Positions 1-64,000 of a stretch of 64,000 nucleotides of DNA are shown here, in pieces. A program made the translations under genes and the position numbers. The notes beneath the pieces were generated by a model that saw only the letters and a list, made by a program, of their open reading frames with translations, had not been told where the DNA came from and ran no database searches. Positions within the stretch are counted from its first letter, which is position 1. Every line of letters starts with the position of its first letter. The stretch comes from Arthrobacter jiangjiafuii (GTDB lineage Bacteria; Actinomycetota; Actinomycetes; Actinomycetales; Micrococcaceae). Location of the stretch: contig NZ_CP076022.1 of the NCBI RefSeq assembly GCF_018622995.1, forward strand, positions 1,426,001 through 1,490,000, given 5' to 3'.

Positions 1-1142
1 TCATCGCCGGCATGTCCATCACCGAGGAACGCCAGCAGGTGTTCGACTTCTCGGACCCGTACTTTGAATCCGGCATCCAGATGGCCGTCGCCGAGGGCGA
101 CGACGAGATCTCGGGCTACGAGGACCTGGCCGGCAAGCGGGTGGCGGTCAAGACCGGCACCGAGGGCCAGGCCTTCGCCGAATCCATCAAGGACCAGTAC
201 GGCTTCACCGTGGTCGCCTTTGCGCAGTCCGCGCAGATGTACGACGACGTCAAGTCCGGCGGCTCCGTGGCTGTCTTCGATGACTACCCGGTACTGGCCT
301 ACGGCGTGGCCTCCGGCAACGGCCTGAAAACCGTTACCGAGAAGGAGGCCGGTTCCTCCTATGGCTTCGCTGTCAACAAGGGGACCAATCAGGAACTGCT
401 GGCTGCCTTCAACTCCGGCCTGGCCGAGCTGAAGGCCAGCGGCGAATACGACGAAATCATGGACCGCTACCTGGAGGCCGGCGCCAAGGACTCCAGCTTC
501 TGGTCGCTGCTGACCGAGAATGCCCCGGCCTTCGCCAAGGGCATGGGCCTGACCCTGCTGGCCACCGCCCTGTCCCTGGTCTTCGCCCTGGTGCTCGGTG
601 TGCTCTTCGGCTTCTTCAAGGTCAGCTCCAACGTGGTGCTGCGCGGCATTGCCACCACCTACGTGAGCATCTTCCGCGGCACCCCGGTGCTGGTCCAGGC
701 CTTCTTCTTCTACTTCGGCCTGCCGCAGCTGATCGGCCAGCCGGTGGATGTACTGACCGCCGGCGTGCTGACCCTGTCGCTGAACGCCGGTGCCTATATG
801 ACCGAGATCGTGCGCGGCGGCATCCAGTCCGTGGACCCGGGCCAGATGGAAGCCTCCCGCAGCCTCGGCCTGGGCTACGGCAAGACCATGCAGAAGGTGG
901 TCATCCCGCAGGCCATCAAGATCATGACCCCGTCATTCATCAACCAGTTCGTGATCACCCTGAAGGACACCTCGCTGCTGGCCGTGATCGGCTTTGCCGA
1001 ACTCACCTACCAGGCGCAGCAGATCTATGCGGTGAACTTCCGCACCGCCGAGGTGCTGCTGATCGTCGCCGCCCTGTACTTCATCGTCATCACCCTGCTG
1101 ACCAAGCTGGCGGATGTTCTGGATAAGAGGTTTAACAAGTGA
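1..1142 (+). CDS. Amino-acid ABC transporter, fused substrate-binding/permease protein (5' truncated)
   Basis: The reading frame is already open at the window edge, so the N-terminus and any signal peptide are missing. The first ~150 visible residues are the end of a periplasmic-binding-protein family 3 domain (FDFSDPYF, then VAVKTGTEG and a DDYPVLAYG segment). They run directly into a polar amino-acid permease domain with about five membrane segments and the EAA loop ([20 protein letters not shown]). Fusion of binding protein and permease is known in Gram-positive glutamine/glutamate systems. The gene overlaps the downstream ATPase gene by four bases (GTGA), so the two are translationally coupled. 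Polar amino-acid uptake is well supported; the exact substrate cannot be read from the sequence. Confidence 0.93.
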
Positions 1143-1867
1143 GCAAGATCCAAACCCGCGGACTGCGCAAGTCCTATGGCTCCAACGAGGTCCTCAAGGG
1201 CCTGGACGTCACGGTTGCCGAAGGCGAGGTGGTGTGCGTGATCGGCCCGTCCGGTTCGGGCAAGTCCACCTTCCTGCGCTGCCTGAACAAGCTTGAGGAC
1301 ATCACCGCCGGCGAGGTCGAGGTCAACGGCTACAGCCTGACCGACCCCAAGGTGGACCTGAACAAGGTGCGCCAGAACATCGGCATGGTGTTCCAGCACT
1401 TCAACCTGTTCCCGCACATGAGCGTGCTGCAGAATGTCATGCTGGCCCCGCTGGAGCTGAAAAAGGGATCCAAGGCCGAAGTCCGTGCCAACGCCCTGCG
1501 CCTGCTGAAGCAGGTGGGCCTGGAAGACAAGGCCGATGCCCGGCCGGCACAGCTGTCCGGGGGACAGAAGCAGCGGGTCGCCATTGCCCGCGCCCTCGCC
1601 ATGGCACCGGACATCATGCTCTTCGACGAAGCCACCTCCGCGCTCGATCCCGAGATGGTTGGCGAGGTGCTCCAGGTCATCCGCGACCTGGCCAAGGCCG
1701 GCATGACCATGGTGGTGGTAACGCACGAAATGGGCTTCGCCCGTGAAGTCGCGGACCGCGTAATCTTCATGGCCGACGGACACATCGTCGAGGAGGGCGC
1801 TCCCGAGCAGCTCTTCTCCGCACCCGAGCAGCCCCGCCTGCAGGATTTCCTGGCGAAGGTGCTCTAG
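1139..1867 (+). CDS. Amino-acid ABC transporter ATP-binding protein (GlnQ/HisP type)
   Basis: A 242-residue ATPase that powers the upstream fused permease. It has Walker A GPSGSGKS at residues 36-43, Q-loop VFQHFN near 85, signature LSGGQ at 139-143, Walker [11 protein letters not shown] at 161-170 and an H-loop VTHEMGFA. Length and motifs match the polar amino-acid uptake ATPases. Translation starts at a GTG inside the stop of the previous gene. A strong hairpin follows 30 bases after the stop, so this ends the operon. GlnQ would be a reasonable name, but the substrate is unproven. Confidence 0.95.
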
Positions 1868-1895
1868 GAGCCTTTCCTCCCTCGCTTCCAGCACG

Positions 1896-1942
1896 ACGAC
1901 GACGGCGGCCGTTCCCTTCCCGGGGACGGCCGCCGTCGTCGT
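1896..1942 (+). terminator. Intrinsic terminator of the amino-acid ABC operon
   Basis: Perfect 16-bp inverted repeat (1896-1911 pairs with 1927-1942) with a 15-base loop, 28 bases after the ATPase stop. The T tract after it is short. Confidence 0.8.
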
Positions 1943-2053
1943 TTCCTGTGGCAGGCGCCACGTTGAGGCGGTGGAGATGAGGCTCTTAAAATTGGAACCG
2001 GCAGGGATTTAACCGTGCCAGGAATCCATCGGAACCTGAAAGGAGGACTGCCC

Positions 2054-2227
2054 ATGTTGAAGCATGCGGCCAAGACCCGGCGCGTCACCGGCTCATCCGT
2101 GACCACCCAGATCACCGCCATCGTCGTTGGCTGCACTCTGGTGGCCGGTGGTGTGTCCGCAGCGGAGATTTCCATGCTGAACGGCCCGGACGCCGTAACG
2201 TCCGTCAGCACCGAAATCGTGCCCTGA
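2054..2227 (+). CDS. Small exported or membrane-anchored protein of unknown function
   Basis: A 57-residue frame starting at ATG 2054, preceded by an excellent ribosome binding site (GAAAGGAGG at about 2039-2046). That is why this start is preferred to an in-frame ATG at 2015. The protein has a basic N-terminus (KHAAKTRR), a hydrophobic stretch of about 18 residues (ITAIVVGCTLVAGGVSA) and a short polar tail. This looks like a signal peptide with possible cleavage after VSA, or a single membrane anchor. It lies alone between the ABC operon terminator and the DUF2510 gene. I do not recognise a family; the ribosome binding site is the main reason to call it real. Confidence 0.55.
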   Translation: MLKHAAKTRRVTGSSVTTQITAIVVGCTLVAGGVSAAEISMLNGPDAVTSVSTEIVP

Positions 2228-2345
2228 CCTGCGGCTCGCCGCAGAAGTCACGGGCTGCCGATGCTGGTCATCGGCTACCGTAAGAGCAGAGTAACCGTCA
2301 CCGTCACCGCGGAATGCCGCCGCCGTCCAACACAGGAGAGAACCC

Positions 2346-3053
2346 ATGACATTGCCCCCGCCCGGCTGGTACCAGGATCCGCTTAACCCGGACCGGCAAA
2401 AGTGGTGGGACGGCACTGCCTGGACGGACTACACAGCGCCGCTGGGCTCCGCAGCCTGGGAAACGTCCGCAGCCCCGGAAACGTCCGCAGAAGCCGGAGA
2501 AGCAGTACAGCCCGGAGCCCAGAGCGGTTCCCCGACCGGAGCCGCCGCAGTTGCCTTCGCCGGGTTCGGAACGCCGGCCTCCGGAGGTCAATCCGCGGCC
2601 GGCGGCCAGCACTACTCCGGCGCGGCCTCCTACCCCGGGACGCAGGCCGACTATCCCGGCTACACCGACCAGCCCGCCTACCCCGGATATTCCGGGTACC
2701 AGCAGGGGTACGCCGGTTCCCACCCCGCCTACACCGGCTATCCGGGCTACCCCGGCTACGCGTCGTCGCCCCAGCGCACCAACCCGGCCGCACTGACCGG
2801 ATTCATCCTGGGAATCGCAGCCTTCTTCCTGTTCTTCATCCCGTTCCTCGGAACCGGCATCGGCCTGGGCGCCGGAGTCTTTTCCGCCATCGGCCTGTCC
2901 AAGCAGGGACCCGACCGGGCACCCCTCTACAAGGTGTTCGCGATTATCGGACTGGTCCTGGGCATCATCTTCACGCTGCTTTCGATCCTGGTCCTGGTGC
3001 TGGTTTTCGCCTCCCTGGAGTCGGCGTCCACCTCGACCAGCTACTGGGTATAG
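2346..3053 (+). CDS. DUF2510 / DUF4190-type membrane protein
   Basis: 235 residues. The N-terminus (PPPGWYQDPLNPDRQKWWDG) is a DUF2510 domain, a short Trp-rich motif of actinobacterial envelope proteins. It is followed by a disordered Gly/Pro/Tyr-rich linker with repeated YPGY and YxGY units (about residues 95-140). The C-terminus has two hydrophobic helices typical of DUF4190 (about 150-180 and 195-225). The function of the family is unknown. ATG 2346 follows an AGGAGAGA ribosome binding site. The convergent neighbour ends only 15 bases downstream. Confidence 0.85.
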   Translation: MTLPPPGWYQDPLNPDRQKWWDGTAWTDYTAPLGSAAWETSAAPETSAEAGEAVQPGAQSGSPTGAAAVAFAGFGTPASGGQSAAGGQHYSGAASYPGTQADYPGYTDQPAYPGYSGYQQGYAGSHPAYTGYPGYPGYASSPQRTNPAALTGFILGIAAFFLFFIPFLGTGIGLGAGVFSAIGLSKQGPDRAPLYKVFAIIGLVLGIIFTLLSILVLVLVFASLESASTSTSYWV

Positions 3054-3068
3054 CCGACAGCCCGATTG

Positions 3069-3689
3069 TCAGCCGGCCCTGCCGGCTGACGCCGTCGGCC
3101 GGTCCGTTCGAACATCCAGCAGCGGCAGCGTGCGGTTGACCAGTGGTCCGACCAGCATGGCGAAGGCCACGGTGCCTATCCCCATGCTCCCGCCCAGCAG
3201 CCAGCCGGCCGCCAGCACGGTGACTTCGACTCCGGTCCGGACAGCCCAGACAGGCCAGCCAAAGCGGGCGTGCGCGCCTGTCATCAGGCCATCCCGCGGA
3301 CCCGGGCCCATCCTCGCGCCGATATACAGCCCCGTGGCTACGGCAAGCAGCACCAGCCCGCCGGAGAACATCGCTATCTGGCCCGCCGGCGCTGTCTGGG
3401 GCTCCAGCAGCGCCAGCCCCACTTCGGCGCTGGGCCCCACTGCCAGGGCATTGACCACCGTTCCAGCTCCCGGCCGCTGCCGCAGCGGGATCCACAGCAG
3501 CAGCACGCCCAGGCCGATCAGATTCGTCACGAGGCCGAAGGGGAGGCCGGACTGCAGGGAAGTTCCCTGGCTGAGCACATCCCACGGGGAAACCCCCATT
3601 CCGGCCCGGATCATCATGGCGATCGCAAAGCCGTAAAGGAATACACCCGCCAGCAACTGCACAACGCGGCGCAGGAAATTCCAAGACAT
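3069..3689 (-). CDS. YczE/YitT-like integral membrane protein
   Basis: About 206 residues with five or so membrane helices. The N-terminal segment LLAGVFLYGFAIAMMIRAG followed by GVSPWDVLSQG, and a central YIGARMGPGPRDGLM, match the YczE/YyaS-type membrane proteins, whose transport role is not established. I chose ATG 3689 because the family begins at this RRVVQLL region. The frame remains open upstream to an ATG at 3764, which would overlap the glnA terminator. No good ribosome binding site precedes either start, so the N-terminus is uncertain. Confidence 0.8.
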   Translation of the reverse strand: MSWNFLRRVVQLLAGVFLYGFAIAMMIRAGMGVSPWDVLSQGTSLQSGLPFGLVTNLIGLGVLLLWIPLRQRPGAGTVVNALAVGPSAEVGLALLEPQTAPAGQIAMFSGGLVLLAVATGLYIGARMGPGPRDGLMTGAHARFGWPVWAVRTGVEVTVLAAGWLLGGSMGIGTVAFAMLVGPLVNRTLPLLDVRTDRPTASAGRAG

Positions 3690-3765
3690 GAGTGCCAGCC
3701 AACCACATCTGCGATCCGGAGGCATGATCCGCGGGGACGCGCAGCTAAACAAAGCGGCACACACA

Positions 3766-3813
3766 AAAGAGCCCGCGCGGACCTGCCGAGATGGCAGTCC
3801 GCGCGGGCTCTTT
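3766..3813 (-). terminator. Intrinsic terminator of glnA
   Basis: Perfect 17-bp inverted repeat (3766-3782 with 3797-3813), 38 bases beyond the glnA stop, with A and T runs at the stem ends. It could work in both directions. Confidence 0.85.
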
Positions 3814-3850
3814 CCGACTGAAAGGCAGATTCAGTCCAGGGTGCTAGGTC

Positions 3851-5275
3851 CTAGCAGCCGTAGTAGAGCTCGAACTCGTACGGGTTCGGGCGCAGCAGCA
3901 GCGGCTTGATTTCGTTTTCGCGCTTGTATTCGATCCAGGTGTCAATCAGGTCCTGGGTGAAGACGCCGCCGGCCTGGAGGAACTCGTTGTCGTTCTCCAG
4001 TGCTTCCAGTGCCTCTTCCAGGGAACCCGGGGCCAGCTGGATGCCGCGGGCCTCCTCCGGGGGAAGCTCGTAGAGGTCCTTGTCGATCGGGTCGGCCGGC
4101 TCGATGCGGTTCTTGATGCCGTCCAGGCCTGCCATCAGCTGGGCCGAGAAGGCCAGGTACGGGTTCGAGGAGCCATCAGGAGCACGGAACTCGATGCGCT
4201 TGGCCTTCGGGTTCGAGCCCGTGATCGGGATACGGATACCGGCGGAGCGGTTGCCCTGCGAGTACACCATGTTCACCGGAGCCTCGAAGCCCTTGACCAG
4301 GCGGCGGTAGGAGTTCACCGTCGGGTTGGTGAACGCCAGCACTGCGGAGGCATGCTTCAGCAGGCCGCCAATGTACCAGCGGGCGACGTCGGACAGGCCG
4401 GCGTAACCCTTCTCGTCGTAGAACAGGGGAGTGGAGCCGTTCCAGAGCGACTGGTGGCAGTGCATACCCGAACCGTTGTCACCGAAGATCGGCTTCGGCA
4501 TGAAGGTTGCGGACTTGCCCCAGGCATCGGAGGTGTTCTTGACGATGTACTTGAACTTCAGCAGATCATCGGCAGCGTGCGTCAGGGTGGTGAACTTGTA
4601 GTTGATCTCAGCCTGGCCGGCGCCGCCAACCTCATGGTGGGCGCGCTCAACCTCGAGGCCGGCATTGTCCAGCTCCACGCAGATGGCGTCGCGGAGGTCG
4701 GCCTGCTTGTCGACGGGAGAGACGGGGAAGTAGCCACCCTTGAACGGGGTCTTGTTGCCGAGGTTTCCGCCCTCTTCCTCACGGCCGCTGTTCCACGGTG
4801 CCTCAATGGAGTCGACCTTGTAGAAGCTGCCCTGCGGGGAGGACTCGTACTGCACGTTGTCGAAGATGAAGAACTCGGCCTCGGACGCGAAGTACGCGGT
4901 GTCCGCGATGCCGGTGGAGGAGAGGTACGCCTCGGCGCGCTCGGCAACGCCGCGCGGGTCGCGGTGGTACGGCTCGCCCGTGCGCGGGTTGACGATGGAG
5001 AAGTTCAGCGCCAGGGTCTTTTCAATGCGGAACGGATCCAGGAACGCGGTGGTCACGTCCGGGATCAGCTGCATATCGGATTCTGCGATGCCCTGGAAGC
5101 CGCGGATGGAAGAACCGTCGAAGAGCTGGCCGTTGACGAAGAAATCTGCATCGACGGATTTGGCCGGCACGTTGAAGTGCTGCTGCACCCCGGGAAGGTC
5201 GGTGAATCGGACGTCGACGAACTTTATATCTTCGTCAGCGATGAACTTGAGGACTTCGTCCGCAGTTTTGAACAT
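3851..5275 (-). CDS. glnA: Glutamine synthetase, type I
   Basis: Makes glutamine from glutamate, ammonia and ATP: the main entry of ammonium nitrogen. 474 residues from ATG 5275, the standard GSI length. That start has AAAGGAGC 9 bases upstream; a longer frame to 5299 is less likely. Family segments are visible: N-terminal [11 protein letters not shown], the dodecamer motif FDGSSIRGF, the ATP-site [18 protein letters not shown], and PGYE-type loop [19 protein letters not shown]. Tyr402 in DLYELPPEE corresponds to the tyrosine adenylylated by GlnE in GSI-beta enzymes, so post-translational control is likely. A GlnR operator lies upstream (5392-5429). Confidence 0.98.
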
Positions 5276-5391
5276 CGGTTCTTTGCTCCTTTTACACAAT
5301 TTGGGTGAATGACTCCGGACTGCCCCAGCCTGACCTGCCGCAGGTAGGAAATAGCTTCCCTGTCAACTGCTTAGAACTGTAGGGGGAGCAA

Positions 5392-5429
5392 ATTTCTCAA
5401 CCATGACGGCGGTGTTTCAGGCACGTTAC
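5392..5429 (-). promoter_or_regulatory. GlnR operator upstream of glnA (two tandem boxes)
   Basis: Read on the minus strand the sequence is GTAAC-N6-GAAAC-N6-GTCAT-N6-GAAAT. This fits the actinomycete GlnR consensus gTnAC-n6-GaAAC in two tandem copies with exact 6-base spacing. The first box is perfect; the second has one change in each half. It lies about 117 bases before the glnA start. GlnR is the OmpR-type nitrogen regulator in Streptomyces and mycobacteria; the glnR gene is not in this window. Confidence 0.8.
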
Positions 5430-5515
5430 GCAAACCGAAGTCTCTCCTCTACCCTAACGTGAACAACTGCACACGGGGCATTCACGGCACGGACGGGCGC
5501 AACACCGGGGCCGGG

Positions 5516-5527
5516 TAGTCTTAAACC
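5516..5527 (+). promoter_or_regulatory. Candidate leaderless -10 element for the RDD gene
   Basis: TAGTCT at 5516-5521, then six bases to GTG 5528, with no ribosome binding site. One of eight genes in the window with this exact spacing. Confidence 0.5.
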
Positions 5528-5974
5528 GTGGTTGATAGAAGAAGCTTAGGCTCATGGCTGGAAGGCCCTCCCTCCGACGAAAACTCCTGGCCGGGCAAGC
5601 GCCTGGGGCGGCCCAAGACAGGGCCCGGCAGTATTGGCCGGGTAGGTCCGCGCCTGGGGGCGATCATCATTGACTGGGCCATCGCCTCCGTCATCGCCTA
5701 CGCCTTTTTTGGCGGCTCTTCCACGGCCACGCTGGTCGTCTTCGCCGCCGAGCAGATTATCCTCGTGGCGCTGCTGGGCTACGGCATCGGACACCGCGTT
5801 TTCAGCCTGCAGGTCCAGAAGCTCGACGGGACCCCGGCCGGCCCGCTGGCCGCCCTCGTCCGTACCCTGCTGCTCTGCCTGGTGATTCCGGCAGTGGTTT
5901 TCGACGCCGATCAGCGCGGCGTGCACGACCGGGCCATGGGAACCGTCCTGGTCAAGGTTCAGCACAAGCGCTGA
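5528..5974 (+). CDS. RDD family membrane protein
   Basis: 148 residues with the RDD signature near residue 40 (RVGPRLGAIIIDWAIAS) and about three membrane segments. These include a loop YGIGHRVFSLQVQKLDG typical of the family. The C-terminus has HDRAMGTVLVK. The molecular role is unknown; some RDD proteins have been linked to ion exchange. The start is a GTG at 5528 with a TAGTCT element six bases upstream and no Shine-Dalgarno sequence. It is divergent from glnA across a 252-base gap that holds the GlnR operator. Confidence 0.9.
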   Translation: MVDRRSLGSWLEGPPSDENSWPGKRLGRPKTGPGSIGRVGPRLGAIIIDWAIASVIAYAFFGGSSTATLVVFAAEQIILVALLGYGIGHRVFSLQVQKLDGTPAGPLAALVRTLLLCLVIPAVVFDADQRGVHDRAMGTVLVKVQHKR

Positions 5975-6005
5975 CGTACCAGGGCCGGCCGCACGGCACC
6001 CGCCC

Positions 6006-6151
6006 AGCGTCGACGTCGTGCCCTTTGCTCCGGTCGAGTGTCGACGTCGTGCCCTTCCCCTCCGTCGACTGTCGGGCTGATGCCGTTTTCGCGCGCTTAT
6101 TCGGACATGATCTCCACGATGGGGGACGGGGTCCGGCATGATCTCCACACT
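6006..6151. repeat. 31-bp repeat array with central inversion (locus 1: three plus, two minus copies)
   Basis: The 312-base convergent gap 5975-6286 holds no gene. It contains five copies of a 17-bp core (consensus ASTGTSGRSNTSRYGCC): plus-strand cores at 6006, 6037 and 6068, and minus-strand cores at 6104-6120 and 6135-6151. Start-to-start spacing within an orientation is exactly 31. The innermost plus and minus cores are separated by 19 bases. The 14-base stretches between cores are also partly conserved (CTTTGCTCCGGTCG, CTTCCCCTCCGTCG). The same layout recurs at 38198-38250 and 58630-58743. Confidence 0.8.
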
Positions 6152-6187
6152 CGGCGGTTCAGACTCGGCCACGGTCGGGACAAAGCG

Positions 6188-6215
6188 AAAGGGCCCCTCC
6201 GAAGAGGGGCCCTTT
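6188..6215 (-). terminator. Intrinsic terminator (DUF4191 gene side)
   Basis: Perfect 12-bp stem (6188-6199 with 6204-6215) closed by a four-base CGAA loop, with A/T runs at both ends. It lies about 70 bases beyond the stop of the minus-strand DUF4191 gene. Confidence 0.8.
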
Positions 6216-6286
6216 GTTGTGCAACGTCTGGTGTGCGCCGCAACGCTCGCTGTGCTGCAGCGTCTGCCGGTCAGCTTTCTTCCGGG

Positions 6287-7039
6287 CTAGCGCCCGCGGG
6301 AAGCCTTACGGTCCGGGCGGGCCTTGTACGGGTCAATGCCCTTGGGGATCGGCAGGCGCGTACCGAGGGCGGTCAGCCGCTTGTTCACGGCCTGGACCTC
6401 CTGCTTGGTCAGGGCCTTGGGCAGCTTCTTGGCCTTCTTGGCCACCTGGGACAGCGGGGTCAGGTTCTCGCCGCGGCCGCTCTGGATGATGTGCACGGGA
6501 ACGTTCGGCGCGATGCGGTTCATCTTGCGGCGTTCGCCGTCGGCCAGGGCCTTCGCACGGCCCGGGGCACCTTCGGTGACCAGGATGATGCCCGGGCGGC
6601 CGATGGCGCGGAACACGGCTTCCTGGCTGCGCGGGTTGATGGCAACCGGCTGCTCTTCCAGGATCCACCCGCGGCGCAGGATGCTTAGGGCAGCGCCGGA
6701 GGCACCGGGCTGGCCTTCAATCTGCGAAAAGGCCGCCCGCTCGGCGCGGCGGGAGAGGATGAACACGGCTGCCAGCAGGCCCAGCGGCACTGCGATGATC
6801 AGCAGGGTGATCCAGTTGTCGATCAGCAGCCCGATGATCAGCCCGACGGCGATGATGCCCAGGAAAGCTCCCAGCATCAGCCACACGACGTTGGGATCAT
6901 TGCGCCGCGTCATCTTGAAGACGTCGGCGATCTGCTTCATGCGGCCCGGGCCTTTATTCTTCTTCTCCGCTTTGGGCTTGCGGGAGAAGAGACCGCGGCG
7001 GGCGCTCTTGGGGGCGTCTGAATCTGTGCTGTTGGCCAT
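6287..7039 (-). CDS. DUF4191 family membrane protein
   Basis: 250 residues: a basic N-terminus (SARRGLFSRKPKAEKKNK), two adjacent membrane helices at about 50-95 (VVWLMLGAFLGIIAVGLIIGLL, then ITLLIIAVPLGLLAAVFIL), and a soluble C-terminal domain ending in a basic tail. This matches DUF4191, regularly found beside lipA in actinobacteria. The function is unknown; the conserved position suggests a link to lipoate or envelope metabolism (inference). A TAGAAT element lies nine bases before ATG 7039, so it may have its own promoter as well as lipA read-through. Confidence 0.92.
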   Translation of the reverse strand: MANSTDSDAPKSARRGLFSRKPKAEKKNKGPGRMKQIADVFKMTRRNDPNVVWLMLGAFLGIIAVGLIIGLLIDNWITLLIIAVPLGLLAAVFILSRRAERAAFSQIEGQPGASGAALSILRRGWILEEQPVAINPRSQEAVFRAIGRPGIILVTEGAPGRAKALADGERRKMNRIAPNVPVHIIQSGRGENLTPLSQVAKKAKKLPKALTKQEVQAVNKRLTALGTRLPIPKGIDPYKARPDRKASRGR

Positions 7040-7185
7040 AGTGGTTCAATTCTACGTGATCTGGTGGCTCGTCCGGTGCGTGCCGGAAGGGCGTGGAGCG
7101 GGATGGGGGCGACGGCAGTGCACGGTTCGCGGCAGGCGTACACGTGCTCCCCGAACTCTCTGCCCGCGCAGCACCGGCGTGCGGT

Positions 7186-8190
7186 TCAGCGGCGGGCGAG
7201 GATGGAGGAGGCCTCCTGCAGTGTAGTGCCTGAATCCTCGATGTGCGCCAACTGTTCCGGCAGCGGCAGGCCCTTCCGGCGCATGGCGCCGGCCCACAGC
7301 CGCCCGGCCCGGTACGACGAGCGCACCAGCGGTCCGCTCATGACCCCAAGGAAGCCCATCTCGGTCGCCTCTTCGCTGAGTTCCACGAATTCCTGCGGCT
7401 TGACCCACCGGTCCACCGGGAGGTGCCGCTCGCTGGGGCGCAGGTACTGGGTGATCGTGATCAGGTCACAACCGGCGTCGTGCAGGTCCTGCAGGGCACC
7501 GGAGATCTCCTCGCGGGTTTCACCCATGCCCAGGATCAGGTTGGACTTGGTGACCATGCCCAGCTTCTGCCCCTGCGTCAGGACATCCAGGGAGCGTTCG
7601 TAGCGGAAGGCCGGGCGGATGCGCTTGAACAGGCGCGGCACGGTTTCCACGTTGTGGGCAAACACTTCGGGCCTGGCCTCGCAGATCGCCTCGATGTGCG
7701 CCGGCTTGCCGGAGAAATCGGGAATCAGGATTTCGACGCCGGTGCCCGGGTTCAGTTCGTGGATCTTGCGGATGGTTTCGGCGTAGAGCCAGACGCCCTC
7801 ATCCTCGAGGTCGTCGCGGGCGACACCGGTGACCGTGGCGTAGCGCAGGTTCATCTTCTGCACCGAGCGCGCCACTTTGGTGGGTTCGAAGAGGTCGACG
7901 GCGGAGGGCTTGCCGGTGTCGATCTGGCAGAAGTCGCAGCGGCGCGTGCACGCCGAGCCGCCAATCAGGAACGTGGCTTCCTTGTCTTCCCAGCACTCGA
8001 AGATGTTGGGGCAGCCGGCCTCTTCGCAGACGGTGTGCAGGCCCTCTTTCTGAACCTGGTTCTTGAGCTGCACGTACTCGGGGCCGATGGCCACCTTGGC
8101 CCGGATCCACTCAGGCTTGCGCTCCACGGGTACTGCCACGTTGCGCTGCTCGATGCGCAGCAGCCGGCGGCCTTCGGGTGCAAGAGTCAT
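7186..8190 (-). CDS. lipA: Lipoyl synthase
   Basis: Radical-SAM enzyme that inserts two sulfurs into protein-bound octanoyl groups to form the lipoyl cofactor. 334 residues. Two cysteine clusters are visible: [12 protein letters not shown] for the auxiliary 4Fe-4S cluster, and CTRRCDFC, the radical-SAM CxxxCxxC. A C-terminal RSSY holds the serine that ligates the auxiliary cluster. The frame is open far upstream, but ATG 8190 is the family start, has AGGAG just before it, and overlaps the lipB stop by four bases (ATGA), so the pair is translationally coupled. Confidence 0.97.
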
Positions 8191-8903
8191 AGGAGGGCTC
8201 CTTTCGACCGGCCGGCAGTGCCGGGGTCCGGTACGGCGGTGTCCGGGGCGTGAACGGATTGTTCGCGGACGAGTTGCTCCCGGCGTCGGAAGAGTTCTTC
8301 TTCCACACGGTCCGCCAGATCGGCGGGGGTGACAGTGCGGCCGGTTTCGGCCGTAATGGATGTGGTGCCGGCGTCGGCTATGCCGCAGGCAATGATCTGG
8401 TCGTACGGGGCGAGGTCGTTGCTGGCGTTGAGGGAGAAGCCGTGCAGGGTAACGCCGCGGTCTACGCGGATGCCGATGGCCGCGATCTTCCGGTCTGTGC
8501 CGCCGTCGCGCACCCATACCCCGGAACGACCGCCGACCCGCTCTCCGGAGATGCCGTAGTCCGCCAGCACGCTGATGAGCGCATCTTCGAGGGTTGCCAC
8601 ATAGCGGGCAACGCCGCTGGGATCGGGCAGCCGGAGAATCGGATAACCCACCAGCTGCCCCGGGCCGTGCCAGGTGAGCTTGCCGCCGCGGTCCACCGGA
8701 ATCACCGGCGTGCCGTCAAAGGGGCGTTCATGTTCCTCGGTGCGCCTGCCCGCGGTGTACACCGCGGAATGCTCCAGCAGGAGCACGGTGCCGGGCGCCT
8801 CACCGGCCAGCACCCGCTCGTGCAGGGCGCGCTGGCGCTGCCAACCATCCAGATAGTCCACGTAGTGCGGGGCGAAACCGACGCGCCGGAACTCCAAAGC
8901 CAT
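8187..8903 (-). CDS. lipB: Octanoyl-[ACP]:protein N-octanoyltransferase
   Basis: Transfers octanoate from acyl carrier protein to lipoyl domains, the step before LipA. 238 residues. Family motifs are [29 protein letters not shown], the lysine in [11 protein letters not shown], and catalytic cysteine in [14 protein letters not shown]. The C-terminal 30 residues are variable. The probable customers in this window are the two lipoyl domains of SucB. The gene begins at ATG 8903 with a leaderless-type promoter and is divergent from the Ser/Thr kinase gene across 123 bases. Confidence 0.97.
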
Positions 8904-8915
8904 GGGCCCAGCCTA
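8904..8915 (-). promoter_or_regulatory. Candidate leaderless -10 element for lipB
   Basis: Minus-strand TAGGCT (8915-8910), then six bases to the lipB ATG at 8903. No Shine-Dalgarno sequence is present. Confidence 0.5.
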
Positions 8916-9026
8916 GACTGACTGGACCGAAGTTCCGACTGTGCGATGCCTCACATTCCCGAAAGGTCCCGGACAGGCTGTGGATAACCCCTGCAGGGCG
9001 GACCGATCGGGTCTAGAACAGAGGGC

Positions 9027-10709
9027 ATGGACGTTTATAACGATGGTTCCGGCGCGGCCCGTCCGCCTGTAGTGGAGCAGGGGTTCCGCGTGGGCCGGCT
9101 GCTCGGTTCCGGCGCCAGGGCCAGGGTATGGCTGGCGGTCCGGGAGGACGACGGCGCCCGGTTTGCCCTGAAAATCCCCGTTACGGAACAGCCCGGCCGC
9201 ACCAGCACCTTCGAAACCCGGCGCGAGCTGAACATCCTGTCCCGCTTTGAGCATGAGAACCTCCTGCAGCTGTATACGGTGCTGGACACCGACCAGGGTG
9301 CGGGGCTGCTGATGGAGTACGCTCCCGGACAGTCACTGGCCCGGTTGGCGGCGGCGCGCGGGCAGCTCGCGCCGGGGGAGGCCGTCACCGTCCTCGCGGG
9401 CATTGCCTCGGCGCTGGCGTACCTGGCGGACCAGGGGATGACGCACGGCGATATCTCGCCGGGGAACATCCTCTTCACTGCCCACGGCAAACCGCTGCTC
9501 GCGGATCTGGGCGTCCGCGGGCTGGCCGGACCTGCACAGGACGAAATCCCCTGGACCTCCGGGTTCCGGGACCCGGCAACCAGCGCGGGTCCGGGCGGCC
9601 CGGCGCGCAACCCGGAAGCCGATGTCTACTCCCTGGCAGCAGTGGGCTGGTTCATCCTGGCCGGCCACCTGCCGCCCGCCCCCGAGCACCGGCGGCCGTC
9701 GACGGCGCTGGCGGCAGGCATTCCACCGGCCCTGGCCGCGGCACTGGAAGCAGGGCTGGATCCTGAACCCCGGCGGCGCCCGGACGCCGCGGCCTTCGGT
9801 GAACTCGTGCTTACCGGCACGCCATTTGAACCGGTGGATCTGGCGCTTCCCTCGGCCGCACCTGCTGAGGAGGACATCCGGCCCAGCCGCTCCCGGGAAC
9901 GTCCGCGCAGGGGCAGGCGGGCACACTACCCCCGGCACGGCCTGCCGTCGGAGCAGCGCGGGGCGGATCCGTTCACCGCTGTCCGCCCCCGCTGGCTCAA
10001 CCCCGGCCCCACCCGTCGCGCCCTGGCAAGGGGAGTTCCCGGCCCACGGCGGTTGGGGCTGGCCGCCGCGGCCCTCTTGGTGAGCGCAACTCTGGGTTTG
10101 GGTGCTGTTGCCGTTGCTGCCCCCGGACTATTGGCTCCGCCGCCGGATGCCGTGACTGATGGTGTCGCGGCGGCAAAGGACGTTGCCGGGGCAGAGGAGG
10201 ATCCCGGGGCAGGGAAGGCAGCAGACGCAGCGCAGCCGGCACCGGAGAGGCCCACCGGAACAGGGGAGGGCACCCTGTCCGGGGTGACCGGGCAGGAGCT
10301 CACGCGGATGCAGCGCTCGGATGATCCGGCCCAGGCGGTGCGGGCGCTCGCCGAACTGCGGGCCCGGGCCTTCCTGGCCGGGGACGCGGCGCAGCTGGAA
10401 GCGGTCAACGTTCCCGGTTCACCGGCCATGGCTGCCGACACCGCCGAACTCGCCACGCTCACCGGCGCCGGAACCGTACTGGACGGATTGGGCGTGGAGG
10501 TTCTTTCCGTGGGGCCTGCCGTGCCGGCGGAAGCGGCGGGCGGACACATCAGTGTTCCGGCAACGGTGTCCACCTCCGCCTACAGCGAGCGGGATCCCGG
10601 CGGCGGCAGCATCCGCACCGTCGCGGCGCTGCCGAAACAGGAAGTGGTACTCGTCCTGGCTCCCGGACCCCAGGGCTGGCGGATCCAGGACATACTGGCG
10701 CCGTCGTGA
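9027..10709 (+). CDS. Membrane Ser/Thr protein kinase (PknB-like, variant catalytic loop)
   Basis: 560 residues. The kinase domain covers about 20-270: glycine loop LGSGARARVW, ATP-binding Lys49 in FALKIP, catalytic loop HGDISPGNILF (Asp142, Asn147) and metal-binding Asp160 in ADLGVRG. The usual HRD is HGD and DFG is DLG. All charged catalytic residues remain, so it may be active, but the Arg used for activation-loop control is missing. A basic, disordered linker leads to one membrane helix (about 342-366) and a ~190-residue extracellular Ala/Pro-rich domain without PASTA repeats. A TAGAAC sequence lies seven bases before the ATG. The substrate is unknown. Confidence 0.88.
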   Translation: MDVYNDGSGAARPPVVEQGFRVGRLLGSGARARVWLAVREDDGARFALKIPVTEQPGRTSTFETRRELNILSRFEHENLLQLYTVLDTDQGAGLLMEYAPGQSLARLAAARGQLAPGEAVTVLAGIASALAYLADQGMTHGDISPGNILFTAHGKPLLADLGVRGLAGPAQDEIPWTSGFRDPATSAGPGGPARNPEADVYSLAAVGWFILAGHLPPAPEHRRPSTALAAGIPPALAAALEAGLDPEPRRRPDAAAFGELVLTGTPFEPVDLALPSAAPAEEDIRPSRSRERPRRGRRAHYPRHGLPSEQRGADPFTAVRPRWLNPGPTRRALARGVPGPRRLGLAAAALLVSATLGLGAVAVAAPGLLAPPPDAVTDGVAAAKDVAGAEEDPGAGKAADAAQPAPERPTGTGEGTLSGVTGQELTRMQRSDDPAQAVRALAELRARAFLAGDAAQLEAVNVPGSPAMAADTAELATLTGAGTVLDGLGVEVLSVGPAVPAEAAGGHISVPATVSTSAYSERDPGGGSIRTVAALPKQEVVLVLAPGPQGWRIQDILAPS

Positions 10710-10761
10710 CCTTTCCGGCCGCGTCCTGCCTGTCCTCGGGCATCGCGGCCCGGGCGAAAGA

Positions 10762-10773
10762 TAGGATCGGGGG
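10762..10773 (+). promoter_or_regulatory. Candidate leaderless -10 element for the tricorn-like protease gene
   Basis: TAGGAT at 10762-10767, then CGGGGG and ATG 10774. The G run is too close to act as a normal ribosome binding site. Confidence 0.5.
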
Positions 10774-13700
10774 ATGAGTTCTTCATATCTGCGTTTTCCC
10801 GATCTGCACGCCGACCTGGTCACCTTTGTGGCCGAAGACGATGTCTGGGTGGCTTCTCTTGACGGCGGCCGTGCGTGGCGGATCTCGTCCATGCAGCTGC
10901 CGGCGCGGAACCCCCGCTTCTCGCCCGACGGCGCCACAATTGCCTGGTCCGTCGTGCAGGGCAGCGCCCCCGAGGTCGTGGCCGCCGACACGGCCGGCGG
11001 AGACTTCCGCCAGCTGACGTACTGGGGGAACCAGGGCACCCGGGTCAAGGGGTTCAGTCCGAACGGAAACGTCATTGCCATCAGCCCCTTCGAGCACGAA
11101 GACTTCCGGCTCCGCTGGGCGTATGAGGTGCCGCTGGACGGTGCGGCTCCGGTGGCCCTTCCCTACGGCCCGGTGGACTCCGTGGCCTACGGGCCGGCAG
11201 TGGGCGATGAGCGCCCCGTCGTCGTTGGCTCCGTCATGACCCGCGAACCGGCCTGGTGGAAGCGTTACCGCGGCGGCACCGCCGGCAAGCTGTGGATCGA
11301 CGCCGACGGCAACGGCGAATTCGAGCGCCTCGCCCCCGAGCTCGACGGAAACCTGACCGATCCGATGTGGATCGACGGCCGCGTGGTCTTCCTTTCCGAC
11401 CACGAGGGCTACGGCAACCTCTACTCCGTGACTCCGCAGGGCACCGGGCTGCGCCGGCACACCGACTTTTCCGACTTCTACGTCCGCCACGCCTCCACCG
11501 ACGGGCACCGGATCGTTTTCGAAGCCGCCGGCGAGCTGTGGCTGCTGCCCTCCCTGGACGACGACGCGCGGCGGCTGCCGATTACGCTCGGCTCCGCAGG
11601 CACCGGCCGCCGGCCCAGGCCGCTGGATCCTGCGGCGCACCTTGCCGCGGTCAAGCCGGACGCCGAGGGAACGGCTTCCGTTCTCGAAACCCACGGCACC
11701 CTGCATTGGCTGACCCACCGCGACGGACCCTCCCGCATCATTGAAGCCGATTCCGCTGTGCGGGCCAGGCTGGGCCGGCCGCTGGCCGGCGGCCGGGCCG
11801 TCTATGTCGCCGACGTCGGCGGCGAGGAAGCCCTCTACGTCCGCAACGTGTTCGCTGACCCTGCAGTCCCCGGCGCGGGGGATACACCCGCGGTCCGCAG
11901 GCCGGAGCCGGTTCCAAGCGCACCGGCCGACGACGACGCCGAAATTCCGCTGCCACGCCCCGTATCGGCAGCCACCGGCACGCCGGTGCAGGTTTCGGAG
12001 CCCGTGTCCGCCCCGGCAGCCGGACATGAGGCGGATGGTGCTGCAGCCGCCCCGGCTCCGGCTGCCACGGCGGCGGAGGCCGGGTCCGGGAGCGGCCAAA
12101 CGGCAGCGGGCGAGTCAGCCGACGGCTCCACCCGCCGCATCAGCTTCGACAAGCCCACCCGGGTCGCCCAGATTACGGCCAGCCCGGACGGCTCCGCCGT
12201 AGCGGTGTCCACTGAATACGGCGAGGTCTACCTGCTGGATCCCGAGCAGGGAACCCTGAGGCGGGTCGCGGCCGCCGGCCACGGTGCCGTGGACCAGCTT
12301 GCCTTCTCCGCCGACTCCGCCTGGCTCGCCTGGTCCGAGCCGGTGACCGCCGAAGCTGCACGGTCCCGGATCCGGCTGCAGCACGTAACGGAGCCCGGCG
12401 CCGCCGCCATCGACGTCACCGACGGCCGCTTCCGCGACCACTCGCCGTCCTTCACGGTGGACGGGCGCTACCTGGCCTTCCTTTCCGAGCGCAGCTTCGA
12501 TCCGGTCTACGACACGCACCGCTTCGACCTGAGCTTCCCCTCCTCGACCAAACCCTTCCTGGTAGCCCTGGCCGCTGACACACCGTCGCCGTTCGGGCCG
12601 TCGGTCCACGGGCTGCCGGTGCCCCGGGCCGAGCTGGTTCCGGTGAAATCCGACGACCCCGCCGAGGCAGCGCCCGCAGGGCCGGTCACGGAAGTTGATG
12701 CCGCCGGGATCCAGGACCGCATCATCGCGGTTCCGGTGCCGCAGGGGCGCTACGAAAAGCTCACTGCCGCCGACGGTTCCCTGCTGTGGCTGGCCTCCGA
12801 CACGTACGGCGTGACCGGTGACGGCCGGGCTTCCACGTCCGAGCGTCCGCCGGCCAGCCGGCTGGAACGGTTCGACCTGGAGAAGAAGGACGTCTCCGTG
12901 CTCGTTCCGGCGCTGGAGGACTACGAGGTCAGCGGGGACGGCCGCAGGGTCGTCTACGTCCACGAACGCCAGGTGCATGCCGTGCCCTCCTCGGCACGGG
13001 CCGACGCGGATTCCCCGGACCACGTCAGCGTGGACCTTGGCCGCATCCGCGTGCAGCTTGAGCCGCTGAAGGTCTGGGGCCAGGAATTCGATGAAGCCTG
13101 GCGCCTGCAGCGCGACTTCTTCTGGGCCCCGGACATGGGCGGACTGGACTGGGGCGGCGTGCATGCCCGGTACCGCCCGCTGGTGGAGAACCTGGGTTCA
13201 CATGATGACCTGGTGGATCTGCTCTGGGAAATGCACGGCGAGCTGGGCACCTCCCATGCCTACGTGGCACCGAAGCCGACGACGGAACCCGGAGCCGGTG
13301 CCCAGGGCTTCCTCGGCGCGGATCTGCGGCCGGGCCCGGGCGGCTGGGAAGTCGTGCGGATCCTCGCGGCGGAATCCTCCGACCCGCAGGCCGTCTCACC
13401 GCTGGCCGCCCCCGGCGCCGATGTGCACCCGGGGGACATCATCGCCGCCGTCGACGGCCGTCCGGTGCCTGCCGGGCAGGGGCCGGCGCCGCTGCTGGCC
13501 AATGCAGCCGGCCGGACCGTGGAACTGACCGTCATCAGCGGATCCGACGACGCCGCGCCCCGCCGGCGCCGCATCGCCGTGGTGCCCCTGCGCAGCGAGG
13601 AACGCCTGCGCTACCAGAACTGGGTCACCACGAACCGCAGCATCGTCCGGGAAGCCTCCAACGGCAGCTTCGGCTACCTGCATATCCCCGACATGGTGGC

Positions 13701-14406
13701 CAACGGCTGGTCGCAGCTGCACCGAGACCTGGACCAGGAATCCTCCCGCAATGCCCTGATCGTCGATGTGCGCCGCAACCGCGGCGGCCACACGTCCCAG
13801 CTGGTGGCCGAGCTGATCGGACGCAAGGTCAGCGCGTGGACGATGGCGCGCGGCGAGCAGCCCACCACCTACCCGGCGCACGCACCGCGCGGCCCGGTGG
13901 TCATCCTGACCGACGAATTCGCCGGATCCGACGGCGACATCATCACGCAGATCGCCAAGCTGCGCGGCATCGGCCCGGTCATCGGGATGCGCACCTGGGG
14001 CGGCGTCGTCGGCATCGACGGCCGGTTCAAACTGATGGATGGCACCGGCGTGAACCAGCCGCGCTACGGATTCTGGATGGCCGGCGGCATCGAGTGGTCG
14101 GTGGAGAACTACGGCGTGGACCCCGACATCGAGGTACCGTTCCCGCCGCACGCCTACGCCGCAGGCGAGGATCCCCAGCTGGAGCACGGCGTGGGCATCC
14201 TCAAGGAGATGCTCTCCGAGCTGCCCACCGACCAGCCGCCGGCACTGGCGGGCTATCCGTCGCTGGTGCCGGCCCCGCTGCCACCCCGCCCCCAGGCGGG
14301 CAGCACGGAAGGGCAGGCAGGCAGCCAGGGCGCTGCGCGCGGCGGTCTTCCGGGGCCGGTGGGGGCCGCAGGTTCCACCTCCGACCGTGAGGCCGGGCGC
14401 CACTAG
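10774..14406 (+). CDS. Tricorn-like protease (S41 family)
   Basis: 1210 residues, predicted cytosolic, thought to cut peptides released by larger proteases. Order: beta-propeller segments (about 1-370 and 455-760, with repeats such as FSPDGATIAW and ASPDGSAVAV), a helical C1 region (EAWRLQRDFFWAPDMGG), a PDZ domain (about 850-900, VHPGDIIAAVDGRPV) and the C-terminal S41 domain. The nucleophile is Ser1052 in EFAGSDGD, with the oxyanion segment RTWGGVVG. A ~80-residue Ala/Pro-rich insert (about 375-455) between propeller halves and a Pro/Gly-rich tail are low-complexity additions. The length fits tricorn proteins of actinomycetes. Confidence 0.92.
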   Translation: MSSSYLRFPDLHADLVTFVAEDDVWVASLDGGRAWRISSMQLPARNPRFSPDGATIAWSVVQGSAPEVVAADTAGGDFRQLTYWGNQGTRVKGFSPNGNVIAISPFEHEDFRLRWAYEVPLDGAAPVALPYGPVDSVAYGPAVGDERPVVVGSVMTREPAWWKRYRGGTAGKLWIDADGNGEFERLAPELDGNLTDPMWIDGRVVFLSDHEGYGNLYSVTPQGTGLRRHTDFSDFYVRHASTDGHRIVFEAAGELWLLPSLDDDARRLPITLGSAGTGRRPRPLDPAAHLAAVKPDAEGTASVLETHGTLHWLTHRDGPSRIIEADSAVRARLGRPLAGGRAVYVADVGGEEALYVRNVFADPAVPGAGDTPAVRRPEPVPSAPADDDAEIPLPRPVSAATGTPVQVSEPVSAPAAGHEADGAAAAPAPAATAAEAGSGSGQTAAGESADGSTRRISFDKPTRVAQITASPDGSAVAVSTEYGEVYLLDPEQGTLRRVAAAGHGAVDQLAFSADSAWLAWSEPVTAEAARSRIRLQHVTEPGAAAIDVTDGRFRDHSPSFTVDGRYLAFLSERSFDPVYDTHRFDLSFPSSTKPFLVALAADTPSPFGPSVHGLPVPRAELVPVKSDDPAEAAPAGPVTEVDAAGIQDRIIAVPVPQGRYEKLTAADGSLLWLASDTYGVTGDGRASTSERPPASRLERFDLEKKDVSVLVPALEDYEVSGDGRRVVYVHERQVHAVPSSARADADSPDHVSVDLGRIRVQLEPLKVWGQEFDEAWRLQRDFFWAPDMGGLDWGGVHARYRPLVENLGSHDDLVDLLWEMHGELGTSHAYVAPKPTTEPGAGAQGFLGADLRPGPGGWEVVRILAAESSDPQAVSPLAAPGADVHPGDIIAAVDGRPVPAGQGPAPLLANAAGRTVELTVISGSDDAAPRRRRIAVVPLRSEERLRYQNWVTTNRSIVREASNGSFGYLHIPDMVANGWSQLHRDLDQESSRNALIVDVRRNRGGHTSQLVAELIGRKVSAWTMARGEQPTTYPAHAPRGPVVILTDEFAGSDGDIITQIAKLRGIGPVIGMRTWGGVVGIDGRFKLMDGTGVNQPRYGFWMAGGIEWSVENYGVDPDIEVPFPPHAYAAGEDPQLEHGVGILKEMLSELPTDQPPALAGYPSLVPAPLPPRPQAGSTEGQAGSQGAARGGLPGPVGAAGSTSDREAGRH

Positions 14407-14428
14407 TCCGGTCCGGTTTCTGACCAAA

Positions 14429-14460
14429 GCGGCCCCTGTTCCGAATGGAACAGGGGCCGC
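14429..14460. terminator. Bidirectional terminator between tricorn protease and OsmC genes
   Basis: Perfect 14-bp stem (14429-14442 with 14447-14460) with a GAAT loop in the 92-base convergent gap. Confidence 0.85.
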
Positions 14461-14498
14461 TCTGGCGTTCGAGGTCCTGTAGTCGAGGTGCCTAAACC

Positions 14499-14927
14499 CT
14501 AGGATTCGAGGGTGGCGTCCAAGGTGATGGTGATCCCGGCCAGGGCCTGCGAGACGGGGCAGCCGACCTTGGCGGCCTCGGCGATGTCGCTGAATTCCTC
14601 GGCAGTGAGCCCCGGTACCACGGCGGTGACCTTCAGACGGCTCTCGGTGATCCCGGTTCCGGGTACGAAGGTCACGTCCGCGGACGTTTCAATGCGCTCT
14701 GCGGTCTTGCCGGCATCGGCCAGGCCGTTGCTGAAGGCCATGGAGAAGCAGGCGGAGTGGGCTGCGGCAATGAGTTCTTCGGGGCTGGTCTTGCCGTTGG
14801 CCTCCTCGGCACGGGCCTTCCACGTGACGTCGTAGGTGCCAAGGCCCGAGCTGTCGAGGGTGACGTTGCCCTTGCCGTTGAAGAGGTCGCCGTTCCAAAC
14901 GGTGTGGGCTGAGCGGACTGTAGCCAT
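14499..14927 (-). CDS. OsmC/Ohr-family peroxiredoxin
   Basis: 142 residues. OsmC-type proteins reduce organic hydroperoxides with two cysteines, both visible here: one in HSACFSMAFS and one in VGCPVSQAL. The N-terminus ATVRSAHTVWNGDLFNGKG is typical of OsmC rather than Ohr. ATG 14927 has AAGGAG upstream and matches the family start; the frame extends 18 codons further without support. In actinobacteria the active-site disulfide can be recycled by lipoyl-dehydrogenase/lipoyl-protein systems. It sits just downstream of that gene cluster, though the link is inference. Confidence 0.93.
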   Translation of the reverse strand: MATVRSAHTVWNGDLFNGKGNVTLDSSGLGTYDVTWKARAEEANGKTSPEELIAAAHSACFSMAFSNGLADAGKTAERIETSADVTFVPGTGITESRLKVTAVVPGLTAEEFSDIAEAAKVGCPVSQALAGITITLDATLES

Positions 14928-15007
14928 GGGGGGGCTCCTTAAAAGCAATGGGATGAAGGCCGGCAGGTGCCGGCGCTTCATCCCATCCTTTCAGAACGTT
15001 GTGCCTG

Positions 15008-15355
15008 CTACCACATGGTGGCCAGGGCGATGTTGAGCACCGTGAGGATGCCCACGCCGTTGGCCAGGCCCTTGCCCACGGGCTGGCCCTTCTTGTACTT
15101 GCGCTGGCCGATGAAGGCCATCACGGCAATGACCAGGGCCACCGTGAGCTTCACGGCGATCTTGATGTGGTTCAGGCTGGCGTCACCCATTTCGGCCAGC
15201 CCAACCAGCAGCAGACCGGTTACCAGCTGCAGCAGTGCAGCGTGGAACTGGCCGGGCATGACCGTGGGGTTCTTGATCTTGGCGAACCAGATACCGACGA
15301 TGATTGCTGCGCCCAAGATGTGCAGGAAGACAAGAAAGCTCTGTAGGAAGTCCAT
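15008..15355 (-). CDS. Small four-helix membrane protein of unknown function
   Basis: 115 residues with four hydrophobic segments (about 4-26, 37-57, 65-85, 97-114). It has a His in FLVFLHILGAA and a basic loop GQRKYKKGQ. Conserved in appearance with actinobacterial proteins annotated only as integral membrane proteins. ATG 15355 has TAAGAT six bases upstream, so it is probably leaderless. A TTCTAC-N5-GTAGAG palindrome lies about 70 bases upstream (15419-15435). It is almost identical to the two palindromes before cydA, suggesting shared control with the respiratory oxidase. The function is not assigned. Confidence 0.8.
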   Translation of the reverse strand: MDFLQSFLVFLHILGAAIIVGIWFAKIKNPTVMPGQFHAALLQLVTGLLLVGLAEMGDASLNHIKIAVKLTVALVIAVMAFIGQRKYKKGQPVGKGLANGVGILTVLNIALATMW

Positions 15356-15367
15356 TGACCCATCTTA
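15356..15367 (-). promoter_or_regulatory. Candidate leaderless -10 element for the small membrane protein gene
   Basis: Minus-strand TAAGAT (15367-15362), then six bases to ATG 15355. Confidence 0.5.
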
Positions 15368-15418
15368 TCGACACCCCGTCAGCATTTTCTGTCCGACGAC
15401 CTGTGGGGACGGTAACTT

Positions 15419-15435
15419 TTCTACAACATGTAGAG
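15419..15435 (-). promoter_or_regulatory. Possible BlaI-type operator (third copy)
   Basis: Plus strand reads TTCTAC-AACAT-GTAGAG: 11 of 12 arm positions match the two palindromes in front of cydA (30844-30860, 30901-30917). It is centred about 72 bases before the start of the small membrane protein gene. Confidence 0.45.
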
Positions 15436-15456
15436 GGGGTGCGGGACCGGACAGCA

Positions 15457-15489
15457 AAAGGGCGCCTCCCCTTTGGGGAAGCGCCCTTT
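15457..15489 (-). terminator. Intrinsic terminator of sucB
   Basis: AAAGGGCGC (15457-15465) pairs with GCGCCCTTT (15481-15489), with an inner TCCCC/GGGGA extension. It lies just beyond the sucB stop. Confidence 0.8.
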
Positions 15490-15514
15490 GCGGTGCTAAG
15501 CCGTCAGTCCGGGA

Positions 15515-17269
15515 CTAGAGCCCCAGGTCCGAGGAGAAGTTGCCTTCTTCAAGCCGTGCCTTGAGCGTCTGCAGGAAGCGGCCTGCATCTGCACCGTCCA
15601 CCAGGCGGTGGTCGTAGGACAGGGACAGGTACATCATCGAGCGGATGGCGATGGTGTCATTGCCTTCGGCGTCGGTCAGGACAACCGGACGCTTCACGAT
15701 GGCACCGGTGCCCAGGATGGCTACCTGCGGCTGGTTGATGATCGGGGTGTCGAACAGGGCGCCAACGGAACCGATGTTGGTGATGGTGAAGGTTCCGCCG
15801 GAGAGCTCGTCCGGACCGATCTTGCCCTGCTTGGTGCGCGAGCCGACGTCGCCGATGCGCTTGGCCAGACCGGCAAGGTTCAGGTCGCCGGCATCGCTGA
15901 TCACCGGAACCAGCAGGCCCTTTTCCGTATCCACGGCGATCGCGAGGTGCTCGGCGTCGTGGTACGTGATCTGCTGGGCATCCGAATCGTAGGATGCGTT
16001 CAGCTTCGGGTGCTGCTTCAGTGCCTCGGTGACGGCCTTGGCGATGAACGGCAGGAAGGTGAGCTTCGCGCCGTTCTGGGCGGCGAAGTCATTCTTGGCC
16101 GAGGCGCGCAGCTTGGCGATGCGCGTCATGTCCACTTCCTGGACCTGCGTCAGCTGGGCTGAAACCTGCAGCGACTCGACCATGCGGCGGGCGATCGTCT
16201 GGCGGATCCGCGGTGCCTTGACCGTGGTGCCGCGCAGCTTGGCGCTTTCTTCGCTGATCTTCGCCGGTGCGGTCTGGTCCGTGGAAGCGGCAGCCGGTGC
16301 GGAAGCAGCCGGCTTGGCCTCGGATGCCTTCTTGGCTTCGGCAGCCTCGAGGACATCCTGCTTGCGGATGCGGCCGGCGACGCCGGAGCCCTTGACGGTG
16401 GACAGGTCCACGCCGTGCTGGTTGGCGAGCTTGCGCACCAGCGGAGTGACGTAGGTGCCTTCGGAGTCGGAAGCCGCCGGGGCTTCCTGCTTCGGGGCTT
16501 CCTGCTTGGGAGCCGGCTCCGGCTTCTTCTCTTCCTGCTTCGGAGCGGGAGCCTCTTCCTTCTTCGGCTCTGCGGCGGGAGCTTCGCGCTCCTCGGCCGG
16601 AGCGGCCGCAACCGGCTCGGCTTCCTTCGGCTCGGCCTTGGCCGGAGCGGCAGCACCGGAACCAATGACGGCCAGGACGGCGCCAACCTCGGCGGTGTCG
16701 TCCTCGTTGACGCGGATTTCCAGCAGCTTGCCGGCAACGGGGGAGGGGATCTCGGTGTCTACCTTGTCGGTGGAAACCTCGAGCAGCGGCTCATCCATTT
16801 CGACGTCGTCGCCGACGGCCTTCAGCCAGCGGGTGACGGTGCCTTCGGTGACGGACTCGCCCAGGGCAGGCAGGGTCACTTCGGTGCCTTCAGTGGAGTC
16901 GGAGGACCCGGCTGCGGGGGCTTCCTCGGCTGCTTCCTCCTTGGCGGGAGCCTCCTGTGCGGGTGCTTCCTCGGCCGCGGGAGCTTCTTCAGCCGGGGCT
17001 TCTTCGGCGGGGGCAGCGTCGGCGGAGCCGGAGCCGTCGCCGATGCGCACCAGCGCCTCGCCAACTTCAGCGGTCTCGTCTTCGGCTACGAGGATTTCCT
17101 CGATGACGCCGGCAACCGGCGACGGGATTTCGGTGTCCACCTTGTCGGTGGAAACTTCCAGCAGCGGCTCGTCTACCTCGACGCGCTCTCCCACGGCCTT
17201 GAGCCAGCGGGTGACGGTACCTTCGGTGACGCTTTCACCAAGGGCGGGTAAGTTCACGGTTTCAGACAT
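15515..17269 (-). CDS. sucB: 2-oxo-acid dehydrogenase E2 (dihydrolipoyl succinyltransferase type)
   Basis: 584 residues. Two near-identical lipoyl domains carry STDKVDTE motifs, with lipoylated Lys43 and Lys169. They are joined by long Ala/Glu/Pro-rich linkers. A peripheral subunit-binding domain follows (about 280-320, [20 protein letters not shown]). The acyltransferase domain ends with the catalytic DHRLVDGAD motif. In actinobacteria, proteins annotated SucB with duplicated lipoyl domains commonly serve as the shared E2 of pyruvate and 2-oxoglutarate complexes, so the acyl specificity is uncertain. ATG 17269 follows AAGGAGAAA. LpdA is immediately upstream, separated by a hairpin. Confidence 0.95.
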
Positions 17270-17337
17270 ATTGTCCCCGTTTCTCCTTATTAGATCTGTT
17301 GACCAGCCGTACCGCTGGTGCTGGTGGTGTGAAGCCT

Positions 17338-17370
17338 AGTGCACCCGGTGGTCCGGCTGCCGGGTGCACT
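17338..17370 (-). terminator. Hairpin between lpdA and sucB
   Basis: Perfect 11-bp stem (17338-17348 with 17360-17370) with no T tract on the minus strand. It may reduce read-through from lpdA into sucB or stabilise the lpdA transcript. Confidence 0.55.
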
Positions 17371-17388
17371 GGGCAGGTGGTACTTGGT

Positions 17389-18771
17389 CTAGCCGTGAAG
17401 CGGCTTGCCGGCGAGGGCCATGGCGGCCTCGCCGAGAGCTTCATTCTGCGTGGGGTGGGCGTGCAGCAGGCTCGCCAGGTCTTCCGGGTAGGCTTCCCAG
17501 TTCACGATCAGCTGAGCTTCGCCGATCTGCTCGCCGATGCGTCCGCCGATCATGTGGACGCCCACGATGGGGCCGTCCTTTTCGCGGACCATCTTGATCA
17601 GGCCGGAGGAGCCCAGGATGGAGGTCTTGCCGTTGCCGGCCAGGTTGTATTCCTGGACCTGGACATTTTCGTCGCCCAGCTTGGCCTTGGCAGCCTTCTC
17701 GGTCAGGCCCACGGAGGCGATTTCCGGCTCGCAGTAGGTGACCTTGGGGATGTTCACGTCTTCGACGATAACCGGGTTGAGGCCGGCAATCTCCTCGGCG
17801 ACGAAGATGCCCTGCTGGAAGCCGCGGTGGGCCAGCTGCAGGCCGGGAACAATGTCGCCGACGGCGAAGACGTTGCCGACGCCGGTGTGCAGGCGCTCGT
17901 TGGTGATCACGAAACCGCGGTCCATGGTGAGGCCGGCCTCTTCGTAGCCCAGGTTGGCGGTGACCGGTCCGCGGCCGACGGCCACGAGCAGAAGGTCCGC
18001 TTCATAGGTCTTGCCGTCAGCCAGGGTGACGACCACGCCGTCGTCGTTCTGCTTGACGTTGTCGAAGAAGATGCCCGTGCTGAACTTGATGCCGCGCTTC
18101 TTGTAGGCGCGCTCAAGCTGCTTCACGATCGCTGCGTCTTCGTTCGGCACCAGCGAGGGAAGGCCCTCGATGATGGTGACGTCCACGCCGAAGGAATTCC
18201 AGACCGAGGCGAACTCGACGCCGATGACGCCGCCGCCCAGGATGATGGCGCTCTTCGGAACGGTGTCCATCTTCAGGGCCTGGTCCGAGGTGATGACCTT
18301 GCCGCCGATTTCCAGTCCCGGCAGTGAACGGGAGTAGGAGCCGGTGGCCAGGATGATGTTGGCGCCCGTGTAGGTGGTGCCGTTGACCTCGATGGTCTTT
18401 TCGCTGGTGAGCTTGCCTTCACCCTCGATGACAGTGATGCCCTTGGACTTGATCAGGCCCTGCAGTCCGCGGAACTTGCCGGCGATGATGTTGTCCTTGT
18501 AGGAGTTCACCGCCACCATGTCAATGGAGTCGAAGGTGGCGTTGATGCCGTACTTCGCTGCGGACTTGGCGTTTTCGGCGATTTCCGCCGAGTGCAGCAG
18601 CGCCTTGGTGGGGATGCAGCCGTTGTGCAGGCAGGTGCCGCCCAGCTTCCCCTTTTCAATGAGTCCTACTGAGAAACCCAGTTCCACGGAGCGAAGGGCA
18701 GCGGCGTAGCCGCCGCTTCCCCCTCCGAGGATCAGGATGTCGAATTCTTGCGCAGTTGCCTTTTCGGCCAC
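17389..18771 (-). CDS. lpdA: Dihydrolipoyl dehydrogenase (E3)
   Basis: FAD enzyme that reoxidises dihydrolipoamide with NAD+. 460 residues. FAD-binding ILGGGSGGYAAALRS, redox disulfide Cys47/Cys52 in GGTCLHNGCIPTKAL, NAD-binding GGGVIGVEFASVW, second FAD motif VFAVGDIVPGLQLAH, and C-terminal catalytic HPTQNE are all present. The start is GTG 18771, with GGGAG about seven bases upstream. It is the first gene of the lpdA-sucB block and supplies E3 to the SucB complex. Confidence 0.97.
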   Translation of the reverse strand: MAEKATAQEFDILILGGGSGGYAAALRSVELGFSVGLIEKGKLGGTCLHNGCIPTKALLHSAEIAENAKSAAKYGINATFDSIDMVAVNSYKDNIIAGKFRGLQGLIKSKGITVIEGEGKLTSEKTIEVNGTTYTGANIILATGSYSRSLPGLEIGGKVITSDQALKMDTVPKSAIILGGGVIGVEFASVWNSFGVDVTIIEGLPSLVPNEDAAIVKQLERAYKKRGIKFSTGIFFDNVKQNDDGVVVTLADGKTYEADLLLVAVGRGPVTANLGYEEAGLTMDRGFVITNERLHTGVGNVFAVGDIVPGLQLAHRGFQQGIFVAEEIAGLNPVIVEDVNIPKVTYCEPEIASVGLTEKAAKAKLGDENVQVQEYNLAGNGKTSILGSSGLIKMVREKDGPIVGVHMIGGRIGEQIGEAQLIVNWEAYPEDLASLLHAHPTQNEALGEAAMALAGKPLHG

Positions 18772-18854
18772 TTGGACGCTCCCTCGCGTAATCGGTGACG
18801 CACATGGGCGCGTCGTTTTAGTGATTTGGGCGGTTGTGATCGTCTCTCACACTA

Positions 18855-18901
18855 TCCCGCCGGCAGGGCTCCATCCACTCAATGAAGGTCCGCCGGCGGG
18901 A
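18855..18901 (-). terminator. Hairpin downstream of pepA
   Basis: Perfect 10-bp inverted repeat (18855-18864 with 18892-18901) with a 27-base loop. It sits in the 206-base gap between the pepA stop and the lpdA start; the long loop makes terminator function uncertain. Confidence 0.5.
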
Positions 18902-18977
18902 ACTGTAAGGAGAAACACCAGCCACAACTGTCATTCCAGGTGCCCCCGGGCAGGGGGCGGTGCTATAGGTGCGCCCG

Positions 18978-20510
18978 TTATGCGGAGCGGGAAACCACGT
19001 CTTCGGCGTAGGCCACAAGCGTGCGGACTGCGACGCCGGTGCCTTCCTTGGGCGTGTAGCCGTACGGTGAGCCTTCGTTGAAGGCCGGACCGGCGATGTC
19101 CAGGTGCGCCCACGGGATCTTCACGCCGTCGACCTCGCCGACAAATTCCCGCAGGAACGTCGCGGCGGTCATCATGCCGCCAAACCGCTCGCCGTGGTTG
19201 GCGATATCCGCAACCTGAGAATCCAGGCTGGCACGGAGTTCTTCCGGAATCGGCATCGGCCAGAACAGCTCGCCGGCGCGGTCCGCGGCGGCCTTCACGG
19301 CGTCGCGCACTCCTTCTTCACCCATGACGGCTGAAACGCGGTTGCCCAGGGCGATCATCTGCGCGCCGGTCAGGGTGGCGACGTCAATCAGGACGTCCGG
19401 TGCCTCCTCGGAAGCCGCAACCAGGCCGTCGGCCATGACCAGGCGGCCTTCGGCGTCGGTGTTCAGCACCTCGACGGTACGGCCGCCGTATGTGGTCATG
19501 ACATCGCCTGGACGCTGCGCGGTGCCCGAGGGCATGTTCTCCGCCAGGCACAGCCAGGCGGTGACCTTGACCGGCAGGCCCAGTTCGGCGATGGCGAGCA
19601 GGGCGTTCAGGACGACGGCGGCGCCGCCCATGTCGCACTTCATGGTCTGCATGCCGGCAGCGGGCTTCAGCGAGAGTCCGCCGGAATCGAAGGTGATGCC
19701 CTTGCCCACCAGGGCCAGCTTGGCCTTGGGGCGCTGCGGGGCGTATTCCAGCTTGACCATGCGCGGCGGCCGCGAGGAGCCCTTGCCGACGCCCATCAGG
19801 CCGCCGAAGCCGTCCCGCTCCAGCTTCTTCTCATCCATCACCGTGATCTTGACCTTGGCGCCAAGCGGCTTGGCCAGGTCCTTGGCAGCGGCGGCGAACG
19901 TCTCGGGGTAGAGGTGGCTCGGCGGCTGGTTGACCAGGGTGCGGGTCGCATTGACCGCGCGGCCCAGGATGCGGGCGCGCTCCAAAGCCGGCTTGAGTGC
20001 CTTCTCATCGGCGGCGGGCGTGACGATGATGATGCTGGCCACCGGGGACTTGACCGCTGTGCCCTTGGCAGTGCGGTGCTCGCTGTAGCTGTACGCGCCG
20101 AAGAGCGCACCCTCGGCAACGGCTGCGGCGTCGGACACGGTGGCGGCGGGCAGGGCCAGGGCAACCGATTCGGTGCCGGCCAGCTGGCGGATCGCTGAGC
20201 CCGCGGCACGGCGCAGGGCTTCGGAAGTGAGCGGAACGCCGGCGGCAACCTTGCCCACTCCGGCGAGCACCAGCATCTGGGCTTCCAGCTCGGGCAGGCC
20301 GGGCAGGCGGTGAACCTCGTCGGCGGCACCGGTGACCCCGAGCAGCGGCAGTGAGGCAGCCAGTGCTGAGGCAGCCTTGGGGCTGAGCGGGCTCTCAATC
20401 AAAACGGGGCCGCCGGGAGTCTGGCCGATCCCCACCACCAATGCCTGGGCCGGTACTTTCTGTACGTCCCTGGAAATCACCGACAGGTTTGGCTCGTTCG
20501 TTCTGATCAC
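18978..20510 (-). CDS. pepA: Leucyl aminopeptidase (M17)
   Basis: Cytosolic zinc/manganese aminopeptidase removing N-terminal residues from peptides. 510 residues: a variable N-terminal domain, then the M17 catalytic domain with KGITFDSGGLSLKP, MKCDMGGAA, the signature NTDAEGRLVMAD, and DVATLTGAQ. These carry the two-metal ligands. The start is GTG 20510, preceded by AAGGA nine bases upstream. The gene ends about 200 bases before lpdA and is divergent from the PAC2 gene. Confidence 0.96.
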   Translation of the reverse strand: MIRTNEPNLSVISRDVQKVPAQALVVGIGQTPGGPVLIESPLSPKAASALAASLPLLGVTGAADEVHRLPGLPELEAQMLVLAGVGKVAAGVPLTSEALRRAAGSAIRQLAGTESVALALPAATVSDAAAVAEGALFGAYSYSEHRTAKGTAVKSPVASIIIVTPAADEKALKPALERARILGRAVNATRTLVNQPPSHLYPETFAAAAKDLAKPLGAKVKITVMDEKKLERDGFGGLMGVGKGSSRPPRMVKLEYAPQRPKAKLALVGKGITFDSGGLSLKPAAGMQTMKCDMGGAAVVLNALLAIAELGLPVKVTAWLCLAENMPSGTAQRPGDVMTTYGGRTVEVLNTDAEGRLVMADGLVAASEEAPDVLIDVATLTGAQMIALGNRVSAVMGEEGVRDAVKAAADRAGELFWPMPIPEELRASLDSQVADIANHGERFGGMMTAATFLREFVGEVDGVKIPWAHLDIAGPAFNEGSPYGYTPKEGTGVAVRTLVAYAEDVVSRSA

Positions 20511-20818
20511 GAAGTTTCATCCTTAGCGTTTTGCGCGAATTGTGGTGAGCGCCGCGGTCTAACGTTTCCCGACATGCATGCGCCGGGAGCGGCTCCTCGT
20601 ACCGATCGTAGTCTCTTGCCCGCACCGCGTCCGTTCGTGAAGCGTTACCGTGCGCCATCGGGGGAGACGGGAATGAAACGCGGGGGCGGCGGCGTTTAGG
20701 GTTGAGTACACAGCGCGTCCTGCGCCGTACCTGCCGGCGGCCGAGGTTTCTCCCGCCGCGGCAGAGGAAATCCAGAGCCCGGGGGACCGAAGCGCATGGA
20801 AGCACAGAAGGGGAAGAC

Positions 20819-21859
20819 ATGCTTGATCCGCTGACCCTGTTCAACCTGAATCCCGAGGTGGCCGACGACGAGGCCCTGCACGGATTGCAGCTTCTGGTGG
20901 GCTTCACCGGGTTCGCCGAAGCCGGCCACGTGGTGTCGCAGATCCGGGACGAACTGCTGGAGACCCTGGAACACGACGTGGTGGCGACGTTCGACGCCGA
21001 CCAGCTCATTGACTACCGGGCACGCCGGCCGCAGATCTTCTTCCAGGAAGACCATCTGGAGGACTACGAGCCGCCGCTGCTGAACCTGTACCGGATGTAT
21101 GACGGGCTGGGGGAGCCGTTCCTGTTCCTGACCGGTTTTGAACCCGATGTGCAGTGGGAACGCTTCGCGGCCGCCGTCGTGCACCTGGCCAAAACCTTTG
21201 ACGTGCAGTTGGTGAGCTGGATCCACTCCATTCCCATGCCCGTACCGCACACCCGGCCGGTGGGCGTCACCGTGCACGGCAACCGCCCGGACTTGATGAC
21301 AGGCATCAGCGCCTGGCGGCCCACCGCCCAGATCCAGGCGGCCGTGGGTCATATCCTGGAACTGCGGCTCACGCAGGCGGGGATCGATGTCCTTGGCCAT
21401 GCCATGCACGTGCCGCACTATCTGGCCGAGGCCGAGTTCCCACCCGCCGCCGTCGCCGGCCTGGAGTACCTGGGTGCAGCTGCTTCGCTGATGCTGCCCA
21501 CGGACCGGCTCCGCGAGGCCGGCCGCGACGTCGAACGCCAGATCGCCGAACAGGTGGAGGCCTCAGCCGACGTCAAGGGTGTGGTGGCCACACTCGAGAA
21601 GCGCTACGACGAATACACCGACAGCACAGTGCGCCGTTCCCTGCTCGTGAAGGACAACGACGAACTTGCCGACGCCGAGGAACTCGGTGCCGCCGTCGAG
21701 GCCTACCTGGCCAGCCCGCAGGCGGAAGAGGAGTCGGAAGCGCTGCGGCCCGAAACACACGAGGCAACGGAGGAAACGGAAACCGGTGGGACAACGGACG
21801 GGCACGCCGACCAGCAGTTCGGAACGACGCCGCGGGATCAGTCGCCGCGCGACTCCTAA
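20819..21859 (+). CDS. PAC2 family protein (proteasome-assembly-chaperone-like)
   Basis: 346 residues. The PAC2 fold is visible in LLVGFTGFAEAGHVVSQI, LFLTGFEPDVQWERF and the strand WIHSIPMPVPHTRPVGVT. An acidic, disordered C-terminal tail of about 60 residues follows. Actinobacterial PAC2 proteins are common near proteasome genes or alone, and their role is unproven. I chose ATG 20819 because it has AAGGGGAAG upstream and starts the conserved LDPLTLFNLNP. The open frame back to 20702 lacks a ribosome binding site. The MFS gene follows after 15 bases, so they are probably one operon. Confidence 0.9.
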   Translation: MLDPLTLFNLNPEVADDEALHGLQLLVGFTGFAEAGHVVSQIRDELLETLEHDVVATFDADQLIDYRARRPQIFFQEDHLEDYEPPLLNLYRMYDGLGEPFLFLTGFEPDVQWERFAAAVVHLAKTFDVQLVSWIHSIPMPVPHTRPVGVTVHGNRPDLMTGISAWRPTAQIQAAVGHILELRLTQAGIDVLGHAMHVPHYLAEAEFPPAAVAGLEYLGAAASLMLPTDRLREAGRDVERQIAEQVEASADVKGVVATLEKRYDEYTDSTVRRSLLVKDNDELADAEELGAAVEAYLASPQAEEESEALRPETHEATEETETGGTTDGHADQQFGTTPRDQSPRDS

Positions 21860-21874
21860 TCCCGGGGTGGCTGC

Positions 21875-23233
21875 GTGAACGGCAGGCGCGCCTGGCTGGT
21901 GTGGGGCGTCAGCGTCCTGGCCTATCTGGCAGCGGTCACGCAGCGGACCACGTTCGGCGTTGCGGGGCTCGAAGCGACCGCCCGTTTTGACGCGACCGCG
22001 TCCATCCTGTCGGTCTTCACCGTGGTGCAGCTGCTGGTCTACGCCGGGCTGCAGATCCCGGTGGGCGTCCTGGTGGACCGGTTTGGTCCGCGCCTGCTGA
22101 TTGCCGGCGGCGCCGGGCTGATGATGGCCGGGCAGCTGCAGCTGGCCACGGCGGATTCGGTGGCCGGCGGCATCCTGGGTCGGTCCCTGGTCGGGGCCGG
22201 CGATGCCTTGACCTTCATCAGCGTATTGCGGCTGCTGCCGGCCTGGTTCACCGGCCGGCAGATCCCGATCCTGACCCAGTGGACCGGGATCGTGGGGCAG
22301 CTGGGCCAGATTGCCAGCGCCATTCCCTTTGCCTTTGTCCTGCACCGGTTCGGCTGGAGCCCGGCCTTTGTGTCGGCGGCTTCACTGTCGGTCCTTGCCC
22401 TGGTGCTGACTCTTCTCTTGGTCCGGAACCGGCCGCCCGGGACCGCAGGCCCGCAGGTGCTGCCGCTGCGGCAGACCGCCACCTCCCTTGCGCAGGCCTG
22501 GCGCCAGCCCGGCACCCGCCTGGGCATGTGGACGCACTTCACCATCCAGTTCCCCGGCACGGTGTTCGTGATGATGTGGGGCTTCCCGTACCTGGTCAGC
22601 GCCGAAGGGGTGGATTCCTCGTGGGCCTCGGCCCTGATGACGCTCTTTGTGGTGGTGGCCGTGATCTGCGGTCCCTGGCTGGGCTCCTGGGTGGGACGGC
22701 ATCCGCTGCGCCGTTCCACGATGGTGCTGCTGATCGCCGGGGCGATGGCCTGCGCCTGGCTGGCCGTGCTGCTCTATCCGGGCCCGGCACCGCTGTGGCT
22801 CCTGGCACTGCTGGTGGCCGTCCTGGCGATCGGCGGTCCGGGGTCGATGATCGGCTTTGATTTTGCGCGCACCTACAATCCCGGGAACCGGCTGGGCACC
22901 GCCACCGGCATCGTGAACATCGGGGGATTCATTGCCTCGCTGGTATCCATGTACCTGATCGGTGTGGTGCTGGATGTGCTCAATGCCGCCGGCTTCTCCG
23001 GAGGGGACCTGTACGCCCTGGATTCCTTCCGCATCGCCCTCGCCGTCCAGTTTGTGGTGATGGGATTCGGTGTCGCCGGGATCCTATCGACGCGGGCCAA
23101 GGTCCGGGCGCGGATGGCCGACGACGGCGTTCGGCTGCCGCCGCTGCGGCAGGCCCTGGCCCGGGAGCGGTTGCGCAAACAGGCCGCACGCAGGGGCACG
23201 GAACAGTCCTCCCCGGGCAACGAAACCGGGTAA
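21875..23233 (+). CDS. MFS transporter, NarK/CynX-like
   Basis: 452 residues with 12 predicted membrane helices. Loop 2-3 motif GVLVDRFGPRLLIAGGAGL is the MFS motif A. The second half has a weaker counterpart (GSWVGRHPLRRSTMV). A basic C-terminal tail follows (about 410-452). The start is GTG 21875 with a poor ribosome binding site, probably coupled to the PAC2 gene. The substrate cannot be deduced; the overall pattern resembles nitrate/nitrite or anion-type permeases only loosely. Confidence 0.88.
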   Translation: MNGRRAWLVWGVSVLAYLAAVTQRTTFGVAGLEATARFDATASILSVFTVVQLLVYAGLQIPVGVLVDRFGPRLLIAGGAGLMMAGQLQLATADSVAGGILGRSLVGAGDALTFISVLRLLPAWFTGRQIPILTQWTGIVGQLGQIASAIPFAFVLHRFGWSPAFVSAASLSVLALVLTLLLVRNRPPGTAGPQVLPLRQTATSLAQAWRQPGTRLGMWTHFTIQFPGTVFVMMWGFPYLVSAEGVDSSWASALMTLFVVVAVICGPWLGSWVGRHPLRRSTMVLLIAGAMACAWLAVLLYPGPAPLWLLALLVAVLAIGGPGSMIGFDFARTYNPGNRLGTATGIVNIGGFIASLVSMYLIGVVLDVLNAAGFSGGDLYALDSFRIALAVQFVVMGFGVAGILSTRAKVRARMADDGVRLPPLRQALARERLRKQAARRGTEQSSPGNETG

Positions 23234-23347
23234 CGCTCCGGGCACCGGCCCTCCACCGCCGGCGGGTTCCTTTGGTGCTGATGCGCGTTGTGCACAGCCG
23301 GTGGCGCAGTGCTGGCTGCCGGCGCCGCACCGGGCCAGGCTCGGGGC

Positions 23348-24673
23348 ATGACGAACATCCCCAGTGCCCGCGAATCCCAGCAGGAGCCCTTCCGTGTAAG
23401 CGGTCCGGCCGACATCCTGGCGTTCATTCCCCACAGTCTCGGTTTCGCTCCGCAGGAATCGCTGGTCCTGATGACCATGAACACCGCGCGGCTCGGTGCC
23501 ACGCTGCGCCTTGACCTGCCCGCTGCGGCTCTGGACTACCGCGGGTACGCCGCCAGGGTGGCCGGACTCCTGCGCTCCGACGAGAGCGCGGACGGTGTCC
23601 TCATGGCTGTGTACACGGACCGTGCATGGAAGCGGGCGGACAGCCCGCCGTACCTGCGGCTTGTCACCGCGCTGGGGGAGTGCCTTGCCGATGCGGGGCT
23701 GCCCATCCGTGATGGATGGCTGGTGTCGGCAGCCACCTGGCGCGACTACTTTTGCAGCGACAACGCCTGCTGCCCCTGGCCCGGCCACCCGCTGGGGCAG
23801 ATTTCAGACAGCTCCCTGAGCGCTGAAATGGTGTTCCGCGGCAGCGCCTACGCCCGAACCCTCGATGAAGCCGTTGGCCAGGACCAGCCGGCGCCGTGGG
23901 AACACGGCCGGGAAACAGCCGCCCATGCCCGGGCCTTTGCCCGCCGGATCAGCGGCCACTGGTGCCGGTATCCGCAGTTCTCCGGCACCCTTGCGGTCTG
24001 GGACCGGTTCTTCACAGAAGCCGCGGCACCTGCCGGTGCTCCCGGGGAGCGGCCGCGGGGCTGCGCACAGCTTCGCGCCGACCCGGAGGCAGCCGGTTTC
24101 CTGCTGGCAAGCCTGCGGGCCCGGCCGGTGCGGGACACGCTGTTGGTGATGGCGGCACTGGGACGCAGCCGGGCCGTTGCCGGCGCTGCTGCCTGCGGGC
24201 TGCTGGCGGCCGATACCCGCCGTCCCGTCCTGCCTTCAGCTCACGCCGTCCAGGCCGACTCCCTGGATCCGGACTCACTGGACCCGCTGGAACCGGACCG
24301 GAAAGCCGGGGCGGATTTCCGGTCCGTCCTGGTAGGGCAGTATGGCCAGGCTCCGGATTGGCGCGGTTTGGACGCCGCATCCCTGGTCTTCGCTGAGCTC
24401 CTTGCGGCCCACGCAGATCCGGAGAGCGGGGACGAGGACGGTGAGGCAGCCGCTGCCCTGCTCAGCCTCCTGGCCTGGGCGGAGTGGGCGCGGGGGCGCG
24501 GATCGCGTGCACAGATCTATCTGGCCCGGTGCCTGGACTCCCATCCCGGCTACCGCCTGGCGGAGCTGTTACAGGAACTGCTGGCCACCGGGATGTTCCC
24601 GGCCTGGGCGCAGAACCCGGCCACGGCATGGAAGGGAGCCGCCGGAGAACGTGCCAGCCGTGGCCCGGAATAG
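23348..24673 (+). CDS. DUF4192 domain protein
   Basis: 441 residues. The N-terminal block FRVSGPADILAFIPHSLGFAPQ followed by ESLVLM is the start of DUF4192, an actinobacterial family of unknown function. The Cys/Trp-rich ATWRDYFCSDNACCPWPGHP is also characteristic and may bind metal. The rest is helical and Ala-rich. ATG 23348 was chosen at the family start; a CAGGCT sequence lies six bases before it, a weak version of the leaderless layout seen elsewhere here. The longer frame from 23288 is unsupported. Confidence 0.88.
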   Translation: MTNIPSARESQQEPFRVSGPADILAFIPHSLGFAPQESLVLMTMNTARLGATLRLDLPAAALDYRGYAARVAGLLRSDESADGVLMAVYTDRAWKRADSPPYLRLVTALGECLADAGLPIRDGWLVSAATWRDYFCSDNACCPWPGHPLGQISDSSLSAEMVFRGSAYARTLDEAVGQDQPAPWEHGRETAAHARAFARRISGHWCRYPQFSGTLAVWDRFFTEAAAPAGAPGERPRGCAQLRADPEAAGFLLASLRARPVRDTLLVMAALGRSRAVAGAAACGLLAADTRRPVLPSAHAVQADSLDPDSLDPLEPDRKAGADFRSVLVGQYGQAPDWRGLDAASLVFAELLAAHADPESGDEDGEAAAALLSLLAWAEWARGRGSRAQIYLARCLDSHPGYRLAELLQELLATGMFPAWAQNPATAWKGAAGERASRGPE

Positions 24674-25062
24674 CCCGGTGCAGGCGCGGCCACCACGAGG
24701 CCCGGCAAGGAACGGGTCCGGACGGGCTGCCGGCGGCACAACTCGCTGCACAACGCGGCGCACAACTCGACGCACAGCGCGCCGCTCCGGGACCTGCCCG
24801 GGACGCCCGGCCGATGCCGCCGCGGTTGATGGCACCGACGGGAAATCGTGAGACAATGGGAACCGAGACCCGGTCGGGTTCGTGTATCAAGTATCGCTTC
24901 TTGGACCTTTTGCTGTTGCAGAGGGAACAGAAACCGAAGTGTGAGTGTTCCCTCAGGAGCAACCATTATCGGGATCGCTTGAAATCAAGCACGGACTTGA
25001 CAGGGTCATAGTGGTGTTGCCCCCAATGGCGATTCCACAGCCCGCCGTATGAAAGGTTTTCT
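24674..25062 (+). promoter_or_regulatory. 389-base sigA upstream region with long structured leader
   Basis: No supported gene lies here. A -10-like GACAAT (24852-24857) would start a transcript about 200 bases before sigA. The leader contains a perfect 9-bp stem (24921-24929 with 24946-24954) and a 6-bp stem with a two-base loop (24977-24982 with 24985-24990). It also holds a TTGACA at 24998-25003. Two short upstream reading frames lack ribosome binding sites. Promoter position is inferred only. Confidence 0.4.
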
Positions 25063-26358
25063 GTGTCGCCGAGAAAGACAACTGCAGTCGAAGAGACTGA
25101 CACTGCAAGCAAGCGCACTGCCGTGGACGAAGCGTCGGCCGCTCCGGCTCCGATGGAAGCTGCTGCCGGCGAGAAGACTGCTGTGAAGACGGTCCGCAAG
25201 GCCGCGGCACGGAAGCCCGCCGCTGCTAAGGCTGGCACCGCTGCAGCCCGCAAGCCCGCCGCCAAGTCGGCCAAGGCCGCCAAGGCAGCAGCTGCAGCGG
25301 AGGAGGAAGAGTCCCGGCGTGCCGCCGAGCCCGCTGAGCCGGAGCTCGACGAAGCCGCAGCGCCCGAGGCAGTACCCACAGGTTCCGGGTTTGTGTACTC
25401 CGACGCCGACGACGATGACGCCCCTGCCCAGCAGGTCGTCTCCGCAGGCGCCACGGCCGACCCGGTCAAGGACTACCTGAAGCAGATCGGCAAGGTTGCC
25501 CTGCTGAATGCAGAGCAGGAAGTTGACCTGGCCCTGCGCATCGAAGCCGGTCTGTTTGCCGACGAGAAGCTCGCAGCGGATCCGGACATGGACCCCAAGC
25601 TCAAGCGCGAGCTTGAATTTATCGTCCACGACGGCAAGCGCGCCAAGAACCACCTCCTGGAGGCCAACCTCCGCCTGGTGGTCTCCCTGGCCAAGCGCTA
25701 CACCGGCCGCGGCATGCTGTTCCTGGACCTTATCCAGGAAGGCAACCTGGGCCTGATCCGTGCAGTCGAGAAGTTCGACTACACCAAGGGCTTCAAGTTC
25801 TCCACGTATGCCACTTGGTGGATCCGCCAGGCCATCACCCGCGCCATGGCTGACCAGGCCCGCACCATCCGTATACCGGTGCACATGGTCGAGGTCATCA
25901 ACAAGCTGGCCCGCGTCCAGCGCCAGATGCTCCAGGACCTGGGCCGCGAGCCCGCTCCGGAAGAGCTGGCCCTGGAATTGGACATGACTCCTGAAAAGGT
26001 TGTTGAAGTCCAGAAGTACGGCCGGGAACCCATCTCGCTGCACACGCCCCTGGGCGAGGACGGCGACTCCGAGTTCGGTGACCTCATCGAGGACTCCGAA
26101 GCCGTTGTCCCTGCCGATGCGGTGAGCTTCACCCTGCTGCAGGAACAGCTGCACTCGGTGCTGGATACCCTCTCCGAGCGTGAAGCCGGTGTTGTGGCCA
26201 TGCGCTTCGGCCTGACGGACGGCCAGCCTAAGACACTGGATGAGATCGGAAAGGTTTACGGGGTCACCCGCGAACGTATCCGCCAGATCGAGTCCAAGAC
26301 CATGTCCAAGCTGCGTCACCCGTCTCGTTCCCAGGTGCTGCGCGACTACTTGGACTAA
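25063..26358 (+). CDS. sigA: Principal RNA polymerase sigma factor (SigA/HrdB/RpoD)
   Basis: 431 residues. The first ~120 are a Lys/Ala/Pro-rich disordered extension, as in other actinobacterial principal sigma factors. Region 1.2 ([21 protein letters not shown]), region 2 with the RpoD box ([20 protein letters not shown]) and -10 recognition helix ([14 protein letters not shown]), region 3, and region 4 with [20 protein letters not shown] are all intact. The start is GTG 25063 with AAAGG upstream. The following convergent gene is the DUF7455 zinc protein, a conserved neighbour. Confidence 0.98.
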
Positions 26359-26399
26359 TCCCTGCCGGTGCCCCGCACCTGCATTGAGTCCTGTGGGAT

Positions 26400-26435
26400 G
26401 ATGCCTCCGCTCCGCTTCGGCGGGGCGGAGGCATC
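26400..26435 (+). terminator. Intrinsic terminator of sigA
   Basis: 16-bp stem (26400-26415 with 26420-26435) with a TTCG loop and a single wobble pair, 41 bases after the sigA stop. Confidence 0.85.
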
Positions 26436-26446
26436 CTGCGTTAACG

Positions 26447-26516
26447 GTCCCGCCGGCCGGGTCCCGCCGGCCGGGTCCCGCCGGCCGGGTCCCGCCGGCC
26501 GGGTCCCGCCGGTTGG
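26447..26516. repeat. Five tandem copies of a 14-bp GC-only-rich unit
   Basis: GTCCCGCCGGCCGG repeats five times without gaps from 26447; the fifth copy has TT for CC. It lies between the two terminators of the convergent sigA/DUF7455 junction. Each unit contains the palindrome CCGGCCGG overlapping GCCGGC. Confidence 0.95.
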
Positions 26517-26559
26517 GGTGCGGCACAGGTACCTGGCGGCGAAACCCAACCGGACATGA

Positions 26560-26594
26560 AAAGGATCCCTCCCGCATGGCGGAAGGGATCCTTT
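26560..26594 (-). terminator. Intrinsic terminator of the DUF7455 gene
   Basis: 16-bp stem with one mismatch (26560-26575 with 26579-26594) and a three-base loop; the minus strand ends the stem in a T run. Confidence 0.8.
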
Positions 26595-26646
26595 CAAGCT
26601 GTATGCGGTGCCCGGGTGTTCCGGTCACACCGCCAGTGTTGCGTCC

Positions 26647-26871
26647 CTAGTCTGCGGGGACCGGAACGGCCTTTACCGTCAGCCTGGAGGTTTCATCCTG
26701 CCATTCCGAGGTAAGGGGACGGAGGTTGGCCTCCACGGCCCGTGCATGGTGGCCGCAGAAGAGCAGCTCACCGCCCGAGGATTCAAGTACCGCACGTACG
26801 TACGCCTGCGCGCCGCAGCGGTCACAGCGGTCCAGCGTATTCAGTTCACGAGTAGCTACTGCTGCCGTCAT
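26647..26871 (-). CDS. Small zinc-binding protein, DUF7455
   Basis: 74 residues. CDRCGAQAYVRA and LLFCGHHA form a CxxC...CxxH pattern expected to bind one zinc. This small actinobacterial family lies next to the principal sigma factor gene, as here; the function is unknown. The start ATG 26871 has a strong GAGGAGG seven bases upstream. A TTATAT -10-like element lies further up on the minus strand (near 26905). The neighbourhood suggests a transcription-related role, which is only inference. Confidence 0.9.
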   Translation of the reverse strand: MTAAVATRELNTLDRCDRCGAQAYVRAVLESSGGELLFCGHHARAVEANLRPLTSEWQDETSRLTVKAVPVPAD

Positions 26872-27125
26872 GAAAGCCTCCTCAAGGGTGTTGATACTTC
26901 ATATAACCATCTTTACGCCGCGCTCCTTGGCGCATGGGCCCGCCTTTCGCTCTACGCGTACCAATCCGGCGCGCTTTCGTGAGGTAATTCACGGCGCTGA
27001 GTCGCTGCGGGCCAGTGTCGGTGCAGGGCCTTAACCTTGGAAGTGGCCCGGTTTTTGTCCGGGTCCACAGCTTGCTCGGCGATCCGCCGACTAACGGTCC
27101 CCAAGGCCTGAGGAGTTTTGAACAC

Positions 27126-29237
27126 GTGGCGCCCCCGAACACTGAGTACAACGCCCGCCACCTTTCCGTCCTGGAAGGGCTAGAAGCCGTCCGGAAGCGT
27201 CCGGGTATGTACATCGGCTCCACCGACTCCCGCGGGCTGATGCACTGTCTCTGGGAGATCATCGACAACTCCGTCGATGAGGCCCTGGCCGGCTACGGGC
27301 AGAGCATCAAGGTGATCCTGCATCCGGACGGCTCGGTGGAAATCCACGACGACGGCCGCGGCATCCCGGTGGACATTGAACCCAAGACCGGACTCACCGG
27401 CGTCGAGGTGGTCTTCACGAAACTGCACGCCGGCGGCAAATTCGGCGGCGGCTCCTACGCCGCATCAGGCGGACTGCACGGCGTGGGCGCTTCCGTGGTC
27501 AACGCGCTCTCCTCCCGCCTGGACGTCCAGGTGGACCGCGCCGGGAAGACCTACCAGATGAACTTCCGCCGCGGCGAGCCCGGGCATTTCGCCGACACCG
27601 GCAAGTCTCCGAGCCCCGACGCGAAGTTCTCACCGTTCCTCGAAAGCTCCAGCCTTGAGGTGGTCGGCAAGGCCAAGCGCGGCGTCACCGGAACCCGGAT
27701 CCGCTACTGGGCTGACCGGCAGATCTTCACCCCCGATGCCAAGTTCTCCTATACCGAACTGCAGGACCGCGCCCGGCAGACCTCGTTCCTGATTCCGGGA
27801 CTGCGGATCACCCTCCGCGACGAACGCCGCCTTCCCGGCACACCGGGAGAAGCCGGCCCGGTGGAGGAAGTGTTCCAGCACGACGGCGGGATCGCCGAGT
27901 TTGTCGAGTTCCTGGCCGCAGACGCAGCTGTCACGGACATCTGGCGCCTTCAGGGCAGCGGCAAGTTCAAGGAATCCGTTCCTGTGCTGGATGCCTCCGG
28001 GCACAGCAAGATCACCGAAGTGGAGCGGGAATGTGAAGTCGACATCGCGCTGCGCTGGGGGATCGGCTACGAAACGAACATCCGCAGCTTCGTCAACATC
28101 ATCTCCACCCCCAAGGGAGGAACCCACCAGGCCGGCTTCGAGCAGGCGCTGCTCAAGACGTTCCGCAAGGTTATTGAAGCCAATGCACGCAAGCTCAAGG
28201 CCGGCAACGACAAAATCGAGAAGGACGATGTCTTCGCCGGCCTGACCGCAGTGCTGACCGTCCGGCTGGCCGAGCCACAGTTCGAAGGCCAGACCAAGGA
28301 GATCCTGGGCACCTCGGCCGTGCGGGCCATCGTGGCCAAGGTTGTGGACAAGGAAATCTCCGCCCGCCTGAACTCCACCGCCCGCAACGACAAGTCCCAG
28401 TCGGCGCTGCTGCTGGAAAAGGTCGTTTCGGAGATGAAATCCCGGATCTCCGCGCGCGTCCACAAGGAGACCCAGCGGCGCAAGAACGCCCTGGAAACCT
28501 CCTCCATGCCCGTGAAGCTGGCCGATTGCCGGATTGACGACAACGAGCGCTCCGAACTGTTCATCGTCGAAGGTGACAGCGCGCTCGGCACCGCCAAGCT
28601 GGCGCGGTCCTCCGACTACCAGGCGCTGCTGCCGATCCGCGGCAAGATCCTGAACGTGCAGAAGGCCTCGGTGGCGGACATGCTCTCCAACGCCGAGTGC
28701 GCAGCCCTGATCCAGGTGGTCGGGGCCGGGTCCGGGCGCAGCTTCCAGCTTGACGCCGCCCGGTACGGCAAGGTCATCTTCATGACCGACGCCGACGTCG
28801 ACGGCGCGCACATCCGCACGCTGCTGCTGACGCTGTTCTTCCGCTACATGCGCCCGCTGGTCGAGGCCGGCCGCGTCTACGCCGCCGTTCCGCCGCTGCA
28901 CCGGGTGGAGGTCATCAACCACGGCGCCAAAGCCAACGAGATGATCTACACCTACAGCGAGAAGGAGCTGCACCAGCTGCTCGCGAAGCTGCAGAAGGAC
29001 GGCAAGAACTACAAGGAGCCGATCCAGCGGTACAAGGGTTTGGGTGAAATGGATGCAGACCAGCTGGCCGAAACCACCATGGATCCGCGGCACCGGACCC
29101 TGCGCAGGGTCCGGATCGACCAGGCGGCCGACGCCGAACGCGCCTTTGAACTGCTGATGGGCAGCGACGTCGCTCCGCGCAAGGACTTCATCGTGGCCGG
29201 GGCGGCGATGCTGGACCGCGACCGGATCGACGCCTAA
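27126..29237 (+). CDS. parE: DNA topoisomerase IV / second type II topoisomerase, subunit B
   Basis: 703 residues. The GHKL ATPase domain has EIIDNSVDEAL, DGRGIPVD and GGLHGVGASVVNALS. The transducer domain follows. The TOPRIM domain has EGDSALGTAK, PIRGKILNV and DADVDGAHI, then the GyrB/ParE C-terminal PLHRVEV...YKGLGEM. It pairs with ParC at 45.3 kb to form a decatenating enzyme distinct from gyrase. The EGDSALG form (not EGDSAGG) marks the ParE-like actinobacterial group. I use GTG 27126, which has GAGGAG upstream and starts the conserved region. The frame extends to 27015. Confidence 0.93.
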   Translation: MAPPNTEYNARHLSVLEGLEAVRKRPGMYIGSTDSRGLMHCLWEIIDNSVDEALAGYGQSIKVILHPDGSVEIHDDGRGIPVDIEPKTGLTGVEVVFTKLHAGGKFGGGSYAASGGLHGVGASVVNALSSRLDVQVDRAGKTYQMNFRRGEPGHFADTGKSPSPDAKFSPFLESSSLEVVGKAKRGVTGTRIRYWADRQIFTPDAKFSYTELQDRARQTSFLIPGLRITLRDERRLPGTPGEAGPVEEVFQHDGGIAEFVEFLAADAAVTDIWRLQGSGKFKESVPVLDASGHSKITEVERECEVDIALRWGIGYETNIRSFVNIISTPKGGTHQAGFEQALLKTFRKVIEANARKLKAGNDKIEKDDVFAGLTAVLTVRLAEPQFEGQTKEILGTSAVRAIVAKVVDKEISARLNSTARNDKSQSALLLEKVVSEMKSRISARVHKETQRRKNALETSSMPVKLADCRIDDNERSELFIVEGDSALGTAKLARSSDYQALLPIRGKILNVQKASVADMLSNAECAALIQVVGAGSGRSFQLDAARYGKVIFMTDADVDGAHIRTLLLTLFFRYMRPLVEAGRVYAAVPPLHRVEVINHGAKANEMIYTYSEKELHQLLAKLQKDGKNYKEPIQRYKGLGEMDADQLAETTMDPRHRTLRRVRIDQAADAERAFELLMGSDVAPRKDFIVAGAAMLDRDRIDA

Positions 29238-29318
29238 CCTCTCAGGTCAGTACGCCTGGCCGGATCGAGCCGGGGGGCTGGACCGGATCGAGCCGGAGAA
29301 ACCTGGACCGGATCGAGC
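29220..29318. repeat. Short spaced repeats (CCGGATCGA) at the parE/M56 convergent junction
   Basis: ACCGGATCGA occurs at the very end of parE (29221-29230) and again, with CCGGATCGAGC, at 29260, 29283 and 29308. The last three are spaced 23 and 25 bases apart. The full unit reads CTGGACCGGATCGAGCCGG. No terminator stem is obvious in this 117-base gap. Confidence 0.7.
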
Positions 29319-29354
29319 GATACCGGGCTCAGCGGCTTCCCCGGCGACCCGGGC

Positions 29355-30320
29355 TCATACGATGCCCGGGGCCACCAGGAGCGTTGTGGGCACGGCCAGG
29401 AGCAGTCCGGAGAGTATCAGGACCGCGGTGCGCTGCCAGGCCGGCAGGGGAGGCTGGGGCGTGAGGAGGCGGCTCAGGCGGTGGACCGTGCCCAGCTGTT
29501 CCAGTTCGTCGGGGCTGCCCAGCAGCGGGGTGCTCACGGCGGGAGCCGGAATACCGCGGTCAGTGGGGGCTGCACCCGTTCCGACGATCGCCACCGCCCG
29601 CACCAGGGTCTCGGATGGCACCTGCGCCAGGGCGTCGTCGTCGGCCAGCATTTCAATCAGTTCGTTCACGGACTGCTGGGCCAGCTGGGACGTGGGCAGC
29701 CAGGGCAAGGCGGCGCGCCAGGCGGCGAAAGCCCACAGGAGCAGATGGTGATGCTGGGCGAGGTGGGCCTTTTCGTGGGTCAGCACGGCCGAGAGTTCGT
29801 CGTCGGAGAGCATGTCCAGCAGGCCGTCGGAGAGCACCGTGACGGATCGGGCTCCACCGGGCAGGCAGTAGGCCACCGGGGTGGGGTGGTTGATGACCAC
29901 CGTGGCCGGGCGGGTGGCAGACGGTGAGCTCAGCAGCGTCAGCATGTCGCGGTGCCGGTTGCGGCTGCGGCGGATCCGGTAGTACGTGAGCAGCAGGGTG
30001 AAGAGCAGGTGTGCGGTCAGCAGCACGGCGGCGCTGAGGGCAAACACGTGCACGAGGCCCAGCGTGGTGGCGGGGGCGCCGTTGAGCAGGATATTCCCCA
30101 GCCCGCGCAGGGCATCGATCAGGTTCGGGCCCAGGGGCTCCAGGCCCCACGTGAGCATGGCCCCGATCATGGACAGCCCACCGGCCAGTGCTATGGCCTG
30201 CCACAGCACCAGGGCGGTGAATGGGGACCGTGCCGGCCACTTCGCCCGGGACAGGGCAATCGGAACCGGCCACGCCAGCACGAGGGCCAGCGCAGCAAGG
30301 CAATATGAGGCCCAGAACAC
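29355..30320 (-). CDS. M56 family membrane metallopeptidase (BlaR1/MecR1-like, no sensor domain)
   Basis: 321 residues with about four membrane helices (near 5-25, 37-58, 90-112 and 285-318). The zinc site is HEKAH at 182-186, with a downstream glutamate in NELIEMLADD. Unlike BlaR1 there is no extracellular penicillin-binding domain. M56 peptidases of this type inactivate the BlaI-type repressor encoded next to them. The gene lies 27 bases downstream of the BlaI gene on the same strand. The pair is divergent from the cytochrome bd operon, so it probably responds to a respiratory or envelope signal, not beta-lactams. Confidence 0.9.
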   Translation of the reverse strand: MFWASYCLAALALVLAWPVPIALSRAKWPARSPFTALVLWQAIALAGGLSMIGAMLTWGLEPLGPNLIDALRGLGNILLNGAPATTLGLVHVFALSAAVLLTAHLLFTLLLTYYRIRRSRNRHRDMLTLLSSPSATRPATVVINHPTPVAYCLPGGARSVTVLSDGLLDMLSDDELSAVLTHEKAHLAQHHHLLLWAFAAWRAALPWLPTSQLAQQSVNELIEMLADDDALAQVPSETLVRAVAIVGTGAAPTDRGIPAPAVSTPLLGSPDELEQLGTVHRLSRLLTPQPPLPAWQRTAVLILSGLLLAVPTTLLVAPGIV

Positions 30321-30347
30321 CGCGGCGGAGGGGAGTTGCGGCCGGGG

Positions 30348-30725
30348 TCAGGCGCCGCCGAGCAGCCGGCGCAGGGTTTCCGCTTCCTTGACTGACACCG
30401 AGCCGACGAACCGGGCCAGTACCGCCTCGCGGTCCGTTACGGAGCCGAGGACCTCATGCATGAGCTCAGCCGTGTGTTCAGCCTTGGACGTGATGGCACG
30501 GTACCGGTGCGGGCGGATGTTCCGCTCCCGCTGTACCAGACCCTTTTTCTCCAGCCGTGAAAGCACGGTCAGGATGGTGGTGACCGCCAGGCCCTTGCCC
30601 AGGCCGGTGCCGGCGGACGGGTTGGCCTCGGCCAGTTTCTCACGCAGTTCGTTGGCCGTTGCGGCCTCGGACGACTCCCACAGGAGGTCCATTGTTGCCC
30701 GCTCCAGCTCGCCGAGGGTAGCCAT
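30348..30725 (-). CDS. BlaI/MecI/CopY family transcriptional repressor
   Basis: 125 residues from ATG 30725. The winged-helix domain covers residues 1-75 (GELERATMDLLWE, then TTILTVLSRLEKKGLVQRER). A C-terminal dimerisation helix carries the region (VLARFVGS) where related repressors are cut by the partner M56 peptidase. Divergent from cydA over 220 bases. Two identical-arm palindromes in that gap are the likely operators. No beta-lactamase gene is nearby, so control of the bd oxidase operon is the most economical reading (inference). Confidence 0.93.
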   Translation of the reverse strand: MATLGELERATMDLLWESSEAATANELREKLAEANPSAGTGLGKGLAVTTILTVLSRLEKKGLVQRERNIRPHRYRAITSKAEHTAELMHEVLGSVTDREAVLARFVGSVSVKEAETLRRLLGGA

Positions 30726-30843
30726 CTGATGTTCCCGTCTTTCCACTAAATCCGCCGGCCCTGGCCGCTCCGTGATTATCGCGGAGGTGCCGGGACCGGA
30801 GGAGGGTCAATATCCCTCTAATGTACAGGGTTTCCGGGGCTGG

Positions 30844-30860
30844 TTCTACATCACGTAGAA
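30844..30860 (+). promoter_or_regulatory. Operator palindrome O1 (putative BlaI site) before cydA
   Basis: TTCTAC-ATCAC-GTAGAA, perfect 6-bp arms. It would overlap the -35 region of a TAGGAT promoter element at 30879-30884. Confidence 0.7.
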
Positions 30861-30900
30861 AAGTCTTGGGAAGTGTTCTAGGATCGTCAGCAGAATGAAC

Positions 30901-30917
30901 TTCTACCGTCTGTAGAA
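30901..30917 (+). promoter_or_regulatory. Operator palindrome O2 (putative BlaI site) before cydA
   Basis: TTCTAC-CGTCT-GTAGAA, the same arms as O1, centred 57 bases downstream of it and 37 bases before the cydA start. It would lie in the transcribed leader just after the predicted start point. Confidence 0.7.
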
Positions 30918-30945
30918 CTTCTGGTCCGAGTAAAGGAAACATCCC

Positions 30946-32586
30946 TTGGAAGCACTCGATATTGCCCGCTGGCAGTTTGGCATCACCACGGTTTACCACT
31001 TCCTCATGGTGCCCCTGACCATCGGCCTGGGGCTGGTGGTGGCTACTCTGCAGACCATGTGGGTCCGCACCGGAAAAGAGCAGTACCTGCGGATGACCAA
31101 GTTCTGGGGCAAGCTGTTCCTGATCAACTTCATCATGGGTGTGGCCACCGGCCTGGTGCAGGAATTCCAATTCGGCATGGCCTGGAGCGAATACAGCCGC
31201 TTCGTTGGTGACGTCTTCGGCGCACCGCTGGCCTTGGAATCCCTCCTGGCCTTCTTCACCGAGTCGGTCTTCCTGGGCCTGTGGATCTTCGGCTGGAATC
31301 GGCTGCCCAAGAAACTGCACCTGGCAACCATCTGGATCGCCACCCTTGCATCTGTGCTCTCGGCCTACTTCATCCTCGCTGCCAACTCCTGGATGCAGCA
31401 CCCCGTGGGTGTTGAAATGGTGGACGGCCGCCCGGTCCTGAACGATATCTGGGCCGTGCTGACCAACAACACCCTGCTCGTTGCTTTTCCGCACCAGATC
31501 ACCGCTGCCCTTTCGGTGGCCGGCGGCTTCCTGCTGGGTATCGCCTGGTTCCACCTCTGGAAGCGGCGCAGGGACGGCATCGACACCGTCAATGCCGACG
31601 GTACGGTGACCGTCGGTTCGCGCCCGGAAACCGGCCGCGACACGACCGACCACAGTGTCTGGATCAAATCCCTGCGTATCGGTGCTGTCGTCGCGATGAT
31701 CTCCTTTGCCGGAACGGCCATCACCGGTGACCTGCAGGGCAAGCTCATGTTTGATCAGCAGCCCATGAAGATGGCCGCAGCCGAAGCCGCCTGCCACGAC
31801 GGCACCTCCTTCTCGATCCTCTCCGTCGGCGATGTCGGCGCCAAGAACTGCGACGACGTCACGGCGGTCATCGAGGTCCCCGGTCTGTTGTCCTTCCTGG
31901 CCAACAACGACTTCGATACCGAGGTCAAGGGTGTCAACACCCTGATTCCGGAATACCAGGAGGCCTACGGCACGCACATTCCCGACGATCCCAAGTACGG
32001 GGAGCAGGCCGGCACCGAGATTGACTACCTGCCGGTGATGTCGGTGACCTACTGGGGCTTCCGCATCATGATCGGCTTCGGCGGTGTTGCCGCAGTTGCC
32101 GCAGCCGCTGCCCTGTGGGTGACCCGCAAGGGCACCGTGCCGGCGTCCAAGTGGCTGATGCGGCTGGCCGTGTTTGGCATCCTTGCCCCGTTCGGCGCCA
32201 ACAGCGCCGGCTGGATCTTCACCGAGATGGGCCGCCAGCCCTTTGTCGTGGCGCCCAACCCGAGCTTCACCGGCATCGACCAGGTGTTCATGTTCACCGC
32301 CTCCGCGGTGTCGCCGGGGGTCTCGCGGGCCGAGCTGCTGTTCTCGCTCGCCGCCTTCGTCCTGGTCTATCTGGCCCTGCTGATCGTGGAAGTGAGGCTG
32401 CTGTTCAAGTTCACCCGCGGCGGTGTTCCCTCCGCAATGCCCGAACTGCTGCACGGTGACGGGCACGACGGCGGCTCCTCCGGCGGCATGGATTCCGCCG
32501 GCGGCGACGACGGCTCCGGCAGCGACGGATCCGGCGGCACCACCAAGACCAAGCAGCCCGACGATGTCCTCGGCTTTGCCTACTAG
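30946..32586 (+). CDS. cydA: Cytochrome bd ubiquinol/menaquinol oxidase subunit I
   Basis: Quinol-oxidising, haem-bearing subunit of the high-affinity bd oxidase. 546 residues with nine or so helices. Family markers: N-terminal LDIARWQFGITTVYHFLMVP with the haem histidine, SNSW-like AANSWMQHPVG, the short Q-loop form, and GWIFTEMGRQPF. The C-terminus is an unusual Gly/Ser/Asp-rich tail (about 505-540). The start is TTG 30946 preceded by AAAGGAAA. It leads the operon cydA-cydB-cydDC; two palindromes upstream suggest repression by the divergent BlaI protein. Confidence 0.97.
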   Translation: MEALDIARWQFGITTVYHFLMVPLTIGLGLVVATLQTMWVRTGKEQYLRMTKFWGKLFLINFIMGVATGLVQEFQFGMAWSEYSRFVGDVFGAPLALESLLAFFTESVFLGLWIFGWNRLPKKLHLATIWIATLASVLSAYFILAANSWMQHPVGVEMVDGRPVLNDIWAVLTNNTLLVAFPHQITAALSVAGGFLLGIAWFHLWKRRRDGIDTVNADGTVTVGSRPETGRDTTDHSVWIKSLRIGAVVAMISFAGTAITGDLQGKLMFDQQPMKMAAAEAACHDGTSFSILSVGDVGAKNCDDVTAVIEVPGLLSFLANNDFDTEVKGVNTLIPEYQEAYGTHIPDDPKYGEQAGTEIDYLPVMSVTYWGFRIMIGFGGVAAVAAAAALWVTRKGTVPASKWLMRLAVFGILAPFGANSAGWIFTEMGRQPFVVAPNPSFTGIDQVFMFTASAVSPGVSRAELLFSLAAFVLVYLALLIVEVRLLFKFTRGGVPSAMPELLHGDGHDGGSSGGMDSAGGDDGSGSDGSGGTTKTKQPDDVLGFAY

Positions 32587-32604
32587 ACGCTCTGGAGACC
32601 AGTT

Positions 32605-33624
32605 GTGATTTCGCTACCTACCCTGTGGTTCATCGTCCTGGCCTTTCTCTGGACCGGCTACCTCTTCCTCGAAGGATTCGACCTCGGTGTCGGCATGCTC
32701 ATGAAGCTCATGGGCCGCACCGAGAAGGACCGCCGGGTCATGCTCAACACCATCGGCCCGGTCTGGGACGGCAACGAGGTGTGGCTGATCACCGCCGGGG
32801 CCATGACCTTTGCAACTTTCCCGCTCTGGTACGCCGCCCTGTTCTCGGCCCTCTACATCCCGCTGGTGTTCGTGCTGCTCGGCCTGATCTTCCGGGCCGT
32901 GTCAATTGAGTACCGCGGCAAGCACAACGATGACCGGTGGCGCAGCCGCTGGGACTGGGCCATGGCGCTGGGCTCCTTCGTGTCCGCGTTCGGCGTCGGC
33001 GCCGCGCTGGCCCTGACCACCACCGGGCTGCCGCTGAACGAGAACGGCGACCGGGTGGGTGGGGCCTTCGCCTGGTTCAACGGCTACGCCGTGCTGGGCG
33101 GCTTCGCCGTCGTCGCCTTCTGCCTGGTCCACGCCTGCGCCTTCCTGGCGCTGAAGACCCGTGGCGACATCGAGGTGCGCGCCCGCCGCGCCGTCGTCCG
33201 CTGGCTGCCGCTGGGCGTGCTCCCGATGGCCGCCTGGGCCATTGTGGTGCAGCTGCAGAACGGCAAGGCGCTGACCCTGATTCCGCTGGTGATCGCCGTA
33301 GCGGCCGTGGTGCTGGCCTGGATCACGGCACGCCGCGGCCGCGAAGGCTGGAGCTTCACGTGGATGGGTTTGTTCCTGGTGGCCGGAGTAGTCACCATCT
33401 TCGCCTCGCTGTACCCGAATGTGCTGCCCTCCACTTTGGATCCGGCCTGGAGCCTGACCGTGGACAACGCCTCCTCCTCCGATTACACCCTGACCGTGAT
33501 CTCCTGGGTTTCACTGTTCGGCCTGCCCCTGGTGGTGCTCTACCAGGGCTGGACCTATTGGGTCTTCCGTAAGCGCATCACGGCTGCGTCGATTCCGGCT
33601 GCCCACACGGTGAACGCGCAGTGA
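32605..33624 (+). CDS. cydB: Cytochrome bd oxidase subunit II
   Basis: 339 residues with about eight helices. N-terminal FLWTGYLFLEGFDLGVGML, GPVWDGNEVWLI and FRAVSIEYRGKH are classic CydB motifs. It is the partner of CydA in the bd complex. The start is GTG 32605, 18 bases after cydA. Its stop overlaps the GTG start of cydDC by four bases, so all three genes are translated together. Confidence 0.97.
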   Translation: MISLPTLWFIVLAFLWTGYLFLEGFDLGVGMLMKLMGRTEKDRRVMLNTIGPVWDGNEVWLITAGAMTFATFPLWYAALFSALYIPLVFVLLGLIFRAVSIEYRGKHNDDRWRSRWDWAMALGSFVSAFGVGAALALTTTGLPLNENGDRVGGAFAWFNGYAVLGGFAVVAFCLVHACAFLALKTRGDIEVRARRAVVRWLPLGVLPMAAWAIVVQLQNGKALTLIPLVIAVAAVVLAWITARRGREGWSFTWMGLFLVAGVVTIFASLYPNVLPSTLDPAWSLTVDNASSSDYTLTVISWVSLFGLPLVVLYQGWTYWVFRKRITAASIPAAHTVNAQ

Positions 33625-36600
33625 AACCGGTCCTTCCGGTCAGTGCTGCCAGCCGGCGGGCGCTGTACCTCCTGGGACTCCTGGCTGCCGTCAAGGCCGC
33701 CGGCCTGGTGCTGCTGGCCACCGGCATAGCCGCCGGCGTGGCCGGGCTGGCCGCCGGCGGCCCCGATTGGCGCTGGGTGCTGGCCAACGGCGTCGCCGGC
33801 GCGGCGCTGCGGTCACTGGCGGTCTGGGGCACTGAGACGGTGTCCCAGCGGGCAGCGGCCGGGGTCAAGGAGGAACTGCGTGCCTCCCTCACCAAACGCG
33901 TGCTCGACGACGGCGGCAGCGTTCCGGGAATGGGCAGCGGCGCGCTGAGCGTCCTGATCACCCGCGGCCTGGACGGCCTGGATAACTACTACGCCAAGTA
34001 CCTGCCCGCCCTGGTGACCTGCGCCGTCGTGCCCCTGCTGGTGGGACTGCGGATCCTCTCCGCGGACTGGCTCAGCGCGCTCGTGGTGGTGCTGACCGTG
34101 CCGCTGATTCCGGTGTTCATGATCCTGATCGGCCTGCACACCGGCGACAAGACGGCGGCAGCCGTGGATGCCCTGAACCGGCTTTCGGACAACATGCTTG
34201 AACTGGCCAAGGGGCTGCCGGTCCTGGTGGGCCTGGGCCGGGCGCGTGCGCAGACCCGCGCACTGCGCGACGTCGCCGACCGTTACCGGCTCCGCACCCT
34301 GGAAACCCTGCGGGTGGCGTTCCTGTCCTCCATGGCGCTGGAACTGATCGCCACTATCTCAGTGGCCCTGGTGGCCGTTGTGATCGGCGTGCGCCTGGTC
34401 AACGGAGACATGTCGCTGGAACTGGGCCTGCTGGCCCTGATCCTGGCCCCCGAGTGCTACCAGCCGCTGCGTGATCTGGGCACCGCCCACCACGCCAGCG
34501 AGGACGGACTGGAAGCCCTCAAACGCACCAACGCCGTGCTGGATGCCCCCGCGGCTGTGTCGCTGGTGCCGGAAAAGGCAGGCTCGGCCGGGCGTCCGGC
34601 TGGAGCGGGCCTGGCGGTGTCCGGGCTGAGCATCCGGTACGCCGGTCGGCCGCAGCCGGCGGTTTCAAACCTGAGCTTCACCGTGCCCAGCGGCAGCATC
34701 GCTGCCCTGACCGGACCCAGCGGCACCGGCAAGACCTCGGTGCTGGAGGCACTCGCCGGGCTGCGCCGCAGCGGCGGTGACACCACGATCGAAGGCACCG
34801 TAGCCGGTGTGGACCGGGCAGCGGTTGCCTGGATTCCGCAGCACCCGGTGCTGGTGGAGGATACTGCCGCCGCCGAGATCGCCCTCTATTCCGGACTGGA
34901 CGCGCAGGAGGGACGGCAGGCTGCCATCGAGGCCTTGACCGCCATCGATTCCCTGCACCTGCTGGACGCATGCACCGCCGACCTGAGCCCGGGGGAGCAG
35001 CGGCGGGTCGCCGTCGCCCGTGCCCTGGCCCGGGTCGCCTGTCAGCCGCAGGTGCGCATCCTCCTCGCCGACGAGCCGACCGCACACCTGGATGCCCGTA
35101 GCGCTGCCGCCGTTATCGAGGCGCTCGAACGCCTGCGCGGAAGCGTGACCGTGCTGCTGGTGGCCCATGACCAGGACGCCGCAGCGATTGCCGGGCAGCT
35201 GATTCCGGTGACGAATCATCAGGGGGACGCCGCGCAGGAGACAGCCGCTGCCGGCGCCGTCCGCGACGCCGGGGCTGCATCGTTGGCCGGTTCCGCCGCT
35301 TTGGCCGGTTCCGACGCCGACAGTCTTTCCGGCAACGAACCGGACGGCCGCCGCGACACCGGTCCCGCCGCCGCTCCTGCACCAACCGCTTCTTCCGCCC
35401 GCTGGCAGGAGGAGCTCGCCGATACCGGCACCCACCCGGTGCACCAGCCGCTGTGGAAAAACCTCATGGTCCTGCGCCCCTGGAGCCGGCAGTTCCTGCT
35501 GGCACTGTTCCTGGGCACCGGCGCCACGCTCTTTGCCGTTGCCCTGACCTCGCTGTCCGGCTGGCTGATTGTCCGTGCGTACGAACAGCCTCCGATCCTG
35601 TTGCTGCTCATGGCGATCGTGGGCGTGCGGTTCTTCGGCATCGGCCGGTCGATCCTGCGGTACATGGAACGGCTGCGCCTGCACGACGCCGTCTTCCGGG
35701 GCACCAACTCGATCCGGATCCGGCTCTGGAACGGGCTGCTGCAGCGCCCCGAGGGGTGGCGCCGGCTTGCCCGCGGCGGCGGTGCCCTGGAACGCCTGGT
35801 CGGTGATGTGGACGAGCTGCGCGATATCGCGCCCCGTGTCGTCTTCGCACCGCTGACCGGATTCTTCACCGCGGTGGCCGCCTGCATCGCCACCGGCCTG
35901 CTGCTGCCCGAGGCGCTGCCCGCCCAAATCGGAGTCTGCGTGGCCGGACTCCTCCTCGCTCCGCTGCTGGCCCACGCCGCCGACTCCGCTGCCCGCGCCG
36001 CAACCGTGCGCCTGCAGTCCCGGTCCATGTCCGCCATGGCCCGACTGCTCTCTGCGGCACCGGACCTGGAAGCCAACGCCAGTGCCACCGCCGTCTTTGC
36101 CCGGCAGCAGGAACTCGACGCCCGTGCCGGCGCAGCGGTCCGCCGCAGCGCCTGGGCACAAGGTCTGGCCAACGCCCTCACGGCCTTGGTCTGCTCCCTC
36201 GGCGCGCTGTACATGCTCACGCTGGCTGGCTCGGTGCCCGCTACGGTGGCCGCCGTCGTCGTACTTATGCAGCTGGCCCTGATCGAAGCGTTCGTTGCGG
36301 TCAACGGGTCCATCCAGCAGTTCACTGCCTGGCGGACGCTCGGCGACAAGGTCCTGCCGGATCTGGGGACCGACGACGTCGAGCCCCGGGAAGCGTCCGG
36401 GGATGAGCTGGACGATGAGTTGGGCGAGCGGCACGACGGTCCGGAGCCGGAAATCCCCGCCGTGGAAACCGTGCAGCTGCGCGGCATCAGCTACAGCTAT
36501 CCGGGCCAAACCCGGCCGGTCTTCGAAAACCTGGACCTGGACCTGGAGCGCGGCTCCTGGCTGGCGGTCACCGGAGAATCCGGCAGCGGAAAATCCACGC

Positions 36601-37133
36601 TGCTGGGCGTCCTGCTCGGATTCCTGACCCCGCAGGAAGGATCCTTCCGGATCAACGGCGTCGAGGCCGCGGCGCTGCCCGCCGCTGCCCGGCGGATGGC
36701 CTGGTGCCCGCAGGAGGCCCACCTGTTTGACTCCACCCTGCGCGGGAACCTGCTGCTGGCCCGCGACCGCCGCCATGCTCCAAGCGAAGCGGAAATGGCT
36801 GACGCACTGCACGCCGTCGGCCTGGGCCCGTTCCTGGCCGGACTGCCCGACGGCCTCGATACCCGGGTCGGCGCCGGCGGACACTTCCTGTCCGGCGGAC
36901 AGCGCCAGCGCCTGGCGGTGGCGCGCGCCCTCCTGACCGAGGCCGACGTCGTTCTGCTGGACGAGCCCACGGCGCACCTGGATGCCGAGGCAGGCGAGCA
37001 GCTGATGGCGGACCTGGCCGGCGGGCTGCGCGGCAAATCCGTGGTGGTGGTGACACACAATCCGGCCGATGCCGCATGGTGCAGCAGCAGCATCACCCTG
37101 GGCGAGCCGGTGTGTGCGGCACCACAGGCGTAA
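33621..37133 (+). CDS. cydDC: CydDC fusion: thiol-reductant ABC exporter in one polypeptide
   Basis: 1170 residues. CydD half: six helices (to about 310) then an ATPase with Walker A GPSGTGKTS at 365-373 and signature LSPGEQRR. A ~90-residue Ala/Asp-rich linker (about 530-600) joins the CydC half: helices about 615-880, Walker A GESGSGKST at 985-993, signature LSGGQRQR and Walker B VVLLDEPTAHLD. CydDC exports cysteine/glutathione (or equivalent thiols) and is needed to assemble bd oxidase. The two subunits are separate proteins in E. coli; fusion is known in actinobacteria. The first signature is SPGEQ rather than SGGQ. Confidence 0.95.
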   Translation: MKPVLPVSAASRRALYLLGLLAAVKAAGLVLLATGIAAGVAGLAAGGPDWRWVLANGVAGAALRSLAVWGTETVSQRAAAGVKEELRASLTKRVLDDGGSVPGMGSGALSVLITRGLDGLDNYYAKYLPALVTCAVVPLLVGLRILSADWLSALVVVLTVPLIPVFMILIGLHTGDKTAAAVDALNRLSDNMLELAKGLPVLVGLGRARAQTRALRDVADRYRLRTLETLRVAFLSSMALELIATISVALVAVVIGVRLVNGDMSLELGLLALILAPECYQPLRDLGTAHHASEDGLEALKRTNAVLDAPAAVSLVPEKAGSAGRPAGAGLAVSGLSIRYAGRPQPAVSNLSFTVPSGSIAALTGPSGTGKTSVLEALAGLRRSGGDTTIEGTVAGVDRAAVAWIPQHPVLVEDTAAAEIALYSGLDAQEGRQAAIEALTAIDSLHLLDACTADLSPGEQRRVAVARALARVACQPQVRILLADEPTAHLDARSAAAVIEALERLRGSVTVLLVAHDQDAAAIAGQLIPVTNHQGDAAQETAAAGAVRDAGAASLAGSAALAGSDADSLSGNEPDGRRDTGPAAAPAPTASSARWQEELADTGTHPVHQPLWKNLMVLRPWSRQFLLALFLGTGATLFAVALTSLSGWLIVRAYEQPPILLLLMAIVGVRFFGIGRSILRYMERLRLHDAVFRGTNSIRIRLWNGLLQRPEGWRRLARGGGALERLVGDVDELRDIAPRVVFAPLTGFFTAVAACIATGLLLPEALPAQIGVCVAGLLLAPLLAHAADSAARAATVRLQSRSMSAMARLLSAAPDLEANASATAVFARQQELDARAGAAVRRSAWAQGLANALTALVCSLGALYMLTLAGSVPATVAAVVVLMQLALIEAFVAVNGSIQQFTAWRTLGDKVLPDLGTDDVEPREASGDELDDELGERHDGPEPEIPAVETVQLRGISYSYPGQTRPVFENLDLDLERGSWLAVTGESGSGKSTLLGVLLGFLTPQEGSFRINGVEAAALPAAARRMAWCPQEAHLFDSTLRGNLLLARDRRHAPSEAEMADALHAVGLGPFLAGLPDGLDTRVGAGGHFLSGGQRQRLAVARALLTEADVVLLDEPTAHLDAEAGEQLMADLAGGLRGKSVVVVTHNPADAAWCSSSITLGEPVCAAPQA

Positions 37134-37155
37134 GAGTGCCCAAGGGTCCCTGTCA

Positions 37156-37167
37156 TAGGCTGGAAAC
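37156..37167 (+). promoter_or_regulatory. Candidate leaderless -10 element for the GNAT gene
   Basis: TAGGCT at 37156-37161, then GGAAAC and ATG 37168. Confidence 0.5.
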
Positions 37168-38163
37168 ATGACGATCTCCATGCCTCCGGAAATTCCTGGA
37201 CCCGCGACGGGCCTGCGCTGGCGGGCCATCTCGGCCGAAGACGTTGACGCCTGGCTGGAACTGGTCCGGCGCATCGCCGCAGTGGACAAGCCGGGATATG
37301 TCCAGCAGCGTGCGGATTTGGAGCATGTCCTGGCCGCCAGCTCGGACAACCCGGCCAGGGACACCCTGTTGGGACTGGACCGCAACGGCGTGCCGCGCGC
37401 CTACGGCTACCTGGTCCGGACCGAAGGTTCAGACAAAATCCACGGTGCCGGGGGAGTGGACCCGCAGTGGCGCCGTCGCGGTATCGGGACCGCCATGCTG
37501 CGTTGGCAGCAGCAGCGCGCCCGCGAACGCCTGCTGGAAACCGGCCACGAGAAGGGCCTGCTGCGGTTCATGGCCGAGGAGGACAACGCCTCGCACGTGG
37601 CACTGTTCCACGCGGCCGGTGGGAAGGTGGTGCGCTACTTTACGGAGATGAGCCGGCCGCTGGATGCCGGCATTGCGGACGTGCCGCTGCCGGAGGGTTT
37701 GGAATACGTCACCTTCCACGAGGACATTTCCGAGGCACTGCGCGTAGCGCACAACGAAGTCTTCCGGGACCACTGGGGCAGCGAGGAACGGGATTCCGAG
37801 CGCTGGCAGCACAACGTGGAACACCCGCACTTCCGCGCGGACTGGACCTTCGTGGTGATGGACACCGCCGCCGGGGAAATTGCCGGCTACAACATCGCCT
37901 CCTTTGATCCGGAGGCCAAAAACCTCACCGGCTACACCGAGGGCTACACCGAGCTGCTCGGTGTGCGCCGGAATTGGCGGGGCCTGGGCCTGGCACCGGC
38001 CATGCTGGGAGAAGCGATGCGCCGGTACAAGGCGTCGGGCATGGAGCGTGCCGGTCTGGGCGTGGACACCGAAAACCCCTCCGGCGCGCTGGGGCTCTAT
38101 GAGCGGCTCGGGTACGAGCCGACCTTCCGCGAGGTCTTTTTCGACTTCCACGTGCTGCCGTAA
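37168..38163 (+). CDS. Tandem GNAT-domain acetyltransferase
   Basis: 331 residues containing two GNAT folds. The first (about 20-165) has the acetyl-CoA loop PQWRRRGIGTAML. The second (about 175-331) has a matching V/R-x-x-RGLGLA sequence (RRNWRGLGLAPAML) and the final GLYERLGYEPTFREVFFD strand. Two-domain GNATs include mycothiol synthase (MshD), but the sequence does not let me claim that. The substrate is unknown. It has its own leaderless-type promoter, 34 bases after cydDC, so it need not be cotranscribed with the oxidase genes. Confidence 0.88.
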   Translation: MTISMPPEIPGPATGLRWRAISAEDVDAWLELVRRIAAVDKPGYVQQRADLEHVLAASSDNPARDTLLGLDRNGVPRAYGYLVRTEGSDKIHGAGGVDPQWRRRGIGTAMLRWQQQRARERLLETGHEKGLLRFMAEEDNASHVALFHAAGGKVVRYFTEMSRPLDAGIADVPLPEGLEYVTFHEDISEALRVAHNEVFRDHWGSEERDSERWQHNVEHPHFRADWTFVVMDTAAGEIAGYNIASFDPEAKNLTGYTEGYTELLGVRRNWRGLGLAPAMLGEAMRRYKASGMERAGLGVDTENPSGALGLYERLGYEPTFREVFFDFHVLP

Positions 38164-38197
38164 GGCGCAAGTCGAAGATCGCCCGGCCGGTACTCCC

Positions 38198-38250
38198 ACT
38201 GTGGAGTTGATGCCCTAACGGCCGTCCGGCAGGGGCGTGAGCCCGACACT
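38198..38250. repeat. 31-bp repeat family with central inversion (locus 2: one plus, one minus copy)
   Basis: Core ACTGTGGAGTTGATGCC at 38198-38214 (plus) and AGTGTCGGGCTCACGCC on the minus strand at 38250-38234. They are separated by exactly 19 bases, as at the other two loci. It lies between convergent GNAT and hypothetical genes. Confidence 0.75.
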
Positions 38251-38274
38251 CGATGCCGGCCGCACAGAGGTCCG

Positions 38275-38304
38275 AGCTGAGCGATGGGCAGCTGAGCGAT
38301 GGGC
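38275..38304. repeat. 15-bp direct repeat
   Basis: AGCTGAGCGATGGGC occurs twice back to back (38275-38289 and 38290-38304), just beyond the inverted repeat element in the same convergent gap. Confidence 0.9.
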
Positions 38305-38334
38305 CGGAGTGACGGCCGGTCGGCATTCAAGAGG

Positions 38335-38910
38335 TTAGGGACGCTGGACGAGGGCGGCCGCTAAACCCGCGGCCCAGCCCGGCGCACTGCCGCCGTGCGG
38401 CGGGCGGATGGTTCCGGCGTCGATCCCCGCGCCGTGAAGCAGCCAGGACACGAGCGAATTCGAGTTCCACATGTCGGCCGAGCCGGGCACCTTGCGTCCC
38501 CAGATATGGCGCGGCACCTGGGCTGTGCGTTGCAGCATCGCGGCGCCGGCTGAGGGGGAGAGCCGGAATTCGACAGGTGCCGCGGCCGCATACGGGCGGT
38601 CCGGCAGGACGCCGTCGCGCCAGCAGCGGACCTCGTAGCGGAACAGTCGTGAGCGGCCCAGCCAGCCCAGCCCCACCGGTCCCGTGGCTACGACCCCGCG
38701 GGCTGGATCCTGCCGGACCCAGGCCGGGGACATTTCAATGACGTACTCCGCCCCGCCCAGAAGCACGATGAGGGCACTGTGGAACAGCGGCTGCGGTACA
38801 CGGTGCTCCAGCCGGGCGTGGACGGATTCCCACCATCGGCTGGTGTGGACCACCACGTGTCCGCCCGCTCCGACCGGCAGCCACCACAGCTGTACCCGGG
38901 CCGTATCCAT
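38335..38910 (-). CDS. Hypothetical protein with a possible permuted papain-like fold
   Basis: 191 residues from ATG 38910, four bases after the stop of the upstream DtxR-family gene, so it is translated in the same operon. Notable segments: FHSALIVLLGGAEYVIEMSP (His44, Glu59), GPVGLGWLGRSRLFRYEVRCW, and WNSNSLVSWLLHGAGI followed by a PPHGGSAPGWAAG tail. A histidine-strand-glutamate segment followed much later by an NSNS helix recalls circularly permuted NlpC/P60 or LRAT-like proteins. In those the helix normally starts with catalytic Cys, which is Asn/Ser here. The function is unknown; the fold idea is weak inference. Confidence 0.7.
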   Translation of the reverse strand: MDTARVQLWWLPVGAGGHVVVHTSRWWESVHARLEHRVPQPLFHSALIVLLGGAEYVIEMSPAWVRQDPARGVVATGPVGLGWLGRSRLFRYEVRCWRDGVLPDRPYAAAAPVEFRLSPSAGAAMLQRTAQVPRHIWGRKVPGSADMWNSNSLVSWLLHGAGIDAGTIRPPHGGSAPGWAAGLAAALVQRP

Positions 38911-38914
38911 GGCG

Positions 38915-39625
38915 CTAGGGGTGCGCGGCTGTGGGTTGGGCGGCAGCCGGGTCAAGGGCGGCGGGCAGGACCCAGATCGACTGGGCCGCGGGAAGCCCCA
39001 GCTCCAGCCTCTTCCCGCCGGTAGCCAGAGTCAGCGTGCCGGCGTAGGCCTGGCGCGCCAGCACCTGCACCTGCACATCCAGATGCAGGCCCAGGGTCGC
39101 CAGATACCGCAGCAGTTCCGGGTCGGTGTCCGAGACGCGGGCAATTGTGGCGCTGGTGCCGTCCTCGCAGGCACTGAGCCGGACCGCGGCCAGCGGGGGG
39201 AAGCTGCCGTCTTTGGACGGAATGGGATCGCCGTGCGGATCGCGGACGGGATACCCCAGCCGCCGGTCCAAGGCATCCACCATCTTGTCCGACACCGCGT
39301 GCTCCAGGTGTTCGGCCTCGTCGTGGACCTCGTCCCAGCCATAGTCCAGGTACTCCACGAGGAAGGTCTCGATCAGCCGGTGCCGGCGCACCATGGCCAC
39401 GGCCTCGCGGGTTCCGGCCTCGGTCAGGGTGATTGATCCGTACCGTGCGTGGGTCAGCAGCCCCTGGGTCGTCAGTTTTTTCACCGCTTCGGAGACCGAC
39501 GAGGGCGAGTTTCCCACATGGGCCGACAGTGCCGATACGGTCACGGGTGCGTCGGTCCACTCCTGGGCGGTCCAGATGACCTTGAGATAGTCCTCGGACG
39601 CGGTTGAAAGCTGTTTGGTACCCAC
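38915..39625 (-). CDS. DtxR-family metal-dependent regulator, manganese (MntR)-type metal site
   Basis: 236 residues: winged helix (1-75, LSTASEDYLKVIW and GNSPSSVSEAVKKL), dimerisation/metal domain (76-145), then a C-terminal FeoA/SH3-like domain (about 150-222). Metal ligands align with DtxR as His82, Glu108 and His109. The position equal to DtxR Cys102 is Glu105 (HDEAEHLEH). Glu at this place is found in the manganese-sensing MntR, Cys in iron-sensing DtxR/IdeR. So a manganese sensor is likely, although the SH3 domain is the DtxR/IdeR layout. Start GTG 39625, leaderless-type promoter. Confidence 0.9.
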   Translation of the reverse strand: MGTKQLSTASEDYLKVIWTAQEWTDAPVTVSALSAHVGNSPSSVSEAVKKLTTQGLLTHARYGSITLTEAGTREAVAMVRRHRLIETFLVEYLDYGWDEVHDEAEHLEHAVSDKMVDALDRRLGYPVRDPHGDPIPSKDGSFPPLAAVRLSACEDGTSATIARVSDTDPELLRYLATLGLHLDVQVQVLARQAYAGTLTLATGGKRLELGLPAAQSIWVLPAALDPAAAQPTAAHP

Positions 39626-39637
39626 CCCTTTACCTTA
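39626..39637 (-). promoter_or_regulatory. Candidate leaderless -10 element for the DtxR-family gene
   Basis: Minus-strand TAAGGT (39637-39632), then six bases to the GTG start at 39625. Confidence 0.5.
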
Positions 39638-39730
39638 CGTGTTGCGGTCCGGATCGGCGGGCGGCACCTGCCGCGGGTCAGTCGTCACGCGTGCCCGGTG
39701 CACCGTTCACTCCGCGCCGGGGTTCCCGGC

Positions 39731-40762
39731 TCAGAATTCCTTCATATCCAAGGCGAAGCGGAACCGGACGTCATTGCGTTCGAGTCTGGCGAGGGCAGTG
39801 TTGATGTCCCGTGCCGGCAGTACTTCCACATCTGCGGTGATTCCATGGCGGCTGCAGAAATCGAGCATGGCCTGTGTCCCGGCGATCCCGCCGCTGCCGG
39901 CAGAGGCAATACTCTTTCTGCCGATGAGCAACGCCAATGGATCGAACTCCATGGATCCGAGTGCGCCGAGTGCGCAGAGTGTTCCGTCAAGTCCGAGGGC
40001 GCGGAGGTAAGGGGTGAGGTCGTGAGGAGCGGAGGCCGTGTCAAGAATGAGGTCAAAGCGGTTTGACTGGGCCTGCATAGCGGCTGAATCTTTCGATACG
40101 ACAACCTCGTCGGCCCCCAGTTGTTTGGCGCCGGAGGCTTTTTCCCGGGATGTGGTGAACAGGACGACGTGCGCGCCGAGTGCGTGGGCGAACTTCACGG
40201 CGAGGTGCCCCAGGCCTCCGAGGCCGACGATTCCTACAGTCATGCCTGGTCCTGCGTTCCAGCGGACAAGGGGTTCCCATACCGTGACCCCGGCGCACAT
40301 GAGCGGGGCGACTCCGGCGGGGTCGAGGTTTTCGGGGAGCGGATAGACGAACTTTTCAGTGGCAATGTATTCGCGGGCGAATCCGCCCTGGGTTGTGGAC
40401 CCGTCAATCCGATCGGTGCCGCCGTACGTCAGAGTGGGGAATTGCTCGCAGTAGTTCTCCTGGCCGGCGGTGCACATGGTGCAACTGCCGCAGGAATCCA
40501 CGATATTGCCGACTGCAACTGAATCCCCAAGACGGAACCTGGTGACGTCCCGTCCTGTTTCCGTGACAGTGCCGACGAATTCGTGGCCTGCCACCAGTGG
40601 CTTGTTTCCGGGGCGGTGTATCTCGTTGAGGTCGGAGTGGCAGACCCCGCAGAAGGTCACATCGATGGCGACGTCGTTGCTGCGGAGGTCCCGCCGTTCA
40701 ATGGTCTCAACCGTCAGGGGCTGGTTGGCTGCGGTAGCGGTGAGTGCCGTGGTTTTCCGCAT
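39731..40762 (-). CDS. Zinc-dependent alcohol/aldehyde reductase (YahK/CAD-like MDR)
   Basis: 343 residues from ATG 40762, placed at the family start. Catalytic zinc ligands: Cys in GVCHSD, the GHE motif in VAGHEFVGTV, and a later Cys near LMCAGVTVWEPL. The structural zinc has four cysteines in CGSCTMCTAGQENYC. The nucleotide fold has VGIVGLGGLGHLAVKFA. This pattern fits the YahK/cinnamyl-alcohol-dehydrogenase group, which reduces aldehydes with NADPH. It is divergent from the TetR gene across 151 bases with two matching palindromes, so TetR control is likely. Codon and intergenic GC are a little lower than the surroundings. Confidence 0.92.
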   Translation of the reverse strand: MRKTTALTATAANQPLTVETIERRDLRSNDVAIDVTFCGVCHSDLNEIHRPGNKPLVAGHEFVGTVTETGRDVTRFRLGDSVAVGNIVDSCGSCTMCTAGQENYCEQFPTLTYGGTDRIDGSTTQGGFAREYIATEKFVYPLPENLDPAGVAPLMCAGVTVWEPLVRWNAGPGMTVGIVGLGGLGHLAVKFAHALGAHVVLFTTSREKASGAKQLGADEVVVSKDSAAMQAQSNRFDLILDTASAPHDLTPYLRALGLDGTLCALGALGSMEFDPLALLIGRKSIASAGSGGIAGTQAMLDFCSRHGITADVEVLPARDINTALARLERNDVRFRFALDMKEF

Positions 40763-40829
40763 GGGAATCTTCTTTCCGGTGGGAACTGCTGCTGGCGGGC
40801 GTGGGAGCGGGTACTTCAAGAGCCTCAAA

Positions 40830-40845
40830 AACAAACTAGTTAGTT
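40830..40845. promoter_or_regulatory. TetR-type operator, copy 1
   Basis: AACAAACTAGTTAGTT, centred on the palindrome AACTAGTT. Its reverse complement matches copy 2 (40887-40902) at 15 of 16 positions. It lies on the dehydrogenase side of the divergent gap. Confidence 0.7.
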
Positions 40846-40886
40846 ACTTGATTCGGCGACACTACGCCGTGTGCGTAAAAAAGACA

Positions 40887-40902
40887 AACCAACTAGTTTG
40901 TT
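40887..40902. promoter_or_regulatory. TetR-type operator, copy 2
   Basis: AACCAACTAGTTTGTT, next to and overlapping the putative TAGGGT -10 element of the TetR gene by one base. Binding here would give autorepression. Confidence 0.7.
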
Positions 40903-40913
40903 AGGGTGGAAGG
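40902..40913 (+). promoter_or_regulatory. Candidate leaderless -10 element for the TetR gene
   Basis: TAGGGT at 40902-40907, then GGAAGG and ATG 40914. GGAAGG could also serve as a ribosome binding site, though it is unusually close to the ATG. Confidence 0.4.
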
Positions 40914-41489
40914 ATGAAGCCAGGAGACGCTACCCGCGAACGCCTACTCGCTGCCGCAAGCGAGGAGTTCGCGGCATACGGGATTGCCGGCGCCCGGGTG
41001 GACAGGATCGCGGCCAACGCCCAGGCAAACAAGGCCCAGCTCTACGCGTTCTACGGCAGCAAGGAGGCCTTGTTTGAAAGAGTCTTCAGTGCAGCCCTTG
41101 ACGGCATCGTCAACGCCGTTCCGATAGACGGAAAAGATCTTCCGGGATATGCGGTGCGGCTTTACAACGAATATCTCGAGCACCCCGAACTGGTCCGCCT
41201 GGCGACCTGGGCCCGCCTGGAGCGGCGTCCGGCCGGGCACCTGACCGCCGACGCTGACCGGCTCGATTCGGACAAGCTCGCCAATATCGCAGACGCCCAG
41301 AACGCCGGCTATATCGACAAGTACTTCACCCCGTTCGAGGTGCTGACTACGGTTATCGCAATCTCAATGACCTGGTCTCCGGCCAGCACAACGTTCACTG
41401 CGACGTCGGCCGACGCACCCGCCGAACATCAACGCCGACGCGAGGTATTAACCAGAATCGTCCACAGAACCTTCGCGCCGGCAACGTAG
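40914..41489 (+). CDS. TetR/AcrR family transcriptional regulator
   Basis: 191 residues. The DNA-binding domain is clear: ATRERLLAAASEEFAAYGIAG, recognition helix ANKAQLYAFYGSKEALFERVF. The C-terminal ligand domain is helical (about 60-190) and resembles the TetR group that represses divergent reductase genes. The neighbour dehydrogenase and the paired AACTAGTT palindromes in the shared gap make it the probable repressor of both genes. The inducing ligand is unknown. Confidence 0.93.
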   Translation: MKPGDATRERLLAAASEEFAAYGIAGARVDRIAANAQANKAQLYAFYGSKEALFERVFSAALDGIVNAVPIDGKDLPGYAVRLYNEYLEHPELVRLATWARLERRPAGHLTADADRLDSDKLANIADAQNAGYIDKYFTPFEVLTTVIAISMTWSPASTTFTATSADAPAEHQRRREVLTRIVHRTFAPAT

Positions 41490-41553
41490 CTGGAGCCGGC
41501 CGGGGCAGATCAGCGGTGCACTGGAGCGCTACAACCGTTTCGATCTCTGCTAA

Positions 41554-41568
41554 TACCCCCTGGGGGTA
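41554..41568. promoter_or_regulatory. CsoR operator box 1
   Basis: TACCCCCTGGGGGTA, a perfect palindrome of the G/C-run type bound by CsoR, just before a TTGACG -35-like hexamer (41570-41575). Confidence 0.75.
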
Positions 41569-41576
41569 CTTGACGG

Positions 41577-41593
41577 ATACCCTAGGGGGGTAT
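41577..41593. promoter_or_regulatory. CsoR operator box 2
   Basis: ATACCCTAGGGGGGTAT, an imperfect palindrome lying between the -35-like TTGACG and a -10-like TATAAG (41591-41596). Binding would block the csoR-copZ-copA promoter. Confidence 0.75.
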
Positions 41594-41631
41594 AAGTTGA
41601 GAACCGGATTCCATACCTAAGGGGAGAAACA

Positions 41632-41979
41632 TTGAGCCAGTCACCGGAACTTGAGCGGGAACTTGACCTGGATCCTGCACCCGCCGAACACGGCTACACC
41701 ACTGACAAAGAGGCCTACCTGAAGCGGCTTCGCCGCATCGAGGGCCAGGTCCGCGGGATCGCCCGCATGGTTGAAGAAGACAAATACTGCATCGACATCT
41801 TGACCCAGGTCGCAGCCATCAATAAGGCGCTGCATGCCGTGAGCCTGGGCCTGGTGCAGGACCACATGTCCCATTGCGTGGTCGGAGCCGCCCGGGAGGC
41901 AGACGCCACCGGCAATCCCGCCCTGGTCCAGGCCAAGGTCCAGGAGGCCACCGACGCCATCGGACGCCTGCTGCGCTAA
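41632..41979 (+). CDS. csoR: Copper-sensing transcriptional repressor CsoR
   Basis: 115 residues, all-helical DUF156 fold. Cu(I) ligands Cys53, His78 and Cys82 show the exact 25 and 4 residue spacing of the known Cys-His-Cys set. Arg-rich helix LKRLRRIEGQVRGIARMV contacts DNA. An N-terminal acidic tail of ~25 residues precedes the fold. The start is TTG 41632 behind AAGGGGAGA. It is the first gene of the copper operon, with two CsoR-type palindromes upstream, so it is autoregulated. Confidence 0.95.
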   Translation: MSQSPELERELDLDPAPAEHGYTTDKEAYLKRLRRIEGQVRGIARMVEEDKYCIDILTQVAAINKALHAVSLGLVQDHMSHCVVGAAREADATGNPALVQAKVQEATDAIGRLLR

Positions 41980-42069
41980 TCCCGCACCGAGGCCCAGCGC
42001 TCGTCGCACCCCACTACGCTGCGCACCGGGTTCCGGTGTGCGGCACGCGCATTCGAAAGAGGAACACCC

Positions 42070-42291
42070 ATGGAAACCACACTGAACATATCCGGCATGA
42101 CCTGCGGACACTGCGTCTCGTCGGTGACCGAGGAACTTGAGGCCCTCGATGGCGTCGAGCGGGTCAGCGTCGAGCTCAACACAGGCGGTATCTCAACCGC
42201 CGTGGTGACCTCCAGCCGCAGCCTTTCCCCCGCCGAGCTCGGCGAAGCGGTGGCCGAGGCCGGCTACCTCGTGGTGGAACTCTCCGCCTAG
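42070..42291 (+). CDS. copZ: Copper chaperone (HMA domain)
   Basis: 73 residues, a single ferredoxin-like HMA domain with the metal-binding GMTCGHC (Cys12, Cys15). It carries Cu(I) to the CopA ATPase encoded next and can deliver it to CsoR. AAAGAGGAA precedes ATG 42070. The csoR-copZ gap is 90 bases and copZ-copA 83 bases, all on one strand without a terminator, so one operon is likely. Confidence 0.95.
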
Positions 42292-42374
42292 CCGCGGGCC
42301 TACCGCCGCCGCACAGGCGCACGGCGCGCAGGCCGATTCCTGCGCGCAGCCATTGGTATTGGAAGGACAGCATC

Positions 42375-44849
42375 ATGACCAGCAACGACAAACTGCTGCA
42401 ACAACCGCAGGTGCGGGTAGTTGACCTCAAGATCGAGGGCATGACGTGCGCTTCCTGCGTCAACCGGGTGGAGCGCAAACTCGGAAAGATCGACGGCGTC
42501 GAAGCCACGGTGAACCTTCCGCTGGAATCCGCGCGGGTTCACGTGCCCGAGGGCGTGAGCGACGAGCAGATCCTGCAGACCGTTGACTCCGCCGGTTACA
42601 AGGCACGGCTGGTGCACCCGCACGGTTCACGGGCCACGCATACGGCGGCCCGGGCTGGAACCGGGAATGACGACGGCGGCCGCCACAGCGTCGAAGGCAC
42701 CGGACCCACCGGCACGGACCACACCGGCATGGGCCCCGAGGACACGGACCACGACGGCATGGACCACATGGCCCACGGCGGCACCGCCGCAACACTCCGC
42801 CCGCGCCTGATCCTGGCCGGCGTGCTGACCGTGCCCGTCCTGCTGATTTCGATGCTTCCGGCCCTGCAGTTCAGCAACTGGGGCTGGGTCGCCGCGCTCC
42901 TGGCGCTGCCGGTGGTGACCTGGTCAGCATGGCCTTTCCACCGGGCGGCAGCCATCAATGCCCGGCACCTTGCCTCCACCATGGACACGCTGGTCTCCAT
43001 CGGCGTCGCGGCCTCCTATCTGTTCTCCCTGGCCACCCTCGCCGCCGACCCGGGCCTGACCGCAGCCCCGGAAATGGCCGGCATGGGGGGAGCGGGGGAG
43101 GTCCACCTCTACTTCGAGGTGGCATCAGTGGTGACCACTTTCCTGCTGCTGGGCAGGTACCTCGAAGCCAATGCCAAAACACGCGCCGGAGATGCCCTCA
43201 AGGCCCTGCTGACCCTGGGGGCGAAGGACGCAGTGGTGCTGCGCAACGGCACCGAGGTCCGGATCCCGGCCGACACCCTCAGCGTCGGAGACCTGATTGT
43301 GGTCCGCCCCGGCGAGAAGATCGCCGCCGACGGCATCGTCACGCAGGGCCAGTCCGCTGTAGACACGTCCCTGATCACCGGCGAATCGGTTCCCGTGGAG
43401 GTGGGCCCGGGCGACGCTGTCACCGGCGCCACCGTGAACACCTCGGGCCGGCTGCTGGTCACCGCGACCCGGGTGGGCAGCGAAACCACCCTGGCCCAGA
43501 TGGGCCGGCTGGTCAGCGAGGCACAGTCGGGCAAGGCGCCAATCGCCCGGCTGGCGGATCGGATCAGCGCCGTGTTTGTGCCGATCGTGCTGGGTATTGC
43601 GGTGCTGACCTTTGTGCTGTGGCTGCTCCTGGGCGGCGACCTGCAGGCAGCGTTCACTGCCGCCGTCGCCGTGCTGGTGATCGCCTGCCCGTGTGCGCTG
43701 GGCCTGGCCACCCCGGTGGGCCTGCTCACCGGCACCGGGCGCGGCGCCCAGCTGGGCATCCTGATCCGGGGCCCGCAGGTGCTCGAGGACACCCGGACCG
43801 TGGACACCATCGTGCTGGACAAGACCGGCACTGTGACGGACGGCCGGCTCTCCGTGGTGCGGACCCTGGCCTTCGCGACGGCCGCCTCCGGCGCGCCTGC
43901 CGAAGCCGGCGCCGCCTCGCCTGCGAGCCGGGCGGCCGAGGCCGAACTGCTCCGGCTGGCCGGAGCCGTGGAGGCGGCGGGGGAGCATCCCATCGCCGTC
44001 GCCATCGCTGCCGCGGCGCAGAACGCAGCCGACGACGGCGCCCTGCCGGGCCACGGTTTGTCCCCGCTGCCGGCGGTTACAGGGTTTGATTCGGCCCCCG
44101 GCGGCGGCGTCCGCGGAACCGTGGAAGGCCACGCCGTCGTCGCCGGCCGTCCCGGCTGGCTCCAGGAGAACGGCATCACCCTGACCGGGGAAACCCGGAC
44201 CGCCCTCCGCACGGAACAGGAGGCCGGATCCACGGCCATTCTGGTGGCGGTGGACGGGCGGACTGCCGGCATCATCAGCCTGCAGGACAACCTCAAGCCG
44301 GGCTCGGTGGCCGCCATCGCCCGGCTGCGGGCCCTGGGCCTGCGCCCGGTGCTACTGACCGGTGACAACGCGGTGGTGGCCGCCCGGGTGGCCGACGCCG
44401 TCGGCATCGCTCCGGCCGATGTGCTGGCCGACGTGCGCCCTGAAGGCAAGGTCGAGGCGATCAAGCGGTTCCAGGCCGAAGGTGCCACGGTAGCCATGGC
44501 CGGGGACGGCGTGAACGACGCCCCGGCACTGGCGCAGGCGGATCTGGGCATCGCCATGGGCTCCGGCACCGACGTCGCCATCGAAGCGGCAGACCTGACC
44601 GTGATGGGCAACGACCTGGGACAGGTGGCCACCGCAATCGAGCTCTCCCGGCGCACCCTGGCCACCATCAAGACCAACCTGTTCTGGGCCTTCTTCTACA
44701 ACGCGGTCGGCATTCCGGTGGCGGCCCTGGGGCTGCTGAACCCGATGATCGCCGGTGCCGCGATGGCCGCCAGCTCCGTGCTGGTGGTGGGGAACTCGCT
44801 GCGGCTGCGCCGCTTCGGTAAGACGGGGCAACGCCTTCCTGCGAACTAA
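42375..44849 (+). CDS. copA: Copper-exporting P1B-type ATPase
   Basis: 824 residues. N-terminal HMA domain with GMTCASC (near 22-28). Then a His/Met/Asp/Gly-rich loop (about 105-137, including [11 protein letters not shown]) likely to bind extra metal. Eight helices follow; the transport site Cys-Pro-Cys is at 438-440. The phosphorylated Asp482 is in DKTGT, and the hinge is [20 protein letters not shown]. This is the Cu(I) efflux pump of the csoR-copZ-copA operon. GGAAGGA precedes ATG 42375. Confidence 0.97.
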
Positions 44850-45315
44850 GGGTGCCGGGGTGCGGGGGCGGCACCGGCTGGGCAATCCATGGCGGCCATC
44901 AGGCTTATCCGGTTCGGTGGATTTGCCCGGACCGGCGTGCTGATGTCGCCATAGCTGCGCCTTCGGCGGGCCGGGCTCTGTCCAAACCCGCCATAGCTGC
45001 GCTTTCGGCGCCGTGGTTGCACCGAACGTACACGTCCGGTGGGATAAGGGCAGCCCGGGCCGTCGAGAGTACACATCTGGTGATTTTCCCGGCGGCGAAG
45101 TCGCCATAGCTGCGCTCCCGGCGCCCCGGGCTGTGGTCAAACCCGCCATAGCTGCGCTCTCGGCGCCGCGGGCCGTGTTCAACCCGCCATAGCTGCACAC
45201 TCGGCGGCCCGGTTGCACCGAACGTACACGTCCGGTGGGATACGGGCAGCCCGGGCCGCCGAGAGTGCTGGCCCCAGGGGACGCCGGAGCGTTGGCCCGG
45301 AAGCCGGGGCCCGGG
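44850..45315. repeat. 466-base convergent gap with 41-42-bp repeats and an 82-bp duplication
   Basis: No gene is seen. CGCCATAGCTGCGC-type units start at 44947, 44989, 45102, 45144 and 45185: spacings 42, 113, 42 and 41, all in one orientation. A second block beginning TTGCACCGAACGTACACG is attached to units 2 and 5. As a result 44989-45070 and 45185-45266 form a near-perfect 82-bp direct duplication 196 bases apart. The core differs from the 31-bp family but shares a GAGTGTG-CAG start when read on the minus strand. Confidence 0.85.
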
Positions 45316-47841
45316 TCAGCCGGCCGCGGGGTCCTCGCCCGGCTCCACGGGCGTGCAGCTCGGGCCCACGAGGTCCACCGGATTGGTCAGCGGAATACCG
45401 GAGCCGTCCCGCCGCCCGTGCTCGGTGGGCAGCGCCCGCGCCACGCCGTTGGCTGCCGCGGCCTTGGCCGGACCGTGCCCGGCCCACGCCACGGAGAGGG
45501 CGTCCTCGCCCTTGAGGAAACGGTGCGCCCGGACGCCGCCGGTGGCACGGCCCTTGACCGGATACTCGGCGAATTGGGTCACCTTCACCGACCCGCCCGG
45601 AGTGCCCGGCAGGGTCTCACTGCCGGTGGAGACGGTGACAACGACGGCGGCCGGATCGTTTTGCGCCACCACGCCGAAGAACACCACCTTGTCATCGGCG
45701 CCAAGCTTGATCCCGGCAACACCGCCGGCGGTGCGGCCCTGCGGCCGGACCAGACCTGCACTGAAGCGCAGCAGCTGCGCCTGTTCGGTGATGAACACCA
45801 GCTCGTCGGTGTCGTTCTGTGCCACGCCTGCGCCCACCACTTCATCCTTGGGCTTGAGCGTGATCGCTTCCCAGTCGTCGCGGTTCAACGGATAGTCGGG
45901 GTTGACCCGCTTCACCGTGCCGTTGCGGGTACCCAGCGCCACGACCTCGTTCAGCGGCACCATTGCAATCAGCTTTTCGCCCTTGCCCAGGGTGATGAAA
46001 TCCTTCACGGGCACCCCGCCGGCCAGGTTCGGCAGTCCGGAGGTGGGCGGCAGTGCCGGCATGTCCAGCACCTGGATACGCACCATCCGGCCCGAGGACG
46101 TCACCGCCCCGATCTCGCCGCGCGCCGTCGTCTTCACCACCGAACGGAAGACGTCGTGCCGCACCCGCTGCCCCGCTTCGGTCAACGGCTCCTGGTTCGA
46201 GGTCCGGGCCAGCTGGCCCGAGGCAGTGAGGATGACCCAGCAGGGATCGTCGGCGATTTCCAGCGGCAGGGCAGCCTTGGCGCCCTTGCCGGTGGCGGCG
46301 GGAGCAGCGGCAACACCCTTGAGCGGTGAGGCGGCCTCGGATTCGAGCAGCACCGTGCGCCGCGGCGTGGCGTACTTGGCAGCCACTTCACCGAGCTCGT
46401 CGGAGACCAGGGCGCGCAGCCGCGGCTCGGAATCGAGGATGTCCTGCAGCTCCTTGATGGCCAGCAGCAGTTCCTCCTGCTCCTTCTCCAGCTCAATCCG
46501 GGAGTACTTGGTCAGCTGGCGCAGCCGCAGTTCCAGGATGTGGTTGGCCTGGATCTCGGTGAGGTCGTAGATGGCCATCAGGCGTTCGCGGGCCTGGGCG
46601 GTCTCATCCGAGGAACGGATGATCTGGATGACCTCGTCAATGTCCACGATCGCAATGAGCAGGCCCTGCACCAGGTGCAGCCGGTCCTGCTTCTTGCGCA
46701 GCCGGAAGGCGGTGCGCCGCCGGACCACGCCCAGGCGGTGCGCCACGTACACCTGCAGCAGTTCCACCAGGCCCAGGGTGCGCGGCTGGCCGTCCACCAG
46801 GGTCACGTTGTTGATGCCGAAGGAATCCTCCATGGGCGTGTACCGGTAGAGCTGGGCCAGCACGGCGTTGGGATTGAAGCCGTTCTTCAGCTCGATCACC
46901 AGGCGCAGCCCGTGGCTGCGGTCGGTCAGGTCCACCACGTCGGAGATGCCCTGGAGCTTCTTGGAAGTGACGGCGTCCTTGATCTTCTCAATGACCTTTT
47001 CCGGGCCCACCATGTACGGCAGTTCGGAGACCACCAGCCCGGTGCGGCGGGCGCTGAGCTGTTCCACCTCCACCTTGGCGCGGGTCTTGAAGGAGCCGCG
47101 GCCGGTGGCGTAGGCGTCGCGGATGCCGTCCAGGCCCACGATCCGGCCGCCGCTGGGCAGGTCGGGGCCGGGAACGAAGCGCATGAGCTCTTCCAGCGTG
47201 GCGTCCGGGTTGGCGATCAGGTGCTGGGTGGCGGCAATGACCTCGCCGAGGTTGTGCGGGGCCATGTTGGTGGCCATACCCACGGCGATGCCGGTGGCTC
47301 CGTTGACCAGAAGGTTCGGGAACGCCGCCGGGAGCACCTCGGGCTGCAGCAGCTGGTTGTCGTAGTTGGGGACAAAGTCCACCACGTCTTCGTCCAGGTG
47401 GTCCGTCAGCGTCAGGGCCGGTGCGGCCAGCCGCGCCTCCGTGTACCGGGAGGCGGCGGGGCCGTCGTCGAGCGAACCGAAGTTTCCATGCCCGTCGATC
47501 AGCGGCAGGCGCAGGGCCCAACTCTGGGCCATCCGCACCATCGCGTCATAGATGGCCGAGTCGCCGTGCGGGTGCAGCTTGCCCATCACCTCGCCCACCA
47601 CGCGGGCGGACTTCACATGGCCGCGGTCCGGCCGCAGGCCCATATCCGCCATCATGTACAGGATGCGCCGCTGGACGGGCTTGAGGCCGTCGCGGGCATC
47701 GGGGAGGGCGCGGGAATAGATCACCGAGTACGCGTACTCGAGGAAGGAACCTTCCATCTCGGTGGTGACATCAATGTCGATGATGTTCTCGGCGATCTGC
47801 TCGCCGGGTGAGGTCTTGGAGACGGGTTGGCGCCGGGCCAT
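45316..47841 (-). CDS. parC: DNA topoisomerase IV / second type II topoisomerase, subunit A
   Basis: 841 residues. Catalytic Tyr133 in [10 protein letters not shown]; the quinolone-determining region [17 protein letters not shown] is intact, with Ser105. The C-terminal beta-pinwheel (about 520-830) has repeats such as [12 protein letters not shown] and lacks a clear GyrA box, as in ParC. It is the partner of ParE at 27.1-29.2 kb. I chose ATG 47841 (ARRQPVSKT); a slightly longer start at 47862 is possible. Neither has a strong ribosome binding site. It is divergent from the GNAT fusion gene. Confidence 0.93.
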
Positions 47842-47943
47842 GCTGTTGTCGGGTCCTTGCATTGTCTAGGGGGCAAACGGGTGAGCGGGAGACCGCGGCG
47901 CTGCGGCCGGGGTGCCCTGCAGACAGTGGAGAAAAATTCCCAC

Positions 47944-47955
47944 TACTCTGAGTCT
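47944..47955 (+). promoter_or_regulatory. Candidate leaderless -10 element for the GNAT/acyl-CoA synthetase gene
   Basis: TACTCT at 47944-47949, then GAGTCT and ATG 47956; no ribosome binding site. Confidence 0.5.
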
Positions 47956-50652
47956 ATGGCTGAGCAGGGACATTACCCCGAATATTGGGAAGCTGACGTG
48001 GTGTTGCGTGACGGCGGCACCGGGCATCTGAGACCGGTGTCACCGGCGGATGCCCAAGCCCTGCAGGAATTCCACATGAAGCAGTCGCAAAGCTCCATCT
48101 ACCTGCGCTTTTTCACCTACAAGGCCAAGCTCAGCAACAAGGAGCTGGAGCGGTTCACCAACGTGGACTACCGGGACCGGGTGGCGTTTGTCATCACCAT
48201 CGGCTCGGAGATCATCGGCATTGGCCGGTATGACCGGCTGGATGACCCCACCGAAGCCGAAGTGGCGTTCAATATCGCCGACGGGCACCAGGGCCGCGGG
48301 CTGGGATCGATCCTGCTCGAACACCTGGCCGCCGCCGCCCGCGAAAACGGGATCCGCCGGTTCTCCGCCGAGGTGCTGCCCGAGAACCGCAAGATGATCG
48401 GCGTCTTCGCCGACGCCGGTTATGAGGTGCGCCGGCATTTCGACGACGGCGTCATCGCCCTGGACTTCAACATCGACCCGACGGACAAATCCCGGGCCGT
48501 GATGGAATCCCGTGAGCACCGCGCCGAGGCCCGCAGCGTCGCAGACCTGCTCTCGCCGTCGTCGGTGGCGGTCATCGGCGCCAGCCGCGAGTGGGGCACC
48601 GTTGGTTACCAGTTGCTCGAACACATTGTCGAGGGCGGCTTCACCGGCTCCGTGTATGCCGTGAATCCCGAGGCCTTCGAAGTGGCCGGCATGGTCTCGT
48701 ACGCCAGGATCGGCGATATCCCCGAACCGGTGCAGCTGGCGATTATCGCCGTCCCCTACGACCAGGTCCTCGCCGTCGCCGAGGAGTGTGCCCGGGCCGG
48801 GGTGAAGGGGCTGCTCGTGGCCAGCGCCGGATTTGCCGACGACGGCGAACGCGGCCTGGCCCGGCAGCGTCGCCTGGTGCGCCACGCCCGCGCCAACGGC
48901 ATGCGGGTGGTGGGGCCGGCCTCGCTGGGCCTGATCAACACCCGCCCCGGGGTATGCCTGAACGCGTCCATGGCGCCGGCGCTGCCGGTGCCCGGGGGAC
49001 TGGGCCTGTTCAGCCAGTCGGCTGCCATCGGGGTCCTGCTCTACGCCGCAGCGCAGCGCCGCAACCTGGGGCTGTCCTCCACCATCTCCGCGGGGAACCG
49101 CGCCGATGTCTCAGGCAACGACGCCATGCAGTACTGGGAGGACGACACCGACACCAAGGTGGTGGGCCTGTACCTGGAATCCGTGGGCAACCCGCGTAAG
49201 TTCTCCCGGATCGCCCGCCGCCTGGCCACCTCCAAGCCGGTCATCGTCGCCAAGTCCGATGTCACCGGGCTGCAGCTGCCGCCCGGCCACGCCGTGCGCA
49301 CCACCCAGGCACCCCCGGGCGCCCTGGACGCCATGCTGCGCCAGTCCGGAGTGATCCGGGTCAGCACCAACGAACAACTCATGGACGTGGCGCAGATTGC
49401 CGTCAGCCAGCCGCTGCCGACCGGTCCGTCACTGGCCGTCTTCAGCAACTCCACCGCACTCGGCCGTGTGGTGGCCGACGCCGCCGTCGGCCTGAGGCTG
49501 GAAGTGGGCAGCCTGCAGACGGACCTGGTACTGGACGCCGGACTCAGCGTGGCGCTGCCGCTGCTGCGCGCCGCCGTCACCAAGGCGCTCGCCGACGACG
49601 CCGTGCACGCCGGCGTCGTGACCCTGCTGCCCGCACCCGGGTTGACCGTGGAGCAGATCGCGGCTTGCCTGCAGGAATGCGTAGCCGAAACCGGCAAGCC
49701 GATCGTGGCCGCCTTTACCGGCATCATGGATCCCGGCGCGCACGTCGAGGGACTGCTCACCAGCGGTGGCCGGGAGGATGACGGCCGCCAGTCGGGCCTG
49801 CCCTGTTTTGCCAGCCCGGGAGCCGCCGTTACAGCGCTGGCCTCCGTGGTCCGGTACACCGAGTGGGCCGCCCGCGACCATGGGCACTTCACCGAACCGG
49901 CGGGGGCGGATCCCGACGGCGCCCGGAAGTTCCTGGAGGAACTGCACCCCCGGGTTCAAGGGGACAGCCTGCTGCGGCTGTCCCCGGCCGAAACCGAAAG
50001 GCTGCTGGGCTTCTACGGCGTGCCCCTGCTGCGCTCCATCGCCTTCGCCACCGCGGACGAGGCAGTGGCCGCTGCAGACGAACTTGGCTGGCCCGTGGTC
50101 ATCAAAACCATGGACGAACACCTGCGGCACCGCCTGGACCTGGGCGGAGTGCGCCTGAACATCTCCACCCCGGAGGAGCTGCGGAGCAACATTGCCCAGA
50201 TGAAGCAGGCACTGGAGCCCTACGGCAGCTTCGAAATGGAGGTCCAGTCCATGGCGCCGGCCGGCCAGGGCTGCACCGTGCGGGCCATCGAAGATCCGCT
50301 GCTGGGCCCGGTGCTCTCCTTCGGCCTCGCCGGTGACGCCGTGAACCTGCTGGATGACTGGGCGCACGGCATTCCGCCGCTGACCGACACCGACGTCGCC
50401 GAGCTGGTGCGCGCCCCGCGGGCGGCCGGCAAGCTCTTCGGCTACCAGGGCCTGCCGAAGGCCGACGTGCCGGCGCTGGAGGACCTGATCTCCCGGCTGG
50501 CGCTGCTCAAGGACGAGCATCCGGAGATTGCGCTGCTGGAAATCAACCCCGTGCTGGTGTCCACTGCCGGGGTGACGGTGCTCAGCGCCGACATCCGGAT
50601 GGGCAACCCGCAGCGGCGGACCGACAGCGCCCGGCGGGCGATGCGGGACTAA
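47956..50652 (+). CDS. GNAT - NDP-forming acyl-CoA synthetase fusion (PatZ-like protein acetyltransferase, domains reversed)
   Basis: 898 residues. GNAT domain first (about 15-175; acetyl-CoA loop HQGRGLGSILLEHLA). Then a CoA-binding domain (SVAVIGASREWGTVGYQLLEH, about 195-320), succinyl-CoA-ligase-like domains (about 325-640) and an ATP-grasp domain (about 670-898, with VVIKTMDEHLRHRLDLGGVR). The site of the phosphorylated His in active synthetases reads VRTTQAPPG, as in PatZ (TT), so the synthetase part is probably a sensor rather than an enzyme. E. coli PatZ has the GNAT at the C-terminus; here it is N-terminal. Likely role: lysine acetylation of metabolic enzymes. Confidence 0.88.
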   Translation: MAEQGHYPEYWEADVVLRDGGTGHLRPVSPADAQALQEFHMKQSQSSIYLRFFTYKAKLSNKELERFTNVDYRDRVAFVITIGSEIIGIGRYDRLDDPTEAEVAFNIADGHQGRGLGSILLEHLAAAARENGIRRFSAEVLPENRKMIGVFADAGYEVRRHFDDGVIALDFNIDPTDKSRAVMESREHRAEARSVADLLSPSSVAVIGASREWGTVGYQLLEHIVEGGFTGSVYAVNPEAFEVAGMVSYARIGDIPEPVQLAIIAVPYDQVLAVAEECARAGVKGLLVASAGFADDGERGLARQRRLVRHARANGMRVVGPASLGLINTRPGVCLNASMAPALPVPGGLGLFSQSAAIGVLLYAAAQRRNLGLSSTISAGNRADVSGNDAMQYWEDDTDTKVVGLYLESVGNPRKFSRIARRLATSKPVIVAKSDVTGLQLPPGHAVRTTQAPPGALDAMLRQSGVIRVSTNEQLMDVAQIAVSQPLPTGPSLAVFSNSTALGRVVADAAVGLRLEVGSLQTDLVLDAGLSVALPLLRAAVTKALADDAVHAGVVTLLPAPGLTVEQIAACLQECVAETGKPIVAAFTGIMDPGAHVEGLLTSGGREDDGRQSGLPCFASPGAAVTALASVVRYTEWAARDHGHFTEPAGADPDGARKFLEELHPRVQGDSLLRLSPAETERLLGFYGVPLLRSIAFATADEAVAAADELGWPVVIKTMDEHLRHRLDLGGVRLNISTPEELRSNIAQMKQALEPYGSFEMEVQSMAPAGQGCTVRAIEDPLLGPVLSFGLAGDAVNLLDDWAHGIPPLTDTDVAELVRAPRAAGKLFGYQGLPKADVPALEDLISRLALLKDEHPEIALLEINPVLVSTAGVTVLSADIRMGNPQRRTDSARRAMRD

Positions 50653-50712
50653 GTCGGGCTCCACCCGCGCGCCATTTAGGTGCTGGGGCGTTCTCTGAGG
50701 GAAACTGGAAGC

Positions 50713-51384
50713 ATGTCGCCGTTACTTTCCGCTGAACGCCGCAGCCTTGACGCTTCCATGGAGCGCGCCGGCTTTTACCCCACCCTTCTGGCGGACGTGG
50801 TCCACGACGCCCTGGACGGCCGTGAACCGCTGTCCCACCTGATCCATCTCGAAACCCATTTCGAGCGCACCGAGGTGCACCGCCACATCACCGTGCTGGT
50901 GCTGACCGAGGACATGCTGGTCATCACCCACGTGGATGACCAGCAGCTCGATGACGCCGGGGAGCAGATGATGGCCCAGGTCTCCACCGAGTCCGTTCCG
51001 GTTACCCAGATCCGCTCCGTGATCCTGGGCTACATGTACGCCCAGCCGCAGGACTACAAGCCCTCGGACCAGGCCCGCGAGCTGACCCTGGCCATCGCCT
51101 GGTCCGGCGGCCAGCGCCTGGACATGGGCCCGGCGGGCTGCTCGGACCCGCAGTGCGACGCCGACCACGGCTACACCGGCACCATCGCCCAGGAGGACAT
51201 CGTGCTCCGGGTCAGTGCCGAGGCCGACGGCGCGCAGGCAGTGCAGAACGCCAAGGACTTTGCCCGCGCGCTGCGCAAGGTCAACACCGACACCCTGAAT
51301 CTGCGGCCGCTGGAACCCGGGGACACCCGCCAGCGTGCAGCGGGCATCGGCAGCCGGTTCAACCGCAGCCACCACCAGCGGTAA
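50713..51384 (+). CDS. DUF5998 family protein
   Basis: 223 residues from ATG 50713. No signal peptide or membrane segment. Conserved blocks: LIHLETHFERTEVHRHITVLVLTEDMLVI (beta-rich, PH-like in appearance), QMMAQVSTESVPVTQI, and CSDPQCDADHGYTG, a cysteine pair with His/Asp that may bind metal. The family is actinobacterial and of unknown function. The phosphodiesterase gene follows after six bases and thymidine kinase after that, so this is a probable operon. Confidence 0.88.
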   Translation: MSPLLSAERRSLDASMERAGFYPTLLADVVHDALDGREPLSHLIHLETHFERTEVHRHITVLVLTEDMLVITHVDDQQLDDAGEQMMAQVSTESVPVTQIRSVILGYMYAQPQDYKPSDQARELTLAIAWSGGQRLDMGPAGCSDPQCDADHGYTGTIAQEDIVLRVSAEADGAQAVQNAKDFARALRKVNTDTLNLRPLEPGDTRQRAAGIGSRFNRSHHQR

Positions 51385-51390
51385 GGGGTC

Positions 51391-52632
51391 ATGGACGTAG
51401 GAACAGACGCCGGCACCAGCTCGAGCCCTTCTCCGGCGGCCGGTGAGCCGTTGCCTCCGGCTCCCGGGTACGGACGCAGCAGCGTTGCGGAGGTGCTGGC
51501 CAGTTCGGCAGCCGTCCTCGGCGTGCCGGGATTCACCAACACCCTGAAACTGCCCGCCGCCAAGCGCGTCTGCGTGGTCATGGTGGACGGCCTGGGCTGG
51601 TCGCTGCTGAAACAGCGCAGCGGCCATGCCCCGTTCCTGCGCGGCTTCCTGCCCGCAGGGCGGGTGCTGACCGCAGCTTTTCCCACCACGACGGCGGCGT
51701 CCCTGGCCTCGCTGGGCACCGGACGTCCGCCGGGTGAACACGGCATGGTCGGGTACGACGTGCTCGACCCCGAGCAGGACAAGGTTGTGAACCTGCTGGG
51801 CAACTGGGACCCGGGCGTTGATCCGCAAACCTGGCAGCCCTGCCCCACCATCCTGGAACAGGCCGCCGAGCATGTTCCGGTCGCCTCGGTGAGCCTGCCC
51901 CGGTTCGAGCACTCGGCGATGACCGAGGCAGCACTGCGCGGCGGCCGCTTCATCGGTGCCACCGGCGTCCACGCCCGGGTTGGCGCGGCGGCGGAAGCCC
52001 TGGCCGCCTCTCCGCGCATGCTCATGTACCTGTACTGGAACGAGCTGGACAAGGCCGGGCACAAACACGGCGCCCAGTCGGCGCAGTGGGGCTACCAGCT
52101 CGAGGAGCTGGACAGCGCCCTGAAGCTGCTGGCCGGCCGGCTGCCGGCAGACACCCTGCTGCTGCTCACCGCCGACCACGGCATGGTGGACGTCGCCCCC
52201 GAACACCGCTACGACTTCTCCGCAGATCCCGCGCTGGTTGCCGGTGTACGGCACACCGCCGGCGAGCCGCGGATGGTGCACCTGTACCTGGAGCCCGACG
52301 CCGGTACCGGCCACCGCGAGAAGCTGATCGCTGCGTGGCGGGCAGCCTATGGCCGCAAGGCCTGGATCACCACCCGGGAAGAGGCCGTCGCTGCCGGCTA
52401 CTTCGGACCCGTAGTCACCGACGCGGTGCTGCCGCGGATCGGCGACGTACTGGTCCTGGCGCGGGAGCCGATCGCCCTGTACGACACCCGGCGCATGAAT
52501 CCCTCATCGCTTGCAGTGGTGGGACAGCACGGGTCCCTGACCAAGGCGGAACGGGAAGTGCCGCTGTTGACGCTGGCGGCCCCCGCCGCGAAGAAGGCTG
52601 CCGGAGCACACGCCGGCCGCGGAAAGAAATAA
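51391..52632 (+). CDS. Alkaline-phosphatase-superfamily phosphodiesterase / nucleotide pyrophosphatase type
   Basis: 413 residues. VCVVMVDGLGWSLL carries the first metal-binding Asp. FPTTTAASLASLGTGRPPGEHGMVGYDV carries the Thr nucleophile. TADHGMVDV and a C-terminal GSLTKAERE complete the two-zinc site of the type I phosphodiesterase/nucleotide pyrophosphatase group. No convincing signal peptide, so it is probably cytosolic. The substrate is unknown. It is followed by thymidine kinase three bases later, so a nucleotide-related role is plausible (inference). Confidence 0.9.
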   Translation: MDVGTDAGTSSSPSPAAGEPLPPAPGYGRSSVAEVLASSAAVLGVPGFTNTLKLPAAKRVCVVMVDGLGWSLLKQRSGHAPFLRGFLPAGRVLTAAFPTTTAASLASLGTGRPPGEHGMVGYDVLDPEQDKVVNLLGNWDPGVDPQTWQPCPTILEQAAEHVPVASVSLPRFEHSAMTEAALRGGRFIGATGVHARVGAAAEALAASPRMLMYLYWNELDKAGHKHGAQSAQWGYQLEELDSALKLLAGRLPADTLLLLTADHGMVDVAPEHRYDFSADPALVAGVRHTAGEPRMVHLYLEPDAGTGHREKLIAAWRAAYGRKAWITTREEAVAAGYFGPVVTDAVLPRIGDVLVLAREPIALYDTRRMNPSSLAVVGQHGSLTKAEREVPLLTLAAPAAKKAAGAHAGRGKK

Positions 52633-52635
52633 GCC

Positions 52636-53388
52636 ATGGCAGAACTCGTTTTCTTTTCCGGCACCATGGACTGCGGGAAATCCACACTCGCACTGCAGAT
52701 GGACTACAACCACAGTGCCCGCGGGCGCGGCGGCATCCTGTTCAGCCGCAACGACCGTGCGGGGGACTCCATGATCTCCTCCCGCCTGGGCCTGCGCACA
52801 CCTGCCGTGGAGGTCACCGACAGCACGGACTTCTGGGACGAAGTCACCGACCGCCGCCGTGCCGGGGCTGCCGTGGACTACCTGATCTGTGACGAAGCGC
52901 AGTTCTATTCCGCCGACCAGGTGGAACAGCTGGCGCGGGTCGTGGACGAACTGTGCGTCGATGTTTTCGCGTTCGGCATCACCTCCGACTTCCGCACCCG
53001 GCTGTTTCCGGGATCCGCGCGGCTGATCGAACTGGCCGACCGCATGGAGGTGCTCCAGGTGCGGGCACTGTGCTGGTGCGGCCGCCGCGCCACGCACAAT
53101 GCGCGGACCGTCAACGGTGTCATGGTGGTGGAGGGCGACCAGGTGGTGGTGGGCGACGTCGGCAAGCACGCGCCGGCTGTCGGGACTGCCGACTCTGCTG
53201 CTGCCGCACCTGCTGAGGAACCGCTCTTTGCCGCCGAGGCAGTGGCTCCCGTGGTGGGGTATGAAACCCTGTGCCGGCGCCATTACATGCGCAGGGTTAC
53301 CGCTCACAAGGCCGAAACGATCGACGGACAGATGCCGGGCTCGGCCACTGACCTCGATGTGTGTGCAGTGCATCCGCGCACGCTCTGA
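52636..53388 (+). CDS. tdk: Thymidine kinase
   Basis: 250 residues, type II thymidine kinase for salvage of thymidine. P-loop FSGTMDCGKST at 7-17, Walker B/catalytic base DEAQFYSADQVEQL, lasso and zinc ribbon cysteines (CWCGRRA...CRRHY). An insert of about 35 residues between the two zinc-cysteine pairs (VGTADSAAAAPAEEP region) makes it longer than the usual ~200. Four bases separate it from the phosphodiesterase gene; a strong terminator follows. Confidence 0.95.
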   Translation: MAELVFFSGTMDCGKSTLALQMDYNHSARGRGGILFSRNDRAGDSMISSRLGLRTPAVEVTDSTDFWDEVTDRRRAGAAVDYLICDEAQFYSADQVEQLARVVDELCVDVFAFGITSDFRTRLFPGSARLIELADRMEVLQVRALCWCGRRATHNARTVNGVMVVEGDQVVVGDVGKHAPAVGTADSAAAAPAEEPLFAAEAVAPVVGYETLCRRHYMRRVTAHKAETIDGQMPGSATDLDVCAVHPRTL

Positions 53389-53431
53389 ACGCCTACAGCC
53401 TCACACTCTGAAACGCAGACGTCCTGAACAC

Positions 53432-53460
53432 GTGATCCCGGGCTTTGGGCCCGGGATCAC
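53432..53460. terminator. Bidirectional terminator between tdk and sepH
   Basis: Perfect 12-bp stem (53432-53443 with 53449-53460), five-base loop, in the 77-base convergent gap. Confidence 0.85.
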
Positions 53461-53465
53461 CTGTT

Positions 53466-54878
53466 TCAGTCGCCCTTGGTGCCGAAGACGATTTCGTCCC
53501 AGCTGGGCACTGACGAACGCTTGGGCTTGATCGGTCGGCGCTCGGCGGCGTCGTCCTTGGCAGCTGCCTCGTCGGTGGCTTCCGGTGTCTCGGTCCGCCG
53601 GACCTCGGTGACCCGGTCCCACGGGAAATCGGTCCGGCCAGCCTTCCGGCCGGCGGGCTTGGCCTTGCTGCGGGCCGCTGCGGGAACCACGGAATCCGCG
53701 GGTGAGTCTGCGTCAGCTGTGTGGCCGGGCTGGGCGGCACCGCCGATTCCTGCAGCGCCGTCGTCGGCCTGGCCGTTGCCGCCTGCGGCGCTGGTATCCA
53801 TGCCGGTGTCGGGGGGTGTGATTTCCGTGCGGCGGCGGAAAGGCCGGGCCAGGACACTGATCTCGCGGGTGCCGGGGCTGATGCCCTCGGAAAGCCGGAG
53901 GGAGTCCGGTGCATCGGGTGACTGCGGGACCGGATCGCCGGTTCCCGGAGCAAGGCTCAGGCGTCCGGTGCGGGGCCGGGGGGACTCGGCGTCCTCCAGG
54001 TCGGAGCGTCCGTCACGGGGGTGCGCTGCCGGAATGCTGCCCTTGGCCAGCAGGGCGGCCAGGGCGTCGTCGCCGTCTTCGTCGGATCCCAGCCGCTGGC
54101 CGCGCCGGGAGCGCAGCACCTCCAGCAGGTTGTCGGTGTCTTCGCTGCCGTCACCGGCGTCGCCGTCGGCTTCGGGAACAGCAACTGCCTCGAAATCAAA
54201 AACGCGGTCGGCAACTGCCGTGAGGCGGCGCGAGGGCACCGGGGAGTCAAGCGGCTCAAGCTCGCTGAGCAGCTGGGCCCAGCGGTTGGCGTTGGAGATG
54301 CTCTTGCGCAGGGGGCTGAAGGTCCACCGGGCCGGCGGCTCTTCACCAACCGACACCTGTGCCTCTTCGCCGAGATCAAAGCGCGCCACGACATCCCAGG
54401 TGGAATCCGGGCGGCGCCAGGCATCCCACTCAACACTGTCAGGGTCCACGCCGAAGGCCTTGAGCCGGTGGTTGACCATGTCGCCCAGGTTGACCGGGCT
54501 GTCCCCGAAGGTGCTGCGGTAGCCGTCATGGGTGGCGGAAAGAGGAGCCGCGACTTCCACGGCCTGGGCCTGCCGGGCCACGTATTCGCGTTCGGCCTGG
54601 ACCGGACCTTCGTAGCGGCGGATGTGGGCCAGATCGAGGCCGGAGACCTGTGCAACGTCTTCGGCGCTGGCACCGGACCGGATGCGGGCCTGAATATCGC
54701 GCGGAGTCATGGCCGGGCCCTCGGGGCGATCCGGCGCTGCCGTGGAGCGGTGCACGGATCGGGATACCGAAACCCTCAGTGCCTCATCCATTCGAAGCCG
54801 GAAGGTTTCTCCCCCTTTGCCGCTGAGCAGCAGATGCTCGCCACCCTCATGGACACCCACGAGACGTAGATCCTGCAT
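53466..54878 (-). CDS. sepH: Septation protein SepH (DUF3071)
   Basis: 470 residues. N-terminal DUF3071 (QDLRLVGVHEGGEHLLLSG, then a helix-turn-helix-like TPRDIQARIRSGASAEDVAQ and IRRYEGPVQAEREYVARQAQ). A long Asp/Pro/Ala-rich disordered middle follows (about 230-430). The conserved C-terminal motif is RSSVPSWDEIVFGTKGD. In Streptomyces and mycobacteria SepH binds FtsZ and promotes Z-ring assembly. ATG 54878 has GGAGG nine bases upstream and is the family start. Confidence 0.95.
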   Translation of the reverse strand: MQDLRLVGVHEGGEHLLLSGKGGETFRLRMDEALRVSVSRSVHRSTAAPDRPEGPAMTPRDIQARIRSGASAEDVAQVSGLDLAHIRRYEGPVQAEREYVARQAQAVEVAAPLSATHDGYRSTFGDSPVNLGDMVNHRLKAFGVDPDSVEWDAWRRPDSTWDVVARFDLGEEAQVSVGEEPPARWTFSPLRKSISNANRWAQLLSELEPLDSPVPSRRLTAVADRVFDFEAVAVPEADGDAGDGSEDTDNLLEVLRSRRGQRLGSDEDGDDALAALLAKGSIPAAHPRDGRSDLEDAESPRPRTGRLSLAPGTGDPVPQSPDAPDSLRLSEGISPGTREISVLARPFRRRTEITPPDTGMDTSAAGGNGQADDGAAGIGGAAQPGHTADADSPADSVVPAAARSKAKPAGRKAGRTDFPWDRVTEVRRTETPEATDEAAAKDDAAERRPIKPKRSSVPSWDEIVFGTKGD

Positions 54879-55189
54879 GAACCAATCCTCCACCCGATAG
54901 CAATTTCCTTCTTGAAACAATGCCACCCGAAGGCGCGAAAGCCTACTGTTTACGGGGGTGTGGCGCGGATTCGCGGTCTCCGATGGGCCTGATCAGGGCC
55001 AGGGCGGGCGGCTTTCGGCTTCACCTGCTGTGTTTTTCTCCCGGCCCCGTAAAAATGTTTGGACAACGGGCACAAAACGGAACGCCGCGGCGTTGATACC
55101 TCCGAGCCGCAGTAGCATGCCCGTGAAGCAACGGGGCGGTTCTGAGGAACACCTCATGACAACTCGACCGGATGGTGAGAATAGAGATC
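54879..55189. promoter_or_regulatory. 311-base divergent gap sepH / DUF4193
   Basis: No gene is seen. The clearest feature is the perfect 14-bp palindrome AACGCCGCGGCGTT at 55081-55094, whose end overlaps a -35-like TTGATA (55093-55098). A TAGCAT follows at 55113, but the 14-base spacing is short for a standard promoter. Promoters for both genes must lie here; their positions are not certain. Confidence 0.4.
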
Positions 55190-55492
55190 ATGGCGACAGA
55201 TTATGATGCGCCGCGCAAGACCGAAGAAGACGTCAACGAAGAATCCCTTGAAGCACTGAAGACCCGCCGCACCGCCGCCACGCAATCGGCGGTGGTGGAC
55301 GAAGACGAGGCCGAGGCCGCGGACAGCTTTGAGCTGCCCGGGGCGGACCTCTCGGGAGAGGAGCTGCTGGTCCGGGTGATGCCCGCCCAAGCGGACGAGT
55401 TCACCTGCGCCTCCTGTTTCCTGGTGCGGCACCGAACCCAGATCGCAGCTGAGCGCGACGGACTGTACTACTGCACCGACTGTGAGGGCTGA
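55190..55492 (+). CDS. DUF4193 family zinc-ribbon-like protein
   Basis: 100 residues, very acidic in the first 70 (ATDYDAPRKTEEDVNEESLE). A C-terminal FTCASCFLVRHRTQ...YYCTDCEG forms a four-cysteine CxxC-CxxC zinc ribbon. DUF4193 is a short actinobacterial family found next to sepH and dut, as here. ATG 55190 begins the conserved ATDYD sequence; the ribosome binding site is weak. Small acidic zinc-ribbon proteins often bind RNA polymerase, but nothing shows this here. Confidence 0.93.
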   Translation: MATDYDAPRKTEEDVNEESLEALKTRRTAATQSAVVDEDEAEAADSFELPGADLSGEELLVRVMPAQADEFTCASCFLVRHRTQIAAERDGLYYCTDCEG

Positions 55493-55515
55493 CTGGCGGG
55501 GAGGACCCGCCGGGC

Positions 55516-55980
55516 CTAGCTGCTGAGCGCGCGGACCAGTTCTTCGGGATGGCGGGTGGACGTCAGCCAGTACGGCGTCCGGTCCGCGGGATCAGTGATT
55601 TCGATCCTGACGACCGGAGAGATCCAGCCGCGGAAGCACATGAAGGCGGTGCCGTTCAGGCCGCGGCCGCGCTGGAATACGGCGTCGTCGCCACGGAAGC
55701 CCTCAACCGTGCCGATGTAGCGCCGTTCGATTTCGGCGCGTCCCACCTGGAGGGTGTCGGCAGTTACCCGGATGACCGGAGTGTTGACCAGCAGGACGGC
55801 GATCAGGATGACCAGGGCGACACCGGCCGCGATGAGTCCTGCCTCCAGACTGATCGGCAGGAAAATGAGAATGCAGGAGCAGGCGGCGCCGACAGTCAGG
55901 ACCCAGATCCAGAACGACGGACTCAGTCGTTCGGAGTACAGGACAGTGTTCGCAGGAGTCTGGGCAGAAGGGGATGACAT
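55516..55980 (-). CDS. DUF3093 family membrane protein
   Basis: 154 residues from ATG 55980. Two close membrane helices (about 22-45 and 48-68, WIWVLTVGAACSCILIFLP and LIAAGVALVILIAVLLV) are followed by a beta-rich domain with the family motifs LQVGRAEIERRYIG and YWLTSTRHPEELVRAL. The PH-like appearance of the soluble part is typical. Function unknown. It is convergent with DUF4193 (23-base gap) and divergent from dut, the usual actinobacterial arrangement. Confidence 0.92.
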   Translation of the reverse strand: MSSPSAQTPANTVLYSERLSPSFWIWVLTVGAACSCILIFLPISLEAGLIAAGVALVILIAVLLVNTPVIRVTADTLQVGRAEIERRYIGTVEGFRGDDAVFQRGRGLNGTAFMCFRGWISPVVRIEITDPADRTPYWLTSTRHPEELVRALSS

Positions 55981-56176
55981 GTCTTTAGCTTGGCACCTTT
56001 GCCCCGGCATTTCATCTTGGCCCCCTGTGCCGGGATATCCGCCGCACGGCGTACCGGGAAGCGCCAGGAAAACGCGCTAAAGTGAGGTGCGGTATTCCCG
56101 GGCACGCCCGGGGCTCGCACGCGGACCCCCGCGCGGCGCGGACCTAAGATCCAGAACGAGGAAGTCGGAGACACCG

Positions 56177-56647
56177 GTGCTTGAAGCAGGCCCCACCATG
56201 ACCGTCCAGCTGAAGATGCTCGACGACGGGCTGGAACCGCCGTCGTACGCGCATCCCGGGGACGCCGGTGCCGACCTGCGAACGCGGATCGACCTTGTGC
56301 TGGAGCCGGGGGAGCGGATGCTGGTTCCCACCGGCGTGGCCATTGCCCTTCCGTTCGGGTACGCGGCGTTTATCCATCCCCGTTCCGGTCTGGCGACCAA
56401 GCACGGGCTGACCGTGGTCAACGCGCCCGGCACTGTCGACGCCGGCTACCGCGGCGAAATCAGCGTCACGCTCCTGAACACCGACCGGTCCCAGCCCATT
56501 CGGCTGAGCCGCGGCGACCGGATTGCCCAGATGGTGATCCAGAAGGTCGAAACCGCTTCCTTTGATGTTGTGGAGGAGCTCTCCGAGTCCGTCCGCGGAA
56601 CCGGCGGCTTCGGGTCCACCGGCGGATTTACTGCACTGCCTGCCTAG
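56177..56647 (+). CDS. dut: dUTP diphosphatase
   Basis: Hydrolyses dUTP to dUMP, keeping uracil out of DNA and feeding thymidylate synthesis. All five trimeric dUTPase motifs are visible: HPGDAGADLRT, PRSGLATKHG, GTVDAGYRGEI, RGDRIAQMV and the C-terminal P-loop-like RGTGGFGSTGG. 156 residues from GTG 56177, chosen because GGAG lies seven bases upstream. ATG 56198 would give 149 residues and has no ribosome binding site. The GTG reading adds only LEAGPT before the conserved region. Confidence 0.95.
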   Translation: MLEAGPTMTVQLKMLDDGLEPPSYAHPGDAGADLRTRIDLVLEPGERMLVPTGVAIALPFGYAAFIHPRSGLATKHGLTVVNAPGTVDAGYRGEISVTLLNTDRSQPIRLSRGDRIAQMVIQKVETASFDVVEELSESVRGTGGFGSTGGFTALPA

Positions 56648-56707
56648 AGCGGCTGTCCGGGGGGCCGGCAGCAAGCGGCCCTCCCTATACAAGAGAGGAA
56701 CCCGGTC

Positions 56708-57418
56708 ATGGCATTTGGGCGACTGAGGAAAAACAAGCAGGAACAAGACACGAACGACGACGCGCGGAGCGACGAAGAGGATGCCGGCGCCATCGCCGAG
56801 GCACCGGCGTCGGGCCCGTACGACGTCGCCGACAAGCCCTCCGAGGAAGGCTATGTAGACCTTGGGGCACTGCGCATTGCCGCCGCCGAGGGGCTGCAGC
56901 TGCGCCTGGAGGTCGAGGAGAAGACCCAGCGCGTAGTGGCTGTCACCCTGGACCTGAACGGTTCCAGCCTGCAGCTGCAGGCGTTCGCCGCGCCCCGGTC
57001 CGACACCCTCTGGGACGATATCCGCGGGCAGATCGGCAAATCCGTGGGTTCCCAGGGCGGCACCGTCGATGAACTTGAAGGTGTCTTCGGCACCGAGCTT
57101 CTGGCCAAGGTTCCGGCCCAGGCGCAGGACGGTTCCAAGGGCTTCCGTGTTGCGCGCTTTGTCGGCGTGGACGGTCCGCGCTGGTTCCTGCGCGGTGTCT
57201 TCGGCGGTCCGGCCGCCATGGATCCCGCCGCCGCGGGCCCGCTGGAAGAGGTCTTCCGCAACGTCGTCGTCGTCCGCGGTGAACAGCCGCTGCCGCCGCG
57301 GGACCTGCTGCAGCTGCGCCTGCCCCGCGACTCCTCGCCGCTGCCGCGCCCCGGCGGCGCCACCTCGGACCGGCCTGCTCCTCCCGAGCGCGGCCCCGAG
57401 ATTTCGACCATCGGCTAG
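56708..57418 (+). CDS. DUF3710 family protein
   Basis: 236 residues: charged N-terminal tail (RLRKNKQEQDTNDDARSDEE), then the DUF3710 core (VDLGALRIAAAEGLQLRLEV to DPAAAGPLEEVFRNVVVVRG) and a Pro-rich tail. No membrane segment. The function is unknown; it is regularly encoded between dut and an OB-fold gene in actinobacteria. AGAGAGGAA precedes ATG 56708. The next gene starts four bases after the stop. Confidence 0.92.
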   Translation: MAFGRLRKNKQEQDTNDDARSDEEDAGAIAEAPASGPYDVADKPSEEGYVDLGALRIAAAEGLQLRLEVEEKTQRVVAVTLDLNGSSLQLQAFAAPRSDTLWDDIRGQIGKSVGSQGGTVDELEGVFGTELLAKVPAQAQDGSKGFRVARFVGVDGPRWFLRGVFGGPAAMDPAAAGPLEEVFRNVVVVRGEQPLPPRDLLQLRLPRDSSPLPRPGGATSDRPAPPERGPEISTIG

Positions 57419-57421
57419 CCA

Positions 57422-57781
57422 ATGGCCCCGAAGCGAGCTGCCACGCCATCGGGCCCGGACACCCCGGTGCCTGTCAGCGCCATGCCCGCACGGGGCAGGG
57501 TGTACAGCGGCGGATACGTGCAGTCGATCACCGTGGTTCCGGCAACTGAGCCGCCGCGGTTCACGGCCATGGTGGAAGACCCCGGTGCCGCCTACCGCGA
57601 TCCGCTCTCCCGCAAGCCCGTGGCCAGGGTCCGCCTGGTCTGGGTAGGCCAGAGGCGGGTCCCGGGTGTCGAGGCCGGCACCCGGCTGGCATTCGAAGGC
57701 ATGGTCAGCACGGTGGACAGCTATCCCACGATCTACAACCCCCGTTACGAAATCATCGGGCGTCCGGAGGACGAATCATGA
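57422..57781 (+). CDS. Small OB-fold nucleic-acid-binding protein
   Basis: 119 residues. A basic Ala/Pro-rich start, then an OB-like barrel (GGYVQSITVVPATEPPRFTAMV, ARVRLVWVGQRRVPGVEAGTRLAFEGMV, NPRYEIIG). Related actinobacterial proteins are annotated as OB-fold DNA-binding. Four bases after DUF3710 and overlapping the DUF3159 start by four bases (ATGA), so the three are translated together. Confidence 0.88.
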   Translation: MAPKRAATPSGPDTPVPVSAMPARGRVYSGGYVQSITVVPATEPPRFTAMVEDPGAAYRDPLSRKPVARVRLVWVGQRRVPGVEAGTRLAFEGMVSTVDSYPTIYNPRYEIIGRPEDES

Positions 57782-58581
57782 CTGATCCCCAGGGCAACGT
57801 GCCCCACGGCGCCGTGCCCCAGGGTGCCGACCGACCGGAAGCTCCGCGGGCAGTAAATGCCACGGCGGGGGAGCCGGAGACCGGTGCTGCCGGTTCTGCC
57901 GGCCAGCCCAGCCTGGGCGACGTCGCCGGCGCTTATGCGGCCAAGGCCGGAGTGGAGCGCGGGGATGACGGCCAGATCGATGTGCTGAAATCCGTGGGCG
58001 GGGTCCGGGGGCTCGCCGAGGCGATCGTGCCGGGCCTGCTGTTTACCCTGATCTTCACGATCACATCGGGGCTGTATGTTTCGCTCGGTGCCGCCGTGGC
58101 CTCTGCTGCCGTCTTCTCGGCGGCGAACCTGGTCCAGAAGCGCCCGCTGATGCAGTCCCTCACGGGTGTCATCGGCGTCGTCATCTGTGCCGTGGTTGCC
58201 CTGCGCAGCGGCAGCGGCACCGAGTTCTTCCTGCCCGGTTTCTTCCTCAACGCCGCCTACATCCTGGCGTTCATTGTGTCGATCCTGGTTCGCTGGCCCG
58301 TGGCCGGTCTGCTGTTCGGCTTCATCCGCGGCGAGAACCTCGAGTGGCGCTCCGACCGGAAGCGGATCCGCGTCTATGCGTTGGCGACGTGGATCATCAT
58401 CGCCGTGTTCGCGCTGCGCCTCGGTGTCCAGCTGCCGCTCTATCTGGCCGACAATGTCGCAGCCCTGGGCACCATGCGCCTGGCCATGGGCGTGCCGTTG
58501 TATGCGCTCGGACTCTGGCTGGCCTGGATGGTCTCCCGGCCGCTGGCCGTGCCGGACGTCCCGGCGGAATCCCGGGGCTAA
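57778..58581 (+). CDS. DUF3159 family membrane protein
   Basis: 267 residues. A ~70-residue hydrophilic start is followed by DVLKSVGGVRGLAEAIVPGL, which opens the DUF3159 domain. Five to six helices follow (for example TSGLYVSLGAAVASAAVFSA, VVICAVVALRSG, AFIVSILVRWPVAGLLFGF). The motif RKRIRVYALATWIIIAVFALR is typical. Function unknown; it is the last gene of the dut-DUF3710-OB-DUF3159 block. The convergent gap downstream holds a 31-bp-family repeat element. Confidence 0.92.
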   Translation: MTDPQGNVPHGAVPQGADRPEAPRAVNATAGEPETGAAGSAGQPSLGDVAGAYAAKAGVERGDDGQIDVLKSVGGVRGLAEAIVPGLLFTLIFTITSGLYVSLGAAVASAAVFSAANLVQKRPLMQSLTGVIGVVICAVVALRSGSGTEFFLPGFFLNAAYILAFIVSILVRWPVAGLLFGFIRGENLEWRSDRKRIRVYALATWIIIAVFALRLGVQLPLYLADNVAALGTMRLAMGVPLYALGLWLAWMVSRPLAVPDVPAESRG

Positions 58582-58629
58582 CCAAATTCGGTTAGCCGAT
58601 CCCTTGGCCGCGCCCGCACCGCCGCGCCG

Positions 58630-58743
58630 AGTGTGGGGCTCATGCCGAAATAGCCGACTTTTTCCAGCGTGATCCCGACAGTCGACGCTGCGAAAGGGCG
58701 TGATCCCGACAGTGGATGGCGCGAAGGGCGTGATCCCGAGAGT
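58630..58743. repeat. 31-bp repeat array with central inversion (locus 3: one plus, three minus copies)
   Basis: Plus core AGTGTGGGGCTCATGCC at 58630-58646. Minus cores at 58666-58682, 58697-58713 and 58727-58743 (ACTGTCGGGATCACGCC type), spaced 31 and 30 bases. The innermost pair is separated by 19 bases, as at the other loci. Convergent gap 58582-58795, between DUF3159 and TrkA genes. Confidence 0.8.
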
Positions 58744-58795
58744 GGATGGCGGATAAGGGTGTGGGCGAGTGCAGCCCGGCACGGAGGCGGGAGCT

Positions 58796-59470
58796 CTAAT
58801 CCTTCGCCGGCAGCCCGGGAAGCAGCACCGCACGCAGGTCGTCCTCGGCGCTGATCGTGCAGATGAAGAACAGCTCGTCGCCCGGCTCGATCACGTCGTC
58901 GTTGCTGGGCGTGATCGGGGCGTCGTCGCGCAGGATGGCCGTAACCGTCGTGTCCGCGGGCCAGTCGATCGAACCCAGGGTCTTGCCGCTCAGCGGGGAA
59001 TCGGCGGGAACGGTGAACTCCACCATCGAGGCCACACCGGTCTGCAGCGTCAGCAGCCGCACCAGGTCGCCCACCTCCACCGCTTCCTCCACCAGCGCCG
59101 TCATCAGGCGCGGCGTGTTGACTGCGACGTCGACACCCCAGGAGTCGTCGAACATCCAGTCGTTCTTCGGGTTGTTCACCCGTCCCACGGTCCGGGCCAC
59201 GCCGAACTCGCTTTTGGCCAGCAGCGAGACCACCAGATTGACCTTGTCGTCGCCGGTCGCGGACACCATCACATCGGCTTCGTCCAGCATGGCGTCCTTG
59301 AGCGTGGTCAGCTCGCACGCGTCGCCGATCAGCCAGCGGGCACCGATCAGCCCGCTGCGCCCCACCACCTCGGGCTTCTCATCGATGAGCAGCACATCGT
59401 GGTGATGGGAGAGCAGCTCCCTGGCAATTGAGGATCCAACGCTCCCGGCGCCGGCAATTACAACTTTCAC
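58796..59470 (-). CDS. TrkA-family potassium-uptake regulatory protein (second of pair)
   Basis: 224 residues: RCK N domain with KVVIAGAGSVGSSIARELL and ligand-binding acid in LLIDE (about 1-120), then an RCK C domain (about 135-215). Cytosolic gating subunit of a Trk/Ktr-type K+ channel, binding NAD(H) or nucleotides. It overlaps the upstream TrkA gene by four bases. The pair corresponds to the CeoB/CeoC type tandem of mycobacteria. No membrane partner (TrkH/KtrB) is in the window. Confidence 0.92.
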   Translation of the reverse strand: MKVVIAGAGSVGSSIARELLSHHHDVLLIDEKPEVVGRSGLIGARWLIGDACELTTLKDAMLDEADVMVSATGDDKVNLVVSLLAKSEFGVARTVGRVNNPKNDWMFDDSWGVDVAVNTPRLMTALVEEAVEVGDLVRLLTLQTGVASMVEFTVPADSPLSGKTLGSIDWPADTTVTAILRDDAPITPSNDDVIEPGDELFFICTISAEDDLRAVLLPGLPAKD

Positions 59471-60141
59471 TGCGTCTCCTTGACCGGCGGCACCGCGAGG
59501 ATGCGGCTGATTTCACTGGTGCGGTCCACGTTCATCATGGCGTGCAGGACGTCGCCCTGCTGGTAGCTGGTGTCGGGGCGGGGGAGCACTCCTTCGCCGA
59601 ACCGCGTGAGGTAGGCAATCCGCACCCGCGCGGCCTGCTCGATCCCGCTCAGCGTCGTCCCGAGCCAGCCTTCATGCAGGGACAGTTCGCCCAGGATGAG
59701 CCGGCCGGAGGATTCACGGAAATCGCCGTTGATGCTCTGCTCCGGCAGGATCCGGCGCAGAACCTGGTCGGCGCTCCAGCGGACAGCTGCCACCGTGGGA
59801 ATGCCCAGGCGCTGGTAGATCTCGGCGCGGCCCGGATCGTAGATCCGTGCCACCACATGTGGAACGTGAAAAGTCTCACGCGCCACCCGGGTTGCCAGGA
59901 TGTTGGAATTATCACCCGAGGAGACGGCCGCGAAGGCATAGGCGTCCTCGATGCCGGCCTCCTTGAGCGTGCCGCGGTCGAAGCCGACGCCGGTCACTTT
60001 CCGTCCGGTAAAGGTATGCCGCAGGCGCCGGAACGCCCTTTCATCCTGGTCGATCACGGCCACCGTATGGCCGGCATTGTCCAGTGTGTGGGCAAGGGAC
60101 ACGCCTACGCGCCCGCACCCCATGATGACGTAATGCGCCAA
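59467..60141 (-). CDS. TrkA-family potassium-uptake regulatory protein (first of pair)
   Basis: 224 residues with the same layout: AHYVIMGCGRVGVSLAHTL nucleotide fold, VAVIDQDERAF, then an RCK C domain from about 135. The start is TTG 60141, supported by GAGG seven bases upstream. It is coupled by a four-base overlap to the second TrkA gene, consistent with a hetero-ring of two RCK proteins. It is divergent from the RNA methyltransferase gene. Confidence 0.92.
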   Translation of the reverse strand: MAHYVIMGCGRVGVSLAHTLDNAGHTVAVIDQDERAFRRLRHTFTGRKVTGVGFDRGTLKEAGIEDAYAFAAVSSGDNSNILATRVARETFHVPHVVARIYDPGRAEIYQRLGIPTVAAVRWSADQVLRRILPEQSINGDFRESSGRLILGELSLHEGWLGTTLSGIEQAARVRIAYLTRFGEGVLPRPDTSYQQGDVLHAMMNVDRTSEISRILAVPPVKETQ

Positions 60142-60278
60142 CTGCTACCTCGGTTCCTGATGGTTGACTTCGACAAAACCCAAACGGCCAGCATAGACCG
60201 GGCCGTACCGCGAATATGCACGGGCGCCGCCACATGGTGTGATGGTCTTTTAGGCTCCTTCAGGAAGTATCCGGCACT

Positions 60279-61589
60279 ATGACTACCGACACCACCACAT
60301 CCGAGATTGAACTCACCATCGGCGCCCCCGCCCACGGCGGCCATTTTGTGGCCCGCCACGAAGGGCGTGTGGTCTTTGTCCGTCATGCCCTCCCCGGAGA
60401 GCGCGTCCGTGCCCGCCTGACAGACGCGGCCGACGGCGCCAGCTTCTGGCGTGCCGACGTCACCGAAGTCCTGGAAGCGGCTCCGGGCCGGGTCGAGCAT
60501 TTCTGGCCCGAGGCAGATGCGCTGCGCGCCGCCTCCCGCGGCCGGCTGCCGGTGGGCGGAGCCGAGTTCGGCCACATCGACCTTGCGACCCAGCGCGCCC
60601 TTAAGGCCGACATCTTCGCCGAGCAGCTGCTGCGCCTGGCCAAGGTGGACCAGAAGGTAACGGTCGAACCGGCCCTGGACGAACGCGCCGACGGCCTGCA
60701 CTGGCGGACCCGGGCCAGCTTCTCCGTGGCCCCGGGCGGCCGCCTGGCCATGCATGCCCACCGCTCCGACGAGCTCATCCCCGTCCAGCGCATGCCGCTG
60801 GCCGTGGAGGCCGTCAACAACCTGCAGCTCTGGGACGTCGACTTCAGCGGAGTATCCCGCGTTGAAGTGGCCGTACCGACAACCGGTGCGCCCCTGGTCC
60901 TGCTGATTCCGGCAGCCGGTGCCCATCCCAAGTCGCTGGGGCGCATCGCATCCGCCCTTCCCACCGGCACCTCCATTGCCTCCTGGGACCCCGAAACCTC
61001 CACCCTGAACCGCCTGCGCGGCCGCACCTGGGTGCAGGAAACCGTACTGGGCCACGATTACCGCGTCACCGGTGCCGGCTTCTGGCAGATCCACCGCAAC
61101 GCCCCGCAGACCCTGATCGGTGCGGTACTGGACGGACTGCAGATCCAGCCGGGGGAGCAGATCGCCGACCTGTACGCCGGCGCCGGCCTGTTCACTGCAC
61201 CGCTGGCCGATGCTGCCGGGGAAAGCGGGCGCGTGCTGTCCGTCGAGGCTTCCGCCGCTGCGAGCCGTGACGCCCGCAAGAACCTGTTTGCCGCCCCGCA
61301 GGTCGAAATCCTGCAGGGACGCGTGGACAAGGCGCTGGCCGCGTACGAAGGCCGGCTCGACGTCGTCCTGCTGGATCCGCCGCGCGTGGGTGCCGGCAAG
61401 GACGTGGTGGGCCAGATCGTGGCCGCCGCGCCGCGCGCCGTCGGCTACGTCTCCTGCGATCCGGCCTCCTTTGCCCGCGACCTGGGCTACTTCCAGGATC
61501 TGGGCTGGAAGCTTGAGTCGCTGCGGGTCTTTGACCTCTACCCGCACACGCACCACATGGAGTCCTTCGCGGTGCTGACCCCGGCCTAA
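60279..61589 (+). CDS. Class I RNA m5U methyltransferase (TrmA/RlmD family, TRAM domain)
   Basis: 436 residues. N-terminal TRAM RNA-binding domain (about 8-70, HGGHFVARHEGRVVFVRHALPGE). SAM-binding motif IADLYAGAGLFTAPLAD, DPPRVGAGKDVV, and catalytic Cys in GYVSCDPASFARDL. It should methylate U to m5U in tRNA or rRNA. The 4Fe-4S motif CxxxxxCGGC of E. coli RlmD is absent: the aligned stretch is ALRAASRGRLPVGGAEFGH, with no cysteines. The target (tRNA U54 or a 23S site) cannot be decided from the sequence. Confidence 0.9.
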   Translation: MTTDTTTSEIELTIGAPAHGGHFVARHEGRVVFVRHALPGERVRARLTDAADGASFWRADVTEVLEAAPGRVEHFWPEADALRAASRGRLPVGGAEFGHIDLATQRALKADIFAEQLLRLAKVDQKVTVEPALDERADGLHWRTRASFSVAPGGRLAMHAHRSDELIPVQRMPLAVEAVNNLQLWDVDFSGVSRVEVAVPTTGAPLVLLIPAAGAHPKSLGRIASALPTGTSIASWDPETSTLNRLRGRTWVQETVLGHDYRVTGAGFWQIHRNAPQTLIGAVLDGLQIQPGEQIADLYAGAGLFTAPLADAAGESGRVLSVEASAAASRDARKNLFAAPQVEILQGRVDKALAAYEGRLDVVLLDPPRVGAGKDVVGQIVAAAPRAVGYVSCDPASFARDLGYFQDLGWKLESLRVFDLYPHTHHMESFAVLTPA

Positions 61590-61907
61590 CCGGGCCGCCG
61601 CGTAACAGGCGCGGCAGGTGTTGCACCAGGGGCGTCGGGCCCGGAGTCCGGCGCCCCGCGCGTATCTTCAAGGTCACAGGGCCGTGTAACGGATAGTATA
61701 AGAGCAGTTGTGCAGATCCGCGCCGTTTTTTGGGGAGTCTTCGCCTGCTTTGGCGGGCAGGCCTTTTCGGTCGGCAGGGGGATTTCCCGGCAGCGAAAAT
61801 AGTCCACCATTTTCTCAGCCGTCCCCCGTGGCACCGGTTAGGGAGTCCTAACTGGCACGCCGCGGACCGCTGGACAAAGATAATACGGTGGCGAGAGGAG
61901 TCCTATT
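61590..61907 (+). promoter_or_regulatory. 318-base acnA upstream region
   Basis: No gene is seen. Two -10-like elements, TAGTAT near 61692 and TAATAC at 61881-61886, could drive acnA. Between them is the palindrome GTTAGG-GAGT-CCTAAC (61837-61852), a possible operator. It does not resemble the corynebacterial AcnR site. Confidence 0.4.
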
Positions 61908-64000
61908 ATGACTAATGTGGACAGCTTCGGATCCAAGGGCGTACTAAACGTCGGTGGAAACGAATATGAAATTTTCCGGTTGAATTCCGTCGAAGGCGCA
62001 AAGAGCCTTCCGTTCAGCCTTAAGGTCCTGCTGGAGAACCTGCTGCGCACCGAAGACGGTGCCAACATCACCGCAGACCACGTACGCGCCCTGGCGCAGT
62101 GGGATGCCAACGCAGAGCCCAGCACTGAAATCCAGTTCACCCCCGCTCGGGTCATCATGCAGGACTTCACCGGTGTGCCCTGCATCGTTGACCTGGCAAC
62201 CATGCGTGAAGCCGTTGCAGAACTCGGTGGAGATCCCAAGCGGGTCAATCCGCTGGCTCCGGCCGAAATGGTCATTGACCACTCGGTCCAGATCGACGCC
62301 TTCGGCAATGCCGGCGCCCTCGAGCGCAACATGGAAATCGAATACCAGCGCAACGGCGAGCGGTACCAGTTCCTTCGCTGGGGCCAGACGGCGTTTGACG
62401 ACTTCAAGGTTGTTCCCCCGGGCATGGGCATTGTCCACCAGGTCAACATTGAGTACCTGGCCCGCACGGTCATGACCCGCGAGGTCGACGGCGTCCTGCG
62501 CGCCTACCCGGACACCTGCGTCGGCACCGACTCCCACACCACCATGGTCAACGGCCTGGGCGTGCTCGGCTGGGGCGTCGGCGGCATCGAAGCCGAGGCT
62601 GCCATGCTCGGCCAGCCCGTCTCCATGCTTATCCCGCGCGTTGTCGGCTTCAAGCTCACCGGTGAGATCCCGGCGGGCGCCACTGCCACCGACGTCGTGC
62701 TGACCATCACCGAAATGCTGCGCAAGCACGGTGTTGTCGGCAAGTTCGTGGAGTTCTACGGAGAAGGCGTCGGAGCCGTTCCCCTGGCCAACCGCGCCAC
62801 CATCGGCAACATGAGCCCGGAATTCGGTTCCACTGCGGCGATCTTCCCGATCGACGACGTGACGCTGGAATACCTGCGCCTGACCGGCCGCTCCACCGAA
62901 AGCGTGGACCTCGTCGAGGCCTACGCCAAGGAACAGGGCCTCTGGCACGACCCGTCCATCGAGATCCAGTACTCCGAGTACCTCGAGCTGGACCTGTCCA
63001 CCGTTGTTTCCTCCATCGCCGGCCCGAAGCGCCCGCAGGACCGCGTGGAACTGACCAACGCCAAGGAACAGTTCCGCAAGGATCTGAAGAACTACGTCCA
63101 CGAGACGGTTGAAGCCGAGAGCGGCACCGTCGACGAGGCTCTGGAAGAAACCTTCCCGGCCTCGGATGCGCCGTCGTTCAACGCCAACGCCACGCAGATC
63201 GAAGACAAGGAACACGACCTGGTCTCCAAGCGGGACGCCCCGGCGGACCGCTCCAGGAACTCCGTTCCGGTCACCATGGCAGACGGCCGCAGCTTCGAGC
63301 TGGACCACGGCGCCGTGTCGATCGCTTCGATCACCTCCTGCACCAACACGTCCAACCCGTCGGTGATGATGGCAGCAGCAGTGCTGGCCCGCAACGCCGT
63401 GGAAAAGGGCCTCGCCTCCAAGCCGTGGGTCAAGACCTCCGTGGCTCCGGGTTCCAAGGTAGTCACCGACTACTACGAGAAGTCCGGCCTGATCCCGTAC
63501 CTGGAGAAGCTCGGCTTCTTCGTGGTCGGCTACGGCTGCGCCACCTGCATCGGTAACTCCGGCCCCCTGGAAGAGGAAATCTCCACGGCCATCAACGAGG
63601 CCGACCTGGCAGTCACCGCAGTGCTCTCCGGTAACCGCAACTTCGAAGGCCGCATCAACCCGGACGTGAAGATGAACTACCTGGCCTCCCCGCCGCTGGT
63701 AGTCGCCTACGCACTGGCCGGCACCATGGACTTCGACTTCGATGCTGACCCGCTGGGCCAGGACGAGGCCGGCAACGACATCTTCCTGAAGGACATCTGG
63801 CCGAACCCGGTCGAGGTCCAGGAGATCATCGACGCCTCCATCAACAAGGAGATGTTCAGCAACAGCTACGACACCATCTTCGAAGGCGACGACCGCTGGA
63901 AGTCCCTGCCCACCCCCGAAGGTGCAACCTTCGAGTGGGATATGGAGTCCACGTACGTGCGGAAGCCCCCGTACTTCGAGGGCATGAAGGCCCAGCCGGA
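61908..64000 (+). CDS. acnA: Aconitate hydratase (3' truncated)
   Basis: Citrate/isocitrate isomerase of the TCA cycle, 697 residues visible of about 890-940. The 4Fe-4S ligands are present: Cys478 in [11 protein letters not shown], and Cys544 and Cys547 in [13 protein letters not shown]. Other family blocks: [56 protein letters not shown]. Residues about 405-435 are an actinobacterial insertion containing [13 protein letters not shown]. The sequence runs off the window edge, so the swivelling C-terminal domain is missing. ATG 61908 follows AGAGGAGTC. Confidence 0.97.

Follow-up and report, generated by a model that had tools for sequence, protein, structure and literature searches.

REP and BIME repeats are best known from Proteobacteria, and their GTAG type is tied to RAYT transposases. 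The stoperators of mycobacteriophage L5 represent another kind of dispersed element, namely, asymmetric, oriented protein sites scattered in intergenic DNA. In a survey of REPs (PMC3733652), these elements are described as short, scattered and intergenic, as lying mainly at co-directional and convergent junctions, and as having a family content that varies from species to species; the class is defined by palindromic units and a GTAG or CGTC tag, dimers of unlike arms are common, and head-to-tail dimers are rare. The survey ties the GTAG REPs to RAYTs, leaves the CGTC REPs without a dedicated transposase, and reports for two REP-rich genomes that most REPs at convergent junctions are located within 20 bp of both stops (PMC3733652). 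Arthrobacter, Micrococcus and Actinobacteria are not named in the main text of the survey, which mentions untagged REP-like families in M. tuberculosis (PMC3733652). In E. coli, according to another study, the gyrase motif is ~130 bp long and symmetric with a 10.75-bp GC periodicity, and both BIME-2 elements and the DNA downstream of transcribed units are enriched in gyrase cleavage sites (PMC6379681).

The window analysed here is a whole stretch of 64,000 nucleotides (C1:1426001-1490000) from the single-contig genome of Arthrobacter jiangjiafuii (G000; 3,593,579 bp). The basic module of the repeats that it contains is composed of two asymmetric cores of ~17-21 bp, which are inverted and a fixed distance apart, and several families (cores 1, 2 and 3) share this layout. 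In the genus of the window, this module is extended by further tandem cores, usually at a spacing of 31 bp and in some cases of 41 bp. The features of the window are as follows.

6001-6156, no strand assigned: core-1 array of three plus and two minus copies, with 17-bp cores at 6006, 6037 and 6068 (+) and at 6104 and 6135 (-)
5528-5974 (+) and 6287-7039 (-): flanks of this array, an RDD-family gene and a DUF4191 gene
6187-6217, no strand assigned: separate terminator-like hairpin with A/T flanks, which adjoins the DUF4191 stop (by eye and RNA folding)
38193-38255, no strand assigned: minimal core-1 doublet of one plus (38198) and one minus copy (38234)
37168-38163 (+) and 38335-38910 (-): flanks of this doublet, a GNAT gene and a further gene
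44946-45204, minus strand: core-3 sister array, with 21-mer minus copies at 44946, 44988, 45101, 45143 and 45184 and within-run spacings of 42 and 41
45022-45083, plus strand: diverged core-3 plus arms, 21-mers from 45022 and 45063, 41 apart (seen by eye, missed by the script)
45218-45279, plus strand: two more core-3 plus arms, from 45218 and 45259, 41 apart (by eye)
42375-44849 (+) and 45316-47841 (-): convergent genes that flank the core-3 array
58625-58748, no strand assigned: core-1 array of one plus (58630) and three minus copies (58666, 58697 and 58727)
57778-58581 (+) and 58796-59470 (-): flanks of this array, a DUF3159 gene and a TrkA-type gene

A sequence-only reading of this DNA had reported eleven copies of a 17-bp core in a fixed geometry, and all eleven were recovered in position and orientation, with an inner distance of 36 at all three core-1 loci and a period of 31, once 30. 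Seven of the copies match the consensus of that reading exactly, three (6006, 58666 and 58727) have one mismatch, and that at 6104 has three. The reading had counted three convergent junctions; a fourth one in the window (44850-45316) was overlooked, and it carries the core-3 sister array with its 41-42 bp period, in which the plus arm at 45063 precedes the minus copy at 45101 by 38. At one mismatch or fewer, the 17-mer has ten matches in the window, every one of them an array copy, while at up to three mismatches it is not enriched (56 found, 62.8 expected); thus, the core-1 signal consists of close copies and geometry. Rfam gave no match in the window at the gathering threshold.

Profile searching and PWM clustering of fetched stretches yielded ~29 core-1 arrays in the A. 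jiangjiafuii genome. The profile (A1, R1), built from 60 copies, has 133 matches at E<=10, and of 33 clusters in the fetched stretches, 29 whose best PWM score reaches 19 were kept and four with lower scores were dropped; two retained arrays (1706724 and 2940236) have one strong copy each. The genome-wide search proposed by the sequence-only reading, for which random spacing would have spoken against that reading, revealed a strict spacing instead. A PWM trained on 60 such copies was used for a spacing-blind count, which comprised 127 matches (score >=17) within 310,035 bp, made up of the window and the stretches around matches. Of the 61 distances between neighbours of the same orientation, 55 are 31 bp (30, 32 and 41 bp twice each), and a plus copy is followed by a minus copy at 36 bp in 27 of 28 cases, the remaining distance being 67, or 36+31. 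One Markov-shuffled control of those stretches gave no PWM match. The inverted pair, taken as a 16-mer, a 19-base gap and a 16-mer with up to three mismatches, was found at 25 places in the genome, and its reversed control at none. Plus copies followed by minus copies at 36 bp are accordingly the standard arrangement, as first described, but the minus-to-plus order is also seen, with five spacings (25, 36, 36, 47 and 67 bp).

The distribution of core 1 among species is patchy. At E<=0.01, the profile finds it in three of 29 genomes of the genus (67 matches in G000, 23 in G014 and 5 in G021), and the exact-geometry pattern (<=2 mismatches) is present in two of 39 genomes, G000 and G014, and absent from all 14 genomes of other families of the order. 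Among 197 genomes drawn from the family, the R1 profile at E<=0.005 matches four (G000 43, G095 4, G114 1 and G154 1), of which G114 and G154 were rejected as array carriers, having single matches with no partner copy. Among 20 contig stretches that contain the exact core-1 pair pattern, a PWM array occurs only in that of Arthrobacter sp. ATA002 (L131), where it is the same array as in G014; the other 19 have none. Two conserved genes of the G014 assembly appear to be split in two frames (L180/L181 and L210/L211), which suggests indel errors, so that spacings of 30 or 32 bp in G014 may be assembly errors.

Sister cores extend this distribution. Samples of G004, G001 and G007 showed an excess of lag 31 and/or 41 when scanned for direct repeats irrespective of core, and the repeats in question are made up of core 2 (TCYWTCGTGCAGATMASGGGC; A2, R2), with plus copies and then minus copies. 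A. jiangjiafuii has core 2 as well, in one case next to a core-1 array (L102), and so do G011 and a second genus (G094, genus g40); in the family draw, the R2 profile at E<=0.01 matches ten genomes, with more than two matches only in G007 (59), G011 (20), G000 (10) and G094 (6). The core-1 consensus has CGTCG just before it, and the core-2 consensus does not. Core 3 (CCGARAGYGCAGCTATGGCGG), which forms the array with 41-42 bp spacing in the window, is present also in G004. Its short pattern has 39 matches in A. jiangjiafuii against 5 in the control and at least one match in 115 of the 197 family genomes, with counts outside A. jiangjiafuii near those of the control (G024, 7 versus 3); a core-3 cluster in G219 (L342) was rejected as a tandem repeat with a 93-bp unit and a coding-like sequence. 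When the intergenic DNA of six genomes was scanned for repeat lags without reference to any core, there were ten loci for lag 31, nine of them core 1 or 2, nine loci for lag 25, and none to six for every other lag between 20 and 89. No arrays of these cores were recognised by eye in the lag scans of samples of G103, G152 and G138. At the RDD/DUF4191 junction of G004 (L219:19100-19690), a ~200-bp tandem duplication of lag 213 contains a core like core 2 (CGTACAGCTAACGGGC), which is possibly a fourth family.

The L5 stoperators share with these repeats the asymmetric, oriented sites in intergenic DNA; unlike them, the Arthrobacter arrays are chromosomal, with sites phased both in tandem and in inversion, and no array was found in the phage and viral searches made. 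Plasmids gave no match at E<=0.1 to one core-1, one core-2 and one core-3 array, nor phages to one core-2 array; the exact tandem core 2 was not found in viral contigs, and the two viral contigs that match the core-1 pair pattern are without arrays. A plasmid or phage origin was rejected on the basis of these searches.

The spacings were compared in an array collection from eight genomes. For core 1, the plus-to-minus distance is 36 in 33 of 40 cases, and the others (67, 68 and 98) are expected when a weak copy is skipped; the minus-to-plus distances are 25, 36, 36, 47, 57, 67, 93 and 106. For core 2, plus to minus is 48 in 32 of 34 Arthrobacter cases (one 47, one 38) and 38 in two of four in G094 (the rest being 70 and 79), and minus to plus is 44, 53-56 (eight cases) or 96. 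Core 3 has plus-to-minus distances of 38-39. Same-orientation spacings in the range of 33-51 bp are 41 bp in 24 cases and 40 and 37 bp in one each, that is, 40-41 bp in 25 of 26, several of which belong to one array. With the cores aligned by eye on a GT that they share, the two GTs on either side of the centre are 46 bp apart in core 1 and in core 2 of G094, 46-47 bp in core 3, and 56 bp in core 2 of Arthrobacter. Because the spacing variants differ by ~10-11 bp, the step that side-by-side proteins on one helical face would impose, a bound protein would have to lie on one face of the helix.

Among the functions proposed in the sequence-only reading (a bidirectional terminator, a buffer between converging polymerases, or a protein-binding array), it is the protein-binding array that we favour. 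Each core is a putative binding site of a sequence-specific DNA-binding protein or of a DNA-wrapping enzyme, and the element would act on DNA, as an anchor, a roadblock or a topology site behind genes, and not as a terminator hairpin. For the account as a whole, in which the arrays are a RAYT-less, REP/BIME-like dispersed intergenic element that acts on DNA, carries putative phased protein sites and grows by unit duplication, we put the chances at about even.

The location of the arrays was evaluated with genes called by a codon-usage caller made for this analysis. The 29 arrays of A. jiangjiafuii occupy 14 convergent, 14 co-directional and one divergent junction; the corresponding counts for the array-free junctions (>=60 bp) of those stretches are 18, 73 and 41 (Fisher test; convergent excess p 1e-4, divergent deficit p 0.001). 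The sole divergent array (1706724) is bordered on one side by 1.9 kb in which no gene was called. In this genome, the arrays follow one gene or more and are almost never located between divergent genes. Co-directional junctions with arrays are as frequent as convergent ones, so the element is not tied to convergent genes; at co-directional junctions, the placement is loose, the median distance being 135.5 bp to the stop codon upstream and 179.5 bp to the start codon downstream. All arrays lie between called genes except that at 798544, whose outermost weak copies overlap a gene end by 26 bp, and an equal occurrence inside genes and divergent promoters, which the sequence-only reading had named as telling against it, was not seen. 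Elsewhere, counting arrays with both flanks within 500 bp, divergent junctions account for 2 of 12 in G007, 1 of 11 in G014, 1 of 6 in G011, and 2 of 2 in genus g40.

In this placement, the arrays resemble REP/BIME elements, being intergenic and co-directional or convergent in 28 of 29 cases (in other species less strictly). Further common traits are the short, scattered units, the frequency of unlike arms, and family content that changes with the species. They differ from them in that 31/41-bp head-to-tail tandems dominate, that the genus lacks a detectable RAYT, and that the units are not hairpins. Single 31-nt units fold with a mean z of +0.37 for core 1 and +0.12 for core 2 (the first 90 units each of 182 and 171, respectively, against mononucleotide shuffles). 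The RAYT domain Y1_Tnp, PF01797, was found in none of the 29 genomes of the genus at E<=0.001, in a search whose control was positive in 5 of 14 known genomes, and mobilisation by a RAYT was rejected for that reason. Since CGTC REPs also have no dedicated transposase, the absence of RAYT does not exclude a CGTC-like kind, and it is because the palindromic-unit test failed for both core 1 and core 2 that the arrays are not filed as REPs. No published description of these arrays was found in a literature search that left aside most subscription journals and bioRxiv; the statement of the sequence-only reading that the layout belongs to no named family holds within the searches made, but the placement is that of REP/BIME elements.

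The position behind genes also bears on a different explanation, which we consider unlikely: the arrays may be strong sites for DNA gyrase or another topoisomerase. By wrapping gyrase, they would relieve positive supercoiling behind genes, a role proposed for BIME-2 in E. coli. The placement behind genes and at convergent junctions, the divergent depletion in A. jiangjiafuii and the dyad symmetry would all be expected of such sites. In addition, A/T content oscillates along dyad-centred arrays with a period of 10.3 bp in 33 core-1 and 10.5 bp in 32 core-2 arrays over ~140 bp (p 5e-15 and 4e-22, respectively, against the intergenic background), and 17 of 33 and 31 of 32 arrays, respectively, exceed the 95th percentile of the background. 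This is comparable to the symmetric, periodic ~130-bp motif and to the cleavage in BIME-2 and downstream of transcribed units in the account of E. coli gyrase (PMC6379681). However, the 10.3-bp periodicity of whole core-1 arrays can be partly a mere harmonic of the 31-bp repeat period; inside single units, core 1 shows no significant periodicity (p 0.25), and the effect is only moderate in core 2 (p 0.04 and 0.015) and core 3 (p 0.003, 8 units). Owing to this weak within-unit periodicity, the A/T line carries less weight. Moreover, the arrays, unlike BIME-2 and strong gyrase sites, have strongly conserved, sequence-specific cores, which are unexpected of a degenerate gyrase motif, and the minimal doublets span only ~60 bp; gyrase binding at the arrays is hypothetical.

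A still smaller chance is left to RNA hairpins, in the form of bidirectional terminators or 3'-end stabilisers of the flanking transcripts. The inverted layout suits this explanation, and the inner pairs fold better than shuffled sequence (mean z -1.59 for 33 core-1 and -5.63 for 32 core-2 pairs); hairpins are consequently possible, but the pairing is not being kept. The inner arms of core 1 agree at 342 of 493 positions, compared with 354.8 +- 6.4 after shuffling (29 pairs; 98.75% of shuffles reach the observed value), or at 380 of 544, compared with 391.3 +- 6.4, when 32 pairs are taken; those of core 2 agree at 447 of 588, compared with 466.7 +- 6.1 (28 pairs; 99.95% reach it). The arms are thus less alike than shuffled arms, and compensatory changes between them were not found in Arthrobacter. 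Folding of the whole arrays at the three window loci gave z of -0.02, -0.76 and -2.36, two of the three being little better than shuffles, and tandem copies of the same sense would add nothing to a hairpin.

Furthermore, terminator-like hairpins of another kind already stand at two of the junctions. The separate hairpin in the window (6178-6224) folds with z -4.94, and by eye a hairpin follows the DUF4191 stop in all 15 genomes viewed of the 29, A. jiangjiafuii included, as another follows the ribosomal protein L9 stop in likewise 15 viewed of 29. Core-1 matches at these two junctions occur only in A. jiangjiafuii and are missing from the 14 congeners, so that the hairpins are also present where the array is absent. 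A scan for terminator-like patterns made no call in the three array regions, and the same strict scan also missed the hairpin at 6187-6217. The long hairpin or bidirectional terminator proposed earlier is therefore unsupported in A. jiangjiafuii, considering the anti-matched arms, the weak folds, the separate hairpins at two junctions and the 14 of 29 co-directional arrays.

A relative of core 1 in another genus behaves differently. Through the core-1 profile, a doublet 62-63 bp long was detected at scattered places in G095 (genus g41); searching with DNA gave 26 matches at E<=10, many of them being both strands of one palindrome, and 11 of the 12 loci tried have a complete doublet (A3), one contig-end locus with a single arm being left out. 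In these doublets, 14 of 27 pairs are changed on both sides (shuffled mean 7.7; reached by 0 of 500 shuffles), 86.2% of cells are paired (shuffled mean 83.5; reached by 15 of 500), and the arms agree at 249 of 297 positions, compared with 233.6 +- 7.5 (2.9% of shuffles reach it). Four of the 11 doublets are convergent and located 10-20 bp from both stop codons, which is close to both stops as in REPs and favours an RNA hairpin there; another convergent one is farther from one gene, and the remainder are four co-directional, one divergent and one without a called right neighbour. The core-1 relative is a maintained palindrome in G095, and core 1 forms palindrome-avoiding arrays in Arthrobacter. 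Hence, the RNA folding and the compensatory test suggested by the sequence-only reading turned out in its favour for the folding of inner pairs and for the compensatory changes of G095, but against it for the arms of Arthrobacter.

The G095 form also resembles a REPIN, as a scattered, palindromic inverted doublet of ~62 bp. The two arm types occur in either order (L378 and L379), as expected if the doublet disperses as a unit, and dispersal of an inverted doublet as a unit is seen in G095 alone, whose 11 doublets lie apart from one another and share their arm types. The Arthrobacter elements are unlike REPINs in their array form, in the absence of self-complementarity within units, and in the lack of a detected RAYT in the genus. 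Minimal doublets such as 38193-38255 stand alongside the arrays in Arthrobacter, which suggests, with less weight, that the doublet may spread as a unit there too. A comparison of the G095 flanks with other fetched genomes gave no empty sites.

With regard to the origin of the arrays, they probably grow by duplicating one unit, as the sequence-only reading had proposed. Tandem neighbours of core 1 in A. jiangjiafuii share 995 of 1173 bases, compared with 861 +- 10 for shuffled partners, and the copy number differs between orthologous arrays, both of which support such growth. One or both flanking genes are shared with an A. jiangjiafuii array by 4 of 14 arrays in G007, 3 of 6 in G011 and 3 of 13 in G014, as well as by two G021 loci. 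One gene junction may carry different cores (1, 2 or 3) in different species, and cores also occur next to each other. Between COX15/CtaA and UbiA, with both flanks matching, core 1 is present in G000 and G014 and core 2 in G011. At the junction of 44850-45316, G000 has core 3, G004 has cores 3 and 2, G007 has three core-2 blocks, and G003 has a core-2 pair with core-3-like repeats (by eye); no array is present in G011 (115 bp) or G001 (91 bp). For the three core-1 junctions of the window, the gap is compact (-4 to 154 bp) in 12 of 15 orthologue comparisons, and in one the junction could not be located; at the RDD/DUF4191 junction, G004 has 575 bp with another repeat, and G011 has an extra gene. 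Some of the shared sites are inherited, and others may reflect replacement or a preferred target. Dispersal and empty sites would point to mobile arrays, and no target-site duplication of the kind left by a MITE was evident by eye at four Arthrobacter junctions compared with other species, whose flanks are divergent.

The patchy distribution of core 1 (3 of 29 genus genomes), the turnover of sites between species and the ordinary neighbours are also what a purely selfish or neutral repeat would show, one that spread and expanded without a host function and whose geometry reflects only the mobilising enzyme. We regard this as improbable; the quantisation in helical turns and the different cores at the same junction in different species speak against it.

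A broader version of the DNA-acting, protein-binding element can be offered only tentatively, namely, that a DNA-binding protein family of Micrococcaceae organises the chromosome through helically phased inverted arrays behind genes and that this is a new system, in which the core specificity switches between lineages (1, 2 and 3) while the geometry and some sites persist. Such switching would imply that the binding protein and dozens of arrays co-evolve. The arrays are a repeat family in an actinobacterial genus without a detected RAYT, with strict phasing, cores that vary between species and a constant layout. One core takes two forms: it is kept as a hairpin in one genus, and in another it builds arrays that avoid hairpins. 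Whether the host binds and uses REP-like repeats or only tolerates them is an old question, which thereby becomes testable in a soil bacterium.

Finally, a coding sequence (31 bp is no multiple of 3, and the arrays are intergenic apart from the 26-bp overlap), a CRISPR-like array (there are no spacers) and a transposon end beside a transposase were rejected, the last because a Pfam scan of 59 flank sequences, of which 54 matched some family (E<=0.001) and one (L105:3000-3221) was a mis-set stretch and not a called gene, contained no transposase family. Among uncalled ORFs at 11 array loci, the best coding scores are 14.2 and 9.5 (both L079) and the others are at most 3.4. Gaps of more than 1 kb beside arrays in A. 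jiangjiafuii (L101:3609-4737 and L095:3551-5431) have no ORF with a good coding score. Downstream of ribosomal protein L9 in the same genome, the next gene (L108:1557-2864) is of the DnaB type. The region after rplI (L183, L185 and others) contains several motifs TTATCCACA / TGTGGATAA, which we take to be DnaA-box-like, and the A. jiangjiafuii array after rplI is located between the hairpin and this motif cluster.
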